This document shows, piece by piece, positions 1-61,322 of a stretch of DNA of 61,322 nucleotides. Made by a program: the position numbers and the translations under genes. Position 1 is the stretch's first letter. Every line of letters begins with the position of its first letter. This stretch comes from a bacterium (GTDB lineage: Bacteria > Sysuimicrobiota > Sysuimicrobiia > Sysuimicrobiales > Segetimicrobiaceae): positions 1 through 61,322 of the forward strand of contig DATGJN010000094.1 of the NCBI GenBank assembly GCA_035295165.1. The letters are read 5' to 3'. A model generated the notes under the pieces. The model was given only the letters and a program-made list of their open reading frames with translations, did not search any database and had not been told where the DNA came from.

Positions 1-947
1 TTCACCTGCTGGGCGATGAACTCCGCCACCTCGTCGGGGAGCTGGACGTCCTCGAGCGAGGCCTTGCGCTGCAGGATCGCCACCTTGGTCTCGAGGTCCG
101 GCGGCTGGATGTCGGCGATCAGCCCCCACTCGAAGCGGCTGCGCAGACGCTCCTCGAGCGTCGGGATGTTGCGCGGCGAGGAGTCGGAGGAGAGGATGAT
201 CTGCTTCTGGCTGGTGTAGAGCGTGTTGAAGGTGTGGAAGAACTCCTCCTGCGTGCGCTCCTTGCCCGCCAGAAATTGGATGTCGTCGATGAGCAGGACG
301 TCGACGTTTCTGTAGCGGTTGCGGAACTCGACCATCTTGTCGTCGCGAATCGCGTTAATCATCTCGTTCGTGAATCGCTCCGACGAGACGTACATCACGC
401 GTGCCGCCTGTTTGTGGGCGAGGACGTGGTGGCCGATCGCCTGCAGGAGGTGTGTTTTGCCGAGGCCCACCCCGCCGTAGATGAACAAGGGATTGTAGGC
501 CCGCGCGGGCGTTTCGGCGACCGCGAGGGCCGCGGCGTGCGCGAAGCGGTTTCCGCTTCCGACGACGAACGTGTCGAACGTGTATTTGCTGGTGAACGAC
601 GGTGCCTCGAGGTACGGTGGCTTCGGCGACTGGACCTGCACCTCCCGCGACACCGGGGTGTCCTGCACCGTCGCCAAGTCGATGTCGGTGTCCGCGACGA
701 CGAAGCGGACGTCCACACCGTGGGTGAGCACCTCGCGCAACGTTTCCGCGATCAGGCCACGATACCGGCCCTCCAGCCACTCCTTGGCGAACAGGCTTGG
801 CACCGAGAACACGAAGACGTCCCGCTCCAGCGTTACCGGGCGCATGGCCTTGAGAAACGCTTCGAAGCTCGGCTTGCTGAGTTGGCTCTCGATCCTGGTC
901 AGTGCCTCTTGCCAGACTTGGCCGACGGCGACGCTCTGTGCATCCAT
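1..947 (-). CDS. dnaA: Chromosomal replication initiator DnaA (3' end off the window)
   Basis: DnaA binds 9-bp DnaA boxes at oriC and, as an ATP-dependent AAA+ filament, opens the origin. The frame is open from an ATG at 945-947 to the left edge, about 315 residues. Visible parts are the N-terminal DnaB-interaction domain (residues 1-90), Walker A GGVGLGKTH near residue 158 and Walker B LLIDDIQF near residue 217. The C-terminal DNA-binding domain lies outside the window. The start is set by AGGAGG nine bases upstream. It is the second gene of a two-gene transcript, 42 bp downstream of a GHKL-ATPase gene, and faces away from the DnaA-box cluster at 2017-2180. Identity is certain; only the truncation by the window edge is incomplete. 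Confidence 0.97.
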   Translation of the reverse strand, partial: MDAQSVAVGQVWQEALTRIESQLSKPSFEAFLKAMRPVTLERDVFVFSVPSLFAKEWLEGRYRGLIAETLREVLTHGVDVRFVVADTDIDLATVQDTPVSREVQVQSPKPPYLEAPSFTSKYTFDTFVVGSGNRFAHAAALAVAETPARAYNPLFIYGGVGLGKTHLLQAIGHHVLAHKQAARVMYVSSERFTNEMINAIRDDKMVEFRNRYRNVDVLLIDDIQFLAGKERTQEEFFHTFNTLYTSQKQIILSSDSSPRNIPTLEERLRSRFEWGLIADIQPPDLETKVAILQRKASLEDVQLPDEVAEFIAQQV

Positions 948-989
948 GCAGGGTCCTCCTGGCACGCCCACCACTCGGCGGGTCGCGCA

Positions 990-1790
990 TCAAGGCTTGA
1001 AGACGTTATCCAGGTACGCGATTCCCTCTTCGGTGAGCGTCCGCTTGCCCGTGCCGCGAGACGCCAGCAACTGCAGCCGCTGGAGCGACGCCAGTTCCCT
1101 GAACGCCGTGCTCTGGCTCACCCCGAGTTCCTTCGCGATCGTCGACGGCCCGGCCGATCCGAGTTCCGCGATCAGCAGAAGCACCTTTCGCTGGCGGTCG
1201 GTCAGACGCGCCGGCGGCGCGGCGGGTTCGACCGGCGCGGGCGCCGGGATCACGGGTTGTGCTGGCGCGGCGGCGCGCGCCGGCCCAACGTGCAGCGTCA
1301 CGACCGTTCCCCGATCGAGGTTGTCCTCGATGGAGATGGCTCCGCCCAGAAACTCGAGATGCTCTTTCGCAACGGGCAGTCCTGAGCCGACGCCCTTGAT
1401 GAGCTCGCGCATCTCTCGGGTGGCGGTGGTAAACCCCGGTTTGAACGCGTGTTCTTTGTCCCGAATACCCGGTCCCTGGTCGGAGATCCGGATGGTGTTT
1501 CCCTCGTCCATGATTGAGACGACCGCGTTCTGAAAGAACGCGTGGATGAGATTTTCCACGATCTCCTTGATCACCACAAACGGGATGCGGCCACCGCGCT
1601 CGCGCGCGTAGTCATAGGTGCGCGCCGCCAACTCGCCGACCAATCGATTGAAGTCCTCCGCAGAGAATGAAACGACCTGGGGCGGCGCCGCCGGAGAATC
1701 ATAAATCGCCATACGGACTTCCGGCGCATTTGCCGACTCCTCGGGCTCTATTCGCTGGTGGGACACGAGCCGCAGGAAGAAGTCCTGCAT
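990..1790 (-). CDS. GHKL-type ATPase fused to a winged helix-turn-helix, upstream of dnaA
   Basis: A 266-residue protein I can place in superfamilies but not in a named family. Residues about 60-170 are a HATPase_c (Bergerat) fold: N-box KEIVENLIHA, G1 box DQGPGI and G2 box GVGSGLPVAKEH. There is no His-phosphotransfer domain and no transmembrane segment, so it resembles SpoIIAB/RsbW-like serine kinases or anti-sigma factors more than a sensor kinase. A proline/alanine linker follows, then a C-terminal winged HTH (residues about 196-265, starting LTDRQRKVLLLI). The strong purine-rich SD (GGGGAGGGGG) lies just upstream of ATG 1790; a GTG at 1793 is the alternative. It is co-oriented with dnaA, 42 bp apart, so it probably shares its transcript. 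A role in regulating dnaA or initiation is inference from position and domains. Confidence 0.85.
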   Translation of the reverse strand: MQDFFLRLVSHQRIEPEESANAPEVRMAIYDSPAAPPQVVSFSAEDFNRLVGELAARTYDYARERGGRIPFVVIKEIVENLIHAFFQNAVVSIMDEGNTIRISDQGPGIRDKEHAFKPGFTTATREMRELIKGVGSGLPVAKEHLEFLGGAISIEDNLDRGTVVTLHVGPARAAAPAQPVIPAPAPVEPAAPPARLTDRQRKVLLLIAELGSAGPSTIAKELGVSQSTAFRELASLQRLQLLASRGTGKRTLTEEGIAYLDNVFKP

Positions 1791-2016
1791 CACTCCCCCT
1801 CCCCGCGTGCATCGACGCTAATTGGCTGCACCATCATGCTGTCCTTCCGCGATCGCGAAACGGGTGAACGTTTCGGGACATGCCGTTGACGTGCCGTGAA
1901 GCGACCAGCATTGTGGAGAGATGATCGTTGAGTTTCTACCGTTTCCGCCGGACGTCAGCGAGCCGAAGCTCGCTCGGATGCCGTTAGAATTGGACTGTTG
2001 GGAGGTGCTTCCTAGG
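1791..2016. other. Left part of the dnaA/rpmH intergenic region, leader of the GHKL-dnaA operon
   Basis: No gene is visible in this 226-bp stretch. It must hold the minus-strand promoter and leader of the GHKL gene and dnaA. A weak, two-mismatch DnaA-box-like sequence (TGTGGAGAG, about 1912-1920) is the only motif I can point to. Confidence 0.5.
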
Positions 2017-2260
2017 TTATCCACAGGTGTGGAAAAGATTGTGGATAGCTTGGCAAGTTCCTCCTCTTGATGACCGGAGGACCCGATGCACAGCGAGATC
2101 GAGATCGTATCGCCCTTCTAAGTTGCAGGGGCGGGACGAGGATGTGGATAATTGGCGGAGATATCACGAGGTTATCCACAGAAACCTGTTCGGGCTGAAT
2201 TCATTCGGCATTTCACTATCCTACCCGTTTCCGTTGTTATTTCGGGTTTCCGCGTCAGAG
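2017..2260. other. oriC: Chromosomal origin oriC with DnaA-box cluster
   Basis: Two perfect TTATCCACA boxes lie at 2017-2025 and 2172-2180 on the plus strand, and a perfect inverted box TGTGGATAA at 2143-2151. Near-consensus inverted boxes lie at 2028-2036 (TGTGGAAAA) and 2040-2048 (TGTGGATAG). The first three boxes are packed in 32 bp with alternating orientation, and the last two form a convergent pair. A comparatively A/T-rich stretch at about 2195-2250, immediately to the right, is a candidate unwinding element. Position between divergent dnaA and rpmH is the classical oriC location. Confidence 0.9.
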
Positions 2261-2650
2261 AGGGCATGACCAAGTCCGTCGCGGTGGACGAGGGCGTCGA
2301 AGGGCCCCTCTGGTCGGTCTCGAGTGCGATGTGTTGTTGTGCCCACCCGCCGGGATCTGTGCGGCCATCGCGGCGACGCGTGTACGTCCGGTCGAGGTGG
2401 CGGGGGCGAACATCGCGGTCGTTGCGCGGATCATCTCGAGCTGGCGCGCGACGGTCGGGAGAATTCGCGGCCGTCCCAAGCGTTCGGAAGGCTCGAAGGT
2501 ACCGGGCACACGCCGGGGAGGCACCCCGGCGCGGATGCGAGGTCACGCGTGCGGAGCCTGCGAAGGAACAGAGACTGGGCCGCGCTGCAACGGGCTGATG
2601 GTACGACGATCGTCCCCTCCGTAACACTTTGCGTGATTTGATTCGGCGCG
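2261..2650. other. Intergenic stretch between oriC and the rpmH promoter
   Basis: About 390 bp, G/C-rich, with overlapping short open frames on both strands, none with a recognisable product or good SD. I see no DnaA box here. It is most likely spacer plus leader sequence. Confidence 0.4.
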
Positions 2651-2680
2651 TTGAATGGGGCCGCACTCGTATGCTATAGT
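2651..2680 (+). promoter_or_regulatory. Candidate sigma-70 promoter of rpmH-rnpA-yidD-yidC
   Basis: TTGAAT at 2651-2656 and TATAGT at 2675-2680 are separated by 18 bp. Transcription would start near 2686-2688, 1-3 bases before an in-frame rnpA GTG at 2689 and about 60 bases before the rpmH start. Confidence 0.6.
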
Positions 2681-2746
2681 CTAGCAAGGTGTCGGCGACC
2701 TCGCACACGCGGGGCGCCGATCTGAGTCATGGGAGGGGGCGGCTCG

Positions 2747-2884
2747 GTGAAGCGCACATTTCAACCGAACCGCCGGCATCGGAGCAAGACGCACGGCTTC
2801 CGTGTGCGCATGCGCACGCCCGGGGGCCGGAACGTGTTGCGCCGGAGACGGCTTCGCGGCAGGCGCCGTCTCGCGCCGGCGTAA
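2747..2884 (+). CDS. rpmH: 50S ribosomal protein L34
   Basis: A 45-residue basic protein of the large ribosomal subunit. It starts [18 protein letters not shown] and contains the conserved [14 protein letters not shown] segment; almost the whole chain matches the family pattern and usual length. The start is GTG 2747 with GGGAGGGGG at 2731-2739. It opens the L34-RNase P-YidD-YidC operon. It lies wholly inside a longer open frame (2689-3279) that reads into rnpA in another frame, an arrangement known from Thermus. Confidence 0.95.
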
Positions 2885-2901
2885 GAGAGGGAGGCGGCGG
2901 C

Positions 2902-3279
2902 CTGGCAGGCGCCGGCTCGTCACGCACGCCGGGTGCGCGTGAGGACGGGCGGCTCTCACGCCGCTCGGACTACGCGAGGGTGTATCGGGAGGGACGGCGG
3001 TACTCCGGTGCGGCGTTGGTGTTGTACGTCAGGACGGGCGACACTCCGCTTCGGGTGGGCATCACCGCCGGCAGGAAACTCGGTGGAGCGGTAGAGCGCA
3101 ACCGCGCGAAGCGGAGACTGCGCGAGGCGTTCAGGCGGCTCAAGGGCCGCCTTTCTGATCGCGGCGACGTGGTGATGGCGGCACGGTCGAAGGCCCTGAA
3201 CGCTTCGTTCTCGGAGATCGTCGCGGAGATGGAGACACTGTGCGCGGCCGGTCGGCTGATGCGTGAACGTGAGAGATGA
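2902..3279 (+). CDS. rnpA: Ribonuclease P protein component (start codon unusual)
   Basis: RnpA is the basic protein subunit of RNase P, which cuts tRNA 5' leaders. The conserved core runs from [19 protein letters not shown], with the RNR-type signature [16 protein letters not shown] in the middle. No ATG, GTG or TTG lies in frame between the rpmH stop and this core. CTG 2902 has a strong SD (GAGGGAGG, 2887-2894) with 7-base spacing and gives a normal 125-residue protein, so I use it. The alternatives are GTG 2689, giving a 196-residue form that encloses rpmH completely as in Thermus and could be leaderless, or GTG 2980, which would cut into the conserved core. The stop overlaps the yidD ATG by 4 bases. 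Confidence 0.85.
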
Positions 3280-3497
3280 CGCGGGCGACTCGGATGGTCG
3301 GGATCGGGTTCATCCGGTTGTACCAGCGATGGGTCTCGCCGTACACGCCGCCGTCTTGCCGATTCTACCCATCGTGTTCGGAGTATGCAATTGAGGCGAT
3401 CTCTCGCCACGGCGTGCTGCGGGGCGGATGGCTCGCACTGAGGCGGTTGCTGCGTTGCCACCCCCTGCATCCCGGCGGATATGACCCGGTGCCCTGA
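3276..3497 (+). CDS. yidD: Membrane protein insertion efficiency factor YidD
   Basis: A 73-residue protein that assists YidC-dependent membrane protein insertion. The family cysteines are present in the segment [14 protein letters not shown], followed by the conserved HPGGYDPVP near the C-terminus. ATG 3276 overlaps the rnpA stop (ATGA), indicating translational coupling. Length and position between rnpA and yidC are standard. Confidence 0.95.
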
Positions 3498-3534
3498 TCT
3501 CGGGATCACCCGCCGGGACGAGGAGGCGCGGTAG

Positions 3535-4359
3535 GTGCAGTTCCTCAATCCTATCATCGACGCGCTCCACAGCGTCCTTAACGTGTTCTATGGGTTCACC
3601 CATGATCTGACGCTGTCGATCGTGCTGATGACGCTGGTGGTCAAGCTGATTCTCCATCCCCTCACCCGCATCCAGTTGAAGTCGATGAAGGCGATGCAGG
3701 TGCTGGCGCCGCACATGGAAACCCTCCGGCGGAAGCACAAGGACGATCCCAAGGCGCTCAACCAAGAGATGATGGCCCTGTATCGGGCGCACAACGTTAA
3801 CCCGATGATGGGGTGTCTTCCGATGGTCGTGCAGATGCCCATTCTGTGGGCGTTGTTCCGGTTACTCTACACGAAGAATCTGTTCGGCAACGCGACGCTG
3901 GACGGGCTGTCGTGGCTGCGGCTCGACGAGATCCCGAGCCGGATGTACGGGCAGTTCGCGTCGCACCCGCAGATGCTCTTCGTGCTGATCATCCCGGTGT
4001 TGGTGGCGGCGACGACCTGGTATCAACAGCGCATGAGCGTGACGGACCCGCAGCAGGCGAAGATGTTCGTGTTCATGCCGATCATGGTCGGTTACTTCGC
4101 GATGCTGTATCCGGTCGGGCTGTCGATTTACTGGATCGTTTCCACGATGGCGTACATCGGAGAGTACTATCTCGTGGTCGGCAAGCCTCACCCAATGGTG
4201 AGCGCGCCGCCCAAATCCCAGACGGCTGGTGCGGCCGCGCAGGGTGAGGACGGATCGGCCGCCGGGAAGTCGAAAGCGCCCGGGACCCCCAAGGCATCCG
4301 GCGGGGGCGGCCGGCGGCCGGCGGTCGCCCCAGGCAAGAAGGGGGCGAAGCGCGCGTGA
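3535..4359 (+). CDS. yidC: Membrane protein insertase YidC/Oxa1
   Basis: YidC inserts and folds inner-membrane proteins with or without Sec. At 274 residues it is the short Gram-positive type, without the large periplasmic domain of proteobacteria. The N-terminus begins at the first core helix; conserved features include LILHPLTRIQLKSMKAMQ, the cytoplasmic hairpin with DDPKALNQEMMALY, the MMGCLPMVVQMPILWALF helix and the YPVGLSIYWIVS helix. The C-terminal 70 residues are a basic Gly/Ala/Lys tail that may contact the ribosome. No lipobox is visible. The start is GTG 3535 after AGGAGG. Its last codons overlap the jag start. Confidence 0.95.
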   Translation: MQFLNPIIDALHSVLNVFYGFTHDLTLSIVLMTLVVKLILHPLTRIQLKSMKAMQVLAPHMETLRRKHKDDPKALNQEMMALYRAHNVNPMMGCLPMVVQMPILWALFRLLYTKNLFGNATLDGLSWLRLDEIPSRMYGQFASHPQMLFVLIIPVLVAATTWYQQRMSVTDPQQAKMFVFMPIMVGYFAMLYPVGLSIYWIVSTMAYIGEYYLVVGKPHPMVSAPPKSQTAGAAAQGEDGSAAGKSKAPGTPKASGGGGRRPAVAPGKKGAKRA

Positions 4360-5135
4360 AGTCCGCCGAGGGATCGGGCCGCACGGTTGAGGAAGCGATT
4401 CGCGACGCGCTGCGTGTGCTCGCCGTGAAACGGGACGAGGTCGACCTCATGGTCCTCGACGAGGGCAGCCGCGGCGTGCTCGGTCTCGGCGCGCGCGAAG
4501 CGCGGGTCCGGCTCACGCTGCTGTCCGCGGAGGGCGAGCCCGACGACGTCGTCGAGCCCGAACCCCGGCCCGGCGAGGCCGGCGCCGAGGACGATCCGCT
4601 CGCAGCGGCCCGGAGCGTGACATCCTCGATCATCACCGCGATGGGGTTCCGCGGTGTGCTCAAGGCGCGCGAAGAGGAAGGCGCGGTCCTGGTCTCCGTC
4701 ACCGGGGAGAATCTGGCGCCGTTGATCGGGCGGCACGGGCAAACCCTGGAGGCGCTGGAGATGCTCGTCAACATGATCGCGTCGCGCCGGCTCGGGCGCC
4801 GCGTTCCAGTGATCGTGGACGTCGAGCGGTACCGCGAACGGCGCCGGGACGCTCTCATGTCGCTGGCACGCCGGACGGCCGATCGGGTTCGCCGTTCCCA
4901 CGAGCCGGTGGCGCTCGAGCCGATGTCCGCGGCCGAGCGCCGCGTGATCCACACGGCGCTGGCGGGCGACGCCGGCGTCGCCACGCACAGCGAAGGCGAG
5001 GGCGTCGAGCGACACGTGATCATCGATCTGAGGGGCGCGGGCGCGGCGTCTGAGGCGGCCGATTTGCCGCCCGCCGCCGGGGCGCAACCCGACGTCCTCG
5101 AAGGCTCGGATCCGTCGGGCGACCCCGAGCCCTAG
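4356..5135 (+). CDS. jag: RNA-binding protein KhpB/Jag (Jag_N-KH-R3H)
   Basis: A 259-residue RNA-binding protein, the partner of KhpA in Gram-positive-type bacteria, linked to cell division and cell-wall control. The Jag_N domain (SGRTVEEAIRDALRVL, residues 5-50) is followed by an acidic linker, a KH domain around residues 90-150 (LIGRHGQTLEALEMLVN, the GxxG loop being GRHG), and an R3H domain (ERRVIHTAL...). About 20 C-terminal residues are disordered. It starts at GTG 4356, overlapping the yidC stop. The order yidC-jag-rsmG is conserved in many Terrabacteria. Confidence 0.93.
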   Translation: MKSAEGSGRTVEEAIRDALRVLAVKRDEVDLMVLDEGSRGVLGLGAREARVRLTLLSAEGEPDDVVEPEPRPGEAGAEDDPLAAARSVTSSIITAMGFRGVLKAREEEGAVLVSVTGENLAPLIGRHGQTLEALEMLVNMIASRRLGRRVPVIVDVERYRERRRDALMSLARRTADRVRRSHEPVALEPMSAAERRVIHTALAGDAGVATHSEGEGVERHVIIDLRGAGAASEAADLPPAAGAQPDVLEGSDPSGDPEP

Positions 5136-5151
5136 GAGTACGGCGCGCCGC

Positions 5152-5838
5152 ATCATCGAGGCAGGCGCGGCCGCCGTCGGTCTCGACCTGTCCTCCAACG
5201 ACCTCGCATCCCTCGAACGGTATCTTGACCTCGTCGTCGCGTGGAGCGGCCGGCTCCGGCTCACCGGCGCCCGGACCCGGGAAGATGCCGCGCGCGTGCT
5301 CGTGGCGGACGGCCTCGACGTGCTCCCCGCGCTTCCGGCCGCCGGCGCGATCGCGGATCTCGGAAGCGGTGCCGGGATTCCGGGGATCCTCATTGCGCTG
5401 CTGCACCCTAGCGCGCGCGTGGTGCTCGTGGAGGCGTCGCGGAAGAAGGCCGGGTTTCTCGGGATCGCCGTGCGTGAGCTGGGGCTCGCAAACGTTGAAG
5501 TTGCCTGCGCCCGCGCCGAGCAGCTCGGACGCGATCCCGCCCACCGCGACCGCTACGACGCGGTGACGGCGCGGGCCGTCGCGGATCTCCGAGTGCTCGC
5601 GGAGTACGCGCTCCCGTTGCTTCGCGTCGGGGGTATCGCGGTGTTTCCGAAGGGCGCATCGGCGTCCCGGGAACTCGCCGCCGCGGCCCACGCGCTCGCG
5701 GTGCTGGGCGGAGTCGCCGCCGTGCGAGCCACCGAGTTCTCGCGGTCGTCCTCGATCGTTGTCGTGCGCAAGGCATTCGCCACACCCGCCGAGTATCCGC
5801 GGCGGCCCGGGCTCGCCGAGCGGCGGCCGATCGGGTGA
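5152..5838 (+). CDS. rsmG: 16S rRNA (guanine527-N7)-methyltransferase RsmG, start codon unclear
   Basis: RsmG uses SAM to methylate G527 of 16S rRNA. The SAM motif DLGSGAGIPGI, the following VLVEASRKKAGFL, and VTARAVADL are clear. In frame upstream of GTG 5296 the expected N-terminal helical region is intact (YLDLVVAWSGRLRLTGART), so GTG 5296 is too late. The frame is open back into jag but holds no ATG, GTG or TTG there. AGGAG lies at 5134-5138; ACG 5140 and ATC 5152 are the only plausible initiators. I place the start at ATC 5152 tentatively. Either a rare initiator is used or the assembly carries an error here. Confidence 0.85.
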   Translation: MIEAGAAAVGLDLSSNDLASLERYLDLVVAWSGRLRLTGARTREDAARVLVADGLDVLPALPAAGAIADLGSGAGIPGILIALLHPSARVVLVEASRKKAGFLGIAVRELGLANVEVACARAEQLGRDPAHRDRYDAVTARAVADLRVLAEYALPLLRVGGIAVFPKGASASRELAAAAHALAVLGGVAAVRATEFSRSSSIVVVRKAFATPAEYPRRPGLAERRPIG

Positions 5839-6235
5839 GCATCTCCCATGGACGCGGCCTCGGCGCGCGGCGCCGGGGGCTGGTGGAAGGTGGATCGGCG
5901 TTCACATAGTTATACATGTAGATGTCTAACTTGGATATTCGTATATCCATAGTTTCAAGTGTTCATATGTTCATATGCACCCTCGTTGGTTGCGATACCC
6001 TTTGATCACACCGTCCGGGTTGTCCCCAGATCATTCGCGCCGATGCGCTGCCTAAACGCCGGCCGTCGTGAACATGGCAATGTGTGGGAGGTTTTCCTCA
6101 AGATTCCTGATCACGTGTCGTGATAGTTGGTTCCCGAATGCCGCCGTGGAAGGAGTTTGTGTGGTCTTGGGGAACTGGTGATCGATACACGGTCGCGCTC
6201 GAACCACATCGTCGCAGAATGGAGTCACGACTCAC
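5839..6235. other. A/T-rich intergenic region before parA
   Basis: About 400 bp without a gene. Positions 5900-5980 are strikingly A/T-rich for this genome. They contain a perfect inverted repeat, TGGATAT-TCGT-ATATCCA (5932-5949), and a tandem 8-bp direct repeat GTTCATAT (5961-5968 and 5969-5976). It must include the parAB promoter. Confidence 0.6.
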
Positions 6236-7195
6236 ACGGGCCACATCTTCGCGATCGTCAATCAGAAGGGCGGCGTCGGGAAGTCCACCACCGCCATTAA
6301 CTTGGGTGCGTCCGTCGCCCACCTCGGTAAGGATGTCCTGCTGGTCGATATGGATCCTCAGGGGAACTCCACGAGCGGCGTCGGCGTCGACAAGTCCAGC
6401 CTGGAAATCACGACGTACGACGTGATCACGGGATCGGCGACAGCGGACATCGCCATCGTCCATACCAGCATCGCGGGATTGGACATCCTGCCGTCCGACG
6501 TTAGGCTCGCGGGTGCCGAGGTGGAGTTGGTCTCCCAAATCGCTCGAGAGACGAAGTTGCGCACCGCCCTCAGGAACATCGAACCGCGATACGATTTCAT
6601 TTTCATCGATTGTCCCCCGTCGCTTGGGCTGCTGACGGTCAACGGCATGAGCGCGGCCGAGAGTTGCCTGATCCCTCTCCAAAGCGAGTTCTACGCCCTG
6701 GAGGGGCTGGCTCAACTGATGGAGACGGTCGCGCTCATCAGACGGCATGTCAATCCCTCTCTCGGTGTGGCGGGGATCGTGCTGACAATGGTCGATCAAC
6801 GTACGAAGTTGTCGGAACAGGTGGCCGCGGATGTTCGCGCCCACTTTCCCAACCTCGTGCTCCAGACAGAGGTTCCGAGGAGCATACGGCTCGCCGAAGC
6901 GCCGAGCTATGGCCAGCCTGTCTCGTCGTACGCTCCTGGATCCAAGGGGGCCAAAGCGTACGCCGCGCTCGCGCGGGAGCTGCTGGCACGGTTGGGGACG
7001 CCGATCGAGAACGAGACAGCGAGTGGGGATGGGGCTCAATCAGGGGAGCCGCATGCGGAGCCTCTTGGGCGAGAAGAACCTCAGCCAGAACCCGGACCGC
7101 GAGAAGAACCTCAAGCAGACCCGTCCGTAGACGAGACCAGGCCGGAGCAGGATCCCGTCGCACAATTTGTTGACCATCGAGGTGACACGCAATGA
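6236..7195 (+). CDS. parA: Chromosome-partitioning ATPase ParA/Soj with acidic tail, probable ACG start
   Basis: ParA-type ATPase that, with ParB-parS, segregates origins. From ACG 6236 the protein begins MGHIFAIVNQKGGVGKST, matching the family start exactly, with the deviant Walker A at residues 11-18. Walker A' is VDMDPQGN; Walker B is FIFIDCPPSLG. No ATG, GTG or TTG exists in this frame before TTG 6302, which would delete Walker A. GGAG at 6221-6224 sits 11 bases before the ACG. ATG 6219 is in another frame. Residues from about 255 to 319 form an acidic, disordered tail with a repeat (REEPQPEPGP / REEPQADP). The stop overlaps parB by 4 bases. Confidence 0.92.
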   Translation, partial: TGHIFAIVNQKGGVGKSTTAINLGASVAHLGKDVLLVDMDPQGNSTSGVGVDKSSLEITTYDVITGSATADIAIVHTSIAGLDILPSDVRLAGAEVELVSQIARETKLRTALRNIEPRYDFIFIDCPPSLGLLTVNGMSAAESCLIPLQSEFYALEGLAQLMETVALIRRHVNPSLGVAGIVLTMVDQRTKLSEQVAADVRAHFPNLVLQTEVPRSIRLAEAPSYGQPVSSYAPGSKGAKAYAALARELLARLGTPIENETASGDGAQSGEPHAEPLGREEPQPEPGPREEPQADPSVDETRPEQDPVAQFVDHRGDTQ

Positions 7196-8046
7196 TGAAA
7201 CGCGGGCTTGGGCGTGGGCTTGGAGCGTTGATCCCAGGAGTGGCCGATCAGGACCAGCCGTCCGGACCGACAGCGGAGATTGATATCTCCACGCTCTCCC
7301 CCAACCCATACCAACCTCGCCGAGAAGTCTCCGGGGAGGCATTTGACGAGCTCGTCGCGTCCGTGAGGCGGCATGGCATACTCCAACCCATCATCGTCAG
7401 GCGATCGGGCTCAGGGTACGAGATTGTCGCCGGGGAACGGAGATGGAAGGCCGCTCAGGCGGCCGGGATCACGACGATCCCGGCGGTTGTCCGTGATCTG
7501 CCAGATCGCGAGATGCTGGAGCTGGCGCTCATCGAGAACCTCAGAAGGGAAGACCTCGACCCGATCGAGCGGGCTACGGCATATCGCAGACTCGGCGAAG
7601 AGTTCGCGATGACCCAGGAGCAAATCGCCGAAGTGGTGGGCGGGAGCCGGCCGGCAGTCACGAACTCACTCAGACTGCTTGAGCTTCCCTCCGAGATCCA
7701 ATCGGCCATAAGTGCCGACAGAATCTCCGAAGGGCACGGCCGCGCGCTGCTTATGATTCAGTCGACCGGCGCCATGCTCGACACTTGGAGAATCATCGAG
7801 GAGAAGGGATTATCGGTCAGGGAGACAGAGGACCTGGCGAAGGCTTGGGTCCGGAATGTTTCACGTGAAACACGGCGGCGAGGCCCAAGGAAGCCGAACC
7901 CTCAACTCGTCGATCTCTCCATGCAGCTCGGGGAGCGGTATTCCACAAAAGCATCAATCGTGCCGATCGGGAAGAAAGGCACCATTCAACTTAGCTATTA
8001 CTCCGACACGGATCTGGAGCGCCTGATCGATATCTTGCTCAGATGA
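7192..8046 (+). CDS. parB: Chromosome-partitioning protein ParB/Spo0J
   Basis: A 284-residue parS-binding CTPase clamp. It opens with the family signature KRGLGRGLGALIPG, then the ParB N-domain with VRRHGILQPIIVR, the CTP-binding GERRWKAAQAAG, and ALIENLRREDLDPIERA. The HTH follows (MTQEQIAEVVGGSRPAVTNSLRLL), then the dimerisation tail. ATG 7192 overlaps the parA stop. A perfect parS palindrome lies inside its own coding sequence, across codons 222-227, as in Bacillus. Confidence 0.97.
   Translation: MMKRGLGRGLGALIPGVADQDQPSGPTAEIDISTLSPNPYQPRREVSGEAFDELVASVRRHGILQPIIVRRSGSGYEIVAGERRWKAAQAAGITTIPAVVRDLPDREMLELALIENLRREDLDPIERATAYRRLGEEFAMTQEQIAEVVGGSRPAVTNSLRLLELPSEIQSAISADRISEGHGRALLMIQSTGAMLDTWRIIEEKGLSVRETEDLAKAWVRNVSRETRRRGPRKPNPQLVDLSMQLGERYSTKASIVPIGKKGTIQLSYYSDTDLERLIDILLR
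7857..7872. promoter_or_regulatory. parS: parS centromere site
   Basis: TGTTTCACGTGAAACA, a perfect 16-bp palindrome identical to the parS consensus, inside parB about 5.7 kb from the DnaA boxes. It is the expected ParB nucleation site. Confidence 0.95.
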
Positions 8047-8050
8047 GCAT

Positions 8051-9577
8051 CTAGACAGTCGTTACGAACTCCGACTCCTGAGGTCTGCCGCGTTCTTGGT
8101 CTTGCAGCCTTCCGATTGCGGCGGCCAGTCTCTTTACTCCCTCCAAGATCACGTGCTCGGGTTTGTCGGCGAACGACAGGCGCAACCCGTTCGGTGGCGG
8201 GACATGTGGGAGAAAGAGATCCCCAGCCCCGCACGCAACCCCCTCCTTCAGGCCCTCCTCGAAGGCCTCTGACGCCGAAACCGGCTTGGGAAGGTTGATC
8301 CAGAGATTGAATCCGGCGTCTGGGTGGCTCCAGGTGATATCGGGCGGCATGAACGTCTCAAGCGCCCGAACCATCGCATCTCTGCGTTTCCGGTACACGC
8401 TTCTTGCCGTTTCGAGATCGCGCAGATACAGCTTCGACGACAAATACCTCCACAACGTCCGTTGGATCAGCGTTGGTGTGAATCGGTCCGCCACCGACTT
8501 GGACTCGGCGAGGCGGCTCATGACGATCCCATGCGCGACGAGGCCGCCGATACGGAGCCCGGGTACCACCGTCTTTGAAAACCCCTTCACGAAGATCACG
8601 TGGCCGCCGGTGTCGAACGCCTTCACCGACGGAGGTGCGTCCCCATCGTATGTGAACTCGCTGCAGCTGTCGTCCTCGAGAACAAGGATATTGTGCTGCT
8701 TGGCCAGGTCAGCGAGGCGGCGCCGCCGGTCCTCCTTCATCGTCGTCCCAGTGGGGTTCTGGGCGGTCGGGATGGTGTAGATCATCCTCGGCCGGAATCG
8801 CTCCACGAGCGTTGCCGCGATGTCAACCCGCATGCCTCGAGCATCGACCGGAACGCCGATCAGCTTCGCTCCTCGCCCGTCGAAGATGTCCAGGGCCGTG
8901 AGAAACGTTGGACTCTCGACCAGCACATAGTCGCCAGGACCAAGGAACGTCCTTGCGACGAGATCGATCGCCTGCTGCACCCCGGACGTGATGAGGATAT
9001 CCTCTGGCCTGGCCGGGATGCCTGCGGAGCTGCAGTGAGCGGCGATCCACGTGCGGAGGTTCGCATCGCCCCCCGGGCTGCCGTACTGCATGTAGCGCGG
9101 ATCCTCAACGGCCATGGCCCTGTGCCACAGTCTGCCGATTGCGCGGACCGGAAAGAGCGTCGGGTCAGGAGTGCCGCTTGCGAGGGAGATCACCTCTGGT
9201 CTTCGAGCCGGCTTCAGGAGGGCCTGCATCGCCGAGATGCGAGGCGCCTTTAGGTACACAGGAAGCGATGTCTGCCACTCACCGTCGCCAGACACCAGCG
9301 AATCTGGTTCGACCTGGTCGGTGCTGTGCACCGCGGACGAACTCCCGACGAATGTCCCGCGACCGACTGAGGCATGCACGAGCCCGTCGGCGGTGAGGGC
9401 ATCGTACGCCTGCACAATCGTGATCAAGCTTACACCCAATTCCTTAGACAGGACACGCACGGATGGCAGTTTGGCGCCTTGCTTGAACTCGCCATTCCGG
9501 ATGGATCGTGCTATTGCCGCGTGGATCTGGCGGTACAGCGGCTGGTCGGCGTCTCTCTTCAGGTCGATGGTCAACAC
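8051..9577 (-). CDS. MocR/PdxR-family transcriptional regulator (GntR HTH + aminotransferase fold)
   Basis: A 508-residue GntR-type regulator fused to a fold-type-I aminotransferase domain. The N-terminal winged HTH spans residues 12-76 (PLYRQIHAAIARSIRNGEF, then LPSVRVLSKELGVS). The aminotransferase part contains YGSPGGDANLR, TIPTAQNPTG, LEDDSCSEF and the PLP lysine motif KGFSK (Lys335). It diverges from an HD gene-pdxS-pdxT operon, which is the usual context of PdxR, the PLP-sensing activator of pdxST; that assignment is inference. The start is GTG 9577 after AAAGGAG. It could also be an aminoadipate-aminotransferase-like MocR of other function. Confidence 0.88.
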   Translation of the reverse strand: MLTIDLKRDADQPLYRQIHAAIARSIRNGEFKQGAKLPSVRVLSKELGVSLITIVQAYDALTADGLVHASVGRGTFVGSSSAVHSTDQVEPDSLVSGDGEWQTSLPVYLKAPRISAMQALLKPARRPEVISLASGTPDPTLFPVRAIGRLWHRAMAVEDPRYMQYGSPGGDANLRTWIAAHCSSAGIPARPEDILITSGVQQAIDLVARTFLGPGDYVLVESPTFLTALDIFDGRGAKLIGVPVDARGMRVDIAATLVERFRPRMIYTIPTAQNPTGTTMKEDRRRRLADLAKQHNILVLEDDSCSEFTYDGDAPPSVKAFDTGGHVIFVKGFSKTVVPGLRIGGLVAHGIVMSRLAESKSVADRFTPTLIQRTLWRYLSSKLYLRDLETARSVYRKRRDAMVRALETFMPPDITWSHPDAGFNLWINLPKPVSASEAFEEGLKEGVACGAGDLFLPHVPPPNGLRLSFADKPEHVILEGVKRLAAAIGRLQDQERGRPQESEFVTTV

Positions 9578-9719
9578 CCGGCTCCTTTGATATATCTAGT
9601 TACACGAATAGTGTACATAGGAATATTGACATACTCCAGGCTCGAGTTATACGAAATATAGCAATGCTCTGGGATCGAGTCAACAGGTGTCACTATAAAC
9701 ATATAGGTGCGCCAAGAGG
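9578..9719. promoter_or_regulatory. Divergent A/T-rich promoter region between the MocR regulator and the HD-pdxST genes
   Basis: A/T-rich 142-bp divergent region. On the plus strand TTGACA (9626-9631) is followed after 16 bp by TATACG (9648-9653), a good sigma-70 promoter for the HD-pdxST side. The MocR transcript starts on the opposite strand, with AAAGGAG directly upstream of GTG 9577. The regulator's binding sites are expected here, but I could not define its repeats. Confidence 0.65.
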
Positions 9720-10286
9720 ATGACACGCGACGAGGCATGGCAGTTGTTGACGGAGCACACGAGCTCGCCGAACCTCCTGAAGCACATGCTCGCAGTAGAG
9801 ACCGTGATGCGGGCGTATGCGCGGAAGTTCGGAGAGGACGAGGAACCCTGGGGTCTCGCCGGGCTGCTTCATGACCTCGACTATGAGCGGCATCCGTCGC
9901 AGGATGCGGGCCACCCATTCGCCGGGGTCGAGCTGCTGAAGAGCCATGGGCTTGCGGAACCGATTTGCCGCGCGATCCTCTCGCACGCGGACTACAGCGG
10001 CGTGGCGCGCGAGACGCGGATGGAACGGGCGCTCTATGCCGCGGACGAGCTGTCGGGATTCGTGATCGCCGTCGCCCTCGTCCGGCCTTCGCGCGCGGTG
10101 ACCGACGTGGACGTGACGTCGGTCAAGAAGAAGATGAAGGACAAGGCGTTCGCCCGCGGGGTGCGGCGCGAGGACATCGTGCGGGGCGCCGAGGAGTTGG
10201 GTGTTCCGCTCGACGAGCACATCGCGTTCGTGATCGAGGCGCTGCGGGCGATTGCGCCTCAGTTGGGGCTCGACGGACAGGGTTGA
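9720..10286 (+). CDS. HD-domain phosphohydrolase
   Basis: A 188-residue single-domain HD protein. Metal-binding motif residues are visible: His of LLKHMLAVE (about 21), the HD pair in [12 protein letters not shown] (about 51-52), His of ILSHADYSG and Asp of YAADELSGF. The segment [22 protein letters not shown] is typical of this stand-alone family. The substrate is unknown; HD proteins usually hydrolyse phosphate esters of nucleotides or other metabolites. It starts at ATG 9720 after AAGAGG and lies 101 bp upstream of pdxS on the same strand, so it may be co-regulated with PLP synthesis. Confidence 0.85.
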
Positions 10287-10387
10287 CGGACACGCGCACG
10301 GCCGCGGTCCCCATGAACGAGTTGGGGCGCCGCGGGATCGGTGATGAGCGCGTCGTGAGTCAGACTGAGCGAACGGGAGGTAGCGGC

Positions 10388-11272
10388 ATGGCGGATGTCG
10401 GCACGGTCAAACTGAAGCGGGGGCTCGCGCAGATGCTCAAGGGCGGCGTCATCATGGACGTGACGACTGCGGAGCAGGCGAAGATTGCGGAAGACGCGGG
10501 CGCGTGCGCGGTGATGGCGCTCGAGCGTGTACCGGCGGACATTCGCCGAGAAGGCGGCGTCGCCCGGATGGCGGATCCGCTGAAGATCAAGGAGATCATG
10601 GCCGCGGTGACGATCCCGGTCATGGCCAAGGTTCGGATCGGGCACTTCGTCGAGGCGCAGGTGCTCGAGGCGCTCGGCGTCGACTTCATCGACGAGAGCG
10701 AGGTTCTAACGCCGGCGGACGAGCGGTACCACATCAACAAGCACGTGTCCAAGGTGCCGTACGTTTGCGGTGCGCGCGATCTCGGTGAGGCGCTCCGGCG
10801 GGTCGGCGAGGGCGCCGCGATGATCCGGACGAAGGGCGAGGCCGGCACTGGCAACGTCGTCGAAGCGGTGCGGCACCTGCGCACGGTCCTGGACGGGATC
10901 CGCCAGTTGCAGGCCACGCCCGAAGAGGAGCTGATGACCGTCGCGAAAGAGCTCGGCGCACCGTACGAGCTCGTGCTGGAGACGCGGGCGCTCGGGCGCC
11001 TGCCGGTGGTAAACTTCTCCGCGGGGGGCATCGCGACGCCGGCGGACGCGGCACTGATGATGCAGCTCGGCTGCGACGGCAACTTCGTAGGGTCGGGAAT
11101 CTTCAAGTCAGACGACCCGGCGAAGCGCGCGAAGGCGATCGTTCAGGCGACGACCCACTACAACGACCCAGACCTGATCGCGCACGTGTCCGAGGGCATC
11201 GGCGAGCCGATGAAGGGGCTCGACATCCGGAAGCTGCCCGAGGGCGAGCTCCTGCAGACCCGCGGCTGGTAA
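10388..11272 (+). CDS. pdxS: Pyridoxal 5'-phosphate synthase subunit PdxS
   Basis: PdxS forms PLP from ribose 5-phosphate, glyceraldehyde 3-phosphate and ammonia delivered by PdxT, as a dodecameric TIM barrel. At 294 residues it has the canonical length. The catalytic residues line up at their textbook numbers: Asp24 ([10 protein letters not shown]), Lys81 (MAKVRIGH) and Lys149 ([11 protein letters not shown]). The start is ATG 10388, set by GGGAGG at 10375-10380; the frame is open further upstream but unsupported. pdxT follows after 32 bp. Confidence 0.98.
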
Positions 11273-11304
11273 CCCTCGGGCCGCGAGCTGCGGAGACACG
11301 GACA

Positions 11305-11889
11305 GTGAACGTCGGCGTGTTGGCGCTTCAGGGAGACGTCATCGAGCACCAGAGAATCCTCCGGGGTCTCGAGGTGGAGGCCCCGGAGGTCCGGACCGTG
11401 GCGCAGCTCGAGCGGGTGGACGGGTTGATCATCCCGGGCGGCGAGTCCACGACGATCGGCAAGTTGATGGTGGAATACGGCCTCGATCGGTCGATCCCGG
11501 CGCGGGTCCGGCAGGGGATGTCGGTGTACGGGACCTGCGCGGGGATGATCCTGCTCGCGCGCGCCGCGCACGGAGGAGAGCCGCCGCTGCTCCGCCTGAT
11601 GGACATCACCATCCACCGCAACGCATACGGCCGTCAGGTGGACTCGTTCGAAACCGATCTGGATGTCGCCGCGTTCGGGCCGCCGCCGCTGCATGCGGTC
11701 TTCATCCGGGCGCCGGTGATCGAGGAAGCCGGCGCCGGAGTGATCGTGCTCGCGTCGTTCGACGGCAAGCCGGTGCTCGCGCGACAGGGACCGCTCCTGG
11801 TGTCGTCGTTTCACCCGGAGCTCGCCGCCGACATCCGGGTGCACCGTTACTTCCTGGGCATGATTCGCGACGCGCGCAGCCCGAACTAG
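11305..11889 (+). CDS. pdxT: PLP synthase glutaminase subunit PdxT
   Basis: PdxT is the glutamine amidotransferase that supplies ammonia to PdxS. At 194 residues it is normal length. The class-I triad is Cys78 (YGTCAGM), His170 and Glu172 (SSFHPEL); the oxyanion/glutamine-binding segment is IIPGGEST. The start is GTG 11305. It is the last gene of the operon; the next gene is convergent. Confidence 0.97.
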   Translation: MNVGVLALQGDVIEHQRILRGLEVEAPEVRTVAQLERVDGLIIPGGESTTIGKLMVEYGLDRSIPARVRQGMSVYGTCAGMILLARAAHGGEPPLLRLMDITIHRNAYGRQVDSFETDLDVAAFGPPPLHAVFIRAPVIEEAGAGVIVLASFDGKPVLARQGPLLVSSFHPELAADIRVHRYFLGMIRDARSPN

Positions 11890-11903
11890 TGTGTACCGCA
11901 TCG

Positions 11904-12419
11904 TCACCGGGGTGGGATGCCCTGTAGGGCTCGCAAGTACATGATCTGTCCAGCGTGGTAGATGTCGTGGGTTGTCGTTCGGACGAGACGCATCGCTAGC
12001 GGCTGCGTCCACCCGCCTTTGTACCAGGCGATCCGCCTCGCGAGGCCCGCGTCATCGAGCGCCTTCGCCCGGGTCAGGAACTCGGAGGAGATGTGGAGCA
12101 GGGTGTCGCGGTCGCGGTCCCAGTCAGCGTCGCTTCCGGAGACCTCTTGCCAATCGCCGGCGGCGAGCTGCGTCCCGTTGGCCGGATTCCCATCCCACGC
12201 CTCGAGCACTCCGCGCTTCCAGCGAATCAGATGGCGGACGATCTGCCAGATGGAATGTCGTGCGGGAGCGGGTTTCCACGCCGCCTGTGCGGCGGTCAGA
12301 CACCTGAGGACCCCGCTGAGCGGTGGCTGCCATTGGACGGTCTCGTCGTACAACGTGGTATGCACGTGATCGACAACGAACTCCTTGAGTGTGGGTGCTC
12401 CCTCGGGGTTCATCTCCAC
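11904..12419 (-). CDS. DinB-family putative metal-dependent protein
   Basis: 171 residues of a four-helix DinB/YfiT-like fold. Histidines expected to bind one metal are visible in TTLYDE-side helix 1, HSIWQIVRHLIRWK and TTHDIYHAGQIMYLRAL. DinB-like proteins include bacillithiol or mycothiol transferases and uncharacterised hydrolases, so no substrate can be named. It is convergent with pdxT (14 bp apart) and lies downstream of the Fur-family gene on the same strand (36 bp). The start is ATG 12419. Confidence 0.8.
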   Translation of the reverse strand: MEMNPEGAPTLKEFVVDHVHTTLYDETVQWQPPLSGVLRCLTAAQAAWKPAPARHSIWQIVRHLIRWKRGVLEAWDGNPANGTQLAAGDWQEVSGSDADWDRDRDTLLHISSEFLTRAKALDDAGLARRIAWYKGGWTQPLAMRLVRTTTHDIYHAGQIMYLRALQGIPPR

Positions 12420-12455
12420 CCTCCGTCGTGCGGCGTCTCTCCGCCCGGCTGAACG

Positions 12456-12893
12456 TTACATGGCGCACCGGTCGCAACGCCCGTGCACGATCAGGGCGGC
12501 TCCCCGCACATCGAACCGCCGATCGGCGCGTCGAACCAACGGCATGAGGACGCTGGGGTCAACGGGCAGGTCCACCACGCGCCGGCACACGTCGCAGAAG
12601 AGGTGTCCGTGAGGAGCCGTGTTCGGCTCCCATCGCATCGCCCCTACCGGTAGCGGTATCGGCGCGAGCAGCCCGAGTTCGGCGAGTTCGTGGAGGATCG
12701 CATACACGGTCTTGAGCGCGAGCCGGGGCACCCGATCCCTGAGGCGGGTGTGGAGCTCTTCGGCCGTGGGATGACCATCAGCGTCCTCGATGGCGTGGAA
12801 CACGGCCATACGTTGGGCCGTGATACTTCGGCCTTGCGCGCGAAACGCGGCTACCGCCCCGCTGGTTGAGAATCGTGCCACGGAAATTGCCAC
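12456..12893 (-). CDS. Fur/PerR-family metalloregulator
   Basis: 145 residues. The N-terminal winged HTH (ITAQRMAVFHAIEDADGHPTAEEL, KTVYAILHELAELGLL) and the C-terminal dimerisation domain follow the Fur pattern. Two zinc-type CxxC motifs are present (CDVC and CDRC), and HGHLFCD supplies regulatory-site ligands. It is divergent from an FTR1 iron permease, which makes an iron or peroxide sensor plausible. Fur versus PerR versus Zur cannot be settled from the sequence. Confidence 0.88.
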   Translation of the reverse strand: MAISVARFSTSGAVAAFRAQGRSITAQRMAVFHAIEDADGHPTAEELHTRLRDRVPRLALKTVYAILHELAELGLLAPIPLPVGAMRWEPNTAPHGHLFCDVCRRVVDLPVDPSVLMPLVRRADRRFDVRGAALIVHGRCDRCAM

Positions 12894-13012
12894 CGTTTTA
12901 CCTACACCAGACCTTTACGAACGCGCGCGGGGTCGTGTGCAGCAAGGCCGCTGCGTCGTTGGCTCGAATCAAGGCTTGACAGCCTTTCTTGACCATATCA
13001 CTCTAGAATCTG

Positions 13013-13026
13013 TTCGGCAAGCCTAA
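13013..13026. promoter_or_regulatory. Imperfect palindrome upstream of FTR1, candidate metalloregulator operator
   Basis: TTCGGCAAGCCTAA has dyad symmetry TTnGGCnnGCCnAA, close to the DtxR/IdeR/MntR-type box TTAGGnnAGCCTAA. It lies 52 bp upstream of the permease start and next to TAGAAT (13004-13009), which could be the -10. A Fur-family gene lies on the other side, so the binding protein is uncertain. Confidence 0.5.
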
Positions 13027-13077
13027 CATAGACGATTCCAACGGCTGTTCGAGCGCAATGCGCGCAAGAGGAGGTCG

Positions 13078-14064
13078 GTGATGCGAGCTCCTGGTCCAGG
13101 AGCCCGGGCGGCGTTGATGACGCTCGCCGCCATTTTCGTGATCGGCGTATTCGTGTGGTTGGCTGTCACGGCGGGCGGGGCTCCGGATCCGACCGCGAAA
13201 CATCTCACCCCTGCCGCGGCCGCCGTCGACACGGGGGTCCTGGTGTTCCGGGAAGGTTTGGAATCGATCCTGGTGCTGTCGGCGATCACGGCGAGCCTGT
13301 CGCGCGCGCGGTCCGGCTGGGGCCGCCCTGTGACCGCAGGGGCGGGGGTGGGGTTTCTGGCGACGATCGCCACGTGGTTCGTCGTGGTCGCCATCCTCTC
13401 GGACGTGAACGCACCGGAACTGGACCTGCAGGCGGCGACCGGCCTGCTCGCTGTGGTGATCCTGCTGATCATCATGAACTGGTTCTTTCACCGGGTCTAC
13501 TGGACGGGGTGGATTACCCACCACACCCGGACCGAGCGGGCGCTCCTCGAGCGTCCGGGGACGCCGCCCGCCGTGGTGTTCCGGGGCCTCGCGTTGCTCG
13601 GCTTCGCCTCGGTGTACCGGGAGGGGTTCGAGGTCGTGCTGTTTCTCCAGAGCCTGCGCCTGCAGGTCGGCGGACACATGGTGCTCCTCGGCAGCCTGAT
13701 CGGCGTGGGTCTGACGTTGCTCGTGGCGTGGCTGAACTTCTCGTCTCACTATCGGCTCCCGTATCGGAAGATGCTGGTGCTCACCGGCATTCTGCTCGGT
13801 GGCGTGTTGGTCGTCATGGTGGGCGAGACCGTCCAGGAGATGCAGCAGGCCCATTGGCTCGCGACGACCAAGTGGCCCGCCTTCGATTTGCCGAACTGGA
13901 TGAACGTCTGGTTCTCGCTGTACAGCAGTCTGGAGAGCCTCACGGCGCAGGCCCTGACCGTGGCGGTCGTCGTCGGCTCCTACTTGGTGGCCGAGTACGC
14001 GCGGATCCGGCGCCCCCGCCGGCAGGCCGCGGCCCGAACGCCGGAGCCGGCGAACGTGCCCTGA
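13078..14064 (+). CDS. FTR1-family high-affinity iron permease (EfeU-like)
   Basis: 328 residues, about seven transmembrane segments. Both iron-binding REXXE motifs are present: REGLE at residues 58-62 and REGFE at 181-185. FTR1/EfeU permeases move Fe3+ (or ferroxidase-coupled iron) across the membrane. A long N-terminal helix precedes the first motif. No EfeO or EfeB partner is adjacent. It is divergent from a Fur-family regulator with a palindrome in between, so iron repression is likely. The start is GTG 13078 or the adjacent ATG 13081, after AGGAGG. Confidence 0.92.
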   Translation: MMRAPGPGARAALMTLAAIFVIGVFVWLAVTAGGAPDPTAKHLTPAAAAVDTGVLVFREGLESILVLSAITASLSRARSGWGRPVTAGAGVGFLATIATWFVVVAILSDVNAPELDLQAATGLLAVVILLIIMNWFFHRVYWTGWITHHTRTERALLERPGTPPAVVFRGLALLGFASVYREGFEVVLFLQSLRLQVGGHMVLLGSLIGVGLTLLVAWLNFSSHYRLPYRKMLVLTGILLGGVLVVMVGETVQEMQQAHWLATTKWPAFDLPNWMNVWFSLYSSLESLTAQALTVAVVVGSYLVAEYARIRRPRRQAAARTPEPANVP

Positions 14065-14262
14065 CGGCGCGGTAGAGGGTTCGGCGCCAAGCGGCGCTGT
14101 GAACTGCGATCGCGTTGAACGGCTGGTGGGGACATTCGGGGACCCGACGTCTGTGTCCCGGCGGTATCCGATGAGCCACAGGGTGGGCGAGATCCGCAGC
14201 GAATGAATGCGCGCACGGGCTGTGGCGCGCGCCGGATGGCGTGCCGCCGGGCGGAGGCACGG

Positions 14263-14856
14263 ATGACCGTACGCGTGGAACCCGTGGAGCTGGTCGGCGA
14301 GCATGCGGCGCTGGTGCCGATGGAGGCGTCGCACGTGGACGCACTGTACGAGGCCGGCCGCGCCGCGGAGATTTGGCCCTACATGCCGATCCAGGTGGTC
14401 ACCGTCGACGACATGGCCCGGCTCGTCAGCGAGGCGCTGCGGGCGCGCGACACGGGCCTCGAGCTCCCGTTCGTGATCGTCACTCCCGGCGACGGCGGCG
14501 TGGTCGGGAGCACGCGGTTCCTCGACATCACGCCGGCGCATCGGGCGCTGGAGATCGGGTGGACGTGGCTGAGCCCCGACGTGTGGCGCACGCCGGTCAA
14601 CACCGAGTGCAAGCTCCTGCTGTTGCGCCACGCCTTTGAGGCCCTCGGCATGATCCGCGTCCAGCTGAAGACCGACGGCCGGAACGAGCGATCCCAGCGG
14701 GCGATCGAACGCCTCGGCGCCGTGCGCGAGGGGGTGCTCCGTCACCACCGCATCATGCCGGACGGATACCTGCGCGACTCGGTCTACTACAGTATTCTGG
14801 TGGAAGAATGGCCGGTGGTGCGGGCCCGTTTGGAACGGTCGCTCGGTCGCCGGTGA
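14263..14856 (+). CDS. GNAT-family acetyltransferase, RimJ/RimL type
   Basis: 197 residues. The pattern LEIGWTWLSPDVWRTPVNTECKLL and the motif-A-like helix AFEALGMIRVQLKTDGRNERSQRAIERLGAVREG are typical of RimL-like acetyltransferases that act on protein N-termini or small amines with acetyl-CoA. I chose ATG 14263 because GGAGG lies 6-10 bases upstream; the frame is open back to 14203. A strong hairpin directly follows the stop. Confidence 0.88.
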   Translation: MTVRVEPVELVGEHAALVPMEASHVDALYEAGRAAEIWPYMPIQVVTVDDMARLVSEALRARDTGLELPFVIVTPGDGGVVGSTRFLDITPAHRALEIGWTWLSPDVWRTPVNTECKLLLLRHAFEALGMIRVQLKTDGRNERSQRAIERLGAVREGVLRHHRIMPDGYLRDSVYYSILVEEWPVVRARLERSLGRR

Positions 14857-14887
14857 GGCGGGCGCGGCTTGGCCGCGCCCACGCCTC
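14855..14887 (+). terminator. GC-rich hairpin after the GNAT gene
   Basis: Left arm GAGGCGGGCGCGGC, loop TTG, right arm GCCGCGCCCACGCCTC (one 2-base bulge). It starts inside the stop codon. No U tract follows, as is common for GC-rich genomes. Confidence 0.6.
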
Positions 14888-15114
14888 CGACGGTCGAGAC
14901 CGCGTCGCGGAGGCGCCGGAAGGGTTCCGGCGGCGCTGCGCGCAATGAGCTTCGCCGTACACCCCGGCGCCGTCGTTTTCGGACGGCGCGATAGGGAGAT
15001 CTCGGCGTGGGCGTCGACACCAGGTCTGGGTGCCGGATCTCGAACGCGCGTGGGCGCCGTATCGCGACGGGGCGAGCCGTCGCGACACGGTGTGCACCGG
15101 ATGGGAGGCCTGAG

Positions 15115-16701
15115 ATGCTGAAGGGACTGACGCGGCGCGAGTTTCTGAAGACCGTGGGGGTAGGTGCTGCGGCTGTCGGCGCGGGAGGCGGGCTGTCGGT
15201 GACCGGCGCCTCGCCGGCGACCGCGCAGGCGGTCCGTGGCGGCGTGATTCACGTCGCCACCGACGCCGAGCCGGGCACGATCGACTGGCAGGCGTCCACC
15301 GCGACGGCGACACGGCTCGTCGCCTGGCACTACGCCGAGGGGCTGTTCGCGCTCGATCGGAACTACGAGGTCAAGCCGCTGCTCGCCGAAGGATACTCGG
15401 TCAGCCCGGACGGGCTCAAGTACACGATCCGCCTCCGGCAGGGGATCAAGTTCCACAACGGCCAGCCGGTGACGGCGGACGACGCGGTCGCATCGCTCGA
15501 GCGGTGGGGCAGGCTCGGAGGCGCGCCCACGTTCAAGGCCATCAAGGCGCTCCGGAAGGTCGACGACCATACGCTCGAGATCGAATTGGCGCGCGTCTTC
15601 ACCCCGCTGCTCACCAACATCGGCGACCCGAAGCAGTCCGCGGTGATCATGCCGAAGAGCGTCGCCGACGCGGCCGGGGACAAACCCGCGACCGTGTACA
15701 TCGGGACCGGACCGTACATCGTCAAGGAATGGGTGCCGGGGCAGCGGATCGTTCTCGGTCGCAACCCTGCGTACGTGTCCCGCACCGAGAACTGGGGCGG
15801 GATCACCGGGCGCAAGGTCGCCTACGCGGATGAGATCCAGTTCTCGTTTGTGGCGGATCCTCAAGTGCGCCTGGACGGCGTCTCCACCGGGCAGTACGAT
15901 TTCGCCGTCGAGCTCGAGCAGGACATGTACGCTAAGATCAAGAGCACGCCGCAGCTGACCGCGGACGTGGTGAAGGTGTTCAGTTGGACCGGCGCCGTGT
16001 TCAACAAGGCGCACGGCGTCTTCCAGGACGTGCGGGCGCGCCAGGCGGCGCTCTACGCGATCAAGCCGGCGGATGCGATGGCCGCGGCGATCGGGCCGAA
16101 GACCTTCTGGCAGCTCGACCCGGGGCTGTTCTTCCCGGAGCAGAAGGGCGTGTACAGCACCGCGGGTGCAGACATCTACAACCATCAGAATCTCGACAAG
16201 GCACGCACGCTGCTCAAAGAGGCCGGGTACAATGGCCAGAAAGTCTTGATGATGTCGACGAAGGACTACACGTGGAACTACAACACCGCGCAGGTGTTGA
16301 CCCCGCAGCTCCAGGCCGTGGGGTTCAATGTGGACTCTCAGGTGTTCGACTGGCCGACGCTCCTCAGCCGGCGCGCGAAGCAGGACCAGTACGACATCTT
16401 CCTCACGGGCTTCTCGCCGTCGATCGACCCGACCGCGATCATCTTCTTCGGCGCCTCGTGGCCGGGCTGGTACAAGAGCCAGACGCTCGACGGCCTGCTC
16501 ACGAAGTGGAGCGAGACGCCGGTCACCGACGCGGCGGGGCGAAAGAAGTTGATGGACCAGATCCAGACGACGTTTTACGCGGACGTGCCGGTGGCCAAGA
16601 TCGGCAACTACTTCGGGCTCGAGGCGTACAACAACCAACACCTTCACGGCTACACGTCGTACTTCGACGTGCGCTTCTGGAACGTGTGGGTGACCCGGTG
16701 A
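15115..16701 (+). CDS. Peptide/nickel-type ABC transporter substrate-binding protein (SBP_bac_5), Tat signal
   Basis: 528 residues. A twin-arginine signal is seen at the N-terminus (LTRREFLKTVGVGAA, then ASPATAQA cleavage region). The SBP_bac_5 pattern is clear (WHYAEGLFALDRNYEVKPLLAEG, FHNGQPVTADDAVASLERW, GTGPYIVKEW). Such proteins bind peptides, opines, glutathione or sugars outside the membrane. The start is ATG 15115 after GGGAGG. Two permease genes follow, but no ATPase genes. A paralogue with the same layout lies at 56132. Confidence 0.92.
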   Translation: MLKGLTRREFLKTVGVGAAAVGAGGGLSVTGASPATAQAVRGGVIHVATDAEPGTIDWQASTATATRLVAWHYAEGLFALDRNYEVKPLLAEGYSVSPDGLKYTIRLRQGIKFHNGQPVTADDAVASLERWGRLGGAPTFKAIKALRKVDDHTLEIELARVFTPLLTNIGDPKQSAVIMPKSVADAAGDKPATVYIGTGPYIVKEWVPGQRIVLGRNPAYVSRTENWGGITGRKVAYADEIQFSFVADPQVRLDGVSTGQYDFAVELEQDMYAKIKSTPQLTADVVKVFSWTGAVFNKAHGVFQDVRARQAALYAIKPADAMAAAIGPKTFWQLDPGLFFPEQKGVYSTAGADIYNHQNLDKARTLLKEAGYNGQKVLMMSTKDYTWNYNTAQVLTPQLQAVGFNVDSQVFDWPTLLSRRAKQDQYDIFLTGFSPSIDPTAIIFFGASWPGWYKSQTLDGLLTKWSETPVTDAAGRKKLMDQIQTTFYADVPVAKIGNYFGLEAYNNQHLHGYTSYFDVRFWNVWVTR

Positions 16702-16730
16702 GGCGGACCACCGCGGAGCGCTAGCGACGT

Positions 16731-16749
16731 GTCGCCGCGATCCGGCGAC
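16731..16749 (+). terminator. Small hairpin between binding protein and permeases
   Basis: GTCGCCG-CGATC-CGGCGAC, 7-bp perfect stem, 30 bp after the binding-protein stop. It is more likely an attenuating or stabilising hairpin that raises binding-protein mRNA relative to the permeases than a full terminator. Confidence 0.4.
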
Positions 16750-16876
16750 GGCGAGGGCGGGGGCGGACCGCGGTTCCCGCGTGCGGACGCACGCCGCCCG
16801 GGAGCCGTAGCAGCGCGCGTTGCCCGCGCACGCGATCGCGCGTCTCGGGCCCGGCGGGTTCGCGGGGCGGGGTAGC

Positions 16877-17818
16877 GTGGCAGGGTATGTCGCCGGGCGC
16901 CTCGCCGCGTTGATCCCGGTCCTCCTGGTTGTCGGGACGACGCTCTTCGTGCTGCTCCACCTGATCCCCGGCGACCCCGCCGCGATCATCCTGGGCCCGG
17001 ACGCCAGCGCGGCCCAGGTCGAACAGCTCCGGCACGCGATGGGCCTCGACCGCCCGCTCCCGGTGCAGTTCGCGCTGTGGTTCGAGCGCCTGCTCCACGG
17101 CGATCTCGGCCGCTCGATCTTCCTGCGGGAGCCCGTGCTCAATGCGATCTGGCAGCATCTGGGGCCGACGGCCGGCCTCACCGCCCTTGCCGAGGGGCTC
17201 GCGCTCGCGGTCGCGATTCCGTCCGGCGCCATCGCCGCCTGGAAACAGGATAGTCCGTACGACCAGGTGTTCATGCTGCTCGTTCTCGTCGGCGTGTCGG
17301 TGCCGTCGTTCTGGACGGGGTTGAACCTGATCGCCGTGTTCGCCGTCGCGCTGCGGCTGCTGCCGGTGGCGGGTTACGTCTCGCCGTCGCAGGGCGTGGG
17401 ACCGTGGTTGGCGAGCCTGATCCTGCCGGCGACCGCGCTCGCCTTCACGCAGGCGGGGTTGATCGCCCGCATCGCGCGCGACGCCACGATCGACGTGCTG
17501 CACGAGGACTACATCCGCACGGCGCGCAGCAAGGGCCTCTCCGACGTGCTGATCCTCGCCCACCACGCGTTTCGCAACGCGCTGATTCCGACGCTGACCG
17601 TCATCGGCACGAGCCTGGCGGCGCTCCTCGGCGGCGCCGTCGTGACGGAGACCGTGTTCGTTCTGCCGGGGATCGGGAACCTCATCGTGCAGTCGATCAG
17701 CCGGCGGGACTATCCGGTGATCGAGGGCGTGGTGCTGTTTGTCGCGCTCGTCTACGTGCTGCTCAACTTGGTCGTCGACCTGCTCTACGCGGCAATCGAC
17801 CCGCGGATTCGCTACTAG
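16877..17818 (+). CDS. ABC transporter permease, DppB/OppB family
   Basis: 313 residues, six transmembrane helices. The N-terminal GRLAALIPVLLVVGTTLFVLLHLIPGDPA and the EAA loop region (EDYIRTARSKGLSDVLILAHHAFRNALIPTLT) are diagnostic. The C-terminus ends at DPRIRY as in most DppB proteins. GTG 16877 with an upstream G-rich SD gives the usual family start; the frame is open to 16820. The next permease starts 4 bases after the stop. Confidence 0.92.
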   Translation: MAGYVAGRLAALIPVLLVVGTTLFVLLHLIPGDPAAIILGPDASAAQVEQLRHAMGLDRPLPVQFALWFERLLHGDLGRSIFLREPVLNAIWQHLGPTAGLTALAEGLALAVAIPSGAIAAWKQDSPYDQVFMLLVLVGVSVPSFWTGLNLIAVFAVALRLLPVAGYVSPSQGVGPWLASLILPATALAFTQAGLIARIARDATIDVLHEDYIRTARSKGLSDVLILAHHAFRNALIPTLTVIGTSLAALLGGAVVTETVFVLPGIGNLIVQSISRRDYPVIEGVVLFVALVYVLLNLVVDLLYAAIDPRIRY

Positions 17819-17822
17819 CGCG

Positions 17823-18707
17823 ATGCGGCTGTTCCTGCGCGCGCTCCTGAGACGCCGGCCGCTCGCTGCGGCGTCGCTCGCGATCCTCGCGGCGATCGCG
17901 CTGGCCGCATCGGTGTCGCCCTGGCTGCCGCTGCCGTCCGCCACCCAGCTCGACGTGGAGCACCGCCTGCTCGCGCCCGCCGCGGCCCACCCGTTCGGCA
18001 CGGACAACTTTGGGCGGGACGTGCTGTCCCGCGTGATCGCGAGCGGCCGGGTGTCGCTCCTCATCGGCCTCGCGGTCATGGCGCTCAGCACGATCGCGGG
18101 CACCGCCGCGGGCCTGGCGGCCGGGTACTACCGTCGGGTGGACGCGGTGCTGATGCGCCTGCTCGACGGGCTGCTTGCGTTTCCGGCGCTGCTGCTCGCG
18201 ATCGCGCTGGTCGCAGCGCTCGGCGCGAACGCGCGCGACGAGGTGATCGCGATCGCGCTCGTGTTCTTCCCCCGGACGGCCAGGATCGTCCGCGCCTCGA
18301 CGCTGCAGCTCAAGGAGCGCACGTTCGTGGAGGCGGCCGTGGCGCTCGGCGAGCACGACGGCCGGATCCTCGTCGTGCACATTCTCCGCAACTGCGTTGC
18401 GCCGCTGATCGTCCAATCCACGTTCGTGTTCGCGGAGGCGATCCTCGCAGACGCCGCGCTGTCGTTCCTCGGGCTGGGCGTCCGCCCGCCGACGCCGACC
18501 TGGGGCAACATGCTCGACGACGCCCACGTGTACGTCGCCACCGCGCCGTGGTTTGTGTTCTTCCCCGGGGGGGCGATCGTGCTGACGGTCTTGTGTCTCA
18601 ATTTGGTCGGCGACGCAGTGCGCGACCTTGCCGACCCGCACGCGATCGCGCGCCGGCGCGGCCGGGCGCGCGCCCGGCAAGGAGTTCCCGAGCCGGCGCA
18701 AGAATAA
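17823..18707 (+). CDS. ABC transporter permease, DppC/OppC family
   Basis: 294 residues with the N-terminal single helix plus five core helices. Typical motifs are HPFGTDNFGRDVLSRVIASGRVSL, LLAFPALLLAIALVAALG and the terminal region SFLGLGVRPPTPTWGNML. It pairs with the upstream DppB. ATG 17823 follows the dppB stop by 4 bases; translation is probably coupled. The usual DppD/DppF ATPases do not follow. Confidence 0.92.
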   Translation: MRLFLRALLRRRPLAAASLAILAAIALAASVSPWLPLPSATQLDVEHRLLAPAAAHPFGTDNFGRDVLSRVIASGRVSLLIGLAVMALSTIAGTAAGLAAGYYRRVDAVLMRLLDGLLAFPALLLAIALVAALGANARDEVIAIALVFFPRTARIVRASTLQLKERTFVEAAVALGEHDGRILVVHILRNCVAPLIVQSTFVFAEAILADAALSFLGLGVRPPTPTWGNMLDDAHVYVATAPWFVFFPGGAIVLTVLCLNLVGDAVRDLADPHAIARRRGRARARQGVPEPAQE

Positions 18708-18721
18708 GTGGCCATCGGGCT

Positions 18722-18737
18722 GTGCCGCGCGCGGCAC
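18722..18737. repeat. 16-bp perfect palindrome between dppC-like and CapA-like genes
   Basis: GTGCCGCGCGCGGCAC in the 59-bp gap, 15 bases after the permease stop. As RNA it folds into a tight hairpin; it may act as a terminator or processing site. Confidence 0.5.
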
Positions 18738-18766
18738 GGCACTTTGTTTCCGGAAGGGCCGATCTC

Positions 18767-20065
18767 GTGTCTCACCCGCTGCTCCTCGCCGCCACCGGCG
18801 ACGCGCTCATCACGAAGCACATCGGCGAGTCCCGCGATCCCGCGTTTCACGCGCTCGTGGCGCTGCTGCGCTCCGCGGACGTCCGCTTCACCAACCTCGA
18901 GGGCACCTTGCACGACTATCTCGGGAGCCCGCAGGCCGCAAGCGGCGGGACGTACGTCGTGGGCTCGCCGCGGATCATCGACGATCTGAACGCCATGGGG
19001 TTCAATCTCTATGCCGCCGCCAACAACCACATGGCGGACTGGGGCGAGGGCGGCCTGCTCGGCACGATGGACACACTCGACCGCGCGGGGGTCGTCTACG
19101 CCGGGATTGGGCGGCACCTCGCGGAGGCGCGGTCTCCAGGATATCTCGATGTCGCGGCGGGCCGCATCGCGCTGATCGCGCTCACCAGTTCGTTCCCCCC
19201 GCACGCTCCCGCAGGGGAGCAGCGGCCGGACTGCCAGGGCCGGCCCGGGGTCAACCCGCTGCGGCACGAGACGACGATCACCGCGAGCCGCGAGACGGTG
19301 GCGCAGCTCGCCGCGATCCACGAGCGGCTGCATCTCGGCGCCGGGCGAGCCCACTCCGTGCAACTTGGCTTCCAACGTCCCGACCCCGACGGGGTCGCGA
19401 CCCTGTTCGACCACAAGTTCCGCGTCGGTGCGCCGGAGGGCGTGCGCACCAGCCCGCACGCCGGGGACCTCGCGGCGAATCTCCAGTGGATCCGCGATGC
19501 CCGCCGCCAGGCCGATTGGGTGTTCGTGAGCGTGCACGCCCATGAGATGGCCGGGCACGAGGTCGAGGAGCCGGCAGAGTTCGTCACCACCTTCTGCCGG
19601 GCGGCGGTGGACGCGGGGGCGGACGCCGTGCTCGGTCACGGGCCGCATCTGCTGCGCGGCATCGAGATCTACAAGGGCAAACCGATCTTCTACAGCCTCG
19701 GCAATTTCATCTTCCAGAACGAGGTGCTCCAGCGCCAGCCGGCCGACTTCTACGAGCGGCTCGGGCTCCCTCCGACGGCGACGCCGGCCGACCTGTTCGA
19801 TGCGCGCGGCGCGAGGGGCGGGTTCGCGGTCGATCCCAGGTACTGGGAAGCGATCGTGCCGGTGTGCCGGTTCGACGGGGGCACGCTCGAGGCGATCACC
19901 CTGTACCCGGTCACGCTCGGACACGGGCTGCCGCGGGCGAGGCGGGGATCACCCGTCCTCGCCGGAGGCGAGACGGGGCGCGCGATCGTCGAGCGGCTGG
20001 CGCGGATGTCCCCGGAGTGCTCGATCACGTGGCACCCGGACGGTAGCGCTCAGCTTCGGTGGTAG
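18767..20065 (+). CDS. CapA-family metallophosphoesterase-like protein
   Basis: 432 residues of the PGA_cap (CapA/YwtB) domain. Metal-site style motifs are present: ATGDALI at the N-terminus, FTNLEGTLHD, AANNHMADWG, VFVSVHAHEM and LGHGPHLLRGIEIYKGKPIFYSLGNF. CapA proteins belong to capsule poly-gamma-glutamate loci, but many homologues are solitary hydrolases. Here no signal peptide and no capBC genes are seen, so a cytosolic hydrolase tied to the preceding transporter is possible. GTG 18767 is the chosen start; the frame is open to 18548. Confidence 0.85.
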   Translation: MSHPLLLAATGDALITKHIGESRDPAFHALVALLRSADVRFTNLEGTLHDYLGSPQAASGGTYVVGSPRIIDDLNAMGFNLYAAANNHMADWGEGGLLGTMDTLDRAGVVYAGIGRHLAEARSPGYLDVAAGRIALIALTSSFPPHAPAGEQRPDCQGRPGVNPLRHETTITASRETVAQLAAIHERLHLGAGRAHSVQLGFQRPDPDGVATLFDHKFRVGAPEGVRTSPHAGDLAANLQWIRDARRQADWVFVSVHAHEMAGHEVEEPAEFVTTFCRAAVDAGADAVLGHGPHLLRGIEIYKGKPIFYSLGNFIFQNEVLQRQPADFYERLGLPPTATPADLFDARGARGGFAVDPRYWEAIVPVCRFDGGTLEAITLYPVTLGHGLPRARRGSPVLAGGETGRAIVERLARMSPECSITWHPDGSAQLRW

Positions 20066-20215
20066 CTCGGGACTTCGTTCCGGCGCTCGACGATCTTGCG
20101 GTGCGCTCACCCGCCGCCTCGGCGCGGATCGCGCGCCGCGCCGGCGGGCCGCTGTGCTACGCTCAACTCGCCGGCGCCCGCGCCACCGGCCAACGGCGGG
20201 CGTCGCGGTGGCGGC

Positions 20216-20818
20216 GTGAAGATCCTCGCGGTCAGCGATGAGGTCGACGAGCGCCTGCTGGCGGACCCGCCGTCGCCTGCCGTGGCGGGCGTGCGCCTGA
20301 TCCTCTCCTGCGGTGATCTTCCCGCGGACTACCTCGAGGAGTTGTCCGATCGGTACCGGGTGCCGTTGCTGTACGTGCGCGGGAACCACGACCGGCGGTA
20401 CCACGAGAGCCCGCCGCCCGGAGAGAACATCGAAGGACGCCTCGTCAAGATCGCCGGGCTGCGCATCCTCGGCTTCGAAGGCTGCATGTGGTACAACGGC
20501 GAGGGCGTGCAGTACACTGAGCGGGAGATGTGGTGGCACGTGCTGCGCGTCCGTCCGGCGGCGTGGTGGGCGGGCGGGGTGGACATCATCGTGACGCACG
20601 CCCCGCCGTTCGGGATCCACGACGGACAGGACCGGGCCCACGTCGGGTTCCGCGCGTTTCGCGCCGCGCTGTGGCGGTTTCGGCCGCGCTACTTCGTGCA
20701 CGGCCACAACCATCTGTCCTACGTCGCAAAGGGGGCGCGCGTGACGGTCTTCGATGACACTCAGGTCGTGAACGCGTTCCGATCGGTCGTGCTTCCGCTC
20801 GAGGGGGCCTCCAGGTGA
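20216..20818 (+). CDS. Calcineurin-like metallophosphoesterase
   Basis: 200 residues. The metallophosphoesterase pattern is VSDE (first Asp), SCGDLP, YVRGNHDRRYH, IIVTHAPPFG and FVHGHNHLSY, in the correct order. The substrate is unknown. GTG 20216 fits the family start; the frame extends to 20096 without support. Its stop overlaps the next start (TGATG), so it forms a two-gene unit with the ParB-fold protein. Confidence 0.88.
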   Translation: MKILAVSDEVDERLLADPPSPAVAGVRLILSCGDLPADYLEELSDRYRVPLLYVRGNHDRRYHESPPPGENIEGRLVKIAGLRILGFEGCMWYNGEGVQYTEREMWWHVLRVRPAAWWAGGVDIIVTHAPPFGIHDGQDRAHVGFRAFRAALWRFRPRYFVHGHNHLSYVAKGARVTVFDDTQVVNAFRSVVLPLEGASR

Positions 20819-21600
20819 TGTCGCCGCGCCGATTCAAGGAGTTCGAGGAAGTCCAGCGGTCGCTGGGCGCCCTCACGGCGCGTCCGCTCGGGGTCATCCA
20901 GGTGCCGCTCGACGAGATCGTGGGCAGCGTGGGCCGCGCGCGCTACTTTCCGCAGGGGCTCCGCGCCGGCAGCGGTCTGACGCCGTCCCGGGTCAAACGC
21001 CTGGTCGCGGCGCTCGACCACGGTGAGGTGTTGCCCCCGGTGCTGCTCTACCGGATCGGGCACGAGTACTTCGTCGCGGACGGCCACCACCGCGTGGCGG
21101 CGGCGAAGCTCGTTGGCGCCCGCGACATCGACGCCGAGGTCGTCGTCTACCTGCCCGAGGCCAAGCGGCCCGAGGATGTCGTGGGGCGGGAGCGATTGTT
21201 GTTCGAGCAGCGCACCGGCATCACGACGATCGTCCTCCACGAGGTCGGCCAGTACCCGAAGCTCCAGCGGTGGATCGAGGACGTCGCGAAGCAGCGCGGT
21301 CGCGGGTCGCTGCGCAGTGCCGCGCGAGAGTGGTACACGCGCGTGTACCTGCCGGTGATCCAGGACCCCGCGTTCAAGCGCCTCCGCCGGTTCTTTCCAG
21401 GGCGCTCGCCGGGGGACGTGTTCGTCTACCTCGGCGACCACAAGTGGATCATGAGCAGGGCCGCGGGAAGGGACGTCGGCGTGCGAGCGGCGATGGAGAG
21501 CTTCGAGCGCGGCCTGGACGAGCACCAGGAGCCGCACGGCTTTGCGCGGTGGCTGGAGGGACTGTTCTCCCGAGGGCCGCGCGCGAAGCGGGGCCGCTGA
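20815..21600 (+). CDS. ParB/Srx-fold domain protein
   Basis: 261 residues. The N-terminal half has a ParB/sulfiredoxin nuclease-like fold (RYFPQGLRAGSGLTPSRVKRL, LPPVLLYRIGHEYFVADGHHRVAAAK). The C-terminal half contains LHEVGQYPKLQRWIEDVAKQRG and WYTRVYLPVI, which I do not recognise. There is no HTH, so it is not a partition ParB. It is translationally coupled to a metallophosphoesterase (GTG 20815 overlaps the stop). The function is unknown; ParB/Srx folds can bind nucleotides such as CTP or ATP. Confidence 0.8.
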   Translation: MMSPRRFKEFEEVQRSLGALTARPLGVIQVPLDEIVGSVGRARYFPQGLRAGSGLTPSRVKRLVAALDHGEVLPPVLLYRIGHEYFVADGHHRVAAAKLVGARDIDAEVVVYLPEAKRPEDVVGRERLLFEQRTGITTIVLHEVGQYPKLQRWIEDVAKQRGRGSLRSAAREWYTRVYLPVIQDPAFKRLRRFFPGRSPGDVFVYLGDHKWIMSRAAGRDVGVRAAMESFERGLDEHQEPHGFARWLEGLFSRGPRAKRGR

Positions 21601-21627
21601 CGCGCGAGCGCCCGGCTGCGATGGACG

Positions 21628-23925
21628 CTAGGTGGCCCGCGCGCCGCGGAGCGCGCGCCACACGGCGTCCAGATCGGCGGGCAGGTCGAGGGCGCCGCCG
21701 CCCGCCTGCCGCAGCGCGTCGATGGCCGCGTTCACGAGCGCGGCCGGTGCCGCGATCGTGCCCGACTCGCCGATGCCTTTCGCCCCCAGCGGATTGACCG
21801 GCGACGGCGTTGCGAGCGCGTCGCTCTCGAACGCCGGCAGGTCGGCGGAGGTCGGCACGGCGTAGTCGAGCAGCGATCCGGTCAGCACCTGGCCGTCGGG
21901 GCTGTAGACGACCTGCTCGAACAGCGCCTGGGCGAAACCCTGCGCGAGGCCGCCGTGGATCTGGCCTTCGACGAGGAGCGGGTTGACGACGCGCCCGCAG
22001 TCGTTGACCGCGACGTACTTGAGCACCTGCACCCTGCCGGTGTCCGGGTCGACCTCGACGACCGCGACGTGGGCGCCCGAAGGGGTCGTGGGTCCGGCGG
22101 ACTCGAACCGGACGTGCTCGACCAGCCCGGGCGCCATGTCGTCCGGGCGTCGTCCCACCGTTTCCGCCGCGTCCGCGATTTCCGCGAAGGTGAGGCCGCG
22201 TCCGGGGACGCCGCGAACCGAGACCGCCCCGCGCGCGAGCACGAGATCGGCCGGCGCCGCCTCGAGGAGATGCGCGGCGAGGGCGAGGATTTTGTCGCGC
22301 ACGGCTTCGGCGGCCCGCATGACCGCCGACCCGCCGATGGACAACGAGCGGCTGCCGAACGTGCCGACGCCGGACGGGATGACGTCGGTGTCGCCGTGCC
22401 GGACCGTGACGTCGCCCGGCTCCACCCCCAGGACGTCCGCGGCGATCTGGCCGAACGCGGTCGCAAGGCCCTGGCCGTGGGGCGAGGAGCCGGTCAAGAC
22501 TGTGATCCGGCCGGAGCGCTCGACTCGCACGGCACCCGTCTCCCACGAATCGCCGCCGCCGGCTACCTCGATCCAGGTGGCCAGACCGATCCCGAGCGGT
22601 TTCCCGCCGCCTCGGCGCCGTTGGGCCTGCGCCGCGCGCCATCGACGGTAGTCTGAGCGCGCCAGCGCGCGCTCGAGTAGCGCGGGATAGTTGCCTGAGT
22701 CATAAGCGAGCCCCGTGGGTCCCCGGTACGGAAACGTCGTGATGAAGTTCCGCCGGCGGACGTCCGCCGGGTCGAGGCCGAGGCGGTTGGCGACAAGGTC
22801 CATCATCCGTTCAATGTAGTACGCGCCCTCCGGCCGCCCCGCGCCGCGATACGGCCCGGTCGGGGCCTTCGTCGTGGCGACGCCGCGGACGCGGAACCGC
22901 GCGTGCTCGATGCGGTACGCTCCAAGTCCGACGAGCACGCTGAGACTCGGCACGCCGGCCCCAAAGCCGAGGCAGTAGCCACCGAGGTCGCCCAGGATGT
23001 CGGCGTCCACGGCGAGGACGATCCCGTCCCGTGTCGCGGCGACGCGATACCGCGCGCGCTGGCCCCGTCCGTGGACCATCGCGCGGAGGTTCTCCAGGCG
23101 GTCTTCCACCCACTTGATCGGCCGTCCGAGGGAGCGTGCGAGGTAGACCGCCAGGATCTCGTCGGGATACAGCGTGCCCTTCGCGCCGAACCCTCCGCCG
23201 ACGTCCGGGGCGACGACGTGGACGCGCTCCGGCGGGAGCCCGAGCGTCTCGGCGATCCCGTCCCGTGCGCCGTGGGCACTTTGGGTGGACAACCACACGT
23301 CGACGCGGTTGCGCAGGCGATCCGGAACGACGACGATCGCCCGGCACTCCATCGGCATCGCGGCGAGGCGGGGCTGTTCCATCCGCGCCTCGACGACGAG
23401 GTCGGCGCGCGCGAACGCCGCGTCCGGGTCCCCGGCACGCAGCTCCTCCTCGAACGCGACGTTGGAGCCGAGCCCGGGGTGCAGCACAGCCGCGCCGGGC
23501 TTGAGGGCGGCGTCGACGTCGACTAGGGCTGGGAGCGGCGTGTACGAGACGCGCACGAGGTCCGCCGCGTCCTCCGCAGCATAGCGGTCCCGCGCGACCA
23601 CGGCCGCGACGGGCTGCCCGACGTACCGCACCACGCCCTCGGCGAGCAGCGGGTGCAGCATCTCCGCGACGCCTGGAAACAGCGGCTCGGCGGGCGCGCG
23701 CGGGGTGGGGGCGGGGAGGTCCGCGGCCGTTGCGACCGCGACGACGCCGGTCGACGCCATGGCCTCCGCGGTCGTGATGCCGTCGATGCGCGCGTGCGCG
23801 TGCGGGGATCGGACGATCGCCACGTGCAGCATCCCAGCAATGTGGATGTCGTCCACGAACCGGCCGGCGCCGATGAGCAGCGGACGGTCTTCGCGCCGGC
23901 GGAGCGGCGCACCCACGTACGACAT
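21628..23925 (-). CDS. Xanthine dehydrogenase/CoxL-family molybdopterin subunit, form II
   Basis: 765 residues of the large subunit of a molybdenum hydroxylase. Visible motifs are the Ald_Xan_dh_C N-domain (APLRRREDRPLLIGAGRFVDD), GGGFGAKG, PYRGAGRPEG in the place of the form-II AYRGAGR active-site loop, and the catalytic-glutamate motif GAKGIGESG. The AYXCSFR loop of true CO dehydrogenase is absent, so oxidation of an aldehyde, purine or other heterocycle is more likely than CO. The medium FAD and small 2Fe-2S subunits are not adjacent. ATG 23925 lacks a clear SD but matches the family N-terminus. Confidence 0.9.
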   Translation of the reverse strand: MSYVGAPLRRREDRPLLIGAGRFVDDIHIAGMLHVAIVRSPHAHARIDGITTAEAMASTGVVAVATAADLPAPTPRAPAEPLFPGVAEMLHPLLAEGVVRYVGQPVAAVVARDRYAAEDAADLVRVSYTPLPALVDVDAALKPGAAVLHPGLGSNVAFEEELRAGDPDAAFARADLVVEARMEQPRLAAMPMECRAIVVVPDRLRNRVDVWLSTQSAHGARDGIAETLGLPPERVHVVAPDVGGGFGAKGTLYPDEILAVYLARSLGRPIKWVEDRLENLRAMVHGRGQRARYRVAATRDGIVLAVDADILGDLGGYCLGFGAGVPSLSVLVGLGAYRIEHARFRVRGVATTKAPTGPYRGAGRPEGAYYIERMMDLVANRLGLDPADVRRRNFITTFPYRGPTGLAYDSGNYPALLERALARSDYRRWRAAQAQRRRGGGKPLGIGLATWIEVAGGGDSWETGAVRVERSGRITVLTGSSPHGQGLATAFGQIAADVLGVEPGDVTVRHGDTDVIPSGVGTFGSRSLSIGGSAVMRAAEAVRDKILALAAHLLEAAPADLVLARGAVSVRGVPGRGLTFAEIADAAETVGRRPDDMAPGLVEHVRFESAGPTTPSGAHVAVVEVDPDTGRVQVLKYVAVNDCGRVVNPLLVEGQIHGGLAQGFAQALFEQVVYSPDGQVLTGSLLDYAVPTSADLPAFESDALATPSPVNPLGAKGIGESGTIAAPAALVNAAIDALRQAGGGALDLPADLDAVWRALRGARAT

Positions 23926-24041
23926 GGTGAGGGGGGTTCGCCCGACGCACCGTCGAAGCCTCCGATGCCCTCGGACGATCACACCTCGCGCCGGGCCTCG
24001 GTTCTCGACCGGCGACGTAGCCCCAACAGGAGCGGAGCGCG

Positions 24042-25217
24042 ATGGCCATCGACGTCGAGCGGGTTCGGCGCGACACACCCGGATGCGAGCACGTCCTGCA
24101 CTTCAACAACGCCGGGGCGGCCCTGATGCCGCGCGCCGTGGTGGACGCCATGCTCGGCCACCTGCGGCGCGAGGCCGAGATTGGAGGGTACGAGGCGGCG
24201 GACGAGGCCGACGCGGCGATCGAGCACGCGTACGCGGCCACCGCGTCCCTCCTGGGGTGTGCGCCGGACGAGATCGCGATCGTGGAGAACGCCACCCGGG
24301 CGTGGGATATGGCGTTTTACTCGCTGCGCTTCTCGCCGGGCGACCGGATCCTGACGGCGATGGCCGAGTATGCGAGCAACTACATCGCCTACCTGCAGGT
24401 GGCGCGGCGCACGGGTGCCGTGGTCGAGGTCGTCCCGAACGACGAACACGGTCAGATCTCGGTGGACGCGCTCCGGCGCGCGCTCGACGAGCGCGTGAAG
24501 CTGATCTCGATCACGCACGTGCCGACGAACGGTGGCCTCGTCAACCCCGTGGCCGAGGTCGGCCGGGTCGCCCGCGACGCCGGGGTGCCGTATCTGCTGG
24601 ATGCGTGCCAGTCCGTCGGGCAGATGCCGTTGCGCGTCGACGAGATCGGGTGTGATCTTCTGTCCGCGACCGGGCGCAAGTACCTGCGGGGCCCCCGCGC
24701 CATCGGCTTCCTCTACGTGCGGCGCGCGCTGCTGGAGCGGCTCGAGCCGCCGTTTCTCGATCTCCACGCCGCGGTGTGGGTCGCGCGCGACCGGTACGAG
24801 ATGCGGCCCGACGCCCGCCGCTTCGAAAGCTGGGAGGCGAACTACGCGGGCAAGATCGGACTCGCCGTCGCGATCGACTACGCGCGCGCGCTCGAGCTCG
24901 AGGCGATCCGCGACCGCGTCTACGCCCTCGGGGCGCGCCTGCGGGCGAGACTGTGCGAGTGCGCCGGCGTGGTCGTGCACGATCTCGGCGCGGAACGCTG
25001 CGGGATCGTCACGTTCACCGCTGACGGCCTCGCCGCGGCGGACGTCAAGGCCCGGCTGGCCGCGCAGCGCATCAACGTGACGGTGTCCACCGTCAACTCC
25101 ACCCGCTTCGACATGGAGGCGCGGCGCCTCGAGCCGCTCGTGCGGGCGTCCGTCCACTACTACAATACCGAGGGCGAGATCGAACGGTTCGGCCGCGCGA
25201 TCGAGACGATGCGCTAG
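24042..25217 (+). CDS. Class-V aminotransferase / cysteine-desulfurase-like PLP enzyme
   Basis: 391 residues, fold-type-I PLP enzyme. The N-terminus LHFNNAGAALMP is typical of the isopenicillin-epimerase/selenocysteine-lyase subgroup. PLP contacts are visible: THVPTNGG (His159), DACQSVGQ (Asp187, Gln190) and Lys213 (ATGRKYLRGPRAIGFLY). No conserved catalytic Cys loop of SufS is seen, so a C-S lyase or epimerase-type reaction is as likely as sulfur mobilisation. ATG 24042 with AGGAG upstream. It overlaps the convergent acyltransferase by 3-4 bases. Confidence 0.87.
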   Translation: MAIDVERVRRDTPGCEHVLHFNNAGAALMPRAVVDAMLGHLRREAEIGGYEAADEADAAIEHAYAATASLLGCAPDEIAIVENATRAWDMAFYSLRFSPGDRILTAMAEYASNYIAYLQVARRTGAVVEVVPNDEHGQISVDALRRALDERVKLISITHVPTNGGLVNPVAEVGRVARDAGVPYLLDACQSVGQMPLRVDEIGCDLLSATGRKYLRGPRAIGFLYVRRALLERLEPPFLDLHAAVWVARDRYEMRPDARRFESWEANYAGKIGLAVAIDYARALELEAIRDRVYALGARLRARLCECAGVVVHDLGAERCGIVTFTADGLAAADVKARLAAQRINVTVSTVNSTRFDMEARRLEPLVRASVHYYNTEGEIERFGRAIETMR

Positions 25218-25885
25218 GGCTTCGGCCGGCGCGGTCCGGGCCGCCGGGGCTCGCGTTGGCGTTCGCGACCCGACGCCGCCGAGGTCGCGAGCGCGATGAT
25301 CTGGGACGCGGCCTCCGCGTTCGCGCGGTCGAGATCCTCTGGGGTATCGCCGCCGATCGTGATCGGCTCGCCGACCCGCACGACGATACGCCGGAGGCGC
25401 GGCACCGTTCGGTCGAGCGGAAGCGCGTCGCGCGTGCCGACGATCGCGACCGGGACGAGCGGCGCGCCGGCGCGCGCGGCCAGGAGCGCCGCGCCCCGCT
25501 GGAATGGCCGGAGGCGGCCGTCGGGACTGATGCCGCCCTCCGGGAAGATGATCAGGAGGCGGCCGTGCCGGAGCGCGTGGAGCGAGCGCCTGAACGCGCT
25601 CGTGTCGACGGTTCCGCGGCGGATCGGGATCGCGAGCGGCCCGTAGGCGCGCATCACCAAGCTCACGCCCGGCATGTGCCACAGCTCCGCCATCGCCAGC
25701 ACCGCGGGCTTTCGCGGCATCACCAGCGGCAAGATGATGGGATCGAGCCAGCTGACGTGATTGGCGACGACGACTGCCGGACCCCGTGCGGGGATGCGGT
25801 CGATGCCGACCGTGGAGACACGAAACAGCGCCCAGGCGAGGGCGCGTACGGCGGCGCGGATGGCACGAAACGCGAGGCTGTCCAG
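25214..25885 (-). CDS. plsC: 1-acyl-sn-glycerol-3-phosphate acyltransferase (PlsC), probable CTG start
   Basis: About 223 residues. The PlsC motifs are complete: NHVSWLD (His43, Asp48), PIRRGTVDTSAF, FPEGGIS (114-120) and VPVAIVGT. It transfers an acyl chain to lysophosphatidic acid in phospholipid synthesis. No ATG, GTG or TTG lies in a sensible position. CTG 25885 has GGAGGG with 6-7 base spacing and gives the expected N-terminus. The frame upstream reaches an ATG at 26048, but that would add about 50 low-complexity residues into the neighbour's promoter. C-terminal 20 residues are basic. Confidence 0.87.
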   Translation of the reverse strand: MDSLAFRAIRAAVRALAWALFRVSTVGIDRIPARGPAVVVANHVSWLDPIILPLVMPRKPAVLAMAELWHMPGVSLVMRAYGPLAIPIRRGTVDTSAFRRSLHALRHGRLLIIFPEGGISPDGRLRPFQRGAALLAARAGAPLVPVAIVGTRDALPLDRTVPRLRRIVVRVGEPITIGGDTPEDLDRANAEAASQIIALATSAASGRERQREPRRPGPRRPKP

Positions 25886-26059
25886 GTGGGTCCCTCCGGC
25901 GTCGGGTCGGAGGATACGCGTCCGCGCGTACGACCTCCTGCCGGCCGATCGCCGGCGACCGGTGCCGGTGCGCGCCGGAGAGGGCAGGCAGGAACTACCG
26001 GACGGCGTGCCGCGTAGGTAGAATGGTGCCTGTGACGCGAAGATCATGGAGGTGATGGG

Positions 26060-26608
26060 GTGAGACGGATACACACACTGGCACGGAACGCGTGGACCGC
26101 GATGCGATGGGGAGGTGCCATCGGCGCCGTCGCCGCGGTCGCGGCGATGGTCCCTGGGACGCCAGTCCTCGGCGCGGCGATGCACTCCGTTGACGTCGCG
26201 ATCGTCGCCGGCAAGAGCGCGGCCGACGGGGGCTTCGACTTCAACGGCTACCAGCGCGGGGCCATGACAATCACGGTGCCCACCGGCTGGCAGGTCACGG
26301 TGCATTTTGAGAACGTGAACGTGCTCGCCCATAGTCTCATCGTGGTGCCGTCGGGCGCGGGCCAGCAGGCGGTGCCGCCGACCACGCCGGCGTTCCCGGG
26401 CGCGATGACCAAGGACCTCGCGGCAGGGCTCCCCAAGGGGACCAAGCAAACGCTCACGTTCACGGCGAGTAAGGCCGGATCGTACGAGTTTGTCTGCGGT
26501 GTGCCCGGACATGGGGTCGCGGGGATGTGGGACAAGCTGGTCGTCTCTAATACGGCCAAGACACCGACCGTGACGCCGGCCGGCGCGACGACCATCACGG
26601 CGAAGTAG
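26060..26608 (+). CDS. Exported cupredoxin, sulfocyanin-like
   Basis: 182 residues with a signal peptide (hydrophobic 17-40, cleavage near VLGAA). A type-1 copper site is visible: His91 (LAHSLIVV), Cys146, His151 and Met156 in CGVPGHGVAGM. The C-terminus TNTAKTP-like tail is low-complexity. Sulfocyanin-type blue copper proteins carry electrons at the outer membrane face. The partner oxidase is not in the window. GTG 26060 with GGAGG upstream. Two hairpins follow the stop. Confidence 0.88.
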   Translation: MRRIHTLARNAWTAMRWGGAIGAVAAVAAMVPGTPVLGAAMHSVDVAIVAGKSAADGGFDFNGYQRGAMTITVPTGWQVTVHFENVNVLAHSLIVVPSGAGQQAVPPTTPAFPGAMTKDLAAGLPKGTKQTLTFTASKAGSYEFVCGVPGHGVAGMWDKLVVSNTAKTPTVTPAGATTITAK

Positions 26609-26622
26609 GGCGCGGTCTCCGT

Positions 26623-26641
26623 CCGGGCCGTCGGCCCGGGC
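26623..26641 (+). terminator. Hairpin just after the cupredoxin gene
   Basis: CCGGGCC-GTC-GGCCCGG type stem about 20 bases after the stop. No U tract. Likely terminator in this convergent gap. Confidence 0.45.
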
Positions 26642-26671
26642 GTGTCGCGCGGGGCGTCGTTATAATCTGTC

Positions 26672-26701
26672 TGGGCCGCCCGGAGATTTCCGGGCGGCCC
26701 A
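26672..26701. terminator. Bidirectional terminator between cupredoxin and DinB-like genes
   Basis: Perfect 12-bp inverted repeat TGGGCCGCCCGG / CCGGGCGGCCCA with a 6-base loop (AGATTT), between convergent genes. Confidence 0.7.
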
Positions 26702-26730
26702 AGTCATCCCGAGCGCGGCGTTGTGTCCCC

Positions 26731-27204
26731 TTAACCAAACACCCGCGGCTTCCCAAGCAGCGCCCTGAGCGATGTCATCTTCCCGATGTGATACCATCGA
26801 TGGCCGTTCAAGAACAAAAGGACGCCGCCGGAGTTCTTCCAGAAGCCCTGGGAGCTCTCGCGGGGGGTGTCCGGGTCGAGTTCCGCGGCCGCCTTCATCG
26901 CCGCCTCGTGTGCTTGGTCGAACGCGCGCTGGACCGTCTCGAGCGAGGGATACGCCGCTTTGCCGCCGGTGCCAGTCTTGAACAACGGCTCGAAACTGTC
27001 CGGGAGCGTGAGGGACGGCGATGCGCCTGCGGCCTTCAGAAGGTATAGATCGGCCCACGCGAGATGGCCGACCTGCCAGACGAACGGCGCCAGGGGCCCG
27101 TCGAACACGCGGTTGGCCTCGTCGTCCGAGACCTCGCCGAGCGAGCGCGTCACGAGTCGGTGGCTGCCTGCGAACTGTTCCTGGATCAAGGCTCGAGCAT
27201 CCAC
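26731..27204 (-). CDS. DinB-family protein
   Basis: 157 residues, four-helix DinB-like fold. Metal-binding histidines are probably in FAGSHRLVTR, WQVGHLAWADLYLL and LNGHRWYHIGKM. It is a different subfamily from the DinB-like gene at 11904. No substrate can be named. GTG 27204 has GGGAGG six bases upstream; the frame is open to 27417 without support. It is divergent from the TetR gene. Confidence 0.78.
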   Translation of the reverse strand: MDARALIQEQFAGSHRLVTRSLGEVSDDEANRVFDGPLAPFVWQVGHLAWADLYLLKAAGASPSLTLPDSFEPLFKTGTGGKAAYPSLETVQRAFDQAHEAAMKAAAELDPDTPRESSQGFWKNSGGVLLFLNGHRWYHIGKMTSLRALLGKPRVFG

Positions 27205-27409
27205 GGTACCGCCTCCCTTCACACGCGCCCGCTCATCGACCACCGCGGGCCGTCGCGAAGGCGTGATTGGCACCGGCAGCCGATTTCTCCTCGTGTGCGC
27301 AGGAGAAAGTGCCAGGACCGTTACAGTCGGCGGCGGCGGAGGGTGGAGGTACGCTGGACGGGTAGGTTCCCGATTGAGAATTGGCCTGGCGCTCGAGGTT
27401 ATGGCGGGC

Positions 27410-27439
27410 ATTGACACGCGCGGTGACCGTCCCTAAGAT
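27410..27439 (+). promoter_or_regulatory. Promoter of the TetR-ABC transporter operon
   Basis: TTGACA (27410-27415), 18-bp spacer, TAAGAT (27434-27439). The predicted start, about 27446, falls inside the palindrome at 27442-27469. Confidence 0.7.
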
Positions 27440-27441
27440 GA

Positions 27442-27469
27442 GGGTCAGACCGACGCGTCGGTCTGACCC
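27442..27469. promoter_or_regulatory. 28-bp perfect palindrome, TetR-type operator
   Basis: Half-site GGGTCAGACCGACG joined directly to its reverse complement. It contains the GACCGAC/GTCGGTC core common for TetR-family operators, lies over the predicted transcription start and is 33 bp upstream of the TetR gene. It is followed by an A tract, not a T tract, so it is not a plus-strand terminator. Autorepression is the natural reading. Confidence 0.8.
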
Positions 27470-27501
27470 AAAAAAAACCGATCCCAACCGCAAGGATACA
27501 G

Positions 27502-28164
27502 ATGATGACAAGAGCCTCGACGACGCGATCACCGGCCGAGACGCCGACCCGAGACCGCCTTCTTGGGTCCGCGATGGATGTGTTTGTGGCGAAGGGGTAC
27601 CACGCCGCGGCGGTCGACGACATCGTGGCCGCCTCAGAGACCTCGAAGGGCGCATTCTACCACTACTTCTCGAGCAAGCAGGAGATCTTCGTGACACTCG
27701 TGGACGCGCTCGGTGAGCTGGTGGAGACCGGCGTCGAGACTGCGATCGCCGACGAGCGCGGTGCGCTCGCCAAGGTGGAGGCGGCGCTGCGCGTCGTGCT
27801 CGAGACGGCCGACACGCGGCGGGGGTTGGTGAAGATCCTGCTGGTCGAGGCGGTGGGACTTGGACCGGAGTTCGAAGAGAAACGCCTGGAGATCCACGGC
27901 CGCTTCGCCCGGCTCATCCGGCGGCATCTCGATCACGCCGTCGGCGAGGGGTCGATCCCGGCCCAGGACACCGCGCTGGCCGCTCAGGCGTGGCTCGGCG
28001 TCCTCAACGAGGTGATCACCCAATGGTTGGCGACGGGAAGTGGCCGGCTCACGGACCGGCTCCCCGCGCTGCGGGCGTTTCTGCTCCGCAGCGTGGGCGC
28101 AGCGGATCGCGCGAGGACGGTGCGCCAGGCACGCGGCGCCCGGACGGGGCGTCAGACGAGGTGA
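27502..28164 (+). CDS. TetR/AcrR-family transcriptional regulator
   Basis: 220 residues. The N-terminal HTH is typical: RDRLLGSAMDVFVAKGYHAAAVDDIV, then SKGAFYHYFSSKQEIF. The ligand domain is a helical bundle with an ILLVEAVGLGPEFEEKR segment. It is the first gene of an operon with a substrate-binding protein, ATPase and permease, and probably controls it through the palindrome at its promoter. Start is ATG 27502 or 27505 after AAGGA. Confidence 0.93.
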   Translation: MMTRASTTRSPAETPTRDRLLGSAMDVFVAKGYHAAAVDDIVAASETSKGAFYHYFSSKQEIFVTLVDALGELVETGVETAIADERGALAKVEAALRVVLETADTRRGLVKILLVEAVGLGPEFEEKRLEIHGRFARLIRRHLDHAVGEGSIPAQDTALAAQAWLGVLNEVITQWLATGSGRLTDRLPALRAFLLRSVGAADRARTVRQARGARTGRQTR

Positions 28165-28168
28165 GCCG

Positions 28169-29197
28169 ATGATCACGCGCCGGACGTTCATGAGTTTGCC
28201 GCTGGGCCTGCTCACGTCAGGGCTCGCGGCGCCGCGGCCAGTGCGGGCGCAGGGGCGGGCGCCGCTCCACATCCGTGTCGTGTCCACGCCGGTGCTGATC
28301 TTCGCGCCGCTGTTCGTCGCAATCGAGCGGGGGTATCTTCGGCGCGAGGGCATCGACGCCGAGCTGATCAGCGCGCCGGGTGGCGCATCGGTGTTCGCGG
28401 TGCTGGCCAGCGGGCGGGCGGAAGCGGCGGTCGGCGGCCTCGGGGCCGCCTTGTTCAACGCCGCATCGCGCGGGCTCGACTTCAAGGTCGTCGGGCCGGC
28501 CCACGCCGAGAAGCCGCCGGTGAGCACCCCGCTCGTGATCGCCCGCTCGGCGTTCGAGAACAACCAGATCCGCGCGGTCAAGGACCTGCGCGGCAAGAAG
28601 GTCTCGGTCAACGTCATCGGATCGGCCACGGAATTCTGGGTCAGCGCGGCGTTGCTCAAAGGCGGGCTCACGATGTCCGACGTGCAGCTGGTGGAGGTGA
28701 ACTTTCCGGACGTGCCCGCGGCGCTCGCAAACGGCGCGATCGCCGGCGGCATGCTGGGCGAGCCCCTGACGACGCTGGCGGAGGATCGCGGGCAGATCGT
28801 CCGCCTCAGCCAGGACTTCATCAACGGCATGCAGGTGACCGCCGTGTACTTCAGCGGCGCATTCATGCGCGGGCACCCCCAGGAAGCCGTGGGCTTCATG
28901 AAGGCGTGGCTGCGCGCGTGCCGGGACCTGTACGGCGGCGGCTACCGGCGCGACGACATCGCGCGCATCGTGGAGAAGTACACCGGCGTCCCCGCGGATG
29001 TGGTCAAGCGCGCGCGCGCGCCGTTCCACGAGCCCAACGGGGCCATGAACTTCAACGACTTCACGCGGCTGCAGGAGTTCTTCCGGAACCGGGGCGAGTT
29101 GACCTACGATCATCCGCTTCCGCCGTCTGCGTACATCGACACCTCGTTCGTGACGCAAGCGCTCCGGGCCGTGGGGCCGTTCGTCCCACCGCAGTGA
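28169..29197 (+). CDS. NMT1/SsuA-type ABC transporter substrate-binding protein
   Basis: 342 residues. A short Tat-like signal is present (ITRRTFMSLPLGLL, cleavage near VRAQG). The fold pattern is that of NMT1/THI5/SsuA proteins (PLFVAIERGYLRREGIDAELI, FKVVGPA, AVKDLRGKKVSVN). Ligands of this group include sulfonates, taurine, nitrate and pyrimidine precursors; nothing here fixes the substrate. ATG 28169 starts 4 bases after the TetR stop. The stop overlaps the ATPase start. Confidence 0.88.
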   Translation: MITRRTFMSLPLGLLTSGLAAPRPVRAQGRAPLHIRVVSTPVLIFAPLFVAIERGYLRREGIDAELISAPGGASVFAVLASGRAEAAVGGLGAALFNAASRGLDFKVVGPAHAEKPPVSTPLVIARSAFENNQIRAVKDLRGKKVSVNVIGSATEFWVSAALLKGGLTMSDVQLVEVNFPDVPAALANGAIAGGMLGEPLTTLAEDRGQIVRLSQDFINGMQVTAVYFSGAFMRGHPQEAVGFMKAWLRACRDLYGGGYRRDDIARIVEKYTGVPADVVKRARAPFHEPNGAMNFNDFTRLQEFFRNRGELTYDHPLPPSAYIDTSFVTQALRAVGPFVPPQ

Positions 29198-29994
29198 GCC
29201 GGTCGCCGGCCGCGCCCCCGGCCGCCGCTGCGATCGTGGCGACCGGACTCACGCACGCGTATCCGGGGCCCCGCGGGCCGATCGCGGCGCTCGAGGACGT
29301 CTCGTTCTCCGTGCGGGCCGGCGAGTTCTGCGCGATGATCGGCCCGTCGGGATGCGGCAAAACGACGCTTCTGCACGTCTTGGCGGGGCTCCTCACGCCG
29401 AGCGCCGGGTCCGTGACGATGCCCCGGTCCGCCCCGGGACGGCTCGCGACCGCCGTCGTCTTCCAGGGGGTCAGCACGTTTCCGTGGATGACGGTGCGCC
29501 AAAACGTCGCATATGGCCTCCGCATGCTCAGGCTTCCCGGGGTCGAGTGCCGGCGGCGCGCGGAGCATCACGTCGCACGCGTGGGCCTGACGCCGTTTCT
29601 CGACGCCTATCCGCACCAGCTCTCGGAGGGGATGCGCCAGCGCGTAAGCATCGCGCGGGCGTTCGCGACGGATCCCGACGTCCTGCTGATGGACGAGCCG
29701 TTCGGCAGCCTCGATGAACAGACGCGCCTGCACCTGCAGGACGAGCTGCTGCGCCTGTGGGGCGAGAGCGGCAAGACGGTCGTCTTCATCACGCACAGCC
29801 TGGACGAGGCGGCGCGTCTCGCCGACCGCGTGCTGGTGATGACGGGCCGTCCCGGGCGGATCAGGGCCGAGGTGGCGGTGCCGTTCGCGCGGCCGCGCGG
29901 ATACCGCGAGGTCCGCCGGGATCCCGCGTACGGCGCGCTCACGGCGCGCCTCTGGACCGAGCTCGTCGAGGACGGCGAGGTCGCTCGTCCATGA
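29194..29994 (+). CDS. ABC transporter ATPase, SsuB/TauB/NrtD type
   Basis: 266 residues. Walker A is GPSGCGKTT, the Q-loop lies in FQGVSTFPWMTVRQNVAYGL, the signature is LSEGMRQR (Glu in place of the usual second Gly), Walker B is VLLMDEP, and the switch His is in FITHSLDEA. The LSEGM variant still keeps Ser and the final Gly. GTG 29194 overlaps the binding-protein stop, and its stop overlaps the permease ATG: tight coupling. Confidence 0.93.
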   Translation: MSRSPAAPPAAAAIVATGLTHAYPGPRGPIAALEDVSFSVRAGEFCAMIGPSGCGKTTLLHVLAGLLTPSAGSVTMPRSAPGRLATAVVFQGVSTFPWMTVRQNVAYGLRMLRLPGVECRRRAEHHVARVGLTPFLDAYPHQLSEGMRQRVSIARAFATDPDVLLMDEPFGSLDEQTRLHLQDELLRLWGESGKTVVFITHSLDEAARLADRVLVMTGRPGRIRAEVAVPFARPRGYREVRRDPAYGALTARLWTELVEDGEVARP

Positions 29995-30752
29995 GCGGCG
30001 GTCGACTCTCCGACCGCCTGCTCGCGGTCGGGTCTCCGATCGGGTTCCTCGCCGTGTGGGAGGTGCTGTGCCGTCTCGGCGTCCTGGACCCCCGCTACAT
30101 CCCGGCGCCGACGACGGTGCTGCACACGATGGCGGCTATGACCCGGACCGGCGAGCTTCCGTATCACGCCCTCGTGAGCGTGCGGCGGATCGTGTTCGGG
30201 TTCCTCCTCGGCGCGGTGCCGGCGGTCGGCCTGGGACTGGCCATGGGGCTCAGCCGGCCGGTGCGGGCGTCACTGATGCCGCTCGTCTCCGCGGTGTACC
30301 CGATCCCCAAGATCGCCGTCTATCCCCTGATTATCTTTTACCTCGGGTTGGGAGAAGCGTCCAAGATCAGCATCGTCGCGGTGAGCATCTTCTTCCTCGT
30401 GCTGCTGAGCACGATGGCAGGCGTGCTGGCGCTCGACCCTGCCTACTTCAAGATCGCCCGCGCGTACGGCGCGGACGCGCGCGCGGTCTTTGTGACAGTG
30501 GCGCTGCCCGGCGCCCTGCCGCAGATCTTCACGGGCCTCAAGCTCGGCATGGGCTTCGCGCTCATCGTCATCGTCGGCGCCGAACTCCTGGGGTCGAATA
30601 GCGGGATCGGCTATTTGATCTGGCGGTCGTACCAGATCTTCGCGATCGACGCGATGTTCGCGGGTCTCCTCGTCACCGCCGTGCTGGGGTGGGCGGCGAC
30701 CGGCGCGCTCGATTGGCTGGAGCATCGCGTGCTCCCCTGGCGAGTGTCCTGA
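29991..30752 (+). CDS. ABC transporter permease, SsuC/TauC type
   Basis: 253 residues, six transmembrane helices of the BPD_transp_1 type. Characteristic are FLAVWEVLCRLGVLDPRYIPAPTTVL, YPIPKIAVYPLIIFYLGLGEASK and the EAA-like ARAYGADARAVFVTVALPGALPQIFTGLKLGMG. It completes a TetR-SBP-ATPase-permease operon in which all junctions overlap or nearly touch. Confidence 0.93.
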   Translation: MSGGRLSDRLLAVGSPIGFLAVWEVLCRLGVLDPRYIPAPTTVLHTMAAMTRTGELPYHALVSVRRIVFGFLLGAVPAVGLGLAMGLSRPVRASLMPLVSAVYPIPKIAVYPLIIFYLGLGEASKISIVAVSIFFLVLLSTMAGVLALDPAYFKIARAYGADARAVFVTVALPGALPQIFTGLKLGMGFALIVIVGAELLGSNSGIGYLIWRSYQIFAIDAMFAGLLVTAVLGWAATGALDWLEHRVLPWRVS

Positions 30753-30867
30753 TCCGGGCCCGCCGAGTCGCCCTGGTGAACGCGGACGCGGCGCGAGGGG
30801 AGAGGGGGGGCGCGCTGGCGGTGATCGCAGACGGCTGCCGGAGTGTACGGGCCGCGGGCGGGTGCGG

Positions 30868-32082
30868 CTAGACGCGGATGAAGACGCGCCGCCGATACAG
30901 CGCAAACAGCACGAGCCACCACAGGGCGATGACGGACGCGGTGTAGATCCACCCGGCCGCGACGGGGCCGATCGCACCGCCGAGCGGATCGAGCACCGCC
31001 GTGTGCAGCGAGAGCGTGTGGCCCGGTGCGCGCGGATCGGGCCAGGTCTGCATGGCGCCGATCGCAAACAGCGCAGACGCAACGTATCCGACGATCGCAT
31101 TGGAGCCGAGCACCGCGAGCGGAACGCCGAGCGACCGCAGCCGCACGATGTCGAACAGCAGGTGGCAGGCCGCCAGCAGCAGCAACCCGAGCCCGCCCGC
31201 GAAGAGCACGTACGTCGGCGTCCACAGATCCTTGTTCAGCGGAAGCGTCTGTCCCCACAGCCAACCGCCGAGTACCAGCGCCGCTCCAGCGGCGGCGAGC
31301 GCGCCGGTCTTCGCGACCTCCTTCGTGCGGCCGGCCCGCAGCAGGTCGCCCGCAGTGGTGCCGAGCAACGCCAGCGCCGCGGCCGGCGCGACGGCGAGCA
31401 CCCCGGCAAGCGCGTGGGGGGTCAGGTAGGTATCGTTCAGGTACTGGATGATGTTGTGATGCTCCTGGAACACGCCGACGCCGAGGCCGGGCACCGGCAC
31501 GAGGGTGAGGAGCGCCGCGTATCCGGCCAGCAGCCCCGCGGCCGTGGCGAGCCGCGCCAGCACCCGCGCTCGGCTCAGCAGGGCCGCCACCAGGTACGAT
31601 AGGCCCAGGAGCTGCAGCACGTCCATGCTCACGGTGAATCCGTGGGACGCCACCGAGTCGATCAGGACCCCGAGCGCGACGAGCGACGCGGTTCGCCGCG
31701 CGACGCGCAGCGCGTACGCGGCGCCGCGCAGGCCGGTCCGGGCCCCGACCGGGATCGTGACGCCCACGGTCAAGACGAACCACGGCAGGATCATGTCGGT
31801 AAAGGTGACGCCACCGCCCCACGGCGCATGCATCAGCTGCCGCGGCGTGGCGGCGTTCCAGATCATGTTGTTGACGAGGAGCATGCCAAGGATCACGAAA
31901 CCGCGGAACGCGTCCAAAGACAGTAATCGTCCCGCCGGGGGCGGCGCAGCATCGCGCGTGCCGGGCTCCGGCCGGCCGGTCGGGCGGGCGTCGGCCCCGA
32001 CGGCCGCAGACGTCTCCTCCCCCCGATGTAGTTGCGGTTCGGGTCTGCGGGGCGGGACGTCGATCACGGCGTGTGGAGTCAT
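30868..32082 (-). CDS. DUF5009/HGSNAT-like multi-pass acyltransferase
   Basis: 404 residues, about ten transmembrane helices. The RLLSLDAFRGFVILGMLLVNN opening is diagnostic of the heparan-alpha-glucosaminide acetyltransferase/DUF5009 superfamily, with HAPWGGGVTFTDMILPWFVLTVG after it. These enzymes are thought to move acetyl groups across membranes to amino sugars. The first 45 residues are a disordered extension before the conserved start; ATG 32082 is kept but a later start cannot be excluded. The gene is solitary. Confidence 0.85.
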   Translation of the reverse strand: MTPHAVIDVPPRRPEPQLHRGEETSAAVGADARPTGRPEPGTRDAAPPPAGRLLSLDAFRGFVILGMLLVNNMIWNAATPRQLMHAPWGGGVTFTDMILPWFVLTVGVTIPVGARTGLRGAAYALRVARRTASLVALGVLIDSVASHGFTVSMDVLQLLGLSYLVAALLSRARVLARLATAAGLLAGYAALLTLVPVPGLGVGVFQEHHNIIQYLNDTYLTPHALAGVLAVAPAAALALLGTTAGDLLRAGRTKEVAKTGALAAAGAALVLGGWLWGQTLPLNKDLWTPTYVLFAGGLGLLLLAACHLLFDIVRLRSLGVPLAVLGSNAIVGYVASALFAIGAMQTWPDPRAPGHTLSLHTAVLDPLGGAIGPVAAGWIYTASVIALWWLVLFALYRRRVFIRV

Positions 32083-32247
32083 GGTCGCACGCTCGATTCC
32101 CTCATGCTCGCGGCGTCACGCGCCGTCGTTCCACGCGACCCGGCACGGGCGCCTGCGGGAGTCCGGCGAATCTCGATTCGCGTTCCAGGCTACGTCCCGC
32201 GGGTCACAATCCCGTGAAGCGTCCTCGCGCCCTGTTCTCAGGGCGGC

Positions 32248-33072
32248 TCAGCGAGCGTCCTTCGACGCCGTGAGCGAGAACATCAGCGGGACGCTGCGCG
32301 CGCCGGACGGCAGGTGCCACGTCCCGTTCGGACGCTCCTCCATCCACGGGAACATTGCCCACCCAACGTACGGGTATTCCTCGAACGTCTCGATCCGGAG
32401 CCCCGCGCGCGCGAGCGCCCCCACGATGTCGGCGAGGGGATGCACCCATTGATAGGTCAGGCTGTCGATCGGAGCGTCGGGTGCTGCGTAGGAGCCGCGT
32501 CCGGTCGAGCGCTCCGGCTCCGCAGAGGAGAAGTAAGGGTACCTCGGTCGCAGTTCCCCGTCCTCGCGGGTCTCGTCGAAGACCATCGCAAACGGGTGCC
32601 CCTCGATGATGCAGAACGTCCCGCCCGGCCGAAGAAAATGGGCAATGACCCGAGCCCAGCGATCCAAATCGGGGAGCCAGCAGAGCACCCCGTGCGACGT
32701 AAAGACGAGGTCGAACTCGCCGCGGAGCCGCTCCGGGAGCGCATACAGGTCGCTCTCGACGAACGTGGCCGGCACGCCGACCTCGGCCGCGAGCGTGCGG
32801 GCGGCCGCGATCGCCGCTCCCGAGAAATCGACGCCTGTCGCGACCGCGCCGCGCCTGGCCCAGGCGATCGTGTCGAGGCCGAAGTGGCACTGCAGGTGCA
32901 GGAGCGTCTTGCCGGTGACGTTGCCGAGCAGCCGCAACTCGAGCTCGTCGAGGCCGGCGCGCCGCCGCGAGGTGCCGGCCTTGAACCCCTCCACGTCGTA
33001 GAACGAGGACGCCACGTGATACCTCGTCCACACGTCCCACATCGCTCGGTTGGTTTCGAGGTAGCGCTTCAT
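32248..33072 (-). CDS. SAM-dependent class-I methyltransferase
   Basis: 274 residues. The Rossmann motif I is in TLLHLQCHFGLDTIAWARRG, motif II VATGVDFSGAAI, and post-motifs FDLVFTSHGVLCWLPDLDRW and FLRPGGTFCIIEG. It resembles small-molecule methyltransferases of the UbiE/Coq5 type; the acceptor is unknown. Start MKRYLETNRAMWD at ATG 33072 is the family start; the frame is open to 33168. Confidence 0.9.
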   Translation of the reverse strand: MKRYLETNRAMWDVWTRYHVASSFYDVEGFKAGTSRRRAGLDELELRLLGNVTGKTLLHLQCHFGLDTIAWARRGAVATGVDFSGAAIAAARTLAAEVGVPATFVESDLYALPERLRGEFDLVFTSHGVLCWLPDLDRWARVIAHFLRPGGTFCIIEGHPFAMVFDETREDGELRPRYPYFSSAEPERSTGRGSYAAPDAPIDSLTYQWVHPLADIVGALARAGLRIETFEEYPYVGWAMFPWMEERPNGTWHLPSGARSVPLMFSLTASKDAR

Positions 33073-33287
33073 CAGCGGACCTCGCGGGTCGCGTCGCGGT
33101 CCCGGGCGGGACGCGGCGCCGTGTCGCTGCATCGTGCCGTATGTACGCGCCGTATTGTAGTGTAGCACAACGGCCGTGCCGTCGGTCTTTGCTCACGCTT
33201 CACGCAGTTTTCGAATAGTGATCACGGCGCCTTCACCCGCGTGCGATACCATGAGGCCGCAGGCACAGTGCACGGAGGTGTTGGCCC

Positions 33288-33761
33288 GTGAGCAACGATG
33301 TCGTGGTTTTTTCCGTCGAAGGACTGCGTCACGCTCCCGCGGCCGCGCGGCTCGAGTGGGCGCTGGCGAGCGTGTGCGGTGTCCAAGGCGTTTCCCTGAA
33401 CCTGGCGACCGAGAAGTTGCGCGTGACCCATGACTCCGCGGAGGCGGACCTCCGCCGGCTCGTCGACGTCGTGCGGTCGGTGGGGTGCGACGTTCGTGCG
33501 TCACACGCCGTCATCGGCGTGGACCACATCGGGTGCCCCTCGTGCGCCACCCGCATTGAGGACGCGCTCCGGAGCGTCGGCGGTGTGCTCGACGCGGCCG
33601 TGGATCTGCGCACGCGTCGCGCGATTGTGTCGTACCTGCCTGGGCACGTGACGCAGCGCGACCTCGCACAGGCGATTCGCGAAGCGGGGTATCAGCCGAC
33701 GAGGGCGTCCGCCGGCGCCGAGTCCGGGCGGCTGGCCGGCGCGGGAGCGTTCGCGCGCTAG
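33288..33761 (+). CDS. Tandem heavy-metal-associated (HMA) domain protein, first domain degenerate
   Basis: 157 residues, two HMA (ferredoxin-like) domains without a P-type ATPase. Domain 1 (residues 5-70) has lost the CxxC: its loop is GLRHAPAAA. Domain 2 (residues 74-140) keeps GCPSCATRIE with Cys83 and Cys86. A short Ala/Gly tail follows. A cytosolic Cu/Hg-type metallochaperone is the likely role of domain 2. GTG 33288 with GGAGG upstream. Neighbours are unrelated. Confidence 0.83.
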   Translation: MSNDVVVFSVEGLRHAPAAARLEWALASVCGVQGVSLNLATEKLRVTHDSAEADLRRLVDVVRSVGCDVRASHAVIGVDHIGCPSCATRIEDALRSVGGVLDAAVDLRTRRAIVSYLPGHVTQRDLAQAIREAGYQPTRASAGAESGRLAGAGAFAR

Positions 33762-33918
33762 GCCTTCGGCGCGGGCGGCCGCTCGATCACGCCGTTGTCC
33801 CCTCGCGCGGAGGAGGCTCCGGTCTGTCCCGAGAGCCGTGATCGTCAGGTCTCGACCACGTGGACCGTGACGTCGCCGACCGGCAGGCCCGCGTGCGGCG
33901 CGCACGAAGTTACCGGGC

Positions 33919-34965
33919 ATGAGGCTGTCGATCATCGACCAATCGCCCGTGCCTGCGGGTCTCACGGCCGCAGATGCGCTGCGCAACACGATCGAGCTCG
34001 CGCGGGTCGCCGACCGGCTTGGGTACGAACGGTACTGGATCGCCGAGCACCACGCCACCCGGGCGTTCGCGAGTTCCGCGCCGGAGGTCCTGATGGCGCG
34101 GGTGGCCGCCGAGACCTCCGGCATCCGCGTGGGCTCCGGTGCGGTTCTCCTGCCCCATTACAGCCCGTTCAAGGTGGCCGAGACGTTCCGGGTGCTTCAC
34201 GCGTTGTATCCCGACCGGATCGATCTCGGGATCGGCCGGGCGCCCGGGGGCGGACCGCTCGAGACGTTTGCGCTGCGACGCGATCGCGGGCGGGAATTCC
34301 CGGACGACTTTCCCGACCAACTCGTGGAGCTGCTGGCGTTTCTCCGCGGCGGCTTCCCGGCGGACCACCCGTTCAGCCGGATCGAGGTCACGCCGGACAT
34401 GCCCGGGGTGCCTGACATCTGGCTCCTCGGATCGAGCCCGTGGAGCGCGAGCGCGGCCGCACAGCTGGGGCTGCCGTACGCGTTCGCCCACTTCATCAAC
34501 CCGCAGCCCACGCGAGCGGCGATCGACTACTATCGCGAGCACGTCGTCGCCGTGAACGCGTCGGCCGCGTCGCGGACGATCCTGTCGCTCGGTGCGGTCT
34601 GCGCGGAGACGGAGGAAGAGGCTCACCGCTTGTACGCCAGCCTGCGCCTGCGGCGCCTCCTCCGCCAAACCGGCGACCGCGGTCCGATTCCGACCCCGGA
34701 GGACGCGATCGCCAGGCTGGCGGGCGTCGGAGACGAACCGTCTGACGACGACGGCGAGTGGCCGCGCTATGTTGTCGGCACGCCCGAGCACGTACACGGC
34801 CAGCTCACCGGGATCGCGGCCGAGCTGCGCGTCGAAGAGCTCATGATCCTGACGGTGGTGCACGACCACCAGGCCAGGCTGCGCTCCTACCGGTTGCTCG
34901 CGGAGACGTTCGGTCTCGCCCCGAGGGCGACGCCGGGGACCGACCGCGCGCGCTCCGATCGATAG
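33919..34965 (+). CDS. LLM-class flavin-dependent oxidoreductase
   Basis: 348 residues, bacterial luciferase-like TIM barrel. The family opening LSIIDQSPVPAGLTAADALRNTIELARVADRLGYERYWIAEHH is typical of the MsnO8/YvbT-like group using FMN. Also seen are RVGSGAVLLPHYSPFKVAE and DLGIGRAPGGG. The substrate cannot be named. No clear SD; ATG 33919 gives the normal N-terminus. Confidence 0.9.
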   Translation: MRLSIIDQSPVPAGLTAADALRNTIELARVADRLGYERYWIAEHHATRAFASSAPEVLMARVAAETSGIRVGSGAVLLPHYSPFKVAETFRVLHALYPDRIDLGIGRAPGGGPLETFALRRDRGREFPDDFPDQLVELLAFLRGGFPADHPFSRIEVTPDMPGVPDIWLLGSSPWSASAAAQLGLPYAFAHFINPQPTRAAIDYYREHVVAVNASAASRTILSLGAVCAETEEEAHRLYASLRLRRLLRQTGDRGPIPTPEDAIARLAGVGDEPSDDDGEWPRYVVGTPEHVHGQLTGIAAELRVEELMILTVVHDHQARLRSYRLLAETFGLAPRATPGTDRARSDR

Positions 34966-35052
34966 CGTGCGTCGCGCGCGCGGGGCGCCGAGGGAACCGT
35001 TCGACGAGGGGGACTGCAGCGGCAGGAGGCCGTCCCGACGCGCCGGAACTCC

Positions 35053-35691
35053 ATGCGCATGTGGGACGCGAGATTCCTTGCCTACCTCTTGGTCTCCGCC
35101 GCTCTCATCGTCGCGCCGGGACCGGACATGGCGCTCGTGACGCGCAATGCGTTGCGGGGCGGATGGACGGCGGCGTCGCAGACGGCCTTTGGGGTGGCGA
35201 TCGGCCTCGTGCTCTGGGGGATCGCGTCCGTCGCCGGCGTGGCCGCGTTGCTCGGGGCGTCCGCGGCGGCGTTCACCGTGATGAAGCTGGCCGGTGCCCT
35301 GTACCTCACGGCCCTCGGGCTCCGGAGCCTCATCAGCGCGGCGCGCGGTCCCGAGGGACGCGGCGCGCCGCCTGTCTCGAACCCGCGCAGGCCGTCGGCG
35401 CCCGACCGCGCGTTCTGGCAGGGGCTGTTCAACAACCTGCTCAATCCAAAGGCGGCCGTGATCTTCCTCAGCATCGTTCCGCAATTCGTGCGTCCCGGTG
35501 ATTCCACGGGGCGGCTCCTGGTGATGGTCGCCGTATTTGCGCTCCTCACGCTCGGATGGCTTCATGTCTACGGCGCGGCGGTCGCCCGCGCCGGACGATA
35601 CTTCGGGCCCCGCGTGCAACGTGCGCTCGGCGCGGTTGCCGGGACGGTCATGATCGGCTTGGGCGTGCGGCTGGCGTTCGAACGGCGGTAG
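35053..35691 (+). CDS. LysE/RhtB-family amino-acid exporter
   Basis: 212 residues, six transmembrane helices. Motif IVAPGPDMALVTRNALRGG near the N-terminus and GLFNNLLNPKAAVIFLSIVPQFV in the middle define the LysE/RhtB family. These export amino acids or homoserine lactone-like molecules. ATG 35053 or 35059. Confidence 0.92.
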   Translation: MRMWDARFLAYLLVSAALIVAPGPDMALVTRNALRGGWTAASQTAFGVAIGLVLWGIASVAGVAALLGASAAAFTVMKLAGALYLTALGLRSLISAARGPEGRGAPPVSNPRRPSAPDRAFWQGLFNNLLNPKAAVIFLSIVPQFVRPGDSTGRLLVMVAVFALLTLGWLHVYGAAVARAGRYFGPRVQRALGAVAGTVMIGLGVRLAFERR

Positions 35692-35918
35692 CGCAGTCGG
35701 CCGGCGCGGGCCCGATGCGCTGTGCGACGATGCGGGGAACCGTCCGGGCATCCCGCGCGGACCCGGGCCGTTACCGCTTGATGGACCCGCGTCACCGCGC
35801 GAGTGCCGCCGCCGAGCGGGCGGCGTGCACGGGGCGACCCGGCTCCGAATCGATCCGACCAACCGCACCGACCGGATGTTTCGCGCGGACTCCGACCGTA
35901 CACGATGGAGGGATGGCG

Positions 35919-36869
35919 ATGCAGAAGCGCACGTTGGGTAACTCCGGGCTGGAGGTATCCTCGCTGTGTCTCGGAGGAAACGTCTTTGGCTGGACCGCGG
36001 ACGAACCGGCCTCGTTCAAGGTGCTCGACGCGTTCGTGGCGGCGGGCATGAACTTCATCGACACGGCGGACGTGTACGCAAAGTGGGCGCCGGGTAACAC
36101 GGGCGGTGAATCCGAGACCGTTCTCGGCCGCTGGATGAAGCAGCGGCGCAATCGGGACAAGGTCATCGTCGCCACCAAGGTCGGGTCCGATATGGGCGCG
36201 CCCGGCAAGGGGCTCTCCCGTGCCTATATGACCCGCGCGGTGGAGGCCTCGCTCGCGCGCTTGCAAACGGACTACATCGACGTGTATCAGTCCCACGTCG
36301 ACGATGCGAACACGCCGCTGGAGGAGACGCTGGGGGTATACGCGGACCTCGTCGCCCAGGGCAAAGTCAGGGTGATCGGGGCGTCGAACTACCGCGCGGA
36401 ACGGCTGTCGGAGGCACTGGAGGTCAGCACGCGTCACGGCTATCCTCGATACGAGAGCCTGCAGCCGCTGTACAATCTGTATGACCGCGCCGACTATGAG
36501 ACGGCGCTCGAGCCACTCTGCCGCAGCGCGGGGATCGGCGTCATCAGCTATTCCTCGCTGGCGAGCGGATTCTTCAGCGGCAAGTATCGGACCGAGGCGG
36601 ATCTCTCGAAAAGCCCCCGCGGGCAGGGCGTCAAGCGCAGGTTCTTCAACGATCGCGGATTCGCTATCCTCGCGGCGCTCGACGCGGTCGCGAAAGACCA
36701 CCGCTCGACACCCGCCGCGGTGGCGCTGGCCTGGTTGATCGCGCGTCCGGGCATGACCGCGCCGATCGCGAGCGCCACGACCGTAGACCAGCTCAACGAG
36801 CTGATCGCGGCGACTCGGCTCGAGCTGTCCGCCGCGTCGATCGACCGGCTGAACCGGGCGAGCGCGTAG
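35919..36869 (+). CDS. Aldo/keto reductase
   Basis: 316 residues, TIM-barrel NADPH-dependent reductase. The tetrad is visible: Asp and Tyr in FIDTADVYAKW, Lys in VIVATKVG, His in VYQSHVDD. The opening QKRTLGNSGLEVSSLCLGGN matches the family. GGAGG at 35907-35911 favours ATG 35919 (7-base spacing) over ATG 35913. The next gene, methionine aminopeptidase, starts 4 bases after its stop. Confidence 0.93.
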   Translation: MQKRTLGNSGLEVSSLCLGGNVFGWTADEPASFKVLDAFVAAGMNFIDTADVYAKWAPGNTGGESETVLGRWMKQRRNRDKVIVATKVGSDMGAPGKGLSRAYMTRAVEASLARLQTDYIDVYQSHVDDANTPLEETLGVYADLVAQGKVRVIGASNYRAERLSEALEVSTRHGYPRYESLQPLYNLYDRADYETALEPLCRSAGIGVISYSSLASGFFSGKYRTEADLSKSPRGQGVKRRFFNDRGFAILAALDAVAKDHRSTPAAVALAWLIARPGMTAPIASATTVDQLNELIAATRLELSAASIDRLNRASA

Positions 36870-36873
36870 GGTC

Positions 36874-37614
36874 ATGTCCGTTACCTCGCCCGAGGAGCTG
36901 GAGCGGCTGCGGATCATCGGCCGGATTGTTCGCCGGGCGCTCGACGCGATGGCGGCGTCGGTCCGGCCCGGCGCGACGACGGGCGAATTGAATGGCATCG
37001 GCGCGCGGGTGCTGGCCGAGCACGGCGCCGAGCCGTCGCCGCCCAAAGTCTACGGCTTCCCAGGCGCCGTCTGCATCAGCGTCAACGACGAGGCCGTCCA
37101 CGGAATCCCCGGCGAGCGCGTCCTTCACCCGGGCGACCTGGTGAAGCTCGACCTTGTCGCGGAGAAGGGCGGGGTGCTCGCGGACGCCGCGGTGACCGTC
37201 GGGGTCGGTCCGCTGCACGGCCCGGCCGAGGCGATCGTGGGCTGCGCCGAGCGGGCGTTCCGGCAGGCGGCCCGGGTCGCGCGCGCAGGGGCGCGGATCA
37301 GCGAGATCGGCCGCGCCGTCACGCTCGAGGCTACCCGCGGGGGGTTTTGCGTGATGCCGGAGCTCGGAGGGCACGGCGTCGGCCGCACAATCCACGAGGC
37401 GCCGAGCGTACCGAACTATCCGGACCCAAACAACCGCGCGAGACTGACCGAGGGGCTCGTCATCACCATCGAGCCGATCATCGCGGCGGGGACGGGGCGC
37501 GGCCTCCTCGATCCGAACGGGTGGACCGTCCGGACCGCGGACGGAAGCCTCTCCGCGCACTACGAGCACACGCTGGTGATCACGCGCGACGCGCCGATCC
37601 TGCTCACGGCGTAA
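36874..37614 (+). CDS. map: Methionine aminopeptidase, type I
   Basis: 246 residues. All metal ligands and the substrate His are seen: His76 (NDEAVHGIPG), Asp93 and Asp104 (KLDLVAEKGGVLADAA), His167 (GHGVGRTIHE), Glu200 (TIEPI) and Glu231 (HYEHT). It removes the initiator methionine. It is not in the secY-adk context usual for the housekeeping copy, so it may be a second copy. A terminator hairpin follows the stop. Confidence 0.94.
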   Translation: MSVTSPEELERLRIIGRIVRRALDAMAASVRPGATTGELNGIGARVLAEHGAEPSPPKVYGFPGAVCISVNDEAVHGIPGERVLHPGDLVKLDLVAEKGGVLADAAVTVGVGPLHGPAEAIVGCAERAFRQAARVARAGARISEIGRAVTLEATRGGFCVMPELGGHGVGRTIHEAPSVPNYPDPNNRARLTEGLVITIEPIIAAGTGRGLLDPNGWTVRTADGSLSAHYEHTLVITRDAPILLTA

Positions 37615-37616
37615 CG

Positions 37617-37644
37617 CCGCGCCGGCGTCGGGCTGCCGGCGCGG
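37617..37644. terminator. Bidirectional terminator after map
   Basis: Perfect 10-bp stem CCGCGCCGGC / GCCGGCGCGG with an 8-base loop, between convergent map and the PPOX-fold gene. Confidence 0.7.
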
Positions 37645-37649
37645 TCTCG

Positions 37650-38147
37650 TCACGGGGCCTCGAGCGTCCCGTCGAACGAGAAGACCCGTTCGGGACGCAG
37701 CTCCAACAGCGCGGCGGCCCACGCCGGCAGGGACCCGTGGCGGGCACGCCAGTCCTCCGCGAATTCGGCGCTCACGCCGGCAAGTTCGCTCCCGTCGTGG
37801 ATCACGACCGGGCCCTCCGCGATGACCGCGCGGTGCTGGGCCCGGACATCGCCGTCCGCGACCACGATCGACGCGAACGGCCGGGCGCGCAGATTGCGCA
37901 GGCGGGTTCCGGCGACCGTGGCGATCCAGAACGCGCCGCCCCAGACGGAGAATGCGATCGGAGCGGCGTGGGGCCGGCCGTCGGGCCTCCCGGTGGCCAG
38001 CACCGCGTAGACCTTGCGCTCGAGGAACGCAGCGAGCCGTGCGGCGTCCATCGCGCTCGTCCGCGGGTACGACTCCCGGATCCCCGATCCCGCCCGGTCG
38101 TAGCTGCGGGTTTGGATCTCGATCAGGACGCGGATGCTGTCGTCCAT
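37650..38147 (-). CDS. Pyridoxamine-5'-phosphate-oxidase-fold flavin/F420-type protein
   Basis: 165 residues, split beta-barrel. The segment KVYAVLATGRPDGRPHAAPIAFSVWGGAFWIATVAGTRLRNLRARPFASIVV is the common PPOX pattern. Family members bind FMN, F420, haem or nothing; cofactor and reaction are not visible. ATG 38147; it faces the TM protein gene divergently across 125 bp. Confidence 0.83.
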   Translation of the reverse strand: MDDSIRVLIEIQTRSYDRAGSGIRESYPRTSAMDAARLAAFLERKVYAVLATGRPDGRPHAAPIAFSVWGGAFWIATVAGTRLRNLRARPFASIVVADGDVRAQHRAVIAEGPVVIHDGSELAGVSAEFAEDWRARHGSLPAWAAALLELRPERVFSFDGTLEAP

Positions 38148-38272
38148 TCCTCACCCCCGCCGCGCGGTGCCGAGATGTTCGATGTGACGAGGCTCGCCGG
38201 CGTGCACCGCGGCGCTAAGATGATATCATCCAGAATGTCGTGCGTCGTTCTCACGAGGAGGTGGCGAACAGG

Positions 38273-38641
38273 ATGCGGGGCGCAGCAACAGCACTCCTCA
38301 TGCTCTTCCGGCTGGCGTGGGTGATTCTGCTCGTCCTGGGACTGGCCTTCTGGTGGGGCCGCGCGCTGCGGTTCGTCCCCGTGCACATGCTGGTCGGCGT
38401 GGTGGTCGTGCTCCTCTTGTGGGCGTTGGCCGCGCTGGCCGCGGCCGCGCACGTCCGGTCGCGGTCGATTCCTCTGGCCGCGCTGTGGGGCGTGTTCGTG
38501 CTCGTCCTCGGGCTCACGCAAACACGGCTCATGACCGGAGGCGCCCACTGGGTGATCCGGGTCTTGCACCTGCTGGTCGGCGTCGTCGCGATCCTCCTGG
38601 CGGAGCGGTTGGCCGCCAAGATCAAGCGCGCGCGTGCGTAG
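38273..38641 (+). CDS. Small four-helix membrane protein of unknown function
   Basis: 122 residues, four hydrophobic segments (about 3-22, 29-50, 58-76, 88-108) and a basic C-terminus. Conserved-looking elements include GGAHWVIRVLHLLVG before the last helix. I do not recognise a family with confidence. AGGAGG at 38255-38260 precedes both GTG 38261 (too close) and ATG 38273 (chosen). Confidence 0.72.
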   Translation: MRGAATALLMLFRLAWVILLVLGLAFWWGRALRFVPVHMLVGVVVVLLLWALAALAAAAHVRSRSIPLAALWGVFVLVLGLTQTRLMTGGAHWVIRVLHLLVGVVAILLAERLAAKIKRARA

Positions 38642-38686
38642 CGCGTCCCGCACGGAGCCGTTCGGGACCTCGCACACGCACTTCGG

Positions 38687-40093
38687 CTAGGGCGTCGGCG
38701 GGTCCGCGGGCGGTGCCGTGAGCGAGGCCCGTGGCATCGCCGCCACGCGCTCGAGCACGAACGCGCTGGCACAGATGCCGTTCAGGAACGACTCGATCGT
38801 CATGTTCTCGTTGGGCGAGTGGTTGTTCTCATCGGGCGGCCCGTAGGTCGCGCAGATCGCTGGCATGCGGAGCACGTCGGTGAACAGGAAGTTCGGCCCC
38901 GAGGCGCCGAGCACCGGCATCACGACCGGCGGAACGCCGTAGGCGCCGGCGATCGCCTCCGTGATCGCGCGGGAGACCGGCAGCTCGGGCGACGTCTTCG
39001 AGGGCAGCGTGCCCCCGAGGCTGCGGATCGCGACCTCCGGCGCGTGCACGCGGACGTGGCGCTCGATCTTGGCGAAGATCTCGTCGGGAGATTGGTCGGA
39101 CACGAGGCGTGTCTCGAGCTTGACCACGGCGCGTGACGGAATGACCGTCTTGGAGCCCGCGCCAGCGTACCCACCCGCGATGCCGGTGATGTTGAGCGTC
39201 GGCTGGAACATGATCTTCTCGAAGTACGAGACGTTCGCGGGGCCGGCGAACTCCTCGATGCCCAGATCCGCCTTGGAGGCGCGCGCGTCGAACGGAATGC
39301 GCGCCATCGCGTCGCGTTCGTAGGCCGTCGGCGGGACGACGCGATCGTAGAACCCGTCGATCGTGGTGCGCCCCTCGGGGGACCGCATGGTGCCGAGCAG
39401 TTCGACCAGCGTCCAGATCGGATTCGGCACCGGGCCGCCGAAGTTGCCCGAATGCAGGTCGCGGTTCGGCCCGACGGCCTCCAGCTCCATCGTGAGAATC
39501 CCGCGCAGACCGAAGAAGACGATCGGCCGATTCGACAGGTGCATCGGGCCGTCGGCCGCGAACAGCGCGTCGGCCTGAAGCGAGCCCGCGTGCGCCGCGA
39601 CAAACGCGGGCAGATGCGGGCTCGAGTTCTCCTCCTCGCCCTCGATCAGGAATTTGACGTTGAGCCGGGGCGGGCGCCCCAACTCGTCCAGCAGACGCAG
39701 CGCGAGGACGTGCGCGAGGAACTGCCCCTTGTTGTCACCGGCGCCCCGCGCATAGATCCGCCCGTCTCGTAGCGTCGGGTCGAACGGGGGGCTCAGCCAG
39801 GCATCGAGCGGCTCGGGCGGCTGCACGTCGTAGTGGCCGTAGATGAGGAGGGTGTTCGCGTCCTCTGAAACGCGCCGCTCGGCGTAGACCACCGGATGCC
39901 CGCCGGTCGGGAGCAGGCGCGCGGCCAGCCCGTGCTCCTCCAGCACCGCCTTCACGAGGTTTGCGCACTCGGCCACGCCGATGTTCTGGGTGCTGATCGA
40001 CGGCTGGCGCAGCAGCCGGAAGAGTGTCGCGACGAACTCGTCCTGACGCGCCCGGACGGCCCGCAGGATCGGCGCGTTCGTGGGTGTGTCCAT
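38687..40093 (-). CDS. M20-family dipeptidase/carboxypeptidase
   Basis: 468 residues. Zinc-site motifs are IYGHYDVQPPEP, GAGDNKGQFLAH and EGEEENSSP, then the dimerisation lid and a late His in ENNHSPNEN. The length and the N-terminus resemble carnosinase/CPG2-like dipeptidases. It is 3 bp downstream of an Lrp-family regulator on the same strand, so it is probably co-transcribed and controlled by it; amino-acid or dipeptide catabolism is inferred. Confidence 0.92.
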   Translation of the reverse strand: MDTPTNAPILRAVRARQDEFVATLFRLLRQPSISTQNIGVAECANLVKAVLEEHGLAARLLPTGGHPVVYAERRVSEDANTLLIYGHYDVQPPEPLDAWLSPPFDPTLRDGRIYARGAGDNKGQFLAHVLALRLLDELGRPPRLNVKFLIEGEEENSSPHLPAFVAAHAGSLQADALFAADGPMHLSNRPIVFFGLRGILTMELEAVGPNRDLHSGNFGGPVPNPIWTLVELLGTMRSPEGRTTIDGFYDRVVPPTAYERDAMARIPFDARASKADLGIEEFAGPANVSYFEKIMFQPTLNITGIAGGYAGAGSKTVIPSRAVVKLETRLVSDQSPDEIFAKIERHVRVHAPEVAIRSLGGTLPSKTSPELPVSRAITEAIAGAYGVPPVVMPVLGASGPNFLFTDVLRMPAICATYGPPDENNHSPNENMTIESFLNGICASAFVLERVAAMPRASLTAPPADPPTP

Positions 40094-40096
40094 CGA

Positions 40097-40606
40097 TCAC
40101 GCGCCTCCCGGGCTCGCGATCGATGCGTCGTCGGGCGGCGGGGCCTCGGCGGGCCCGAGGGTCCGGCGCGACACCGGCGACGACAGGACGAGCGACGTGA
40201 TGGGTTGTCCGTACTGCGTGACGCGGTTGATGAACGCCTCGAGATGCTCCACGGACGTGAGCGCGATCTTCATGATGTAGCAATTCTCACCGGTGATGCG
40301 GTGGCATTCGATCACCTCCGGCCACTCTTGCACGGCCGCACCCAGCGCGGCGGACCGCTCGGCTCGCGCGAACGTCACACGCACGAACGCGAGCAGCGGA
40401 CGGCCGAGCGCGCGCGGGTCCGTCTCGGCGTGGTACCCGGTAATCACGCCCGCTTCCTCGAGCCGCCGCACCCGCTCCGCCACCGCCGGTTGGGTCAGGC
40501 CGACGCGCCGCCCTAACTCCGCGTACGTCAGGCGGGCGCTCCCCTGCAACTCGTGAAGCAACCGCCAATCTGTGCCATCGAGATCGACTTTGGAAGTCAA
40601 AGCCAT
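40097..40606 (-). CDS. Lrp/AsnC-family transcriptional regulator
   Basis: 169 residues. The N-terminal HTH (DLDGTDWRLLHELQGSARLTYAELGRRVGLTQPAVAERVRRLEEAG VITGY pattern) and the C-terminal RAM domain (VIECHRITGENCYIMKI) are clear. It precedes the M20 dipeptidase by 3 bp and diverges from the EamA gene. Amino-acid-responsive control of the dipeptidase is likely. Confidence 0.93.
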   Translation of the reverse strand: MALTSKVDLDGTDWRLLHELQGSARLTYAELGRRVGLTQPAVAERVRRLEEAGVITGYHAETDPRALGRPLLAFVRVTFARAERSAALGAAVQEWPEVIECHRITGENCYIMKIALTSVEHLEAFINRVTQYGQPITSLVLSSPVSRRTLGPAEAPPPDDASIASPGGA

Positions 40607-40804
40607 GCGAAGTCCTCCACGCGACTGTATCGTCGATTATCCGTTATCGCCTGTGTTCTCCTATTGTATTTTAGGGGAATCTCCTTTACAACCAAAGTTG
40701 GGAAGGGTGGGGGAGTTCGCGGCGCAAGATCGGATAGATTCCGACGGCAGGGCGCGTGTACGCTGTGATCGGCTTGCATCAGGGCGACGGAGGTGCCGTG
40801 CGGC

Positions 40805-41764
40805 ATGAGGGTGCGCGAATGGGCGGCCTTTTGGTTGCTCGGAACGATCTGGGGGTCGTCGTTTCTGTGGATCAAGATCGCGGTGGCCGATACGGGCCCG
40901 GTGACGCTCGCGGCGTTTCGGCTCCTGTTCGGGCTCGCCGGGTTGCTCGTGGTCGTGCGCGCGATGCGGCAGCCATTTCCGCGCGATCGCGGTCTGTGGG
41001 GGCGGTTGATCATGCTCGGCGCGCTGAATACCGCGTTGCCTTTCGCGCTGATCCCGTGGGGAGAGACACGGATCCCGTCGGGTCTCGCGGCGATCCTCAA
41101 CGGCACGACGCCGCTGTTCGCCCTCGTCATCGCCCACTTCTGGCTGCACGATGAGAAGATCACCCGGGGCCGCGCCGCCGGTCTCGCGCTGGGGTTCGGG
41201 GGCGTGGTGGTGCTGATGAGCCGCGACCTCGGCTCCGGCGTGCTACAGAGCGGCCTCGTGGGCCAGGCCGCCGTGCTCGTCGCCGCACTTAGCTACGCGG
41301 TGGCGGCCACGTTCGCCCGGCGATACCTTCGCGGCCAACCGCCCGTGCTCCAGGCCACGGCCGCGGTACTCGCCGCCAACGTGATGCTCTGGCTCGCCGT
41401 TCCGGTCGTGGAACGCCCTGTGCGGTTCCCGCACCTGCCGATCACGTGGCTCGCCCTCGTGTGGCTGGGCCTGCTCGGGTCCTGTCTCGCGTACCTCCTG
41501 TACTACTACCTGATCAGCGCGTGGGGAGCCACACGCGCGACCGCGGTGGCTTACGTCTTTCCGGTGATTGGATTGGTGCTGGGGGTTCTGTTCCTCGGCG
41601 AACCGGTCAATGCGCGGCTGATCGGGGGCACGCTGCTCGTCATCGCGGGGATCGCGATGGCGAACCGCGCGCCGGCAAACGGGCCCGGGACGGCGACGGG
41701 CCGGGCCGCGACCGTGGGTTCCCAGGATCCTTCTGCGGCGCCGGCCGGCGTTCGCAGCCTCTAG
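40805..41764 (+). CDS. EamA/DMT-family transporter (RhaT/YdcZ-like)
   Basis: 319 residues, ten transmembrane helices in two EamA repeats. The first begins FWLLGTIWGSSFLWIKIAV and the second includes LVGQAAVLVAALSYAVAATFARRYL and YLISAWGATRATAVAYVFPVIGLVLG. The substrate is unknown; amino-acid metabolite export is common. ATG 40805 is 11 bases after GGAGG; GTG 40793 overlaps the SD. It is convergent with terC, overlapping by about 4 bases. Confidence 0.9.
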   Translation: MRVREWAAFWLLGTIWGSSFLWIKIAVADTGPVTLAAFRLLFGLAGLLVVVRAMRQPFPRDRGLWGRLIMLGALNTALPFALIPWGETRIPSGLAAILNGTTPLFALVIAHFWLHDEKITRGRAAGLALGFGGVVVLMSRDLGSGVLQSGLVGQAAVLVAALSYAVAATFARRYLRGQPPVLQATAAVLAANVMLWLAVPVVERPVRFPHLPITWLALVWLGLLGSCLAYLLYYYLISAWGATRATAVAYVFPVIGLVLGVLFLGEPVNARLIGGTLLVIAGIAMANRAPANGPGTATGRAATVGSQDPSAAPAGVRSL

Positions 41765-42441
41765 TACGATCGCGATCGCTGGTCCGTCCACCATCCGTAG
41801 CAGGCAAGCGCGATACCGGCGACCAAGGGGACTGGAACGCGGAGCGCGCCGGCCAGCGCCGGCCCCAGCCACCCGTCGATCAGCGGATCCCGGAGGATCA
41901 TTTCCCCTGACACGTAGCCGAGCACGCCGCCCGCGAGCCACACGATCCACGACTGCCGGTGCATGAGCCTGGCGAGCAGGCTGCTCCCCCACACGACGAG
42001 GGGCAGCGACAACCCGACCCCAACCACCACGAGCCCGTAGCGCCCACGGGCGGCGGCGGCCACCGCGAGAACGTTGTCGAGGCTCATAATCACGTCGGCG
42101 GCGACGATGATGCCGACGGCCTGGATCAGCGTGGCCCCGGCACGGGCCTGGTGTTCGATGCCGGTCTCGTGCCGGGTGAGCCGGACTGCGATCGCCATGA
42201 GTACCACGCCCCCGGCGAGCTGCAGCAGCGGGATGTTGAGCAGGAAGGTGACCACCACGATGAAGCCGACGCGGAGGGCGACCGCGCCGACGGCGCCCCA
42301 CACCTGGCCTCGGGTCTGTTGATGACGCGGCAGCGTGCGCACGGCGAGCGCGATCACCAGCGCGTTGTCGCCGGCGAGTGCCAGGTCGATCAACACGATG
42401 CCGAGCCCGCGCGCCCAGAACTCGGGGTCGAAGAGCGCCAT
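41761..42441 (-). CDS. TerC-family integral membrane protein (YjbE-like)
   Basis: 226 residues, about seven helices. Family motifs IDLALAGDNALVIALAVRTLP and ADVIMSLDNVLAVAAAARG contain the acidic residues thought to bind metal. TerC proteins of this type are linked to Mn2+ export and metalation of secreted proteins. ATG 42441 (GTG 42444 alternative). Four-base tail overlap with the EamA gene. Confidence 0.9.
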   Translation of the reverse strand: MALFDPEFWARGLGIVLIDLALAGDNALVIALAVRTLPRHQQTRGQVWGAVGAVALRVGFIVVVTFLLNIPLLQLAGGVVLMAIAVRLTRHETGIEHQARAGATLIQAVGIIVAADVIMSLDNVLAVAAAARGRYGLVVVGVGLSLPLVVWGSSLLARLMHRQSWIVWLAGGVLGYVSGEMILRDPLIDGWLGPALAGALRVPVPLVAGIALACYGWWTDQRSRSY

Positions 42442-42484
42442 CACACAAGACGCGCTCGCGCGCGACCGGCGCGGTCAGGACCGA

Positions 42485-43897
42485 TCACGGCCGAAGTGCG
42501 ATGCCGAGGTGCGGGGACGATCGGCCGGACTGAGCGATGCCGAACGCGACGAGGGCGTTCGCGGGCGACGCCGCTCCGACGAGGAGCAGGCCGGGCGCCA
42601 GCGAGAGACCACCCTTGAACGTGAATCCGCCGACCGCGCCGCGCCACAGCACTCGTCCGGTGTCCGCGTCGGCGCCCCAAACCGTCCCCGAGTAGTCGGC
42701 CGCAAACACGACGCCGCGCGCGACGGCCGGCGCGCCGAGGACCTGCTTGGGACCGAGGAGCGTCCAGACGATCCGGCCCGTCGCCTCATCGAGGGCCACG
42801 AGGCGTCCCGGCAGGTCTGGGGTGAACCCTTTGGCCGACGGCGGATAGTCCTGCGTGCCGACGAAGATCCGGCCGCCGGCCATCGCGGCGCTCCCGGTGA
42901 CGACGGCGCCCCGCTGCGGTGTGGTCAGGGACGTCTTCCAGACGAGCCGGCCCGTGCGCGCGTCGACCACGTAGTAGACCCCATCCTTCTCTCCGGCTCC
43001 AACGACCGTGCCCTGCGGGAGGGCAAACACGTTTGGCGTCGACAGAAAGTCGAGATCCTGAGTGTCGTGCGGGTGCGTCGGTCCGAACGCCCATTTGAGG
43101 TGGCCCGTGGCGGCGTCGAGCGCCAGGATCGAGTCCGACCCAGGGTCGGGGCCCGGGGGCGGATCGTTGCCAGGCGAGGGATTCCCGGTGGTCACAAAGA
43201 GCGTGCCGGTGGCGGGATCCAACCCCGGGCTCGCGAGCACCCCGGCTCCGCCGCCGCTGGCGTACTGGGGAATCACATACACCCAATCGACCGCGCCGGT
43301 GGCGGCGTCCAGGGCGATGACGCGCGCGCGGATCGGTTCGTCGATCGTGCCGTCGATGGCGACGTAGACGCGGCCTCGCCACACGAGCGGCGCGGACCAG
43401 ATCACCTCGCCGACGCTCGGGTTGCCCACGTGCGTGCGCCACATCAGCCCGCCGGTCGCGTCGTCGAGGCAGAAGACGTCGGTGAGCGCGGTGGCGGTGT
43501 ACACGCGGTGATTCGCCAGCGCCGGCGTGCTCCCGATCCCGAGCGAGTCAAACCCGTAGGCCGAAAACGGCCGCGCCCCCAGCGATACCTGCCAGCGAGG
43601 CCGCCCCGTCGCGAGCTCGACTGCGTACAGCGTCCCCCGCGCGGACCCCACGAACGCGGTATCGGTCCCGATTGCGGCGGCGTCGGGAATGGCATCGTCC
43701 GCCGCCAAGCGCCACCGGGGGTGCAGCATGGTCACGTTGGTCCGGTCGATGCCCGCTGCAGGATCAGACCCAGTCGCCGCGTAGTCGCGGTTGCGCATGG
43801 GCCAGGTGGGCTCCGGCGGCGCGGCGCCTGCGGGCCCGCCGAGCACGAGGCCGGCGAGGGCCGTACAGATCGCGATGATCCGCAACGCGTGTCGCAT
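42485..43897 (-). CDS. Exported PQQ-type beta-propeller protein
   Basis: 470 residues. A signal peptide (hydrophobic 5-20, ending PAGAAPPEP) precedes repeated WxxD/DAATG blades (LYAVELATGRPRW, VFCLDDATGGLMWRTHVG, VIALDAATGAVDWVY, LVALDEATGRIVW, WGADADTGRVLW). It resembles PQQ dehydrogenase or BamB-like propellers. Catalytic Glu/Asn/Asp of methanol-dehydrogenase type are not evident, so it may be a non-enzymatic or secreted sensor. ATG 43897; the frame opens at 43945. Confidence 0.87.
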   Translation of the reverse strand: MRHALRIIAICTALAGLVLGGPAGAAPPEPTWPMRNRDYAATGSDPAAGIDRTNVTMLHPRWRLAADDAIPDAAAIGTDTAFVGSARGTLYAVELATGRPRWQVSLGARPFSAYGFDSLGIGSTPALANHRVYTATALTDVFCLDDATGGLMWRTHVGNPSVGEVIWSAPLVWRGRVYVAIDGTIDEPIRARVIALDAATGAVDWVYVIPQYASGGGAGVLASPGLDPATGTLFVTTGNPSPGNDPPPGPDPGSDSILALDAATGHLKWAFGPTHPHDTQDLDFLSTPNVFALPQGTVVGAGEKDGVYYVVDARTGRLVWKTSLTTPQRGAVVTGSAAMAGGRIFVGTQDYPPSAKGFTPDLPGRLVALDEATGRIVWTLLGPKQVLGAPAVARGVVFAADYSGTVWGADADTGRVLWRGAVGGFTFKGGLSLAPGLLLVGAASPANALVAFGIAQSGRSSPHLGIALRP

Positions 43898-44042
43898 GCT
43901 CGGAAGAGGGCACGCCGATCCGACCTGAATCGCGGCACGACTCAAGCACGCCGGGAAGCGGCGGGCGATCGGTCCTTCTCGGAGGTTTGCTCCGCGTGCT
44001 CCGGGGTCCTGCCTCTGCGACGGTCGCCGCCCGGAGGCCGTG

Positions 44043-45548
44043 CTATGTTGCCGGAAGCGAGGCCGCGAGCCTCGCGCCGGTGCGGCGGATCACGGCCAGC
44101 AGCGCCGCAAGATCGTCCTCGGTCGTCCCGTAGTGGAGGACGCACGCCCTCAGGACGAAGCGGCCTCGGAGCGCCGCGTTCGTCACGAAGACCTCGCCGC
44201 CGGCCTGTGTCTCCTGCATGATCGCCTTGTTGAGCTCGTCCAGACGAGGGTCGTCCTGCGACCATCCCGGCGGGTTGTAGCGGAAGCACACGATCGAAAG
44301 CGTGACCGGGGCCATTCGCTCGAGATCGGGTGCGGCGTCGATCAAACCGGCGAGGCGGCGCGCCAGGGCGTTGTGCCGCGCGATGTGCGCCGCCGCGCCC
44401 CCGCGTCCCAGATGCTGGAGCGTCATCCAGAGCTTGAGCGCGCGGAACCCCCGCGTCTGCTGGAAGCCGTACTCCGAGTACCACGGCAGCCCGCCGAAGC
44501 CTCTGCCTTCCTCGGTCTGAACATACGGCGGCACCAGGCTGAACGTCTCGCGCAGCAGGCGGCCGTCGCGGAGCAGGGCGCACCCGCACTCCACGGGGAC
44601 GGACAGCCACTTGTGCGGGTCGAGGGCGAGCGAGTCCGCGCGACTCATGCCGGCGTACTGCGGCGCCACCGTCGGGTCGAGCACGCCGACCGCGCCGTAC
44701 GCGCCGTCGACGTGGAACCAGAGGCGTTCCGCCGCGCAGAACTGGCCCAGCGCGTCGAGCGGATCGATCGCCCCGGTGCTCACGGTGCCGGCGCTCGCGC
44801 ATACGCAAAACGGCACGCGGCCGCGCGCACGATCGTCTGTGACCGCGGTGCGGAGCGCCGCGAGGTCCATGCGGAACGCCCCGTCCACCGGGACGGTGCG
44901 GACGGCGGCGGCGCCCAGCCCGAGCAGCTCGGCCGACTTCCGCATGCAAGCGTGGCCTTCCTCGGACAGGTACATGACGAGCGGCGCGTTCGTTCCCCGG
45001 AGGCCCGCGGCGCGGACGTCGCCCCCCGCCATCGCGACGGCCCGGTGCCGGGCCACGGCCAGGCACGTCAGCGAGGCCATGGAGCCGCCGCTGACGAGCA
45101 GGCCCATGCTGCCCTCGGTGGGAAAGCTCAGCAGCTCCATCAACCATCGAACCGCGCAGCGCTCCAGGTAAATGGCGGCATGGTCGCCGCCGGCACAGCT
45201 CGGGTCCATCGCCGCCGCGAGTATCTCGGCGAGCACGCCCACCGGGGACGGCGGGGAGTTGACCCAACCGAAGAACCGCGGATGCCCGTTGCCCATCGGG
45301 TGGGGGAGGATCGTTTCCGCAAACTGGCGGAGCATCGCCTCGGGCGGCATGCCGTCGTCCGGGAGCGGCTGTTCGAGCAGCGCGCGCCGCTCCTCCGGCG
45401 TCATTGGCTGGAACACGGGACGCTCACTCACGCCGGCGAGATGGTCGGCGGCCAGATCCACGACCGCGTGGCCGAGGCGCCGGAACTCCTCGGGGGGGAG
45501 CCCAGGGGCTGCGCCGCCGTCTGCCTGCCGTCGCCCGCTCGGTCTCAT
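44043..45548 (-). CDS. Pyridoxal-dependent decarboxylase, aromatic-L-amino-acid decarboxylase type
   Basis: 501 residues, group-II PLP decarboxylase. Visible are HPRFFGWVNSPPSPVGVLAE, FVSGGSMASLT-like LLVSGGSMASL, FHVDGAYGA and the PLP-lysine motif DPHKW (Lys313). It resembles TDC/AADC enzymes that decarboxylate Trp, Tyr or Phe, but the substrate is not proven. The start ATG 45548 overlaps the stop of the upstream XRE-cupin regulator (ATGA), so both are co-transcribed. Confidence 0.92.
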   Translation of the reverse strand: MRPSGRRQADGGAAPGLPPEEFRRLGHAVVDLAADHLAGVSERPVFQPMTPEERRALLEQPLPDDGMPPEAMLRQFAETILPHPMGNGHPRFFGWVNSPPSPVGVLAEILAAAMDPSCAGGDHAAIYLERCAVRWLMELLSFPTEGSMGLLVSGGSMASLTCLAVARHRAVAMAGGDVRAAGLRGTNAPLVMYLSEEGHACMRKSAELLGLGAAAVRTVPVDGAFRMDLAALRTAVTDDRARGRVPFCVCASAGTVSTGAIDPLDALGQFCAAERLWFHVDGAYGAVGVLDPTVAPQYAGMSRADSLALDPHKWLSVPVECGCALLRDGRLLRETFSLVPPYVQTEEGRGFGGLPWYSEYGFQQTRGFRALKLWMTLQHLGRGGAAAHIARHNALARRLAGLIDAAPDLERMAPVTLSIVCFRYNPPGWSQDDPRLDELNKAIMQETQAGGEVFVTNAALRGRFVLRACVLHYGTTEDDLAALLAVIRRTGARLAASLPAT

Positions 45549-46204
45549 GATCGCGCTCCTCTCTTCTGCCCGCCCCCGCCTCCGATGGCATGGTGGGCGG
45601 ATGGCGCAAGCGCACCGCTGACCTCCATCGCGAGATAGTACGCGCACGGCGCGCTGCCGTCGTTCGCGAACGCGTGCACGCAATCGCCGTCGTAGTAGAT
45701 GCTGTCGCCGGCATGGAGCGTATACGGCGCCCCGTCGATCGTGAGGGTCAGGGTGCCCGACTCGACCGCGACGTACTCGCGGGACCCGGGCGCGTGCGGG
45801 GAGAACGCGCCGGCGTCGACGCCGGCGGGAATCGTCGTCCGCATGAACTCGAACTCCACGCCCGGGAGCACGGGCGACAGGATGCGCCGCTCCCAGCCGC
45901 TCGGATCGCGGGCCACGTCCTGTTCGGCCCGCCGCAACAGGACCACCCGCGCCGCGCGCTCCTGCCCGAGCAGACGGGCGATACTGGTCCCAAGTCCTGT
46001 TGCGATCCGGTCGAGCACGAGCACCGTGGGGACCTTCCCGCCTCGCTCCACGGCGGACAGCATGCTGCGGCTCACGCCGGAGGCGGCGGCGAGCTCCTCG
46101 AGCGACAAACGGCGGCGCACCCGCTCCTGCCGGATGCGCTCGCCGAGATCGGCAAGATCCAGGCCGTTTGCGAATCTGAGTGCCGTTCGTGGCGCTTTCG
46201 GCAT
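45545..46204 (-). CDS. XRE-family regulator with C-terminal cupin
   Basis: 219 residues. The HTH_3 domain is at residues about 18-72 (LGERIRQERVRRRLSLEELAAASGVSRSMLSAVERGGKVPT). The cupin follows with SREYVAVESGTLTLTIDG and GDSIYYDGDCVHAF. Such proteins sense small metabolites and often control amino-acid or amine metabolism; here the co-transcribed decarboxylase is the obvious target. ATG 46204 has a poor SD; TTG 46210 is possible. TATAAC just upstream may be its -10. Confidence 0.92.
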   Translation of the reverse strand: MPKAPRTALRFANGLDLADLGERIRQERVRRRLSLEELAAASGVSRSMLSAVERGGKVPTVLVLDRIATGLGTSIARLLGQERAARVVLLRRAEQDVARDPSGWERRILSPVLPGVEFEFMRTTIPAGVDAGAFSPHAPGSREYVAVESGTLTLTIDGAPYTLHAGDSIYYDGDCVHAFANDGSAPCAYYLAMEVSGALAPSAHHAIGGGGGQKRGARS

Positions 46205-46310
46205 CTTCAATAGGGGATTTTATCCGTTATAGTGCACCATGGCAAGAGGGAGGTCGCCGTCGCAGGCCTTCCACCCTTGGTCCCCGAGACACGACCCGCC
46301 TAATGCGCGG

Positions 46311-48113
46311 TTACTTGAACGTCGTGCCGGCGTCCATCAGCAGGTGTTCCACGAGTGGACCCAGAGCCAATGCGGGCAGGAAGCTCAGCGTGCCGACGAT
46401 GATGAGCACCGCGGCGAGCCAGAGGACGAACTGCCACGTGTGCGTCGGGAGCGTGCCCGCGCTGGCAGGCCACTGTCGCTTCCCGACCAACGATCCGGCG
46501 ATCGCCAGTGCCGGGATCGCCACCCAGAATCGCCCAGCCAGCATGACCGCGGCGCCGACGATGTTGTAGAACGGCGTGTTCCCGTTCAGCCCGGCGAACG
46601 CGCTCCCGTTGTTGTTGGACATGGACGTGAACGCCTACAAGATCTCGCTGAATCCGTGCGGCCCCGGGTTGGACACGCGAGCGCGGCCCGCCGCGGTCAA
46701 CACGGCGACCGCGGTGGCGGTCAGGGCCACCGCGGGCATGATGAGGACGACCAGGGTCGCCATCCTAATCTCGAACGCCTCGATTTTCTTGCCGAGGTAC
46801 TCGGGGCTGCGGCCGATCATGAGGCCGGCCGCAAACGCCGCGACGAGCACGTACACGAGCATTCCGTAGAGCCCGGACCCGATGCCGCCGTAGATGACCT
46901 CGCCAGTGTGCATCAGGAACAGCGGGACGACCCCTCCGGCCGGTGTGTAGGAGTCGTAGTTCGAGTTCGCCGAGCCGTTTGACGCCGCGGTCGTGAGCGT
47001 TGTCCACAGCGCCGAGGCGGCAATCCCGAAGCGCACCTCCTTGCCCTCCATGTTGCCGCCTGGTTGCGCCGCCGTTGCCCGCTGGTCGACGCCGGCCGGG
47101 GTCAACAGCGGGTTACCCGCCTGCTCGGCGCTCACGGCCCCCACGAGCAGCGGCACGAAGATGAGTGACATCGCGGCGAGCAGCGCCCAGCCCTGTTTCG
47201 TGTTGCCGACCATCCGGCCGAACGTGTAACACGACGCGATAGGGATCAGGGCCATCGCGATCGTCTCAAAGAAGTTGGACAGCGGCGTCGGATTCTCGAA
47301 CGGGTGGGCCGAGTTTGCGTTGGTGAAGCCGCCGCCGTTCGTGAACTGCCTGATCGCGACGTCCGACGCCACGGGGCCCAGCGCGATCTGCTGCTCGGTC
47401 ACCTTCACCGTGGTGGTCTTCCGGTGCCCTTGGGCGTCCAGCACCGGCTTCCCGTTCGCGTCGGTGACCGGCTGCGCGTACGCGGTCGACTCCATCAACG
47501 TCGCCGTCTGGTACGGCGAGAGCGTCTGGACGACGCCCTGGGACACGAGGAAGAGGGCGAACACCGCGGCGAGCGGCAGGAAGACGTACAGCGTCCCGCG
47601 GACGAGATCCACCCAGAAGTTCCCGATCGTCCGACCCGACGCGCGCGCGAGCCCGCGGAACAGCGCGACCATGATCGCCATCCCGGCGCCGGAGACGAAC
47701 GCCTTCGGGACGAACCCCGCCATCTGCGTCAGGTAGCTCATCGCCGACTCGCCCCCAAAGTTCTGCCACTCCGTGGCGCTGACGTAGGAGGCGGCGGTGT
47801 TGAAGGCGAGCACGGGGTCGATCGAGAGGAACCGCTGGGGGTTGAGAGGCAGCGCGGCCTGCAACCGCAGCATCGCGTACAGGAGGATCATGCCGACGAG
47901 GGTGAAGGCGAGGAGCGCCGTGGTGTACGTCTGCCAGTCCATCTCCTGCTCCGGCCGTACGCCCGCCCACCGGTACAAGAGGCGTTCCACCGGCCGCAGG
48001 ACCGGGTCGAGCCACGTTCGCTCACCTTCGTACACGCGAGCGATGTGGGCCCCGAGGGGTTTGGCCGACAATAACAGCACGGCCAGCACGACGGCGATCT
48101 GGAGCCAGCCCAT
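46311..48113 (-). pseudogene. kdpA: Second kdpA copy interrupted by one amber codon
   Basis: Frame of 601 codons encoding a K+-transporting ATPase A-chain. It is intact except for TAG at 46635-46637, where the functional copy at 49268 has a tyrosine codon ([12 protein letters not shown]). Upstream 492 codons and downstream 104 codons remain in the same frame. Selectivity-filter segments are partly altered: TNGGGFTNANSAHP lacks one residue of [16 protein letters not shown]. No kdpB or kdpC follows. It is preceded by a small hydrophobic ORF and by its own copy of the shared regulatory element. Nonsense mutation is the simplest reading; assembly error or readthrough is possible. Confidence 0.88.
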
Positions 48114-48206
48114 CGTAGTCAACTGCACCACGGCAACTCGAAGAAAGGTGCGCGGGAGGTGTGAACAGCGCTCACTGCGTGGCGGATTGCACGGCGCCGG
48201 CGGCGC

Positions 48207-48362
48207 TTACCGACGGGTCGTCGGCGCGGGGGATCTTGAGGCGATACCGGCGCTGCGCAGTGCGAGGATCGACCGGGGTTTCGGGCGCCTGTTGACGATC
48301 CGCAGGCACGACCCCAGGCATAACAGGACGACGCCGACAAGCAGTGCGTCTGACACGACCAT
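48207..48362 (-). CDS. Small membrane ORF upstream of the broken kdpA (kdpF-like)
   Basis: 51 codons. It starts MVVSDALLVGVVLLCLGS, a hydrophobic helix in the place where kdpF stands in the intact operon (whose KdpF also begins MVV). The tail is basic and not KdpF-like, which suggests decay. GAGGTG precedes ATG 48362. It may be a relic of kdpF in the damaged locus. Confidence 0.5.
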   Translation of the reverse strand: MVVSDALLVGVVLLCLGSCLRIVNRRPKPRSILALRSAGIASRSPAPTTRR

Positions 48363-48484
48363 CACCTCATCATTGCGCCGCGCACGGTGTTGAGATCCAT
48401 TCGGGAGCGCTCCCGTGCGCGGCGGACATCGTGGTCCCAACGCTCCCGCGCCATCCTACCACGGATCGCTGTGGCGGCGGCGTT

Positions 48485-48563
48485 AATGTATTGCTTCCCA
48501 CCGCTACGAAGCCATTACGATTCTCTCCGCGGGGCCCGCCGCCGAATGTAATCGGTCGTTAAT
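48485..48563 (-). promoter_or_regulatory. Element C: activator-type promoter of the kdpA pseudogene locus
   Basis: Minus strand: ATTAAC-N5-ATTACA direct repeat (48563 down to 48547), then GTAATGGCTTCGTAGCGG (48518-48501) and TACATT as -10 (48490-48485). GTAAT-to-GTAGC period is 11 bp; GTAATG-to--10 distance is 28 bp. No -35 is seen, consistent with an OmpR/PhoB-family activator such as KdpE. Confidence 0.6.
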
Positions 48564-48613
48564 GGCAGCGCTACCCGCCGTAATGCCCCCGTAACGGCGG
48601 TTGGTGGTATGGT
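48548..48613 (+). promoter_or_regulatory. Element A: activator-type promoter for the central ORF
   Basis: Plus strand: GTAAT-N6-TTAAT (48548-48563, 11-bp period), then GTAATGCCCCCGTAACGG (48580-48597), and TATGGT as -10 (48608-48613), 28 bp from GTAATG. It shares the 48548-48565 site with element C, giving a divergent control region. Confidence 0.6.
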
Positions 48614-48642
48614 GCATGCGGTATCGCGGACGGGGCGGGTCG

Positions 48643-48939
48643 GTGAAAGACGTTGACCGAGATGATGAGATGAGCGCAGGTGGCGCGACGGCCGTGTCCA
48701 GAGTGTCCCGGTGCACGGGCGGCCTGCGGAACTGGCTAGCGGAGCTGTGGGAGACGATCCTCCTGGGATGCGTCATCGCGGACACGAGCGCGCTCGATTC
48801 GTGCGCGACGTGCGAGTCCGCGCGCCCCTACGTCGAGGAGATGCTGCGGATCCGCACGCTGCGCCGCCCCGCGCCCCGTCCCAGGTGGTGCCCTGGGCAC
48901 CCGGACCGCCGCCACGGCGCAGGATTAACAAAACATTAA
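48643..48939 (+). CDS. Unrecognised 98-residue ORF under a kdp-type promoter
   Basis: GTG 48643 (or ATG 48670) to 48939. I recognise no family. The middle has a hydrophobic ETILLGCVIAD and a Cys pair DSCATCESAR; the C-terminus is Arg/Pro-rich with WCPGHPDRRHG. Its support is the upstream element A and its position between the two kdp loci. SD is weak. It may be a real stress gene or an accidental frame. Confidence 0.35.
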   Translation: MKDVDRDDEMSAGGATAVSRVSRCTGGLRNWLAELWETILLGCVIADTSALDSCATCESARPYVEEMLRIRTLRRPAPRPRWCPGHPDRRHGAGLTKH

Positions 48940-48989
48940 TCCCATCCGCCCCCAAGGTAATGGCTCCGTAACGCGGTTCGTGATATCGT
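48924..48989 (+). promoter_or_regulatory. Element B: activator-type promoter of the intact kdp operon
   Basis: ATTAAC (48924-48929) and ATTAAT (48935-48940) with an 11-bp period; GTAATGGCTCCGTAACGCGG at 48957-48976 repeats at 11 bp; the two pairs start 33 bp apart. TATCGT (48984-48989) is the likely -10, 27 bp from GTAATG. GGATTAA-N7-TTAATCC is also a perfect inverted repeat. A KdpE-type site is inferred. An approximately 100-base leader to the first ORF follows. Confidence 0.65.
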
Positions 48990-48993
48990 GGCG

Positions 48994-49090
48994 CAATAGC
49001 AGGGTGCCCCGGGCGCGGCGTTTCGGGTGGGGCACGCCAGGCGGCGCCCGGTGCGACGGCTGAGAGTGGGGATCGGGGAGGGGATCGTCC
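48994..49090 (+). other. Leader of the intact kdp operon
   Basis: Untranslated leader with a stable hairpin (GTGCCCC around 49003 pairing with GGGGCAC around 49030) and a short CTGAGA segment. It does not match ydaO or other riboswitch consensus that I know. A G-rich SD precedes GTG 49091. Confidence 0.4.
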
Positions 49091-49183
49091 GTGGCGGACG
49101 TGGAGCTCATCGCGCTCGCGTTGCTGTTCGTCTTCTCGTGCGTGTGGATGGTCGAGGGCCTCGATCGGCTCATGGGACGGTGA
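49091..49183 (+). CDS. 30-residue membrane peptide at the head of the kdp operon
   Basis: Too short for normal gene calling. GTG 49091 after GGGGAGGGG encodes a single transmembrane helix starting MADVELIALALLFVF and ending EGLDRLMGR. Small helices of this kind (ending in a DRL-type motif) often precede kdpF in bacterial kdp operons; their role is unknown. Four bases separate its stop from the kdpF start. Confidence 0.7.
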   Translation: MADVELIALALLFVFSCVWMVEGLDRLMGR

Positions 49184-49187
49184 TGAC

Positions 49188-49271
49188 ATGGTCGTGATTG
49201 CAGGCGTGCTGTCGATCGCCCTGCTGGGATATCTGATCTGCGCGCTGCTGAAGCCGGAGTGGTTTGTATGA
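49188..49271 (+). CDS. kdpF: K+-transporting ATPase subunit KdpF
   Basis: 27 residues, one helix, beginning MVVIAGVLSIALLGYLICA and ending KPEWFV. KdpF stabilises the KdpFABC complex. The stop overlaps the kdpA ATG (ATGA). Confidence 0.88.
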   Translation: MVVIAGVLSIALLGYLICALLKPEWFV

Positions 49272-51085
49272 CGAGCGTCGGAATCGCCCGCATTCTCCTC
49301 GTCCTCGTCGTCGTCTTCCTGCTCGTCAAACCCCTCGGCACCTACATGGCAAAGGTCTACGAGGGCGAGCGAACCATCTTCGACCGCTTCCTGCAGCCGT
49401 TCGAGCGGTGGCTGTACCGGATCTGCGCCATCGATCCGGAGGCCGACATGCCGTGGCAGACGTACACGATCGCCCTGCTTGCGTTCACCATCGTCGGGAT
49501 GCTGCTGCTCTACGCGCTGCAGCGGCTGCAGGGCGTGCTGCCGTTGAACCCGCAGGGCATCGGCGCGGTCGATCCGAGTCTGGCGTTCAACACGGCCACG
49601 TCGTTCGCGACGAACACGAACTGGCAGAACTACGGCGGGGAGAGCACGCTGAGCGACCTGAGTCAGATGGCCGGGCTGACGGTGAAAAACTTCACGTCGG
49701 CCGCCGTGGGGATGGCGGTGCTCGTGGCGCTGATCCGCGGGCTGACGCGCCGCTCGGCCAAGGCGATCGGCAACTTCTGGGTCGACACGGTGCGCGGCGT
49801 CCTGTACATTTTGATGCCGCTCGCCATCGTCCTGGCGCTGCTGCTCGCGTGGCAGGGTCTCCCGCAGACGCTGTCGCCGTACAAGACGGCGACCTTGATG
49901 GAACCGACCTCGTACGAGCAGCCGATCACGGACGCCAGCGGCAAGCCCGTGCTCGACGCCAAGGGCCAGCCGAAGACCAAGACCATCAAGGTGACGGAGC
50001 AGCAGATCGCCATCGGGCCCGTGGCGTCGCAGCTGGCGATCAAGGAGCTCGGCACGAACGGAGGCGGGTTCTTCAACGCGAACTCGGCTCATCCATACGA
50101 GAACCCGACGCCGTTCTCGAACTTCCTGGAGCTGCTCGCGATCCTGCTGATTCCCGCGGCGATCGTCTATACGTACGGCCGGATGGTGAAGGACACGCGC
50201 CAGGGCTGGGCACTGCTTGCGGCGATGACGATCTGCTTCCTCCCGGCGATCGGCGTGGCCGTCGGGTTCGAGCAGGCCGGCAATCCACTGTTCCATTCGC
50301 TCGGCGTCGATCAGGCCGCGAGCCCGCTGCAGCCGGGCGGGAACATGGAGGGCAAGGAGGTTCGCTTCGGTCCGGTCGATTCCGCGTTGTGGGCCGTCTC
50401 AACGACCTCCACGTCGAACGGGTCGGTCAACTCGATGCACGATTCGTACACGCCGATCGCCGGCATGGTGCCGATGGTGATGATGCACCTCGGCGAGATC
50501 ATCTACGGCGGCGTGGGCACCGGAATGTACGACATGGTGGCGCTCGTGATCGTCGCGGCGTTCGTGGCCGGCCTCATGGTGGGCCGCACGCCGGAGTACC
50601 TCGGCAAGAAGATCGAGGCGTTCGAGATGAAAATGGCGACGATCGTCGTCCTGGTGATGCCGGCGGTCGTGCTCGTCGGAACGGCGCTTGGGGTGGCGAC
50701 CGCGGCCGGCAAGGCCGGCGTATCGAACCCGGGCCCGCACGGGTTCAGCGAGATTCTCTACGCGTTTACGTCGATGGGCAACAACAACGGCAGCGCGTTC
50801 GCGGGGTTGAACGGCAACACCCCGTTCTACAACGACGTCGGCGCGGTCGTGATGTGGCTGGGGCGGTTCTGGGAGATTGTCCCGGTGCTCGCGATCGCGG
50901 GATCCCTGGCCGCGAAGAAAGTCGTGCCCCCGGGCGCGGGGACACTGCCCACCTACACGGTGCAGTTTGTGCTGTGGCTGGTGGCCGTGATCATCATCCT
51001 GGGGGCGTTGAGCTTCCTGCCTGTGTTGGCGCTCGGCCCGATCGTCGAGCACCTGCTGCTCACCGCCGGCACCACCTTTAAGTGA
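49268..51085 (+). CDS. kdpA: Potassium-transporting ATPase subunit A
   Basis: 605 residues, the K+-selective channel-like subunit of the KdpFABC pump. Selectivity-filter loops are intact, including [23 protein letters not shown] and [12 protein letters not shown]. The N-terminal [33 protein letters not shown] is standard. ATG 49268 overlaps the kdpF stop. kdpB follows after 13 bp. It is the functional partner of the broken copy at 46311. Confidence 0.97.
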
Positions 51086-51098
51086 GGAGACTGAGAGC

Positions 51099-53192
<2,094 letters not shown>

Positions 53193-53272
53193 GATGCGCG
53201 CGCCGCGGGATCACCACGCCGTGGCCGGCACTCGAGCGGCGGTCACCCACCGCTCCTAAGGAGAGATGAATT

Positions 53273-53845
53273 ATGCGTGCACAACTGCTTCCCGCAGTCA
53301 TGCTGACCCTGATGCTCACGATCCTGACGGGGTTGTGCTACCCGCTCGCGATCACCGGGATCGCGCAGATCCTGTTCCCGCACCAGGCGAACGGGAGCCT
53401 GATCCTCGACAACGGCAAGGTCGTCGGGTCTGAGCTGATCGGCCAGCCGTTTACCGACCCGAGCCACTTCTGGAGCCGGCCGTCGGCGACGTCCCCGCAG
53501 GCGTACAACGCGGCGTCGTCCGGAGGCTCGAATCTCGGGCCGACGAACCAGGCGCTGATCGACCAGGTCAAGCAGAATGTGGCGGCGCTTCGCCAGGCGG
53601 ATCCGGGCAACACCGCGCCCGTGCCGGTGGACCTCGTCACGAACTCCGCGAGCGGACTCGATCCCGACATCAGCGTCGCGGCAGCCCTCTACCAGGTGCC
53701 GCGCGTGGCTCGGGTCCACAAACTGCCCGTGGAGACGGTGCGCGCACTCGTGGTCAAGTACACCGAGGGACGGCAGTTCGGCATTCTCGGCGAACCGCGG
53801 GTGAACGTGCTCGAACTGAACCGGGCGCTCGACCAGGCGAAGTAA
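53273..53845 (+). CDS. kdpC: Potassium-transporting ATPase subunit C
   Basis: 190 residues, one N-terminal transmembrane helix ([21 protein letters not shown]) and the KdpC periplasmic domain with [19 protein letters not shown] and [12 protein letters not shown]. It supports ATP binding and complex assembly. ATG 53273 after AAGGAG. Confidence 0.96.
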
Positions 53846-53900
53846 GCGCCGCAGGCGCTGTGGGCGGGGCCACTCGGCCGCGCGGCGCGGAGTCACGTGG

Positions 53901-54596
53901 ATGGAGGGAGCCGTCGGGCCGCGCGTGCTCGTTGTCGACGACGAGGAAGCGCTTCGCCGGCTGCTCCGCGCCACCCTCGCGGCGCGCGGCTACCGGGTGT
54001 TTGAGGCCTCGTCCGGCCAGGGGGCGTTGGTCACCGCCGGCGCGGTGCACTCGGATCTCGTCATCCTGGACCTCGGGCTCCCCGACCTGGACGGCCTCGA
54101 CGTGATCCGGCGCCTGCGCGAGTGGTCCAGCACGCCGATCGTGGTCCTCTCGGTCCGCGATCGGGACGACGACAAAGTCGCCGCACTGGACGCCGGGGCG
54201 GACGACTACCTCACCAAGCCGTTCAGCACGCTCGAGCTCCTCGCGCGGATGCGGGCCGCGCTGCGGCACGCAGCCCGGTCGGGGAACGAGGCGGTGATCG
54301 CGACCGGCGCCCTGACCGTCGATGTCGTGCGCCGCCGGGTCACGGTGGCGGGCCGGCAGGTCGCGCTCACCCCGGTAGGATACTCGTTGCTGAAAGCCCT
54401 CGCGCTCTCGGCGGGCAAGGTGCGCGTGCACCGGCATCTGCTCCGCGAGGTCTGGGGCCCCGCGTACGAGCACGATCTCAGTCTCCTCCGCGTCAGCGTC
54501 AGCAAACTGCGCCACAAGGTCGAGTCGGACCCCGCTCGGCCCCAGTACATCCTTACCGAAGCCGGCGTCGGGTACCGGCTGCGAGTCCCCGCGTAA
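53901..54596 (+). CDS. kdpE: OmpR-family response regulator KdpE
   Basis: 231 residues. Receiver domain with VLVVDDEEALRR, phospho-acceptor Asp in LVILDLGLPDLDG, and Lys in DDYLTKPF. C-terminal winged HTH ends in RVSVSKLRHKVESDPARPQYILTEAGVGYRLRV as in KdpE. It likely activates the three GTAAT-repeat promoters. KdpD, its usual sensor kinase, is absent from this locus. ATG 53901, 55 bp after kdpC. Confidence 0.92.
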   Translation: MEGAVGPRVLVVDDEEALRRLLRATLAARGYRVFEASSGQGALVTAGAVHSDLVILDLGLPDLDGLDVIRRLREWSSTPIVVLSVRDRDDDKVAALDAGADDYLTKPFSTLELLARMRAALRHAARSGNEAVIATGALTVDVVRRRVTVAGRQVALTPVGYSLLKALALSAGKVRVHRHLLREVWGPAYEHDLSLLRVSVSKLRHKVESDPARPQYILTEAGVGYRLRVPA

Positions 54597-54761
54597 CGCG
54601 GCGACACCAGCTCGCCAGCGAGCTGAACGTTTTCGAGCGGAACCGGCGCTTGCCCAGGCGAGGTGAACCGTGCCGCGCGGGCAGGGCGCGGGGCACCACA
54701 CGCTCGTCGTCGATCGCGCTGAAGGAGACAGTGCCATGCACGCCGTAGCCGCCACGCATGA
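54597..54761. other. Short non-coding gap after kdpE
   Basis: No gene seen. The usual kdpD position is empty. Confidence 0.4.
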
Positions 54762-54935
54762 GAGGTGGAGCGGTTTACCCGAAGCGGCGTCGTCGGTGAC
54801 CCCACGCTGGCGACCCCAGAGACGGGGCGGTTGTTCTTTGACGCCGTGGTGGAACGGCTCGCGCAATTGCTGGAGGCCGTGGCAACGTGGGAGATCAGCG
54901 ATCGGCTGCAGGCTCGCGCGCCGAGAGAATCCTGA
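54762..54935 (+). pseudogene. 3'-end remnant of a creatininase-family amidohydrolase
   Basis: 58 codons in an otherwise empty stretch. The frame reads EVERFTRSGVVGDPTLATP and then ETGRLFFDAVVERLAQLL to a TGA; this matches the conserved C-terminal GDPxxAT segment of the creatininase/mycofactocin MftE family. There is a stop just upstream (54759-54761) and no metal-binding N-terminal part, so it is a fragment. Confidence 0.6.
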
Positions 54936-55101
54936 GCGCGCATCTCGACCTCCCGTACGATGGCCAGGCTGGCGCGAACCGCGCGTCGGCGCGGTCGGTC
55001 GCCTTGACGGGCCCGAGCATCGCCCCGTACCATGACCGCCGTCATACGGCGGTTTCATCCGATGAACCGCACTCCGGGGACGCGTCCAAGGAGCGCCTCG
55101 C

Positions 55102-55929
55102 ATGAAAAACGGGGCTCAATCCCGCGTCGCGCTTGAGCGGTATAGGATCCAGGCGCTCGATCGCGGGTTGGATCTGCTCGAATTGCTTCGCGATGCTCGA
55201 ACCCCGTTGCGCTTGGCCGACGTGGCCCGGCGGCTTCGCATGGTGAAGAGCTCGGCCTTCCGCTTTCTCTGCACGCTGGAGAAACGGGGCTATGTCGATC
55301 GCGAGGAGCCGAGTGGCGAGTATCGACTCGGCATGGCGTGCGCCAGGTATTCGCGCTCGATGAAGGCGCAACCGTTGACGCAGATCGCCCTGCCGCAGAT
55401 GCGGGTGTTGCTCGAACGGTTCGGGGAGACTGTGAACCTCGCCGTCCTGCGGGGCGGCCAAATCTTTTACGTCGAGATTCTTGAAAGCCCGCACTCGTTC
55501 CGCATGGCCGCGCAGGTGGGCACGACGGCCTTTGCCCATTCGACGGCCGTGGGCAAGGCCATCGCCGCGTTCTTGCCGAGAGCCGAAGGTGAGGCCATGG
55601 TCAGCGCATCGGGACTCCCTCGACTCACCGCGCGGACGATCACCACGCCGAGCGCGTGGCAGCGGGAGGTGCTCCGCACGCGGGCCCGCGGATTCTCCGA
55701 AGACGATGCGGAGAACGAACCGGGAGCGTGTTGTCTTGGGGCGCCGATCTTTGAGGGGGTGAACGACCGCGTCATCGCTGCCCTCAGCATCTCGGGGCCC
55801 GCCGATCGGATGCAGATCGTACGGCACCGAGCGGTGCAGGCGTTGGTGAGGTCGTGCAAGGCGATCTCTCGCGCCATGGGGCATCATGACCCCGCGATGC
55901 GACGCTCCGCGCGGGTGCGCTCTCAGTGA
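55102..55929 (+). CDS. IclR-family transcriptional regulator
   Basis: 275 residues. N-terminal HTH (IQALDRGLDLLELLRDARTPLRLADVARRLRMVKSSAFRFLCTLEKRGYV) and the IclR effector domain with TAFAHSTAVGKAIAAFLP and GACCLGAPIF. It stands 202 bp upstream of a peptide-type ABC operon, its probable target. ATG 55102. Confidence 0.93.
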   Translation: MKNGAQSRVALERYRIQALDRGLDLLELLRDARTPLRLADVARRLRMVKSSAFRFLCTLEKRGYVDREEPSGEYRLGMACARYSRSMKAQPLTQIALPQMRVLLERFGETVNLAVLRGGQIFYVEILESPHSFRMAAQVGTTAFAHSTAVGKAIAAFLPRAEGEAMVSASGLPRLTARTITTPSAWQREVLRTRARGFSEDDAENEPGACCLGAPIFEGVNDRVIAALSISGPADRMQIVRHRAVQALVRSCKAISRAMGHHDPAMRRSARVRSQ

Positions 55930-56131
55930 CACGTGGTCCCCGCGGGCGCGGCCGCGCCGGGCGGGGTCCAGACGAACGCTCAGGCGAGCCCTCTTCGCCG
56001 GGAGGAGTTCAGAAACCGAAGCGGGAATCCGCAGGGTCAAACTGATCCAGGCGTTTCACTCAGTAGAACACGGCGAGAGGGTGTTGTCGCCCGCGCCGCG
56101 GACAGCGGAGCGCAAAGGAGGAGGATTCCCG

Positions 56132-57748
56132 ATGGGTAGTTCCATGTGGACCCGAAGGAAGATGCTGCGAGACGGCGGGCTGGCCGTGCTCGGCGCCGCG
56201 GGCGGACTCGGAACTGCTCTACGCGGAGGATGGCCCGCCGGTGCGCTGCCCACGGCACAAGCGGCAGCCGGTACTCCGGTGAAGGGCGGCACGCTCAAGG
56301 TGGCGCAAGTGGGTGACCCCCCGACGTTGGATATCATGGCGTCGACGGCGGACGTCGTGACGAACGACACGCAGGGGATCTTCGAGGGGTTCTTTGCCCT
56401 GGACAGCAGCGGCAACGCGCAGCCGATGCTCGCCGCGGGAGCGCAGTGGTCGAATGGGAATCTCACGCTGACGCTCCCGCTGCGCACGAACGTCCTGTTT
56501 CACAGCGGCGCGCCGATGACGGCGGCCGATGCTGCCGCCTCGCTCCAACGGTGGCTCAAGCTTGCGCCGCTCGGACAATCGAGCGCATCCGCCGTCAAGA
56601 GCATTACGGCTAAAGACGCGCACACGGTCGTGATCGAGCTCTCCCGGCCACTCGGTCTGCTGCCGACCTACTTGGCCTCGGCCAACGCCATGGCGGCCGT
56701 GATGCCGAAAGCGATCCTCGATAAGTACGGAGACAAGCCCGTCCAGGAATACATTGGCACCGGGCCCTACATGTTCAAAGAGTGGAAACCTGACGCCTAC
56801 CTCCGCCTCGTGCGGTGGGATAAGTATGTGCCCGTGAGGCAGCCGGGCAGCGGCTACGCCGGCCAGCGGATGGCCTACGCGGACCAGATCGATATCCTTC
56901 CGGTCCCCGATGCCAACACTCGGTTGGCGGGAATGCAGTCCGGACAGTACGACATCGCGTTCTCGGTGCCGCCGGATCAGTACGCGCAGGTGAAAAGCAT
57001 CTCCAGCCTGCACGTCGCGTTCCTCAAACCGAGCGAGTGGTTCATTTTCAATCTCAACAAGAAGGCACGAATGTTCACGGACCTCAAGATGCGCCAAGCG
57101 TTTCGTAAGGCGATCGACAGCAAACCCATCATGGAAGCGGCCTTCGGGCCGCAAGAGTTTTGGAGCATTGCCTCGCCGACGATCGGGTATCTGGCGTACG
57201 AGGATGACAAGACCGGCGCAGACGTGTTTAACCACCAGGACATCCCTGGGGCGAAGGCGCTGTTGCAGGAGGCCGGCTACAAAGGCCAGCCGCTCGTGTG
57301 GCTGACGACCAAGAACTACGATTACATGTACAAGGGGAGCACCGTCGCGAAGGCGCAACTCGAGGCCGTGGGGTTCAAGGTCGACCAGCAGGTCCTCGAC
57401 TGGGCGACCGTTGTTCAGCGGCGGGCGCAGCCGGACGTCTACGACGTCTTCCAGACCGGCATGGGAGGAGCCCCCGCGATTCCCCCGGCGATGGACGCGT
57501 TCGTTTCCGACGGCTGGCCGGGTTGGTGGACGGACCCGAAGAAGGCGGCAGCGATGGAGAAGTTCGAAGGGAGCGTCTCGCTTGCCGACCGCAAGGCGGC
57601 CTGGTCGTCGATCCAGCAACTGTTCTACGATGAGGTCGTCGCGGTCAAGGTGGGCGACTTCTACGACTACTTTGTCATTCAGAACAGGGTCCAAGGCTTT
57701 ACGGCGGTCGACTATCCTCCGTACTGGAATCTCTGGCTCGCGAGTTGA
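56132..57748 (+). CDS. Peptide/nickel-type ABC transporter substrate-binding protein, Tat signal
   Basis: 538 residues, paralogue of the protein at 15115. Twin-arginine signal WTRRKMLRDGGLAVLG with cleavage after TAQAAAG. SBP_bac_5 features include FHSGAPMTAADAAASLQRWL and GTGPYMFKEWKPDAYLRLVR. ATG 56132 after AGGAGGAG; the frame is open to 55886 without support. It is followed by a strong hairpin and then two permeases; ATPases are absent. Confidence 0.92.
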   Translation: MGSSMWTRRKMLRDGGLAVLGAAGGLGTALRGGWPAGALPTAQAAAGTPVKGGTLKVAQVGDPPTLDIMASTADVVTNDTQGIFEGFFALDSSGNAQPMLAAGAQWSNGNLTLTLPLRTNVLFHSGAPMTAADAAASLQRWLKLAPLGQSSASAVKSITAKDAHTVVIELSRPLGLLPTYLASANAMAAVMPKAILDKYGDKPVQEYIGTGPYMFKEWKPDAYLRLVRWDKYVPVRQPGSGYAGQRMAYADQIDILPVPDANTRLAGMQSGQYDIAFSVPPDQYAQVKSISSLHVAFLKPSEWFIFNLNKKARMFTDLKMRQAFRKAIDSKPIMEAAFGPQEFWSIASPTIGYLAYEDDKTGADVFNHQDIPGAKALLQEAGYKGQPLVWLTTKNYDYMYKGSTVAKAQLEAVGFKVDQQVLDWATVVQRRAQPDVYDVFQTGMGGAPAIPPAMDAFVSDGWPGWWTDPKKAAAMEKFEGSVSLADRKAAWSSIQQLFYDEVVAVKVGDFYDYFVIQNRVQGFTAVDYPPYWNLWLAS

Positions 57749-57761
57749 GGGCCGGATCGCC

Positions 57762-57800
57762 GTCTACCGCGCAGGCGTCCCATCTGTCTGCGCGGTAGAC
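57762..57800 (+). terminator. Intra-operon hairpin after the binding-protein gene
   Basis: Perfect 13-bp stem GTCTACCGCGCAG / CTGCGCGGTAGAC with a 13-base loop, starting 13 bases after the stop. No U tract. It probably protects or partly terminates the message so that the binding protein is made in excess of the permeases. Confidence 0.6.
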
Positions 57801-57918
57801 GCATCGTTCGAAGACGGGACGCCGGCGTGCACCGCGAGCACGGACCACGGACCTCAGACACGCGGCGGGCATCGATGACGACGTCCTTCGCAGATCCGGT
57901 TGGAACCCGAGGCAACGC

Positions 57919-58863
57919 GTGACCGGATTCATCATCCGCCGGCTCCTCGCCGTGATCCCGGTGCTCCTCATCGTCGCGGCGTTTGCGTTCTTTCTTGTCC
58001 ATCTCACGCCCGGCGATCCGGCCGGGTACATGCTCGGCCCGCTCGCCACCCCGGCGCAGATCAACCAACTCCGGGAAGTGCTCAATCTGAACCTGCCGCT
58101 CCCCGTCCAGTTTGAGCGCTGGTTCGTTCGGGCGCTGCACGGCGATATCGGGGAATCGCTGTTCATGTCCATCCCTGTGCCGCTCGCGATCTGGCAACGC
58201 GTGGAGCCGACCCTCCTCCTGACGCTCATGGCGGTAGTCGTCGAAGTGTTGATCGGCGTTCCCGCGGGCATCATCGCCGCGACGCACCGGAACTCCTGGG
58301 TCGACCAGATGGCGATCGCGCTCACCTCGCTCGGGCTGTCCATCCCGAGCTTCTGGCTCGGGTTGAACTTCATCTTCTTCTTTGGCGTGCACCTGCGGAT
58401 CTTGCCGGTGGCGGGGTACGTCCCCCTGAGCGTCAGCTGGATCGGGGCGATTCGCTCGCTCTTGATGCCGTCTTTTGCCCTCGGGCTGATCAGCGCGGCC
58501 CTCGTTGCACGCATGACTCGCTCCAGCATGCTTGAAGTGCTATCGCAGGATTTCGTCCGAACCGCCCGGGCGAAGGGCGTGGCCGAGTGGGTCGTGATTT
58601 GGCGGCACGCGTTGTGGAACGCGATCCTCCCTGTCATGACCGTGGTTGGGAACAGCTTCGCGATTCTCTTGGGGGGGCTCGTCATCACGGAGCAGGTGTT
58701 TGCCATTCCCGGCGTGGGGCTGCTCGTCATCAACGCCGTGCTCCACCGCGACTACCCCGTGGTGCAGGGCGTGCTGCTCTACATTGTCACTCTGTACATC
58801 TTTATCAACGTCGGCATGGACATCCTCTACGCGCTGCTCGATCCGCGCATCAAGTTTGGATGA
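57919..58863 (+). CDS. ABC transporter permease, DppB/OppB family
   Basis: 314 residues, six helices. TGFIIRRLLAVIPVLLIV and LVHLTPGDPAGYMLGPLAT at the start; EAA-type loop RTARAKGVAEWVVIWRHALWNAILPVMT; C-terminal LDPRIKFG. GTG 57919. Its stop overlaps the next start. Confidence 0.92.
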   Translation: MTGFIIRRLLAVIPVLLIVAAFAFFLVHLTPGDPAGYMLGPLATPAQINQLREVLNLNLPLPVQFERWFVRALHGDIGESLFMSIPVPLAIWQRVEPTLLLTLMAVVVEVLIGVPAGIIAATHRNSWVDQMAIALTSLGLSIPSFWLGLNFIFFFGVHLRILPVAGYVPLSVSWIGAIRSLLMPSFALGLISAALVARMTRSSMLEVLSQDFVRTARAKGVAEWVVIWRHALWNAILPVMTVVGNSFAILLGGLVITEQVFAIPGVGLLVINAVLHRDYPVVQGVLLYIVTLYIFINVGMDILYALLDPRIKFG

Positions 58864-59756
58864 GCACGATCCGCTCCGTGCCGATCGAGGCTCCGGGATC
58901 GGCGGCGCCGTCCGCACGCTCGACCCGCGTGCGCTTCTACCGCCTGTTCCGCCGGAGCCGACTCGGCATGACCGGGGCCGCGTTGCTTGCCATCGTGGTC
59001 CTCTGTGCGCTGGGCGCTCCGTGGATCGCCCGGCAGAACCCGCTCGCCCTGGATCCGGCCGTGCGACTCCATCCGCCCGGGGCGGGGCATTGGTTCGGCA
59101 CCGACGACTTCGGACGGGACGTTTTTAGCCGGGTCGTCTACGGGTCGCGGCTGTCTCTCGAGGTCGGCAGCTTGGTCGTGATGGCCACGGCGGCGCTCGG
59201 GATTCTCTCTGGCATCGTGGCGGGGTATTTCCGCGCGGCGGACGGCGTGATCATGCGCGTAGTCGATGCGCTCCTCGCGATCCCGCCGGTGCTGCTGGCG
59301 ATCGCTTTGATGGCCGTCCTGGGGCCCCGCGTCAGCAACGTCGTCGTGTCGCTCACGATCGCCTACGTGCCGCAGCTCATTCGGGTCGTCCGGTCGCAGG
59401 TACTCGTTCTCCGGGAAGCGTTGTTTGCCGAGGCGGCCAAGTCGGCGGGCGCAACCGACAGCCGGATCGCGTTTCTCCACGTGCTCCCGAACGCGATTTC
59501 TGTGGTGATCATCCAGAGCACGGTGACATTTGCGGACGCGGTGTTGACGGAGGCGGGCCTCAGCTATCTCGGGGTTGGCGAGCCACCCGGCGTACCATCG
59601 TGGGGCAACATCCTTGCCGATGGCCGCAACTACATGCTTGAGGCGCCGTGGATGACCGTCTTCCCCGGTCTTGCCATCGTGATATGCGTGCTCGGGCTCA
59701 ACTTGCTTGGCGATGGCTTGCGGGACGTGCTCGACCCGAGGACCCAAGGACGGTAG
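58860..59756 (+). CDS. ABC transporter permease, DppC/OppC family
   Basis: 298 residues. Typical HWFGTDDFGRDVFSRVVYGSRLSLEVG, LLAIPPVLLAIALMAVLG and YLGVGEPPGVPSWGNIL. ATG 58860 overlaps the dppB-like stop by 4 bases. The following genes are not ATPases, so the two nucleotide-binding subunits must be encoded elsewhere. Confidence 0.92.
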   Translation: MSTIRSVPIEAPGSAAPSARSTRVRFYRLFRRSRLGMTGAALLAIVVLCALGAPWIARQNPLALDPAVRLHPPGAGHWFGTDDFGRDVFSRVVYGSRLSLEVGSLVVMATAALGILSGIVAGYFRAADGVIMRVVDALLAIPPVLLAIALMAVLGPRVSNVVVSLTIAYVPQLIRVVRSQVLVLREALFAEAAKSAGATDSRIAFLHVLPNAISVVIIQSTVTFADAVLTEAGLSYLGVGEPPGVPSWGNILADGRNYMLEAPWMTVFPGLAIVICVLGLNLLGDGLRDVLDPRTQGR

Positions 59757-59915
59757 CTCGAATCCGCTCGGCACGTCGCAACATCGCGCGGCGGAGCCCA
59801 CGAGCGGGCGAGGGAGCGGGGGAAGGGAGACTTCGTTGCGCCGCCGACGGCCCAGACGTGGGGCGCGAGGGTGTCCTGCGCGCGTCCTGGGTGACGCGGG
59901 CGCGATCGGTGCCCG

Positions 59916-60698
59916 TCAGGCGGGTGCGGGGCTCGCTTCCGCGGCCAGCGTCCACCCCGTAATGCCGGTCAAGGCCACGAACCCCAACTTCTCCAAGATC
60001 GGGCGGCTCGTGGCGTCGCGGGAGTCGACCGTGAGATAGCGGTAGCCGCGCCGGCGTGCTTCCTCCGCGCGGGCTGCGACGAGGGCGCGGTAGATGCCGC
60101 GCCTGCGGTAGGCGGGGACAGTGCCGCCACCCCAGAGCCCCGCGAAGGACCGGCCGGGCGGCAGTTCCACGCGCGCGCCCGACACCGCTCCGCCGTTGGC
60201 GTAGGCGACGTAGAGGCCGAGCGACGCATCGGCCAGGCGCGAACCGAACGCCTCCATCTTCCATCCATCGTTCCGGCCGAAGGCGGCGCTGCTCACCGCG
60301 ACCAGATCCGCGAGGCCGGCCGCGTCGGTGACGCGCCGGATCTCGACACCGGCCGGCGCGGCCCCGCGCAGCGTGCGCGCGGCAAGATCGAACACCATGA
60401 GCGTCTCTGGATCGCCCGGCACGAAGCCTGCCGCGGCGAGCTGCCGGCCGAGGTCGGCCGGGAGGTCGTGGCCGTACACTTTCCACTCGACCTCGGTGCC
60501 GATCGACCTGAAAAACGAGACCTGCGCGGCGATCACCGCCGGGACATCGACCCCGGCGAGATCGGAGAAGACGATGCAGTTTTGGGCGCCGATCGCTCGG
60601 ACGACTGCGCCGTCGCGCTCGTAGCGCATGCCCGCCTCCGGCGGCGGGGCGGCGCGCATTTGCGCATCGTACAAGGCCAGGATCTCGGACGCGCTCAT
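59916..60698 (-). CDS. GNAT-family acetyltransferase
   Basis: 260 residues. The C-terminal GNAT core has the acetyl-CoA motif in GGGTVPAYRRRGIYRALVAARAEEARRRGY and DSRDATSRPILEKLGFV. The N-terminal 110 residues look like a second, degenerate GNAT half. The substrate is unknown. ATG 60698. Confidence 0.87.
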   Translation of the reverse strand: MSASEILALYDAQMRAAPPPEAGMRYERDGAVVRAIGAQNCIVFSDLAGVDVPAVIAAQVSFFRSIGTEVEWKVYGHDLPADLGRQLAAAGFVPGDPETLMVFDLAARTLRGAAPAGVEIRRVTDAAGLADLVAVSSAAFGRNDGWKMEAFGSRLADASLGLYVAYANGGAVSGARVELPPGRSFAGLWGGGTVPAYRRRGIYRALVAARAEEARRRGYRYLTVDSRDATSRPILEKLGFVALTGITGWTLAAEASPAPA

Positions 60699-60782
60699 GG
60701 GTCTACGCTAGGCGCGATTCCCTCCGCAGCGTCTGGCCCGATCGGGTCCGCCCGGTGCCTGTCCGCGACCAAAGACACGGCG

Positions 60783-61148
60783 TCAAATCCACACATCGTT
60801 CTTGGCGGTCCGTTCGCCGCCCGCATGTCCGGTATTGAGCACCCCACGCGGTTCGATGAGCAGCAACTTCACCTCGGCCTGTGCGGACGGTTTGTGTTCG
60901 ACGCCCTTTGGGACGACGAACATCTCGCCAGTCGAAACATGAACCGCGCCGTCGCGAAAGTCGATCCGCAGATCGCCTTCGATCACGATGAACGTCTCGT
61001 CGGTGTCCTTGTGATCGTGCCAAATGAAATCGCCCTGCACCTTCACGACCTTGAACTGGTAGTCGTTCATTTCCGCGACGACCTTCGGCTGCCATTGCTC
61101 GGCGAACAACCCGAACTTTTGGCCGAGGTTGATGGAGTTGTAGGCCAT
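60783..61148 (-). CDS. Small cupin-domain protein
   Basis: 121 residues. The cupin metal motif is WHDHKDTDETFIVIEGDLRI, the second motif is EMFVVPKGVEHKP. It fits stand-alone cupins with dioxygenase, isomerase or sensory roles; no function can be assigned. ATG 61148 with GGAGGG nearby. Confidence 0.88.
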   Translation of the reverse strand: MAYNSINLGQKFGLFAEQWQPKVVAEMNDYQFKVVKVQGDFIWHDHKDTDETFIVIEGDLRIDFRDGAVHVSTGEMFVVPKGVEHKPSAQAEVKLLLIEPRGVLNTGHAGGERTAKNDVWI

Positions 61149-61215
61149 ACCGTCACTCCCTCCAGGACACCCGTGTATGGAAGTCTAGTGCCGCTCCAAC
61201 TTGATTGAGGGACTG

Positions 61216-61224
61216 TGATATGAT
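61216..61224 (+). promoter_or_regulatory. Extended -10 promoter before the right-edge ORF
   Basis: TG-A-TATGAT, 48 bases upstream of ATG 61272. No good -35 at 17 bp. Confidence 0.45.
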
Positions 61225-61271
61225 GAGGGCAACAAACCAACGCAGCCTACGTCGCAGCAGCGGAGGTCCCC

Positions 61272-61322
61272 ATGCGTCCTCTGACTGTCCGTCGCATGCG
61301 CCCCACGGAACGGCGGCTGTTG
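61272..61322 (+). CDS. Start of a gene cut by the right edge
   Basis: ATG 61272 after GGAGG, 17 codons visible (MRPLTVRRMRPTERRLL). The basic beginning is reminiscent of some transposase or HTH proteins, but too little is present to call it. Confidence 0.5.
   Translation, partial: MRPLTVRRMRPTERRLL

Follow-up and report, generated by a model that had tools for sequence, protein, structure and literature searches.

Candidate KdpE-dependent promoters with paired 11-bp direct repeats in the kdp region of a Segetimicrobiaceae genome, in the register of the Escherichia coli kdp promoter

In promoter activation, PhoB replaces the -35 element. PHO boxes, like the sites considered below, are 11-bp direct repeats (PMC4415409). 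For E. coli KdpE, the half-sites TTTATA-N5-TTTACA have been located at -72 to -50, and residues R193, R200 and T215 were found to be important (PMC3264566). A 22-bp KdpE site from Mycobacterium smegmatis (CCGTAAAGAAACCATCAAGGCC) was reported to be unlike other KdpE sites, and the kdp promoter of this organism to be SigF-dependent, with -35 and -10 boxes (PMC5401905).

The window, which is the whole 61,322-nucleotide stretch of DNA that was analysed, contains three related elements in its kdp region. They are referred to here as A, B and C, with the half-sites of the proximal pair designated P1 and P2 and those of the distal pair S1 and S2.

48485..48518, minus strand: promoter-like element A, with P1 GTAATG 48518-48513, P2 GTAGCG 48507-48502 and -10 TACATT 48490-48485
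48548..48613, plus strand: promoter B, with S1 GTAATC 48548-48553, S2 TTAATG 48559-48564, P1 GTAATG 48580-48585 and P2 GTAACG 48591-48596; core with TG 48605-48606 and -10 TATGGT 48608-48613, the -10 at offset 60
48925..48989, plus strand: promoter C (kdpFABC), with S1 TTAACA 48925-48930, S2 TTAATC 48936-48941, P1 GTAATG 48957-48962 and P2 GTAACG 48968-48973; core with TG 48981-48982 and -10 TATCGT 48984-48989, offsets 0/11/32/43/59

A preliminary description of this DNA had reported GTAATG-N5-GTA(A/G)CG at each element, with an 11-bp period and 27-28 bp before a -10. The positions were verified: the period of the proximal half-sites is exact at A, B and C, and the distance from P1 to the -10 is 28 bp at A and B and 27 bp at C. 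None of the three has a -35 box, as had been stated, and C shows no hexamer resembling a -35 at the usual spacing. The same architecture had been ascribed to all three promoters, with further 11-bp repeats upstream. This holds for the proximal pair throughout and for the upstream repeats at B and C, where, in addition to what had been described, the gap from S1 to P1 is constant at 32 bp and an extended -10 (TGn) is present, but not for A, which has neither a distal pair in register nor an extended -10 and retains the proximal pair only. The four-half-site register (0, 11, 32, 43; -10 at 59) is exact at C and within 1 bp at B, the distal pair falling at approximately -71 to -55. Direct 6-bp half-sites 11 bp apart with the core TTnA are seen in the distal pair of C; at B, S2 fits this core and S1 is GTAATC, while the proximal pairs of all three elements carry GTAA. 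Both B and C precede kdpF/A and share its orientation; A, on the minus strand, precedes kdpA2.

The genes and open reading frames (ORFs) around the elements are as follows.

46311..48131, minus strand: kdpA2, a second KdpA, 66% to kdpA1, downstream of A
48643..48939, plus strand: 98-aa ORF after promoter B, with no Pfam match
49091..49183, plus strand: small ORF of 30 aa (VADVELIALALLFVFSCVWMVEGLDRLMGR) between promoter C and kdpF
49188..49271, plus strand: kdpF, 27 aa, 63-89% identical within the family
49259..51085, plus strand: kdpA1, PF03814 with E 1.4e-243
51099..53192, plus strand: kdpB, E1-E2 ATPase, HAD; 84-91% in relatives
53273..53845, plus strand: kdpC, PF02669 with E 1.8e-78
53901..54596, plus strand: kdpE paralog (KdpE2) on a long branch, retaining the phospho-acceptor and DNA-contact residues; no adjoining kdpD

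Promoter C is thus followed by the 30-aa ORF, kdpF, kdpA1, kdpB, kdpC and kdpE2, with kdpA1 probably starting at ATG 49268. We note that the 30-aa product is hydrophobic and ends in RLMGR, and that similar ORFs precede kdpF in six relatives. A homology search with the 98-aa ORF gave no relatives beyond chance; it was dropped for this reason as the target of B and is possibly not a gene. The kdpA2 frame is interrupted by one in-frame TAG at 46637-46635, near residue 499, and no kdpB was found beside it. In the KdpA tree KdpA2 branches as the sister group of all KdpA sequences of the family, and the interruption could reflect either recent pseudogene formation or an error in the assembly. The kdpD gene lies outside the window, on contig C113, where it adjoins another kdpE.

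With no mismatches allowed, GTAATG-N5-GTARCG has three matches in the 4.79 Mb genome, all within the 0.5 kb kdp region, compared with one match for the reversed pattern as control; the claim of a lineage motif tied to kdp is upheld. No promoter of the A, B or C type was found at the canonical kdpED on C113. Among 11 family genomes there is one extra exact match (G007:C11:219), which was discarded as kdpA was not found in that genome. When two mismatches are allowed the scan returns noise, with 206 matches against 340 for the reversed-pattern control, such that only the near-exact motif is informative. A pattern joining P2 to the -10, GTAACG-N10/11-TAYSGT, was also set aside: it has few non-kdp matches, and its frequency is not above control. 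Model R1, built from the family's promoter sequences with B and C included, gives significant matches only at kdp across 12 family genomes; the genomes among these that do not have kdp gave none. Against this model A scores 9.3 bits (E 0.2).

The kdp genes are present in six family genomes. The preliminary description had made its interpretation depend on the repeats being conserved upstream of kdp in relatives, and they are: the same promoter stands upstream of kdpFABC in four relatives (G001, G002, G003 and G004; genera g1 and g2), and a diverged form in two more (G010 and G011; g4). In the first four the proximal half-sites are GTAACG, GTGACC or TTAGCG, the distal ones are of the TTAAC- or TTCAC-type and the -10 is TGnTAYSGT. 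In the g4 genomes the half-sites are TTGAGG/TTGATG. The KdpE of G010 (L059) has a glutamine where that of E. coli has R193 (LLQV versus LLRV), and a co-change of regulator and site is possible in G010 and G011 (L059, L061). In the model R1 scan each relative with kdp has only one such promoter. When a matrix built from G001-G004, with the window's own genome held out, was scanned over the 61-kb window, C ranked first (32.5) and B second (20.5), with the best background at 4.6; in a proximal-only scan A ranks third. A further matrix was constructed from 50 promoters of phyla other than that of the window. In E. coli, as in each of the six relatives, its top match is correctly oriented and lies upstream of kdpF. 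In the window it places C third, with a score of 6.6 that is within the random-control range (maximum 10.4), which indicates that the half-site of this lineage has drifted.

Comparison across phyla indicates that the layout extends well beyond the family. We assembled 76 kdp loci from many phyla, chosen by similarity to the window's KdpA, and 55 of the upstream regions contain TTnA[C/T] pairs with a spacing of exactly 11 bp, against 2.8 expected from shuffling; Burkholderiales are over-represented in the set and the counts ignore kinship. The pairs are restricted to the operon strand, and the columns flanking the aligned half-sites are almost unconserved. When the regions are anchored on the 11-bp pair, conservation outside the anchor appears as T at 32, TTnA at 43 and TAnnnT at 59. 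Counted from the second half-site, TTnA occurs at +32 in 40 of 54 loci and TAnnnT at +48 in 30 of 54, the maxima in 200 shuffles being 5 and 4, respectively. In 17 loci TAnnnT is found at +16, such that the anchored pair is itself proximal. The two spacings, +48 and +16, show that both two-pair promoters and promoters with a single proximal pair exist. A -35 element is generally absent (30 of 36 have four or five mismatches to TTGACA), and the extended -10 is rare outside the window's family (two of 36). Read from sequence, the common rule across kdp promoters is a putative operator pair that ends 10 bp before the -10.

The four-half-site register also fits the E. coli kdp promoter, which has TTTATA, TTTACA, TTTGCG, TTTGCA and TACCCT at 0, 11, 32, 43 and 59. 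This match identifies the motif singled out in the preliminary description as the proximal pair, and its 'further repeats' as the element equivalent to the E. coli site; the proximal half-sites of E. coli (TTTGCG, TTTGCA) are degenerate. Among a few further kdp loci, all carried on plasmids and compiled as a separate set, the layout is present in Moraxella, where the -10-like TAATAA deviates at its last base, Duffyella and Caballeronia, and is partial in Roseomonas and Rhizobium; TTnA pairs are lacking in most of the alphaproteobacterial loci examined in this set. The strict 11-bp TTnA pair is also absent from 22 of the 76 loci. A universal rule was dropped in view of the alphaproteobacterial loci, and together with the 22 loci they show that the architecture is not universal.

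In our view, B and C are most probably KdpE-dependent promoters and A a reduced one, a reading to which we assign a probability of roughly 0.8. The proposal that the activator belongs to the OmpR/PhoB family and is of the KdpE type is supported by a kdp-linked register that takes in the E. coli KdpE site. We infer KdpE binding and activation, and the identity of the acting copy, from these sequence comparisons. Under K+ limitation, the KdpD encoded on C113 would phosphorylate KdpE, a dimer of which could then bind head-to-tail on P1/P2, at approximately -39 to -23. This proximal dimer would stand in for the absent -35 and recruit sigma in a PhoB-like manner. A further dimer may occupy S1/S2 of B and C, at approximately -71 to -55, and would lie on the same helix face as the first; with half-sites spaced by 11, 21 and 11 bp, all four would fall near one face. 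The predicted half-site in this GC-rich family is KTAAYG instead of TTTAYA, and the extended -10 (TGn) may compensate for a poor -10. Promoter C would drive kdpF-A-B-C and probably kdpE2. Promoter B may provide a second start for the kdpFABC operon or the start of a short transcript, and A would be directed at kdpA2, the reading frame of which is broken.

Which regulator acts here deserves some care. An 11-bp direct repeat that ends 10-11 bp before the -10 is generic for the OmpR/PhoB family, PHO boxes being a further case (PMC4415409), and the genome encodes at least eight regulators of this type, any of which, for example one that is PhoB- or RegX3-like, might bind the repeats and control kdp in this lineage. 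We regard this as very improbable, since the architecture tracks kdp operons across phyla and includes an experimentally defined E. coli KdpE site, whereas the motif is absent elsewhere in the genome and a regulator of the PhoB type should have sites at several operons. If the regulator is KdpE, two copies come into question. The preliminary description favoured the one encoded at 53901, which contains REC and Trans_reg_C domains and whose nearest solved relative is KdpE (1e-63), with PhoB less close. It lies 55 bp after kdpC on the same strand, and would be co-transcribed with kdpFABC, and it retains the key phosphorylation and DNA-contact residues; the counterparts of E. coli R193, R200 and the wing T are conserved in both copies. 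That this copy is the main activator is nevertheless doubtful and, we consider, unlikely. It is a divergent paralog on a long branch (0.43 versus 0.08) with no adjoining kdpD, and the C113 copy beside kdpD is the ortholog (81%) of the single kdpD-linked KdpE of the relative G004. The C113 KdpE is favoured as the likelier activator, since its ortholog is the only KdpE of the relatives that share these promoters, and the window copy may add to it or modulate it. The two paralogs also differ in tempo, with the one at 53901-54596 in the kdp operon evolving fast and the one with kdpD (L054, 2927-3634, minus strand) conserved.

It is also possible, although we would not choose this reading over that of two KdpE-dependent promoters, that C is the only functional promoter, with A and B being copies that are duplicated or in decay and yield no product. 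Element A faces a kdpA2 with an in-frame stop and has no distal pair, the ORF after B has neither relatives nor a Pfam match, and relatives have a single promoter each. Against this, B retains four half-sites, the extended -10 and a -10, and its score in the relatives-only scan is far above background (20.5 versus 4.6); A retains a near-perfect proximal pair, and the stop in kdpA2 could be an assembly error.

Both a KdpE-DNA crystal structure and the studies of the half-sites are based on the distal site of E. coli, and it is not obvious how KdpE would contact RNA polymerase from approximately -60. A conserved proximal pair over the -35, at a fixed spacing from the -10, would offer a simple, PhoB-like answer; no description of such a pair was found in the largely open-access literature that was searched. 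We lean, by a narrow balance, towards the view that kdp activation in many phyla proceeds from a KdpE dimer bound at a proximal site in place of the -35 (P2 start to -10 being 16 bp), and that this dimer is often joined by another 32 bp farther upstream. On this view, what textbooks give as the E. coli site would be only the distal half of an ancestral four-half-site promoter, of which the window lineage keeps the strongest proximal half. For GC-rich and uncultured lineages, the layout also supplies a rule by which kdp regulation can be searched for.

The likeness to PhoB promoters is one of layout: in both, tandem 11-bp repeats replace the -35 approximately 10 bp before the -10. The PhoB half-site is CTGTCAT and serves a separate regulon of many operons, whereas the window motif is confined to kdp; its half-site differs from the TGTCA type and does not recur at several phosphate operons as PHO boxes do. 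The M. smegmatis site, read as its reverse complement and compared irrespective of strand relative to kdpF, is TTGATG-N5-TTTACG, which is the same 11-bp pair and resembles the TTGAGG/TTGATG-type pairs of G010 and G011. We note a close resemblance between this reverse complement (CTTGATGGTTTCTTTACGG) and the distal pair of G011 (L061; CTTGATGGGTTCTTGATGG). These comparisons suggest a single motif family for KdpE sites that have been reported as dissimilar, namely the T-rich site of E. coli and the A-rich site of Mycobacterium. The view that the window site is unlike the T-rich E. coli one does not stand. The E. coli kdpFABC-BS (PMC3264566) and S1/S2 of B and C are both 6-N5-6 direct repeats of 11-bp period, in the same orientation and at the same distance from the -10, the E. 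coli site corresponding to the distal pair, and its TTnA core is retained in S1 and S2 of C. The half-sites themselves differ, being TTAAC/TTAAT or GTAAYG in the window and TTTAYA in E. coli. In the window the strong, genome-unique pair is the proximal one, over the -35, whereas that of E. coli is degenerate, and B and C have an extended -10, unlike E. coli kdpFABC. Judged by these likenesses, the putative KdpE motif of the window is a lineage variant of the known KdpE sites, to which the four-half-site register and the proximal site are added.
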